Below are positions 1 through 20,192 of a stretch of DNA of 20,192 bases, piece after piece. The notes beneath the pieces were generated by a model. It was not told where the DNA came from. It did not search any database and was given only the letters and a program-made list of their open reading frames with translations. The DNA lies in IMG/VR virus record IMGVR_UViG_3300005293_000200, positions 5,591 to 25,782 of that record, one strand, 5' to 3'. The DNA is from a virus. The first letter of the stretch is position 1; every line of letters begins with the position of its first letter. The position numbers and the translations under genes are program-made.

Positions 1-752
1 ATCGTGGCCGAGCCCGTCATGTCGCCCGTGACGGTGAGCAACCGCCCTGTCGTCCATGCTGCTGCCGTACCGGTCGTGTTCGATCCGATGGTCGACGGGA
101 AGCGCGCGACCGGGATCAGCCCGGACGTCAGGGCGGTTGCGTTCAAGTTGGTGAGGTTTGTTCCGACCCCACTAAAGCTCTGGCCGGTGACTGCCCCCAA
201 GACGTTGAGCGTTGTATTCGCAGTCACAGCCGCCTGGAAGGTGACTGCGCCGGAGAGGGTGCCACCAGTCAGGGGGAGGTACGAAGTACCGAGATCAATC
301 GAGATCGGCTGCCACTTGCCGCCCGCCGCGTTGTACCCCAGGATGCTGCTGGAAGTAGGAGGGTTGGTCGTGAGATCAACGTCACCAAGATCATCCAGGT
401 TCAGAGCGATCGCCCCGCCGCCAGCATGGGTGTGACCCACTTCAGCGTACCGCTCATCGTTGCCGCTCATGATGGCGTTGCCGAGCACGTCTTCGATGTA
501 TCGGTGTCCGAGCGTGCCGCCGATGCGAACCGTCTGGCCCGTCGTGGCGGGTTCGATCGAGCCCATGGCGACGGTCACCGGAGTCGTGTCGCCCATGTAG
601 AGCACCTTCGCAGACCGAGCCTCACGGTTGATCTGCTGCACCACGGCGTAGCTCACCGAGGGACGAAGGGCCTCGATGCGGGTCTCCGCGATCGCCGCGA
701 TGACGTCGCGCATCCCGATGGCGGATTCCTGGGAAGTCCAGTCGATACTCAT
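1..752 (-). CDS. Tail fibre / receptor-binding type protein, 3' end cut by window edge
   Basis: I translated this frame by hand: it opens at ATG 752 and stays open for 250 codons to the left edge, so the C-terminus is missing. Its ATG overlaps the stop of the upstream membrane protein gene (ATGA), suggesting coupled translation. The first 120 residues look like an N-terminal virion-attachment region. A GHTHAGG motif near residues 105-111 resembles the HxH motifs of trimeric phage fibres, which bind metal in known cases. Next come LDDLGDVDLTTNPP and LGYNAAGGKWQPI, a linker type common in fibre proteins. After these come YLPLTGGTLSGAVTF and GTNLTNLNATALTSGLIPVA, fibre-shaft repeats seen in many phages. 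The likely role is host surface recognition at the tail tip. The family assignment is by motif only; the receptor-binding tip lies outside the window. Confidence 0.8.
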   Translation of the reverse strand, partial: MSIDWTSQESAIGMRDVIAAIAETRIEALRPSVSYAVVQQINREARSAKVLYMGDTTPVTVAMGSIEPATTGQTVRIGGTLGHRYIEDVLGNAIMSGNDERYAEVGHTHAGGGAIALNLDDLGDVDLTTNPPTSSSILGYNAAGGKWQPISIDLGTSYLPLTGGTLSGAVTFQAAVTANTTLNVLGAVTGQSFSGVGTNLTNLNATALTSGLIPVARFPSTIGSNTTGTAAAWTTGRLLTVTGDMTGSAT

Positions 753-1003
753 GACGGATTCTCGTATCCCGCTTGCTTTGCCTCTGCCGCCTGCGCCTTG
801 CCGGAGTAGCTGACAGCATTGGCGATGATCGACACTGCCGCCAGGAACACCAGCATGGCCTTCTCGATCGACTCTTCTTCGGAGATGAACCAGTAGACGA
901 TGCAGACGACAGGCATCATGGCCCACCAGATCCAGGACATGATCTTAGCCCGCCTGGCCTCCGCCTTGGCCAGGCGAATCAGTTCGTCCTTGTTGTCGGT
1001 CAT
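749..1003 (-). CDS. Small two-helix membrane protein, holin-like
   Basis: An 84-residue protein starting with ATG that overlaps the stop of the hub gene (ATGA); its own stop overlaps the next start in the same way. It has a charged, Lys/Arg-rich N-terminus of about 21 residues, then a Trp-rich hydrophobic segment (about 22-40, SWIWWAMMPVVCIVYWFI). An acidic loop with EEESIEK follows, then a second hydrophobic segment (about 49-66) and a polar tail. Two membrane spans and small size fit class II holins or other phage membrane proteins. No endolysin gene is visible next to it, so a lysis role is unproven. It could instead be a tail- or membrane-associated accessory protein. I see the membrane topology; the holin label is inference. 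Confidence 0.72.
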   Translation of the reverse strand: MTDNKDELIRLAKAEARRAKIMSWIWWAMMPVVCIVYWFISEEESIEKAMLVFLAAVSIIANAVSYSGKAQAAEAKQAGYENPS

Positions 1004-3807
1004 GAGGTTGAATCCCCGACGATCGTAACGCGTGACGCGCCGAGACTCATGGAGTCCAGACCCAGGGGGATGGACGCACTCAACAAGAGGTACCGGGACG
1101 GGAAGTTGTCGTCGGGGTCATCGTCATCGAATCGAATCGTCGTCCCCACTTCGATCCAAGGGTAGACGATGGTGCCGACGTCGATGGTGAACTGCTCCAG
1201 GGCATTGATCTTCAGCAGGGCCACGGCGGTCTCGTCGGCCTGCGCCTGCGTCGTGATGAAGCTGGAGGTATACACAAACGTGCGCTCCCCGAGCTTGGCG
1301 ATCGACGTAGGAGAGTTCGGAAGTTCGTTCCGGGCTTCCGCACGGAACACCACGGTGCGGTCGGTCCCCTCAGCGATCACCACGATGTGATTGAAGACTC
1401 GCTCGTCGCTCGTGCTGCGGTCGTAACTGCCGACGTTGCTCTTGCGGCCATCCGCTCCGAGTCCAGCCCTGCGAGCTACGAGGTTCAGGTAGATGGGAGC
1501 AGTCAATGGGTCCACGAACTGACGCATCACAAGCCAGCCGCGGTGGTCGAAGAACAACTCGTACCCGAAGTCGTTCGCAATCTTCTTGGCGATCTCCCAA
1601 CGAGACTGACCAGTCTCGAAAGTGAAATCCTTGCCGATCTGCTTGCCGGTCGGAGGGATCAGCATGTCGAAGATGCCAGAGTTAGCGGCCAGGGCTCTGA
1701 TCACAACTGCGATCTCGGTGCCCTCAGTGAACGTAACCGCCTCGGTCATCTTGGAGAGCATCATGCGCTTGGTGAGATCACGCAGGGTCAGCTTGAAGTT
1801 GGCGCTCTCGGATCCCTCGGAGATCCTGTCCGCCATGAACGATCCGATCTGCCAGACCAAGGTCGCATTGGCGTAGCTGGGGTCGCGGTGATACGGGCTC
1901 AGCGTGATCCCGCGGTAGAACTTGAACACCTTGTCGTACCACAGGCCACCGGGACCGATGCTCGCTTCGGGAAGCCAGATCTCGCAGTCTCCGGACCGTC
2001 GCTCGTCGCGGTCGTAGTCAACGTTCACCGAGCCACTGATCAACGGTGCGTTCTCGATCCACAGCGATCCATCGGGGTTGTGAATGTCCAGGCGACGATA
2101 CGGGAAGGTAACGGGGTCTTCGAAGAATGAAGCCTCCAGGTCGGAGGGCGGACCGTTCATCTCAACGATGCCGAAGTGCGTGACGGCAGGCGCGACGTCT
2201 GAGGGGGCAGGAATGGTCTCGGCCGGGACGCGCGCCCAGTTGACCTGATCGAACTCCATGTTCGTGGTGCCAGTCGCCAAGACCTGATCGCCTGGCATGA
2301 AGAAGATTCCGTCAAAGATTCCCGGAGTAGTCACCGTCCAGTAGTCACCGTCATCGTAGGTGTCGCTGGCGTTCAAGAACATCTGAGTGATCAGCGTGCG
2401 GTCAGCATCGGTGATCGCTGACCGCAGAATGGCTCCGGCGTAGAAGTCGAAGTTTGCGTACTGGCTGTTCTCGTTGGAGCTACCGATGCGGATGTCAGCG
2501 AAGCGCTGACTGGAGCCTTGGAACGGGTCGACGGCAACCGTCGTCTGGCCACCGGTCTTGGTCCAGAACTTCTGTACCGACAATTGCCGGTCAACTGTCA
2601 GAACAACGGCTTCTGGGACGGTGGTCGTGGCGGTCTCGGCCACGGTGGTCTGTGTGCCCATACCGGCGCGAGCGACCCGTGACGTGAGCGCAGCGCCGCT
2701 CGTAGCCGTCGCGTGGATTGCCTGCCCTCCCATGAGGGAGGCTGGCTGAGAGTCGAACAGGCGGGCACCTGACGGCTGTGTGGGTTCGATGAGACCCGCC
2801 AGGATGACTGTCGAGGATTCCTCTGGCCCGAATGCCGCTCCGCCACCTATCGGACGCTTGAGGATCGCTCCACCCACGGTGGCGCTCTGTCCGGCCGGGA
2901 GCGCCAGCGGAAGCGACGTAGCGCTCTCGTCGTAGATCACGTCGGCGTCGATCCGGAAGACCTCGCTGGTCAATCCGATGTCGCTGCCGTTGATCGAGCC
3001 CCGCAGGATGGCCGTCTTGACCCGACCGTAGAGGCGTTCCTGGTTCCCGTCCCGTGCGCCCAACTGGATCGGAGCGCTGGTGCTGGCGAAGAATGATGTC
3101 GTGACGGAGGGATCCGTGTGCGTCGACAGGACCGTCATTGAAGTCGGCTCAGAGAACGACTGCGAAGTCAGGAAGCGCACCACATTGCCGCCCGCCCCGT
3201 TGTTCACATCGTGAGTCACAGCCACCCAGAGATCGCCACTGGAGGAAGGGACCACCGAAGCAGCCGAAGTCAACTGGAACTCATTGGACCCGTTCGTGCT
3301 CCAGTTGTAGATCAGTTGCCCCGCGCCGTTCAGGCGCAAGAGGATCACCTTGTTGGTGCCAGGGAGCCAGCGCGAGAAGAGGGTCTGGACCCCACCCGGC
3401 GTCCAGTCGCCCGCCGCCAGCTTGACCATCAGCGTCAGGTCGCCAGCCAAGTTGTAGTTGGCATGAGAGGGGGCAGTGATGAGTTGACCCTCCTGTGCCC
3501 GGAAGTCGAAGTACCCTTCGGTGTAGGGCGCTGCGCCGATCGAGATGGAGTCGTTGGTGCCGTCCAGCAGGATGGCCGAACGCTCGCTCAGCGTGTCGGC
3601 GTCGAAGAACGCCGGAGTACCGAGCGTCACTCCCTGGTGGCCGATGTTGGGCGACAGGTTCGGAAGCTCAATCCCGACCAGAGCACCGGCATCGGACCAC
3701 CAGGCCACGTCCGGCTCATCAAGCCGACGCATACCCTTGCCCTTGGGGTACGTGTGCCAGCGGAACTCCTGATGCGCTCCAGCGTCAAAGCTGCCACGGT
3801 TCGGCAT
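1000..3807 (-). CDS. Minor tail protein: LamG-like domains fused to a baseplate-hub-like region
   Basis: A 935-residue protein starting at ATG 3807, one base after the stop of the preceding tail gene. Residues of about 55-320 look like a concanavalin/LamG-type beta-sandwich (SERSAILLDGTNDSISIG, then GDLTLMVKLAAGDW, then LYGRVKTAILRGSINGSDI). A second sandwich of about 340-490 ends in FYAGAILRSAITDADRTL, the usual closing strand and helix of such domains. Residues of about 550-935 (YRRLDIHNPDGSLW onward, with RWEIAKKIANDFGYELFFDHRGWL) resemble the tail hub proteins of siphophages (XkdQ/gp27-like, or the DUF5047 type of actinophage tail proteins). It probably sits at the tail tip, combining a structural hub with sugar-binding modules. 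An Asp-rich stretch, RFDDDDPDDNFPS, lies near the C-terminus. Domain names are from pattern recognition, not a search. Confidence 0.78.
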   Translation of the reverse strand: MPNRGSFDAGAHQEFRWHTYPKGKGMRRLDEPDVAWWSDAGALVGIELPNLSPNIGHQGVTLGTPAFFDADTLSERSAILLDGTNDSISIGAAPYTEGYFDFRAQEGQLITAPSHANYNLAGDLTLMVKLAAGDWTPGGVQTLFSRWLPGTNKVILLRLNGAGQLIYNWSTNGSNEFQLTSAASVVPSSSGDLWVAVTHDVNNGAGGNVVRFLTSQSFSEPTSMTVLSTHTDPSVTTSFFASTSAPIQLGARDGNQERLYGRVKTAILRGSINGSDIGLTSEVFRIDADVIYDESATSLPLALPAGQSATVGGAILKRPIGGGAAFGPEESSTVILAGLIEPTQPSGARLFDSQPASLMGGQAIHATATSGAALTSRVARAGMGTQTTVAETATTTVPEAVVLTVDRQLSVQKFWTKTGGQTTVAVDPFQGSSQRFADIRIGSSNENSQYANFDFYAGAILRSAITDADRTLITQMFLNASDTYDDGDYWTVTTPGIFDGIFFMPGDQVLATGTTNMEFDQVNWARVPAETIPAPSDVAPAVTHFGIVEMNGPPSDLEASFFEDPVTFPYRRLDIHNPDGSLWIENAPLISGSVNVDYDRDERRSGDCEIWLPEASIGPGGLWYDKVFKFYRGITLSPYHRDPSYANATLVWQIGSFMADRISEGSESANFKLTLRDLTKRMMLSKMTEAVTFTEGTEIAVVIRALAANSGIFDMLIPPTGKQIGKDFTFETGQSRWEIAKKIANDFGYELFFDHRGWLVMRQFVDPLTAPIYLNLVARRAGLGADGRKSNVGSYDRSTSDERVFNHIVVIAEGTDRTVVFRAEARNELPNSPTSIAKLGERTFVYTSSFITTQAQADETAVALLKINALEQFTIDVGTIVYPWIEVGTTIRFDDDDPDDNFPSRYLLLSASIPLGLDSMSLGASRVTIVGDSTS

Positions 3808-3808
3808 G

Positions 3809-5548
3809 TCAGGAGACCTCGCTGTACGGGATCGTCACTTCAGCAAACTCACGCCTTCCTACACCGGCCATCCGGCTGACGGCGATGTTCCCGATGGACA
3901 CTTTCCAGATGTGTCCGAACGGGACTCGCAGGAAGGCATCAACCCTCCCCGCCTTGAAGGCTTGGATCTCTACCAACTCAAGAGAGGAACCGCGTGCATC
4001 GAGATCACGCAGGTGACACGTCAGTGAACCTTCGTAGCCCCAGCGAGTGCCGATCTCCTTGCGGCGACCGCGCCCGATGATCAGATCGGTGAACTCTTCG
4101 TACTCATCGGTGAACGAGTCGGCCACCACCGAACTGAGTGCCAGGTTGAAGGTGGGATCAGTGCCGTGGATCAGCCAGTACTTGTTGCTCTCAGGCAGGG
4201 CCACCACGGACGAGATCGGACTCTCGGACGTCTCGTTGAAGTAGCGGAAAGCAACCTGCGAGATCCCGTACTCGTAGGTACGCCCGGACTCAAACAGGTA
4301 GTCCAAGATCTCACCACGTCCGCTGCGCTGAGTGCTGGTGCCGATCAGTTCCCAGGCCGTCACACCCTGGATGCGGCGGTAGGCGCGCCACTCCTTGAAG
4401 GTTGGGTCAGCCAGGTCGGCGTTCCACGTCACCTGCACTGCCCCCACTGCCGGGTCGTCCACCGAGCCGGTGTCCACCAGCATGGCCAAGGGTGAGTCGG
4501 GGGCAGGCCAGGCAGCGGAGAAGCGGATGGGGACGCTGGTTCCCTCAAAGGAACTCGTGTCCCTGACACTCACCGTCACTTCGTACAACTCTGTCAAGTG
4601 GATCAGGGCCGGGATCTGATGCGTGCTCGCCTGACCCGCCAGCCACCCCGAGTCGTAGAGCGTCGACAGGCCCGACTTCACCACCACGCGGTAGTGAGTC
4701 TGCCCAGCCTGGTCGAGCGAATCTTCCAGCACTTCGGTGTAGCTGGCGTTGTTGGATTGGAGCAGCGCGTACGTTGCGTAGTCAGTAGCAACCGACGCAT
4801 ACGTCGCCTGTGGTGCGTTGCTGGTCGAGAAGGCCCAGCGGACGATGGGGGCCGGGTTGTTCACGACCCCGTTGTTCGTCGGCTCCAGGATGATCGCTGT
4901 CGGATTGACACCGATCTGGACAAGGGTTGGGTCCGTCCACGGGGAGTCGATGTCGTAGAAGTCCCAGACCCGCACCTGCCAGTAGAAGAACCCCTCGCTG
5001 TTGGCGGGAGCGATCGCCTGAGTGTGCTGACGAACGGTGCTGTTCACCTTGCCGGTGTCGAACAGGAGAGCGTCGTTGCCTGCGTGGTACGCGCGCACCT
5101 GATACGCCGTCTGGACGTCGGACGGGTCTCCGTCACTGAACGTCCAGTTGAACACCAAGTTGCCGGTGCCGTAGGCGACCTTGGACCCGTGCGAAGGGGT
5201 CATGTTGCTTACGAACGGGCGGTGATCGACCTGGAAGATGTTCGTACCCGACCAGCCCGACTCCACGCCTGCCCCATCGGTGGACTTGGCGCGGATGTAC
5301 CAGACGTTGGCGGTCAGCCGAGTGGTGACTGGCTGCTTAGCTACCTGCCCGGACGAGTACCGGATGGCCGTGGTGACCTGCTGCAAGTTCGTAGTGAAGG
5401 CGGAGTTCGTTGCAAGCTGCCAGGTGACGGCGACCCCGGTCTCCTGGGCTCCACCCGACGCGTACTGCACGTAGGCCTGAAGCTCCGGATAGTCGGTCAG
5501 CACGAGACCGTTGTGCGGGGGCTGGATGTTGGAGGGGATCGCAGTCAT
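3809..5548 (-). CDS. Minor tail protein with fibronectin-like repeats and distal-tail-like C-terminus
   Basis: A 579-residue protein directly downstream of the tape measure gene; its ATG shares a base with the tape measure stop (TGATG). The first 450 residues look like about four beta-sandwich repeats of fibronectin III or immunoglobulin type (about 1-112, 113-225, 226-345 and 346-450). Each carries an aromatic core strand such as VWYIRAKSTDGAGVESGWSG or FFYWQVRVWDFYDIDSPW. The last 130 residues (YWLIHGTDPTFNLAL, EEFTDLIIGRGRRKE, then AEVTIPYSEVS) resemble the distal tail protein domains that follow tape measure genes in siphophages. The likely role is joining the tail tube to the tail-tip complex, with the repeats exposed to bind cell-surface sugars. 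Position and domain order support this; the exact family is not certain. Confidence 0.78.
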   Translation of the reverse strand: MTAIPSNIQPPHNGLVLTDYPELQAYVQYASGGAQETGVAVTWQLATNSAFTTNLQQVTTAIRYSSGQVAKQPVTTRLTANVWYIRAKSTDGAGVESGWSGTNIFQVDHRPFVSNMTPSHGSKVAYGTGNLVFNWTFSDGDPSDVQTAYQVRAYHAGNDALLFDTGKVNSTVRQHTQAIAPANSEGFFYWQVRVWDFYDIDSPWTDPTLVQIGVNPTAIILEPTNNGVVNNPAPIVRWAFSTSNAPQATYASVATDYATYALLQSNNASYTEVLEDSLDQAGQTHYRVVVKSGLSTLYDSGWLAGQASTHQIPALIHLTELYEVTVSVRDTSSFEGTSVPIRFSAAWPAPDSPLAMLVDTGSVDDPAVGAVQVTWNADLADPTFKEWRAYRRIQGVTAWELIGTSTQRSGRGEILDYLFESGRTYEYGISQVAFRYFNETSESPISSVVALPESNKYWLIHGTDPTFNLALSSVVADSFTDEYEEFTDLIIGRGRRKEIGTRWGYEGSLTCHLRDLDARGSSLELVEIQAFKAGRVDAFLRVPFGHIWKVSIGNIAVSRMAGVGRREFAEVTIPYSEVS

Positions 5549-8500
5549 CAGTTGGCCAATGCTCGCAGGTTCTCGATGAAGTCCTTGGCGTCTCCGCCGT
5601 TCTTGATATTCGGGAATTCCAGATTGCCGTTGATGTTGATAGTAGTCCCAGCACCGGTCGCGCCGTCATCGATGGGGAGGATCTGGAACTGCTCGCCCTG
5701 GCGACCCTCCGACATGGCGATGTTGACGCCACCAGGAATGTGCGGGACCTGGAAGCGGCCACCACGAGCCATCGAGGCGTGAACGTGTGTGCGGTGATCG
5801 CCAGCGATGTCGGCCCGGAAGGTGTGGTCCTTGCCGTTCCAGACGTTGCGGGCTCCCGGAGCGGTGAAGATCAACTCATGCAGGTACGGCTTGAAGGCGT
5901 CGTACAGGGCGTGGTTGACCCGCAGAAGGTTCGCCTGCGTGCCACCGAAGTCCATGGCGCGGTTCAGAGCGTGCCAGGACAGGTTGCCGGTGCGAGCAGT
6001 GTTGCGGTTGGCGTAGGTGCCCAGGTTCGTGTAGGGGATGTTCATCCGCTTGAGCAAGGTGACGAACGCTTGCCAAGAGCCAGAGCCCTGGGTGATCGGG
6101 ATGCCGTTGGATGTAGCACCAGAACCGGTGGGGCCGACGCCACCGATGTTCGCTTCCAACATCTGGTCGCGCTGGGCGGCGGCATCGTCCCACTGACCAC
6201 TGCGGCCTCGCACCCAGTCGTCCATGGTGCCGATGATGCCGTGCGCACCTTCACGCAGGAAGTTCATGGGGATCTTGTCGGCAGCGAACCCGGCCGCATT
6301 CTTCAGGGGATTCCACAGAGCAGTGAGCGCTCCGCGAACGACCGCCTTGCCAGCACCAACCACGGCACCGATGGCCTTGTCGAGCCAACTGCGGTTGTCT
6401 TCCTTGGGTGGCGTCGGTGGCTTCCAGGACTGACCAGCCCGACTCAAGGTCTCAAACTGGCTGACGACTCCACCCGTTGCGAGCAGACGTGTCCCCGCCT
6501 GTTGCAGCAAGCTCAATGCGTTGCCCCGGTACTGAGGATCGGTCGGGATGACGAACTCCGGGTAAATCTTCGACCCCTCACCGACGATCGCTCGCGGAGC
6601 GTTGTAGACCCCGCCATGTGCATGTGTGGGCAGGATGCCACCGGTTGCGTAGGCGTTGACTTTGGGGGCGGCTCCACCGGATGCCTGAGCAGGCCAACCA
6701 GGGAACGAACTGTCGATCCGAGTCAACTTGAGCGGATCCATCGGGGTCACGCGAGCATCAATCGACAGGAAGCCAGCAACCGCATTGACGGCTCCGGCGA
6801 GCAGGTTGAAGGCTCCAATGAACAAGTTCACGCCACCCTCGATCACCGAGGCGATGAGATTCCAGACGTGAGCAATGATGAAGTGGATGCCCTGCATCAC
6901 AGGCTTGATCACACTGTCACGCAGGAAGTTGAAGGCAGGGGCGACCACGTTCTGGAAGATGTCCATGAACCGGTCGAACACCGGAGCGATCATGTTGTCG
7001 AACACCCAGCCAAGCGCTGTACCCAGGCTTCGGAAGATCCGCTCGCCCTCTGTCCACGCCCATGTGAAGGCCGGGACGACGACGTTATCCACGGCGGCGT
7101 CAATGTGATTGAAGACGGGCTCGATGACGTTCGCCCAGACCCAATCAATCCCAGCACCAAGAAGTTGCCAAGCTCGACTGGCTTCGGACCGCAGCCAGTC
7201 AAACCCGATGACGGCCAGGTCGACCGCCTCGCCCATCATCATGAAGATGCCCTGGAGAGCCCCCCACCCGATCTGGAAGGCCATAGTGATGAGCTTCCAC
7301 GCGATCTGCGCCGACACGCTGAACAATTCGAAGATCGGAATGATGTACCCGTCGATGCGATCCCAGAGCCACCCGAGGATTGTCGAGACGGTGGCCCAGG
7401 ACTCCTGGAACACCAGGACGATCGCGCCCCAAGCAGTGGTGGCGACCAGTTGGACGGCACCGAATGCCGTCGAGAACCAATTGAACAAGGTGTCATAGAC
7501 GGTCTGGCCGAAGTTCTGAACCGGAACAACGAGGGTCTGCCACAGCACATCCCAGACCGCCGTCACCTGCGCCCAACCGGCCTGTATTGCTTGCCAGATC
7601 GGCTGGATGACGTGATCGTTGGTCCACTGCCAAATCATCGCCCCGTTCTCAGTGAAGATGCGGAGCAACCCCTTGAAGATTCCTTCCCAGGTGTCATTCC
7701 ACCACGTCCAGAGATTTCCGAGGGCTGTCTTGAGCGGCCCAATAAAGTCGAGATTCTTCAACTCATCAATCTTGCCCTGGATGGTGCCCAGGATGTCCAG
7801 GTTGCCCATGTCAGCAAGGGCCTTCTCCAGTTCATCCTGCATCTGCTTGTTGAATGCCTCGATCTCAGCCAGGCCACCCTCACGACCCAACTGACCGGTA
7901 CCTCCCTGGTCGGCCCAGTCAAGACCTTCACCGGCCTCAAACAGGCTGCCAGAACCGGCCAGTTCCTCGCTCACGCCCGCCATGTCCTTTATCGCCTGCT
8001 CCGCCTCTGTGGCAGCGGAGGCGAACTCGGTCATGGCGGATTCCATATCTTGGATCAGATCCTTGATAGCGGAGTACGCCGACTTCAGTCCGTCGAGCTT
8101 CTGCTCTTCGATGTCGAGTTGCGCTGCAATTCCCTCACGCGCCTGCTTGGCCGCATCAATGGCCTCGCGCTCACGCTCAACCTGATTGCCAATCTCTTCG
8201 TACTGCGGAGCGAGAGCGTCAACGATGCCCTGTTGCTCCCGGATCTGCCGGACGATCTCATCGAACGGCATCTCGACCATGCGGTTGGCGATCTTGTCGA
8301 TCTGCCGCTCCAGTGGATCGAAGTTGATCGCCTTGGTCAACTCAAGGAACCGCTGCTCCAGATCCAGCGCATCCAGCTTGCCTTGGATGGCCTCGATCTG
8401 ATCCTCGACCGCTCCCATCTCCTTCTTCTGCTCACCGATGGCGGAGATCTGATCGTCATACCAAGACAAGATGTCGGAGCCAGCGCCAGCGTTACGCAAC

Positions 8501-11163
8501 TCAGCCTGGGTGCCACGCAACGTCTCGACCTCACCCGCCATCTCGGCGTACTTGTCGCGGATCGAATCGAGCGACACGCCCCGACGCTCAAACTCCAGAA
8601 GCTCCATGTTGAGCAAGTTCTGCGCATGAGTGTTGGCGAAGATCTGATCCTCCAGGGCTCCCAAGCCTTGGATCGGAGTGTCGACCAGGCTTCCGATCTT
8701 GTCGTTGGCAGCATTGATGGCGTCACCGATCGAGTCGTACTGGGCCTCCAGGGTGGAGAGGCTTCGCTCCATGACGGCGATCTGATCATCGGCCTGCTTG
8801 AGTGCCTGCGTCCAGTTGTCGACCACCCGCTCCTGGGCGGCGATCTCGCGCTCCAGATCGGGCAGCGTCGACTCCAGGCGCATGATCTGTTGGACCAAGT
8901 TGTTCGCGGAGGCTCCGGCTTCCGGGGAGGCAGCAGTGGCCCTGTTGGCCTTGCCCTGTAGCTCTATCTCCCGGAACGACTGACCCTTCGAATCGGTGGC
9001 AGTGGAGAACGCCGTCAGGGCGTTGGCTGCCGAGCTAACCATGCTTGGGATCCGACGCAGCTTGCTGTACTCATCCAGGATGGTGGCAACACCGGCCTTC
9101 ACGTTGTCCACCAGGGACGGCGAGTGGCGAGCGAAGGGGTTCAGATAGCTGAGTGCTTCAATGATGCCTGTCATGACAGCACCGATAACACGCAGCACCG
9201 CCATCAGAGCTTGACCGATCGCCTTCGGCAGTTCCCAGAACGCCTTGGCGATCGACTGGATGATGTCCCAGATCCGATCCTCCAAGTCGGTCTTGAGAAT
9301 CAATACGATGCTGCCGACGATGGCAGCGATGACGGCGACGATGGCAGCGATGACGGCGGCGTTGGCGGCGATGAATGCAGCCAGAGGACCTAGCACGGCA
9401 GTGCCGATCGCAAGTCCTACCTCTCCAAGAACCTGAACCAGCGGCCATAGAGCCTTGGACATCAACCACCCAATGGAGACACCCAGGCCCTTGATGACCG
9501 ATCCGAACACACCGAGCAACTGCATGGTCGAGCCGAGCAACGACATCAACGGACCCAGAACAGCGATAGCCGCAAGGGCCGTCATGATCCACGTCTGCGT
9601 CTGCGGGCTCAACTCCGAGAAGGCCGTCGCAAGCTCAGAGATCAATCCGACGAGCGACATGATGGCCGGGATCATGGGGATGAAGGCACTTGTCAGAGTG
9701 TTCTTCATCACGTTCATCAGGATGTCGAACTTCTTCGGATTGGAATCAAGTACGGCCCCCAACTCTCGCTCGCGCTGCTTGAGCACATCGGAGTCGTTGG
9801 CAATGGCAGTCATCGCCGTGTGGTACTTGCCCAGGGGATCCAGGATGTCTCGCATAACGATGTCAAAGCGGGACACCTGCCACTTGGTGGCGACCGTGGA
9901 CGAGACGACCGTCTTCTGGGCATCGCTCAGATCGTTGAATTCTTCCGCCATCATCTGGATCTTCTCGATGGCGGTCGCACCCAGCCATGAGGGGTCGCTG
10001 ACGGTGACCCCCATCTCCGCCAGGATGTCCTGCGAAGCCTTGGTGGGCGCTTGCAGCGACGAGATAATCGAGCGGAGCGCTGTACCGGCCTGAGCCGCCG
10101 AGCCCGTCGCCGGTACGAGGGCCGCGGTCAGTGCGCCCAGTTCACCGATGGACAGGCCCGCCGTACGAGCCACACCGCCAGCACGCTCGTTCACTTCCAG
10201 CAAGTCCTGCATGGCAGCGCCGGACACGTTCTCGATCATGTTCAACTGCGCAAGGGCAAGCGTCAATTCGCTGACGTTCTCCCCGTTCTTCATCGTGGAG
10301 AAGCCCCACTGCTGCTGAACGGCGATCAACGCTTCAGTCGCCGCCGCCAATTCGATGTCGCCCAGGATGGCGGTCTCGATAGTCGCCCTGGTCCCCTCAG
10401 CAACGGCCACGCCAGCAGCGCCCACCGCAGCCCATGACGCTCCGACTCCGATGACTTCCGCCTGAGCGATACCGAACCGGCTGGACATCAGTTCGAAGCT
10501 CTTACCCAAGGCGTCCGTTTCCGCCTTGAGGACCTTGGTATCGTCGCCCACGTTGCCGTAGAGCTTCCTCAGCCCCGTCATGGCCTTCTCGTTGTCCATG
10601 GCGAACTTGAACAGGGCTCCCCCGGCCAGAGCGAGCGGCAGAGTGAAGTTGTAGGTCAACTGGCGACCCACCCAGTTGATGTTCTTACCGGCATTGACCA
10701 GGGATGAGGCTCCGAGGTTCTTGGCAAACCCCAGGGGAGACGCTCCGCCCAGCTTGGCCATCCTCTTCTCGTGCGCCTTCTGTTGCGCGAGAGCACGCGC
10801 GTTCGCAGCCTTCTGCTGCTGCACGATCTGATTCTGGTTCTGCTTGTGGGCCACCTGCTGGCGGTTCCACGCCTGCGTCAGAATCCGAGTCTGCTGGGCG
10901 GATGCAATCTTGGCTTGAGCGGTCTGTCGCTTCCACGCCTGGTTGAGAATCCGCGTCTGGGCGGCTGCCGCCTGCTTCGCTGCGGTCTGAGCCAGGCGAG
11001 CCTGCCGCTGAGCAATTGCGGGGCTGTACTTGGACGTCGGGTGAATGGTCGGGGTCTGACCGATCATCGACTGGACTTGCTTGATCTCCCGGCCGACAGC
11101 GCGCAGTTCGGCCTGCGCCTGTCGACCGGCCACGCGGACCGTGATGTTGAGATTGCTATCCAT
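5548..11163 (-). CDS. Tape measure protein with embedded M15-like peptidase domain
   Basis: A 1871-residue protein, the longest in the window, just after the frameshifted chaperone genes (TAG then ATG). This is the standard place for the tail length ruler. Residues 45-135 form a Gln/Ala-rich coiled coil with a 22-residue tandem repeat. Residues of about 150-470 match the TP901-type core of tape measures (WVGRQLTYNFTLPLALAGGA, ASWAAVGAAGVAVAEGTRAT). Hydrophobic segments follow at about 525-625, a long coiled coil at about 740-1060, and Trp-rich amphipathic repeats at about 1190-1450. Near the C-terminus, SWHALNRAMDF (His1731, Asp1738) and THVHASM (His1793, His1795) match the zinc-ligand pattern of M15/ARB_07466-type peptidoglycan peptidases. 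The domain probably cuts cell wall during DNA entry. At roughly 1.5 angstrom per residue, the tail could be up to about 280 nm long. Confidence 0.95.
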   Translation of the reverse strand: MDSNLNITVRVAGRQAQAELRAVGREIKQVQSMIGQTPTIHPTSKYSPAIAQRQARLAQTAAKQAAAAQTRILNQAWKRQTAQAKIASAQQTRILTQAWNRQQVAHKQNQNQIVQQQKAANARALAQQKAHEKRMAKLGGASPLGFAKNLGASSLVNAGKNINWVGRQLTYNFTLPLALAGGALFKFAMDNEKAMTGLRKLYGNVGDDTKVLKAETDALGKSFELMSSRFGIAQAEVIGVGASWAAVGAAGVAVAEGTRATIETAILGDIELAAATEALIAVQQQWGFSTMKNGENVSELTLALAQLNMIENVSGAAMQDLLEVNERAGGVARTAGLSIGELGALTAALVPATGSAAQAGTALRSIISSLQAPTKASQDILAEMGVTVSDPSWLGATAIEKIQMMAEEFNDLSDAQKTVVSSTVATKWQVSRFDIVMRDILDPLGKYHTAMTAIANDSDVLKQRERELGAVLDSNPKKFDILMNVMKNTLTSAFIPMIPAIMSLVGLISELATAFSELSPQTQTWIMTALAAIAVLGPLMSLLGSTMQLLGVFGSVIKGLGVSIGWLMSKALWPLVQVLGEVGLAIGTAVLGPLAAFIAANAAVIAAIVAVIAAIVGSIVLILKTDLEDRIWDIIQSIAKAFWELPKAIGQALMAVLRVIGAVMTGIIEALSYLNPFARHSPSLVDNVKAGVATILDEYSKLRRIPSMVSSAANALTAFSTATDSKGQSFREIELQGKANRATAASPEAGASANNLVQQIMRLESTLPDLEREIAAQERVVDNWTQALKQADDQIAVMERSLSTLEAQYDSIGDAINAANDKIGSLVDTPIQGLGALEDQIFANTHAQNLLNMELLEFERRGVSLDSIRDKYAEMAGEVETLRGTQAELRNAGAGSDILSWYDDQISAIGEQKKEMGAVEDQIEAIQGKLDALDLEQRFLELTKAINFDPLERQIDKIANRMVEMPFDEIVRQIREQQGIVDALAPQYEEIGNQVEREREAIDAAKQAREGIAAQLDIEEQKLDGLKSAYSAIKDLIQDMESAMTEFASAATEAEQAIKDMAGVSEELAGSGSLFEAGEGLDWADQGGTGQLGREGGLAEIEAFNKQMQDELEKALADMGNLDILGTIQGKIDELKNLDFIGPLKTALGNLWTWWNDTWEGIFKGLLRIFTENGAMIWQWTNDHVIQPIWQAIQAGWAQVTAVWDVLWQTLVVPVQNFGQTVYDTLFNWFSTAFGAVQLVATTAWGAIVLVFQESWATVSTILGWLWDRIDGYIIPIFELFSVSAQIAWKLITMAFQIGWGALQGIFMMMGEAVDLAVIGFDWLRSEASRAWQLLGAGIDWVWANVIEPVFNHIDAAVDNVVVPAFTWAWTEGERIFRSLGTALGWVFDNMIAPVFDRFMDIFQNVVAPAFNFLRDSVIKPVMQGIHFIIAHVWNLIASVIEGGVNLFIGAFNLLAGAVNAVAGFLSIDARVTPMDPLKLTRIDSSFPGWPAQASGGAAPKVNAYATGGILPTHAHGGVYNAPRAIVGEGSKIYPEFVIPTDPQYRGNALSLLQQAGTRLLATGGVVSQFETLSRAGQSWKPPTPPKEDNRSWLDKAIGAVVGAGKAVVRGALTALWNPLKNAAGFAADKIPMNFLREGAHGIIGTMDDWVRGRSGQWDDAAAQRDQMLEANIGGVGPTGSGATSNGIPITQGSGSWQAFVTLLKRMNIPYTNLGTYANRNTARTGNLSWHALNRAMDFGGTQANLLRVNHALYDAFKPYLHELIFTAPGARNVWNGKDHTFRADIAGDHRTHVHASMARGGRFQVPHIPGGVNIAMSEGRQGEQFQILPIDDGATGAGTTININGNLEFPNIKNGGDAKDFIENLRALAN
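9319..9360 (-). repeat. Two tandem copies of a 21-bp unit inside the tape measure gene
   Basis: Positions 9319-9339 and 9340-9360 differ at one base (GATGGCAGCGATGACGGCGA, then C or G, then C on the plus strand). They encode an Ala/Val/Ile-rich hydrophobic stretch of the tape measure protein (AAVIAAIVAVIAAIV, about residues 602-616). The copies keep frame, so each duplication adds seven residues to a membrane-like helix. This looks like a recent in-frame duplication. Confidence 0.75.
10895..10960 (-). repeat. 22-residue coding repeat in the tape measure N-terminus
   Basis: Protein residues 69-90 (starting QTRILNQAWKRQ) are followed directly by residues 91-112 (starting QTRILTQAWNRQ). At DNA level, TTCCACGCCTG and AGAATCCG recur 66 bases apart on the plus strand (from about 10865 and about 10931). 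The coordinates given are the first copy in protein order. The repeat sits in a Gln/Ala-rich coiled coil and probably arose by in-frame duplication. Confidence 0.7.
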
Positions 11164-12014
11164 CTATCGGCGTCGTCCTGCTCGTCGTCCACTACCAGCG
11201 GACCCCTGCTTCCGGGCCTGCTGTTGCTCCTTCTTCTTCTGTCTCGCCCTCTCGACCTTTCCCTCGATCTGAGCGATAACCAAGAAGTCATCCAGCATCT
11301 TCGGATGTTGATCGTAGAGCCCCCCGCCTATTGGCAGGTGTGTCCACTTCATCATCTTGCAGATTGTGTAGAGCCTCAGGGACTCGTGCAGCGCGCCCTC
11401 GATGGGCTTCTCGTTATAGAAGGCCTCCGTTTGGGCCTCTAGGATTCTTTTCCCTCTTCTTCCGCCCGCTTCTGCTCCAACTGCTCTTGCAGTTCACCGA
11501 TCTGATTCTCCAGATCCTCGATGGTCATCTCGTTGAGCAGCCACGGATTCTGCTTGCGGACAGCCTTGTCCACGATGTCGATGATCACCGGGTTGGCCTT
11601 CTCCAGCCACTCGTAGATCTTCGGCTCCTTGCACGGGACCGGGGTCATCTCTCCGGTCTTGGGATTCCTGCTCACCAGATTCCAGCCGACGATGGCGTTG
11701 GTCAGCAGGATGCGCCGCTCGTCGCCGTTCGCCAACTGCATGATGGCGTCACCGGTCTGCTTGGCGATCTTGACCTCACGGTTCACCTTGTTGAGATACT
11801 GACGGCGGGCACCTTCGTTGAGGGCCTGGATCGTCACATAGCTCTTGCCGTCAGGCAGAGCCACGTTCTCCGTCTCTTCGAAACCGAAGTAGTCAGCCTG
11901 CACCGACTCTTCAGTCGCGAGCCCTGCGTCGTCCATGGCCTGAGCATTGCGAGCGAGACGCTCCGCCTCGGCCGCTTCGGTGTCGATGGTGTCGATGGTG
12001 TCTGTTTCACTCAT
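11164..12014 (-). CDS. Tail assembly chaperone, frameshifted long form (gpGT-like)
   Basis: The long product is read by a -1 ribosomal frameshift. Translation starts at ATG 12014 and runs 189 codons in the first frame to the slippery heptamer at 11454-11448. It then continues one base back from 11448 (R I L E A Q T E) for 94 more codons to TAG 11166, about 283 residues in all. The extension has a short conserved-looking part (CKMMKWTHLPIGG, DQHPKMLDDFLVIAQIEGKV) and ends in a strongly basic Lys/Gln/Arg tail (RARQKKKEQQQARKQ, then RRAGRRR). In lambda, the equivalent gpGT binds the tape measure and recruits tail tube subunits. The extension has no start codon of its own with a ribosome binding site, which supports expression only by frameshifting. 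The tape measure start follows the TAG directly. Confidence 0.9.
11421..11454 (-). promoter_or_regulatory. Programmed -1 frameshift signal: slippery heptamer plus hairpin
   Basis: On the minus strand, G GGA AAA occupies 11454-11448 in the correct phase (GAG GGA AAA GAA TCC TAG). It matches the X XXY YYZ rule and differs from the lambda G GGA AAG signal only in the last base. Nine bases after it, AGGCC (11438-11434) can pair with GGCCT (11425-11421) around an eight-base loop, with one flanking G-U pair. The stop of the short form lies between the heptamer and the hairpin. The -1 frame stays open for 94 codons to the next gene. Confidence 0.92.
11439..12014 (-). CDS. Tail assembly chaperone, short form (gpG-like)
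   Basis: A 191-residue acidic protein that ends at TAG 11441 just after the slippery site. The N-terminus is Asp/Thr/Glu-rich. The middle (ADYFGFEETENVALPDGKSYVTIQ, then GARRQYLNKVNREVKI) looks like the core fold of siphophage chaperones that act with the tape measure during tail assembly. The C-terminus is a Glu/Gln coiled coil (ENQIGELQEQLEQKRAEEE). A strong Shine-Dalgarno sequence (AGGAGG) lies five to ten bases before ATG 12014, partly inside a small hairpin. The role is inferred from position between tail tube and tape measure and from the frameshift; it is not part of the finished virion in known relatives. Confidence 0.9.
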   Translation of the reverse strand: MSETDTIDTIDTEAAEAERLARNAQAMDDAGLATEESVQADYFGFEETENVALPDGKSYVTIQALNEGARRQYLNKVNREVKIAKQTGDAIMQLANGDERRILLTNAIVGWNLVSRNPKTGEMTPVPCKEPKIYEWLEKANPVIIDIVDKAVRKQNPWLLNEMTIEDLENQIGELQEQLEQKRAEEEGKES

Positions 12015-12018
12015 GGTC

Positions 12019-12033
12019 GTTCCTCCTGGGAAC
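12019..12033 (-). promoter_or_regulatory. Small hairpin over the chaperone ribosome binding site
   Basis: GTTCC and GGAAC, five bases each, flank a five-base loop immediately before the chaperone start on the minus strand. The Shine-Dalgarno AGGAGG lies half in the loop and half in the stem. It might lower or tune initiation. The stem is short and could be chance. Confidence 0.35.
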
Positions 12034-12071
12034 TTGGGGTGGTTGTGTTGGGGGCGAGCCTAGCAGGTCGG

Positions 12072-12149
12072 TCAGACCCTCTTGGCAAAGTAGATGATCG
12101 CCAGGATCACGAGGATCAGGACGAGGATTCCGAGCAGTCCGTAGCCCAT
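12072..12149 (-). CDS. 25-residue single-span membrane peptide
   Basis: A very short gene whose ATG overlaps the HNH gene stop (TGATG). It has a clear ribosome binding site, GGAAGGAA, eight to sixteen bases upstream. The peptide begins MGYGLLGILVLI, continues as an unbroken run of Leu/Ile/Val/Ala, and ends YFAKRV; the positive end suggests that the C-terminus faces the cytoplasm. It has the form of a minimal one-helix membrane protein. It is followed by a 57-base gap before the chaperone gene. A longer in-frame reading from 12275 would run antisense-like through the HNH gene and lacks a comparable ribosome binding site. Function is unknown: it could act on the host membrane, in lysis control or in exclusion, or be carried along with the HNH gene. 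Confidence 0.65.
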   Translation of the reverse strand: MGYGLLGILVLILVILAIIYFAKRV

Positions 12150-12571
12150 CAGGCGATGTTCCTTCCGATTCGATTGGGTGAGCCTACCGGACGCCCCATG
12201 CGACGCCGTGGTGCAAGAATCTTCACGGGCTGAGTCTCCAGGTGGACGATCCAGTTGCAGTTCCAGCAGAGGCAACGGTAGTCGGTTGAGCCGTCGACAA
12301 TCTCGTTGCGAAGGCGACGGTAGTACCCGATGGCTCCACCGCTCTGGTTCTTGCGTTCCTGCGAGCCACCGCCACTGATGTGGTCAATGGTGAGGGCTCG
12401 CTCGTCATCGAACCCGCACCGCGAGCACTCGTGCCCCAGCACATCGTAGATGTCCTTCTTGTACTCGATCATCTTGCGAGCGTTGTACTCGCGCTGTCTC
12501 CGGGCGTTGCCCTCCAGCCGACGAGCACGCTCTTCCGGGGAGCAGCGGGGATCGTTGGCGTAGACGGTCAC
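12149..12571 (-). CDS. HNH endonuclease, freestanding
   Basis: A 140-residue protein with GTG start three bases after the tail tube stop. The zinc-finger HNH core is plain: Cys49-x2-Cys52 (CSRCGF), ALTIDHISGGG with Asp63-His64, then RCLCWNCNWIVH with Cys102, Cys105, Asn106 and His110. The N-terminus is a basic helix (ERARRLEGNARRQREYNARK) and the C-terminus is Arg-rich, both suited to DNA contact. Such genes in phage late regions are usually homing endonucleases that spread between related phages, though some HNH proteins act in DNA packaging. The position between tail tube and chaperone genes, away from the terminase, favours the homing type. No strong Shine-Dalgarno precedes the GTG, so expression may be low or coupled to the tail tube gene. 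Confidence 0.88.
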   Translation of the reverse strand: MTVYANDPRCSPEERARRLEGNARRQREYNARKMIEYKKDIYDVLGHECSRCGFDDERALTIDHISGGGSQERKNQSGGAIGYYRRLRNEIVDGSTDYRCLCWNCNWIVHLETQPVKILAPRRRMGRPVGSPNRIGRNIA

Positions 12572-12574
12572 GGT

Positions 12575-13594
12575 TCAAGCGATCGTCGCGTAGGAGTTCT
12601 TGACGGTGGCCGTCAGGATCGGGCTTGCGAGGTTCGGACGCACGGCCCGGATCTCGATGTCATGCTCCAGCACGTCGTCACCGGACGGGTCCAGCGAGAA
12701 CGGAGCGATGATCGCCATCGGAATGGTGATCAGGGTGCTGTACTTGACACCAGCGGTCGCGCCGGGGATGTCTTCGTACGTGGTGATTGCAATCTCCACG
12801 TCGTCCTTGTAGGACTGCCCGAGCGGGGCCACGGCTGCGGGGCCACCCCACATTGCCGTACGCCAGAGGGCGGAGTCGTTCGGGCGAATGGTCACACCCA
12901 TGGTGATCTCACGGCGCTTCTCCACAGCATCACCCAACGAAGCGGAGCACAGACGGTAATCGTCGTCTTCCAAGTTGTTGTTGATGTCGAGCGAGAAGGA
13001 CTTGGCCGGGAGATCCACGCCGCCCCAGCGGACGCAGATGTTGGAGCCGACGATCAGCGGGCTGGAGTCACGACGCTGCACACCCAGGGCGGTCGGAGTG
13101 ACAAGCTCCTGCTTCAGAGCGATGATGCCTGCGGTCGCCATCAGGTATCCGTTGGCGTCGGCCTCCATGTGGAACGTGTTGACCTTGGCGTCGGTGTACT
13201 TGAACGACTCGTAGCCGTTGCCGATCTTCTCTTCTACCGACAGCCAGGGGATGGTGTCGGCGGGAGTGATCGCGTGCGAGTAGCCAGTCGTCGCCGTGCC
13301 GGTGGTGGTGTTCGCACCGAGCGCCGCACGCAGGAAGGTCGAAAGCGACTCCATGCGGGCATACATGTCGATCTCACCGGAGTACGAGATCGGACCAAGC
13401 TGCGCGTCGGGAATGTCCCGAGCACCGCCGATCTCAGGGTCCGGCACCAGAAGCTCACGGTTGCCACCGAGAGCGCCGGAGCGGAAGAAGATGAAGACAC
13501 CCTGGTTCGGTGCAACAGCGCCGGGGGACGCGAACACGCCCTTGGTCGTCTGCGTCTTGACACCGAAGTGGCCTGCCTGTGCGACGTATCCCAT
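12575..13594 (-). CDS. Major tail protein (tail tube)
   Basis: A 339-residue protein with ATG 13594 and a good ribosome binding site (AAGGAG, 13604-13609). The N-terminus, MGYVAQAGHFGVKTQTTKG, followed by VFASPGAVAPNQGVFI, fits tail tube proteins of actinophages (tail tube 2 type, from memory). The pattern SGEIDMYARMESLSTFLRAALG, then TTGYSHAITPADTIPWLSVEE, then a C-terminal beta region also fits. Its place just before the chaperone pair is the classical one. It polymerises as rings around the tape measure to form the tail. The C-terminus (TATVKNSYATIA) has no added immunoglobulin-like domain. It should be among the most abundant virion proteins. Confidence 0.88.
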   Translation of the reverse strand: MGYVAQAGHFGVKTQTTKGVFASPGAVAPNQGVFIFFRSGALGGNRELLVPDPEIGGARDIPDAQLGPISYSGEIDMYARMESLSTFLRAALGANTTTGTATTGYSHAITPADTIPWLSVEEKIGNGYESFKYTDAKVNTFHMEADANGYLMATAGIIALKQELVTPTALGVQRRDSSPLIVGSNICVRWGGVDLPAKSFSLDINNNLEDDDYRLCSASLGDAVEKRREITMGVTIRPNDSALWRTAMWGGPAAVAPLGQSYKDDVEIAITTYEDIPGATAGVKYSTLITIPMAIIAPFSLDPSGDDVLEHDIEIRAVRPNLASPILTATVKNSYATIA

Positions 13595-13611
13595 CGGTCA
13601 GTTCTCCTTGA

Positions 13612-14160
13612 TCAGCGCCGCGGCTTGCGGCTGGTCATTGTGGCATTCTCATCCACATCGGGCGGCGGCGGGTCGGCCTCACGAGTGCCGACATCGAGCG
13701 GGTCGGCGTCCGGAGCGTCGACGGGAACAGCGTCGACCACTTCGTCCGGCTGCACCGGAGCAACTTCTCCCTGGGAAGTGAGTTGCACCATGGCATCCTC
13801 ATCCACGTTGACCGGCGTGCGAACGAGATTGCCGTAGGCATCCACCGTCTCGGTGAAGGGCACACCCTCCGCCAGCGGATCCTGATCGGCCCGGAGCGGC
13901 TCGCCGGACACGTTCACTGCACCCTCTCGCGGAGTGGCCGGTACGACCGCCTCATCCGGGTGCATACCGGGACGCTGCAAGCTGCGAACCTCCGCAAGCT
14001 GAGCCTCCAGGTGGCGCTCTTCCTCTGACAGAGCGGCGAGCTTGGCGTCACTGGCAGCATCTGCTGTGGCGACGGCTCGATCGTCCTGTTCTGCCCGGAT
14101 CTGAGCGCGGAGAGCATTCACTCGCTCACGGGCTTCGCTGATGTCCTGTTGGTCGGCCAT
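13612..14160 (-). CDS. Acidic coiled-coil protein of unknown function
   Basis: I do not recognise this 182-residue protein. It starts with ATG 14160 behind a good ribosome binding site (TAGGAG). The first 75 residues are a charged Ala/Glu/Arg coiled coil (ARERVNALRAQIRAEQDD, then EEERHLEAQLAEVRSLQR). The rest is Pro/Val/Asp-rich and probably disordered, with short repeats of the type VNVDE or DVDEN (for example RTPVNVDEDAM and PPDVDENATM). The C-terminus turns basic (SRKPRR). It lies between the probable tail terminator and the tail tube genes, so a role in tail assembly or as a chaperone for tube subunits is possible but unproven. It is strongly acidic, like the unknown protein that follows the capsid gene. 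Confidence 0.8.
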   Translation of the reverse strand: MADQQDISEARERVNALRAQIRAEQDDRAVATADAASDAKLAALSEEERHLEAQLAEVRSLQRPGMHPDEAVVPATPREGAVNVSGEPLRADQDPLAEGVPFTETVDAYGNLVRTPVNVDEDAMVQLTSQGEVAPVQPDEVVDAVPVDAPDADPLDVGTREADPPPPDVDENATMTSRKPRR

Positions 14161-14170
14161 GTGCTAGCTC

Positions 14171-14644
14171 CTACAACTTGGTGGTTTCGGTGTCGATTTG
14201 GATGTCGGTCTCGCACAGGAAGTACATAGCGAAGTTCCTGCGACCCTGCAAGAGTGACTGGCGCGTCACAATCAAGCGCTTGAATCGCTCACGGGAACCA
14301 AGATAGTCTTCCTGCATCGCGCCTAAAGCTACACTGAGCGTGGCGTCGCGGTACAGTATTGCCCGGATCTTGCGTTGATCGTTGGTCATCTGCGTATACG
14401 CAGCCTGGATGTCACCATGGATGACGAGGTTCTGGAGTTTGATCTGGTAGTGGTTGATCGCTGGCTCCCGGTTGCCGATCAACGTCGTCTCCGGGTCGGG
14501 CGTCCAGGTTTGCGGGAACACGGAGAGGTACTTGTCAAGAGATGTCGGATCGAGTGGCTCGGTCTGCACCTTGTAGCCATCCAGTTCCGTGAAATGGAAC
14601 TCCAGGGTGTCCCGGATCTCATCAACGAACTGGAGCGGGAACAT
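14171..14644 (-). CDS. Probable tail terminator protein
   Basis: A 157-residue protein whose ATG overlaps the stop of the preceding connector gene (TGATG). It has the size, position and look of tail terminators (lambda gpU type): a short helix with QFVDEIRDTLEFHF, a beta strand with GYKVQTEPLDP, LIGNREPAINHYQIKLQNLV in the middle, and CETDIQIDTET at the end. In known phages the terminator caps the tail tube and mates with the head connector. Alternative: another connector or a minor tail protein. Identification relies mainly on gene order and on the alpha/beta pattern. Confidence 0.65.
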   Translation of the reverse strand: MFPLQFVDEIRDTLEFHFTELDGYKVQTEPLDPTSLDKYLSVFPQTWTPDPETTLIGNREPAINHYQIKLQNLVIHGDIQAAYTQMTNDQRKIRAILYRDATLSVALGAMQEDYLGSRERFKRLIVTRQSLLQGRRNFAMYFLCETDIQIDTETTKL

Positions 14645-15165
14645 CAGGCCAGGCCCGTCCAGAGGTAGGTGTCGAATAGCTGCTGGATGACGGCCTCTTC
14701 GTGCTCACCCAGGGCCAGGACCGGACGGGCCGGAGTATCTCCACCGAACGGGTTGGACCCGGCAGGCTCGCCCTCTTGGGCCGTACGGATCTTCTTCTCC
14801 ATCGTCGGATCGGAGCGATCCGGAATCCGCAGAAGGGCTCCCAGGGGGAACGCCTCCACAGCGTGGTCGTACGCCAAGTGAGCGATCATGTCCCCGCTGC
14901 GCTCGTTGGGGGCGTCCGAAGGCGCACCCAACGCGCGCTTGAGTCGCTCCGTATACAGAGCGAGCGGGGGCCAGGGACCACTGGCAGCATCGCCCTCCAT
15001 GGCGAAGCGATCCACGATGATGTCGCCCATGTAGGGGCTGACGTACTTCTCCAAGAACCACATGAGGCGGGTAGTGCTGAGGCGGTCCGCCACCGTGTCT
15101 ACCATCTTGATCGGACCCTTGGCGTCAACGATGGGCGAGACGATGAGGGAGGGGAGGCCGCGCAT
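14644..15165 (-). CDS. Head-tail connector / virion morphogenesis protein (gp10/gpG-like)
   Basis: A 173-residue protein with ATG 15165 sharing a base with the preceding stop. The segment GPWPPLALYTERLKR, followed by NERSGDMIAHLAYDHAVEAFP, is the signature of Mu gpG / HK97 gp10-like morphogenesis proteins, where a mature-sized block ends in a small residue and a short T/SG(D)M turn. These join the tail to the head or complete the tail. The C-terminus has a long acidic stretch (ALGEHEEAVIQQLFDTYLW). The call is a pattern match in the right gene-order slot. Confidence 0.7.
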   Translation of the reverse strand: MRGLPSLIVSPIVDAKGPIKMVDTVADRLSTTRLMWFLEKYVSPYMGDIIVDRFAMEGDAASGPWPPLALYTERLKRALGAPSDAPNERSGDMIAHLAYDHAVEAFPLGALLRIPDRSDPTMEKKIRTAQEGEPAGSNPFGGDTPARPVLALGEHEEAVIQQLFDTYLWTGLA

Positions 15166-15722
15166 CAGTGCCCCCGTGGATACGGGAAGCGTGGCCCGAA
15201 GCGAGATCCGTCACGGGGAGACCAGACCGCATCACTTCCCTGCATGACGTTCTCTTCGAAGGCAGCATTGGGCGAGTAGGCGTCGATGTTGTAAGCGCCA
15301 GGAATGCGAGCGTACGGGTCAACGTCGTCGGGATCCGTCGTCGGGTCCAGAGGGAAGCCTTCGCTGTCGACCAAGGGTGCCGACAACCGGACGGTGCCGT
15401 CCTGGACTGCCTGCAACTCAAGGTCGGCTTCACGGACCAGCCACAGGCCGTACTGATGGAGAGCGTTGTCTTCTGTCGCCATCGTCGCCGCCAGGATGAT
15501 CTGACCGGACGCACGCTTGGCGTTGATTCCCTTCAGGAGCTTCACTTGATGCAACGGCAGAGTGTTCACGCCCGCCGTGATGAACGGGGTGACGTACGTG
15601 ACGCCCAGCCGTGCGTCGATGTGGTCTGCGGCCGCGTTGATGTAGTCGATGGCGTTGATCTCGGGTGGCAGGCGAGTGCCCAACTGTCCGAGCAGCAGAT
15701 CAGCAGGAGTGCAGTAGGCCAT
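15165..15722 (-). CDS. Head-tail adaptor protein
   Basis: A 185-residue protein starting at ATG 15722, three bases after the stop of the fibre-like gene. MAYCTPADLLLGQLGTRLPP, then INAAADHIDARLGVTYVTPF and a long helix (NALHQYGLWLVREADLELQA), match the helical bundle of head-tail adaptors (HK97 gp6 / SPP1 gp15 type). Those proteins sit under the portal and receive the tail. The C-terminal third is Pro/Asp-rich and likely extended. The role is by resemblance and position between the capsid genes and the connector and terminator genes. Confidence 0.7.
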   Translation of the reverse strand: MAYCTPADLLLGQLGTRLPPEINAIDYINAAADHIDARLGVTYVTPFITAGVNTLPLHQVKLLKGINAKRASGQIILAATMATEDNALHQYGLWLVREADLELQAVQDGTVRLSAPLVDSEGFPLDPTTDPDDVDPYARIPGAYNIDAYSPNAAFEENVMQGSDAVWSPRDGSRFGPRFPYPRGH

Positions 15723-15725
15723 GAG

Positions 15726-16940
15726 TCACCACGTTAGCTCGATAATGCCTGCATAAGCATTCCACTGGGGTCCCAGCATGACCCTGTAGTTGCTCTGTGC
15801 AGTGGAGAAGGTGAATATGCCGATGCCCTTGACTTCGTTGGAAGCGATGGAGGCCAGGACCCCAGAGGGGATGGGCTCCCAGTCAGAAGCGTCGGCTCCT
15901 GCGTACACACCGGTTGATGTCCAGCCGGTTCCAGCGCCGGTCGGGGCGACACCAGGGTTCCAGCCGTAAGGGTGACCGGTGAAGAACAGAGGGCCAGTAA
16001 AACCTTGCACGCCGTCACGAATCATGAAGATGCGACCGGAGACTGGAGCGTAGCCATGACCGGCGTTGTAAAGCTGGTCCCCATAGAACCACAGACCGAA
16101 GTGTGTGCCCATCGGGGTCGCTGAGAACTGACCCTGGCGGACGGTCCCGTCGTTCCGGTAGGCATTAGCCGTGTAGGCGAAGCTGTTTCCCTCGTGAGGG
16201 ACGAGCAACTTACTGGTCCCCGCCTGCGGTGGAGTCCACACGCTGCGGATGTTGGAGTCGGTGTAGCCAGCGGCGTTGACCACTCGCACGAAGACGTGAT
16301 TGAGGCGATCCCAGCCGCGCCCAGGCAGAGCAACCTGGCGCAAGCCTCCAGCGGTCCCGTATGTGCCTCCGAGCGTCCAGGATCCCTCAGCGTCATTGCG
16401 GTAGTAGACCTGAACGGCCGAGATGTCACCGTAAGGGTTGCCGGGGTCGGTCCACTGCACCTGGAAGTTGGCACCGTCCCACCAGAACGCACTGACGTTC
16501 GCCGCGCCAGGCAGAGCGTTGACGGTGGACACGGCCGGGAAGTTCACCCAAGCGCTGACCTGACCCCCGTTGTCGACCGTTCGGGCCTGAAGCTGCACGC
16601 TGGAACCGTTCGCGTAGCCCGAGCGCTGCTGTGTGGTCCCGGCGTAGTTAGTGCTGATTCGACCGATGTCACCGACTTGCTGGACCTCGACGCGGTTGTA
16701 ATCGTTCTCAGCGTTTGCGGGCCAGGCCCACGACGTGTTGATGATGCCGCCGTTCGCTGCGGTGGCTGCCAGGCTGGTGGGAGCGGGTGGCGGACCATCG
16801 GCGCGCCACGCCAGCTTGTAGGTCCCGGCGTTCCTGACATACAGTTCCTTGAACTTCTGATAGACGCCACCGTCGCGACGGTAGAGATCATCGAAGTCGA
16901 CGTTCCTGTAGACGCCTCCGGAGCGAACCCACAAGCTCAC
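15726..16940 (-). CDS. Fibre-like virion protein with beta-sandwich domains
   Basis: I prefer GTG 16940, which overlaps the previous stop as GTGA and gives 404 residues (MSLWVRSGG). A TTG six codons upstream is also in frame but less likely. The N-terminus has three copies of a short aromatic motif: RSGGVYRNVDFDDLY, RRDGGVYQKFKELY and VRNAGTYKLAW, a type known from phage fibre attachment regions. After a Pro hinge (DGPPPAPTSL) come two fibronectin-like domains (about 50-150 and 150-245). The C-terminal domain (about 250-404) is rich in Trp, Tyr and Gly (GTHFGLWFYGDQLYNAGHGY, FTGHPYGWNPG, IIELTW), as in sugar-binding modules. Its place between the capsid and connector genes is unusual for a tail fibre; it may decorate the head or neck. 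No family name can be given with certainty. Confidence 0.8.
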   Translation of the reverse strand: MSLWVRSGGVYRNVDFDDLYRRDGGVYQKFKELYVRNAGTYKLAWRADGPPPAPTSLAATAANGGIINTSWAWPANAENDYNRVEVQQVGDIGRISTNYAGTTQQRSGYANGSSVQLQARTVDNGGQVSAWVNFPAVSTVNALPGAANVSAFWWDGANFQVQWTDPGNPYGDISAVQVYYRNDAEGSWTLGGTYGTAGGLRQVALPGRGWDRLNHVFVRVVNAAGYTDSNIRSVWTPPQAGTSKLLVPHEGNSFAYTANAYRNDGTVRQGQFSATPMGTHFGLWFYGDQLYNAGHGYAPVSGRIFMIRDGVQGFTGPLFFTGHPYGWNPGVAPTGAGTGWTSTGVYAGADASDWEPIPSGVLASIASNEVKGIGIFTFSTAQSNYRVMLGPQWNAYAGIIELTW

Positions 16941-17485
16941 GTATAGACCGCCCACCAATCTCCGTCGTTGCCCGTACCGTTGACCGGTGCAGTAGCACTT
17001 GAACGAAGAACTGGCTGGTTCACCCCGTCACGCACAAACGTCTTGCCGGTGGCGATCGTCACCGATGTCTGCGCCAGGGTCAAGATGTCGGCAGGCGTAC
17101 CTTCGAAGTCGTAGCGGAACACCAGGGTGCCCGCTTGGCTCTTGACGCCCCAGGACTTGTTGGATCCAGCACCCTTGAGGGTCATCTGTGCGCCCGAGTT
17201 CACCGAGTCAACGGCCTGCACCACGGGGGACAACAGGTTGCCCACCAAGTTCACCCAGGCGGTGCCGTCGTAGAACGTGAAGACCTTGGATCCGGTCAGG
17301 TAGGCGACCATGCCGTTCTCACGAGAACCGGACGGGATCGTGGCGTCGCGGGATGTCGTGTCAGCGAAGCGCATGACCAAGCGCTTCTCCATGTACTGGT
17401 ACGACGAAAGCATGTTCGCCGGGATCGTGGGCGCGTCACCAGTAGTCGGTGTTGGTATCGCTTGCAGTGCGGAAGTTGTCGGCAT
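16937..17485 (-). CDS. Fibre-like minor structural protein
   Basis: A 182-residue protein with ATG 17485 and a good ribosome binding site (AAGGAG). The N-terminal half (SSYQYMEKRLVMRFADTTSR, SRENGMVAYLTGS) is of the type that begins many actinophage fibre and minor tail proteins. It is followed by KVFTFYDGTAWVNLVGN, a common short beta motif in such proteins. The C-terminal half is a beta-rich shaft-like region (SGAQMTLKGAGSNKSWGV, TIATGKTFVRDG) ending in GNDGDWWAVYT. It overlaps the next fibre-like gene by four bases, so the two are probably made together and may form one structure. The virion role is inferred; head or neck location is suggested by position only. Confidence 0.75.
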   Translation of the reverse strand: MPTTSALQAIPTPTTGDAPTIPANMLSSYQYMEKRLVMRFADTTSRDATIPSGSRENGMVAYLTGSKVFTFYDGTAWVNLVGNLLSPVVQAVDSVNSGAQMTLKGAGSNKSWGVKSQAGTLVFRYDFEGTPADILTLAQTSVTIATGKTFVRDGVNQPVLRSSATAPVNGTGNDGDWWAVYT

Positions 17486-17501
17486 TCTTGCTCCTTAAGC
17501 C

Positions 17502-17544
17502 AGTGTGGCCCCGGCACCCATCACCTAGATGCCGGGGCCACGCT
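17502..17544 (-). terminator. Strong GC-rich hairpin between the acidic gene and fibre-like genes
   Basis: On the minus strand, a perfect 12-bp stem (17530-17541 with 17505-17516, GTGGCCCCGGCA type) extends past one C-A mismatch by two more pairs. The loop is 13 bases. It sits in the 66-base gap right after the stop at 17552 and before the ribosome binding site of the next gene. There is no U-run after it, so it is not a textbook intrinsic terminator. It could be an attenuator, an RNA processing site or a mRNA-stabilising end for the capsid messages. Confidence 0.75.
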
Positions 17545-17551
17545 AGTTCGA

Positions 17552-17995
17552 TCAGCCTCCGGAGCGGGTGACTCCCGGCTGGTTCGTGTTGCCGGATGAC
17601 GGCGGGATGCGCCCGGTCTCGGAATCCTTCACGGCCTCGACGGTCTTGCGAGCTTCCTCTCGCCGCTTCTGGTCGACACCACCGACGCCCGCCTTGCGAG
17701 TGGCGAGATCGGTTCCCTCGACCCACTCTTCGAAGGGCACGGGCTCATCGACGTTGACGACGCAGCCCGCCTCGTTCTCGCGAACGCGCTCGATCATGTC
17801 GAGTTCGTCAGCGACCTCTTCCTTGTCTTCCTTCGACCGTCCTGCGGCCTTGGGCTCCAAGGGCTCTTCGTAGGCCGACTGAGCGTAGATCGGGTCGACC
17901 CCGATGTAGCGCGCATCGTCGTCCTTGACCGCCTCGGAATCCTTGGTGGCTTCCTCGTGGTCGAGCGGTTCCGGTGCCTGTACTTCGTCAGCCAT
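17552..17995 (-). CDS. Acidic protein of unknown function downstream of the capsid gene
   Basis: I do not recognise this 147-residue protein. ATG 17995 follows a strong ribosome binding site (AAAGGAG). It is highly charged and Glu/Asp/Lys-rich. It has few hydrophobic residues apart from ARYIGVDPIYAQSAYEEP and CVVNVDEPVPFEEWVEGTDL, which may be short binding motifs; the ends are probably disordered. The strong ribosome binding site and place directly after the major capsid gene suggest high expression with the head proteins. Possible roles are a minor capsid component or assembly helper, but nothing in the sequence proves it. It is flanked on both sides by intergenic hairpins. Confidence 0.8.
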   Translation of the reverse strand: MADEVQAPEPLDHEEATKDSEAVKDDDARYIGVDPIYAQSAYEEPLEPKAAGRSKEDKEEVADELDMIERVRENEAGCVVNVDEPVPFEEWVEGTDLATRKAGVGGVDQKRREEARKTVEAVKDSETGRIPPSSGNTNQPGVTRSGG

Positions 17996-18011
17996 GTCGG
18001 CTCCTTTCAGA

Positions 18012-18027
18012 GTTCCTGGTCAGGAAC
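18012..18027 (-). other. Short hairpin after the major capsid gene
   Basis: GTTCCT and AGGAAC form a perfect six-pair stem with a four-base loop (GACC), plus one flanking G-U pair. It lies in the 35-base gap between the capsid stop and the next ribosome binding site. No U-run follows. It may act in mRNA processing or stability, or be without function. Confidence 0.5.
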
Positions 18028-18030
18028 CGA

Positions 18031-19173
18031 TCAGGCGATCGGAACCATCGTGAAGGTGTACTGCATGTACGGGAACACCGGGAAGGCCTTGATGCCGGTC
18101 CCTCGGTCGGTGCCCCACGGATCCTCGGTCTCGCGCTCCCACTCGTAGAAGCCCGCCTGCCAGTTGCCCTCGGGGTGGGGGCTGGTGAGCGTCTTGCCGA
18201 AGCCCAGGCCGTCACCATCCTCCAGGTCAGCGATCTGGCTCTCGTCGGGCAGGAACAGGATCTTGTTCTGCGGGAAGAACCGGTTGTTGGTGGTCACAGT
18301 GCCACCGATCGGCCGCGTGCGGTACACGCTGTCGTAGGCGATGAAGTTGACGCCAGTCGCAGCCTCTACGACCTGGCGAGCACCCTCCTGGTTCCAACCC
18401 GGCAGCACGTAGTCGAGGTCGATCGGAGCGGACGGCGTACCGCCGACCACGAGCCCGGTGCGAGCCACGAACCGGTCGCTGTTGATCATGTTGTTGATGA
18501 CCTTCTGCGACGTGATCGCACGGCTGATCCGGATGCCATGGGTGTCTTCCATGTACTGGACGACTGCCTTGATGTCACCGATCGGATCCGACGTGGTGGC
18601 GCTCCAGAGCCCACCGGCCGGAGCCTGGTCGTGCTGACCGGCCGGACGGCCGAAGTCCACGGTGAAGCGGATCTTGTTGTCGTTGTAGGTGATGCCACCC
18701 GTCGACAACGCCGTCATGATCAGCCACTCGATTCGGTTGTCGAGGCGGCGGCGACGGTTCACGTCGTCCTGAGCGAACTTGCGGCGCATGTCTTCCAGCG
18801 CCGAGCCCACGGTCAAGGGGAGGGAGACCCCGTTGAGACCACCAAGACGGGCGGCGATGAGGGCCTGCTCACGGTAGCGAGCGACGTCGCTGGCCGTGTA
18901 GTGGTCCTTCTGCGCCCAGTCGAGGATGCTCGCCCGACCGGTGCCACCGTAGATGGTGTCCTTCTGGGCGAGTTCCGACTCGGCATCTTCCGACCGCGCC
19001 GGGGCCAGACCACTGGTGGTCGGCTTGGCGTAGTCGAAGATCACGTCATCGGAACCGACCTCACGGAACGGGACGATGGAGAGGCCGATGTGGCCCTGCG
19101 GCGGCTCGATCGCACGGATCGTCGCCAGAGCGACTTCCTTGCGGATCAGCCGATCTTGAGTGGGAACTGCCAT
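18031..19173 (-). CDS. Major capsid protein (lambda gpE type)
   Basis: A 380-residue protein with ATG 19173 and a GAGAGG ribosome binding site. The pattern fits the gpE family of HK97-fold capsid proteins. It includes an N-terminal PFREVGSDDVIFDYAKP, then SLPLTVGSALEDMRRKFAQD, a helix with RLDNRIEWLIMTALSTGGI, the middle DPIGDIKAVVQYMEDTHGI, and TSQKVINNMINSD. The C-terminal domain has NKILFLPDESQIADL and ends FPYMQYTFTMVPIA. It comes directly after a gpD-like decoration gene, the same pairing as in lambda. It builds the icosahedral shell. The N-terminus does not show a long scaffold-like delta domain, which agrees with a separate scaffold gene upstream. Confidence 0.93.
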   Translation of the reverse strand: MAVPTQDRLIRKEVALATIRAIEPPQGHIGLSIVPFREVGSDDVIFDYAKPTTSGLAPARSEDAESELAQKDTIYGGTGRASILDWAQKDHYTASDVARYREQALIAARLGGLNGVSLPLTVGSALEDMRRKFAQDDVNRRRRLDNRIEWLIMTALSTGGITYNDNKIRFTVDFGRPAGQHDQAPAGGLWSATTSDPIGDIKAVVQYMEDTHGIRISRAITSQKVINNMINSDRFVARTGLVVGGTPSAPIDLDYVLPGWNQEGARQVVEAATGVNFIAYDSVYRTRPIGGTVTTNNRFFPQNKILFLPDESQIADLEDGDGLGFGKTLTSPHPEGNWQAGFYEWERETEDPWGTDRGTGIKAFPVFPYMQYTFTMVPIA

Positions 19174-19187
19174 CTTGGATCAACCTC

Positions 19188-19637
19188 TCACTTGAACTTG
19201 AGTTCGACGTTGGGGAGCGCCAGGATGGCGTCCCTCGTGGCGTTGGTCAGCGCGATGGCTGCGCCCGCGGCGTTGTATTCGAAGCACCACGCCTGAACGA
19301 CGGTGGCCTCGTAGGCAACCGCCACGTTGGCGTCCCGCTCCAGGAGTTCCCAGGCCAGGAAGGTGTCGACCACGCCGACGATGTTGGCTGCGGTCTGGCG
19401 ACCGTCAGTCGGGGTGGTCGCCTGGTAGACGCCCACCTTGCCCGAGTCGGCACCGGACGTCGCCTTGGCGATGACCGTTCCCGGCTGGAGCACCTTCTGG
19501 ACGTCACCGTCGATCGTCACAGACGGAATGAGAGCCTTCCCGAAGGTGTAGCTCTCGTACTTGACGTCCTGCGTCGAACGCAGGTACTGGTTCTTGCCGA
19601 AGGGGCTGCGAACCGTGTCGGACTTTGCGAAGTGCAT
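19188..19637 (-). CDS. Head decoration protein (lambda gpD type)
   Basis: A 149-residue protein with ATG 19637 behind AGGGAG. The pattern VLQPGTVIAKATSGADSGKV, followed by GVYQATTPTDGRQTAANIVG and a later hydrophobic strand pair, matches the head decoration family (HDPD). These bind as trimers on the expanded capsid and stabilise it. It is longer than lambda gpD (110 residues), mainly through an N-terminal arm (SPFGKNQYLRSTQDVKYESY). It lies between the protease/scaffold and the capsid genes, the lambda order. Confidence 0.88.
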   Translation of the reverse strand: MHFAKSDTVRSPFGKNQYLRSTQDVKYESYTFGKALIPSVTIDGDVQKVLQPGTVIAKATSGADSGKVGVYQATTPTDGRQTAANIVGVVDTFLAWELLERDANVAVAYEATVVQAWCFEYNAAGAAIALTNATRDAILALPNVELKFK

Positions 19638-19648
19638 GGCTTGCTCCC

Positions 19649-20192
19649 TTACTTGCTGCCGTTGTCAGCAGCGGCCTGAACCACAGCCCATGCGGGCTGT
19701 GCCTGGATGAACTTGTCGTCCTTGCCGACTCGGCGGAACTGAGCGATCGTCTCTTGAGCGATCGAGAGTGCGTCGGCCTGATCTTGAGCCGCCGCGATCT
19801 CCGGGCTGGTCGTGGTGTCGTGCTTCCCGAAGATGTTGTGAGCGGGCATCCCGTCGTACATCTCACGGAAGGCGGCGAACTGGTCGTCGCTCAGCGTGGC
19901 GACGTGCGCCTGGAACTGCTCCTTCTGGGGGCCGAGAATCTTGCCCGACTGGGCGAGATCTTCAACGAAGGTGTTCCGGAGGCTCACCTTCGTGTCCTGG
20001 ACCACCTTCTCCAGCGAGTCGATGTGCAACTGCACGGCTGCGAAGTCGTTGACGTCGGTGCCGTTCACCCGGAAGGTGTGGACGGTTCCGCTGGCCCGAT
20101 GCTCCGAAGGCTCACCCTGCTTGGGTTCGGCGGTCGGGGCCGGAGTCGCTGGCTGAGCAGGCGTCTCGGCGGGGGTCGGGTTGGCGGGCGGA
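19649..20192 (-). CDS. Head maturation protease/scaffold-type protein, 5' end outside window
   Basis: The frame is open to the right edge, so the GTG at 20068 is an internal codon rather than a proven start; about 180 residues are visible. The first part is a Pro/Ala/Thr/Glu linker (PPANPTPAETPAQPATPAPT). Then come TVHTFRVNGTDVNDFAAVQL, a coiled-coil-like helix and FVEDLAQSGKILGPQKEQF. The last motif resembles the helical C-terminus of Mu-type protease-scaffold proteins (residues like DLxxxGKIxPxxK). The end is rich in Ala/Gln helices. It precedes the decoration and capsid genes, as in the lambda C/Nu3 arrangement. A protease domain, if present, would lie beyond the window; the visible part is consistent with the scaffold. 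Confidence 0.7.
   Translation of the reverse strand, partial: PPANPTPAETPAQPATPAPTAEPKQGEPSEHRASGTVHTFRVNGTDVNDFAAVQLHIDSLEKVVQDTKVSLRNTFVEDLAQSGKILGPQKEQFQAHVATLSDDQFAAFREMYDGMPAHNIFGKHDTTTSPEIAAAQDQADALSIAQETIAQFRRVGKDDKFIQAQPAWAVVQAAADNGSK

Follow-up and report, generated by a model that had tools for sequence, protein, structure and literature searches.

Two adjoining genes with fibre-type features, here called g1 and g2, lie among the head genes of an uncultivated siphovirus, which raises the question of what their products form and where on the virion this structure would be attached. The window, the whole stretch of 20,192 nt that was analysed, comprises positions 5591-25782 of IMG/VR record IMGVR_UViG_3300005293_000200, a 25.8-kb fragment of a virus belonging to the ReqiDocB7/GTE7/Woesvirus group. 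On the basis of the major capsid protein (MCP; 48-52 % identity), its closest cultured relatives are the Rhodococcus phages ReqiDocB7, Perlina and Mbo2, the Gordonia phages GTE7 and Woes and the Tsukamurella TIN phages, several of which have been grouped in a published survey as unusually long-tailed siphophages (PMC13313380).

Gene content and conservation of the capsid-connector region

All structural genes of the window are carried on the minus strand, in the order protease end, decoration protein, MCP, acidic protein, g1 and g2, followed by three connector/completion genes, the major tail protein, the tail chaperone, the tape measure and the tail-tip genes (Table 1). Profile matches, together with synteny with a related IMG/VR contig, IMGVR_UViG_3300018481_000030 (hereafter L002), confirmed that two adjoining genes, both on the minus strand, are situated as originally predicted, with the capsid block on one side and the head-tail connectors on the other. 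Elsewhere in the window, an HNH-endonuclease-like ORF (12149-12571; CSRCGF..DHISGGG, by eye) is inserted between the genes for the major tail protein and the tail chaperone, and at 11164-12014 the tail chaperone gene is followed by an overlapping short ORF, an arrangement that likely yields a frameshift product, matching the annotation in relatives.

Table 1. Features of the g1-g2 locus and its structural neighbours, with coordinates in the window
Feature	Position	Strand	Evidence or remark
Decoration protein	19188-19637	-	PHROG head decoration, 4e-46
Major capsid protein (MCP)	18031-19173	-	PF03864, 4.9e-18; phrog_29, 1.3e-53
Acidic gene (IGVDPxY protein), upstream flank of the insertion	17552-17995	-	47 % to L002; motif and position alike in most relatives
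Strong hairpin	17500-17546	-	16-bp core stem 17541-17505; between acidic gene and g1
g1	16937-17485	-	Small fibre protein of 182 aa; L002 homologue 73 % identical
g1 N-terminal domain	17485-17237	-	Common to Streptomyces phage tail-module proteins
g2	15726-16940	-	Fibre/adhesin of 404 aa with GTG start; L002 homologue 57 % identical
g2 residues 1-46, three tandem (L)(W/Y)xRxxGVY copies	16803-16940	-	0/2000 shuffles reach the score, in window and L002
g2 residues 47-143, FN3-like domain 1	16512-16802	-	phrog_2589 tail protein, 5.8e-5; chitinase A1 FN3, E = 0.03
g2 residues 144-238, FN3-like domain 2	16227-16511	-	PF00041, E = 0.0013
g2 residues 239-404, aromatic tip domain (plus stop)	15726-16226	-	phrog_11445; HMM; hhalign
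First head-tail connector, downstream flank of g1-g2	15165-15722	-	Homologous to the 'head-tail adaptor' of ReqiDocB7 and others
Second and third genes of the connector series	14644-15165, 14171-14644	-	Profile matches and synteny with L002

Full-length homologues of both genes occur in L002, and since they have been kept there as proteins and in the same order, g1 and g2 can be considered real genes. The two contigs are further alike in the MCP (84 %), the neighbourhood, the equivalent site occupied by the pair and the presence of a hairpin ahead of g1, while L002 differs in the addition of a second fibre cassette between the portal and protease genes, with a GDSL esterase plus FN3; the record of the window stops short of this region. 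The predicted overlap of the two genes also exists, although it probably extends over 4 nt, from a GTG at 16940, and not over the 22 nt given by a TTG at 16958. Judging by L002, where g2 begins eight bases after g1 at the equivalent of GTG 16940, this GTG, whose overlap with the stop of g1 reads GTGA, is probably the start of g2 rather than the upstream TTG. The gene order kept in the window and L002, and the GTGA overlap in the window, point to a coupled pair.

Beyond these two contigs, tblastn comparison of the g1 and g2 proteins against phages gave no match at 1e-5, with weak matches only at E <= 10, and pattern scans for both in viral contigs found L002 alone. No relatives of g1 were found in bacterial genomes, and a PDB sequence search with both proteins returned nothing apart from weak FN3. 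The family thus has two known members only. The GC and GC3 of the pair resemble those of the adjoining genes and it is therefore not obviously recent foreign DNA.

The MCP and first connector could be mapped in 95 distinct virus and phage contigs, which together with the window gives a set of 96. The distance between them exceeds 1.21 kb in L002 alone among the 95 (2/96 with the window included), with an interval of 1210 nt in contig L178 that contains a putative HNH-endonuclease-like gene. The gap is filled in relatives by a short gene for an acidic protein that has an IGVDPxY motif, and both in the window and in L002 the fibre pair comes after this gene and before the first connector; the acidic protein of the window had no family match. 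Considering that g1 and g2 are missing at this site in the 94 other related contigs, they represent a rare two-gene insertion.

The hairpin that precedes g1 is strong (dG -40.7, z -5.8; reached in 0/200 shuffles), and its equivalent in L002 is a 17-bp hairpin of different sequence. Simple hairpins of <=-28 kcal/mol are present in the MCP-connector interval of 58/80 mapped contigs, as against 44/480 control intervals, with sequences that differ and exact positions that vary among the relatives. The hairpin was consequently rejected as a part of the g1-g2 insertion, since hairpins of this kind often follow the capsid gene in relatives that lack the pair. It probably sets the levels of capsid mRNA versus downstream mRNA, or shields the end of the capsid mRNA. 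The location of a rare insertion (2/96 contigs) just past a strong hairpin, where cargo genes often sit, would agree with a moron-like pair that acts in the infected cell or is secreted, and does not form a virion fibre. However, such hairpins are general in relatives without the pair, the domain content of the two proteins is wholly of the virion-adhesin type and no signal peptide was apparent in either on by-eye inspection, and a moron-like role is regarded as improbable.

Domain composition of the g1 and g2 proteins

Both proteins had been predicted to show motifs of fibres or sugar-binding proteins, of which the fibre-type motifs could be substantiated, while no sugar-binding family was matched. 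Residues 7-81 of g1 matched phrog_16452 in the PHROG scan (E = 2.9e-9), an N-terminal match to small tail proteins of the phrog_16452/Rowa gp20 type, and HMM comparison matched g1 to Rowa gp20 (1.2e-5) and Samy gp25 (2.5e-5) of Streptomyces phages. The genes for the latter two proteins belong to the tail-tip clusters of tail modules, flanked by hub or minor tail genes on one side and by the endolysin on the other, and the annotators of Samy link gp25 to the Listeria phage PSA receptor-binding protein. The C-terminal half of g1 is not common to this type; beyond the N-terminal domain the sequence is beta-rich and shaft-like, with a C-terminal TGxDGD motif. Being small and coupled to g2, like many fibre assembly proteins, g1 could alternatively serve as a maturation or assembly factor for g2 (neck-passage-like or chaperone) and not be part of the fibre. 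This role appears very improbable, as g1 incorporates fibre-type motifs (ENGMVAYL..FTFYDGTAWV and the terminal TGxDGD), matches fibre-like PHROGs and matched no chaperone family.

The triple aromatic repeats predicted in g2 were recovered as three copies of ~11 aa (SLWVRSGGVYR, DLYRRDGGVYQ and ELYVRNAGTYK), which outscore 2000/2000 shuffles in both genomes. Fibronectin-like domains had also been predicted, and two are plausible but weakly matched (Table 1). The profile of domain 1 matches the tail-tip protein of L002 (1.4e-6), while the best PF00041 score in g2, 19.4 bits in domain 2 only, falls under the Pfam gathering threshold of 25 bits, and the domains are for this reason labelled FN3-like. 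Between the g2 copies of the window and L002, the repeats are 44 % identical, the FN3-like domains 65-66 % and the tip 51 %. AlphaFold2 modelling of each protein, using two-row alignments, gave poor models, with mean pLDDT values of 33.8 (g1) and 35.6 (g2).

The C-terminal domain of g2, described at the outset as Trp/Tyr-rich, is real, is rich in Trp, Tyr and Gly, and has relatives. It matches positions 1844-1993 of the 2001 in phrog_11445, which comprises very large minor tail proteins (E = 6.7e-5), and its hhalign comparison with outside tail fibres gave 95.7 %. An HMM constructed from the tail-fibre C-termini of Larnav gp64 (Streptomyces phage) and Rossellomorea phiT1 matched g2 of the window at 2.5e-7, the sole non-training match among 17,840 ORF segments. 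In Larnav gp64/phrog_11445 of the Streptomyces BE phages and in phiT1, the tip domain shared with g2 closes tail-module proteins of 1100-2000 aa, whereas in the window it closes a 404-aa head-module protein. g2 therefore has the C-terminal profile match of the phrog_11445 type but not its tail-module gene location, since it is separate from the virus's tail-module tip gene and sits between capsid and connector genes.

The tail-tip protein of the virus itself (1455 aa; FN3 3e-15) is encoded at 1264-5631 of the record, just outside the window edge. The hhalign comparison of its profile with the g2 tip gave 87.6 % and a score of 41 (60 column shuffles <=21), and that with the outside fibres gave 96.3 %. 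By these profile comparisons, the C-terminus of the own tail-tip protein falls into the tip family of g2, and so does that of its counterpart in L002. An origin of g2 by recent copying of this C-terminus was rejected, as an HMM built from just the two own-type tail tips does not recover g2 at E <= 0.01.

Attachment site of the putative fibre

Leaving the attachment site aside, the sequences make it likely that g1 and g2 constitute a fibre or adhesin. The best reading, with a probability of roughly 45 %, is that of an accessory adhesion fibre of tail-fibre type, which would be encoded in the head operon and mounted at the tail end, a site favoured by the fact that, for either end of the fibre, the relatives that can be recognised are tail parts. 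The two genes would be translationally coupled and their products made from the late transcript, with g1 forming the base and short shaft of the fibre, and g2 the outer part, comprising the repeats, the FN3-like spacers and a surface-binding tip domain of the tail-tip family. Both proteins would be part of a single fibre, carried on the virion at the tail end and not at the head or neck, which may bind glycans and could give the virus additional, low-affinity contacts or binding sites on a polymer of the host surface.

The original prediction had proposed head fibres, capsid-bound adhesins or neck whiskers. The adhesin character is upheld by the repeats, FN3-like domains and tip, while attachment to the capsid or neck is not supported, the one argument for it being gene position. 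A head or neck fibre, where g1 would dock on the capsid, portal collar or connector and g2 would project and tether the particle to polymers of the host surface until the tail reaches its receptor, is kept as a possible reading, at rather less than even odds, in view of where the genes lie and of precedents in phi29, P68, RcGTA and A-1(L). The pair has as its immediate neighbours the acidic gene of the capsid block and the first connector, to which it is coupled, and this position argues weakly against a tail site and in favour of a head or neck part.

The fibre gene of phi29 adjoins the major capsid gene, a likeness to the g1-g2 locus. The head fibres of phi29 (gp8.5) and Staphylococcus phage P68 sit on the capsid (PMC9863714), whereas g1 and g2 are known from their genes alone and no sequence relation to the former was found. 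The RcGTA head spike, which binds capsule polysaccharide, is like the proposed fibre a two-protein adhesive structure of base plus fibre (Rcc01079/Rcc01080; PMC7296036), but no homology was seen and capsid attachment of g1-g2 would be a guess. Similarly, the neck fibre of Anabaena phage A-1(L) (gp82-gp81-gp80) consists of a base, a repeated part and a distal binding part as separate proteins, but it too lacks visible homology to g1-g2 and its genes are far from the other structural genes (PMC10966104).

Fibres and spikes are encoded in the head blocks of several relatives, and those fibres that belong to families filed as head, in L018 and L002, are in line with a head or neck site. Extra genes totalling >1.5 kb occur in the portal-protease interval of 8/73 mapped contigs, with similar genes in the relative L018. 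The L002 interval (1152-8150) encodes a GP4 fiber I homologue (1152-1559; PF23140, GP4 fiber I protein gp80, 6e-16), a fibre with a tail-tip motif, a 1343-aa GDSL esterase with five FN3 domains and further small genes, making up the second fibre cassette in its head block, and L002 also has a phrog_240 head protein match. At 149-7333 of L018, a phrog_2647-family fibre (head decoration, 4e-58), with tblastn matches to Myrna gp111, annotated as head decoration, adjoins a GH5 cellulase-FN3 protein among head genes, and the same head block includes a YadA-stalk fibre. A pectate-lyase-like beta-helix is found in the head block of ReqiDocB7. Directly after the portal, Gordonia and Tsukamurella phages encode a protein, spike-like in Gordonia phages, of which an N-terminal domain of ~140 aa is constant while the C-terminus varies and may be a hydrolase, an esterase, a beta-helix or none of these (L028:3306-5816, L176:713-2248 and 96 phage records). 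ReqiDocB7, GTE7, Woes and the Tsukamurella TIN phages resemble the window in head-to-tail gene order and MCP, and several have post-portal head-block spikes or fibres, but they contain no capsid-connector insertion and their spikes are unrelated to g1 and g2.

None of the head-block fibre or spike proteins of the relatives is detectably related to g1 or g2. Neither protein matches the head-type families phrog_2647 (head decoration) or PF23140 (GP4 fiber I), and Pfam and PHROG scans of both at E <= 1 identified no head-fibre family of the phi29 gp8.5 kind. Their detectable relatives are tail-module proteins, which counts against a head or neck site, as does the lack of correspondence between module and gene position in this phage group. 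In Mbo2, the constant N-terminal domain found in Woes gp9 has a counterpart (26 % identity, 6e-6) at 30.2 kb, past the genes for the tail tip, endolysin and holin. The group thus moves such modules from one end of its late operon to the other, between head and tail. Given this domain in Mbo2 and the spikes and fibres held in the head blocks of relatives, gene position is weak evidence for the attachment site. It is unlikely that g1 and g2 are true head or neck fibres of a siphovirus with a tip of the same family as that of its own tail; if they were, the particle would dock on one polymer class from both ends.

Adhesins in the head operon of the phage group

On the preferred reading, a tail-fibre-type adhesin would be encoded between capsid and connector genes, which is an unusual site. 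With Gordonia and Rhodococcus relatives in culture, the attachment site of the head-block fibres can be tested. More generally, phages of this group accept adhesins, esterases, cellulases and spikes into the head operon, so that the location of such a gene says little about where on the virion its product sits, which matters when 'head fibres' and 'minor tail proteins' are annotated.
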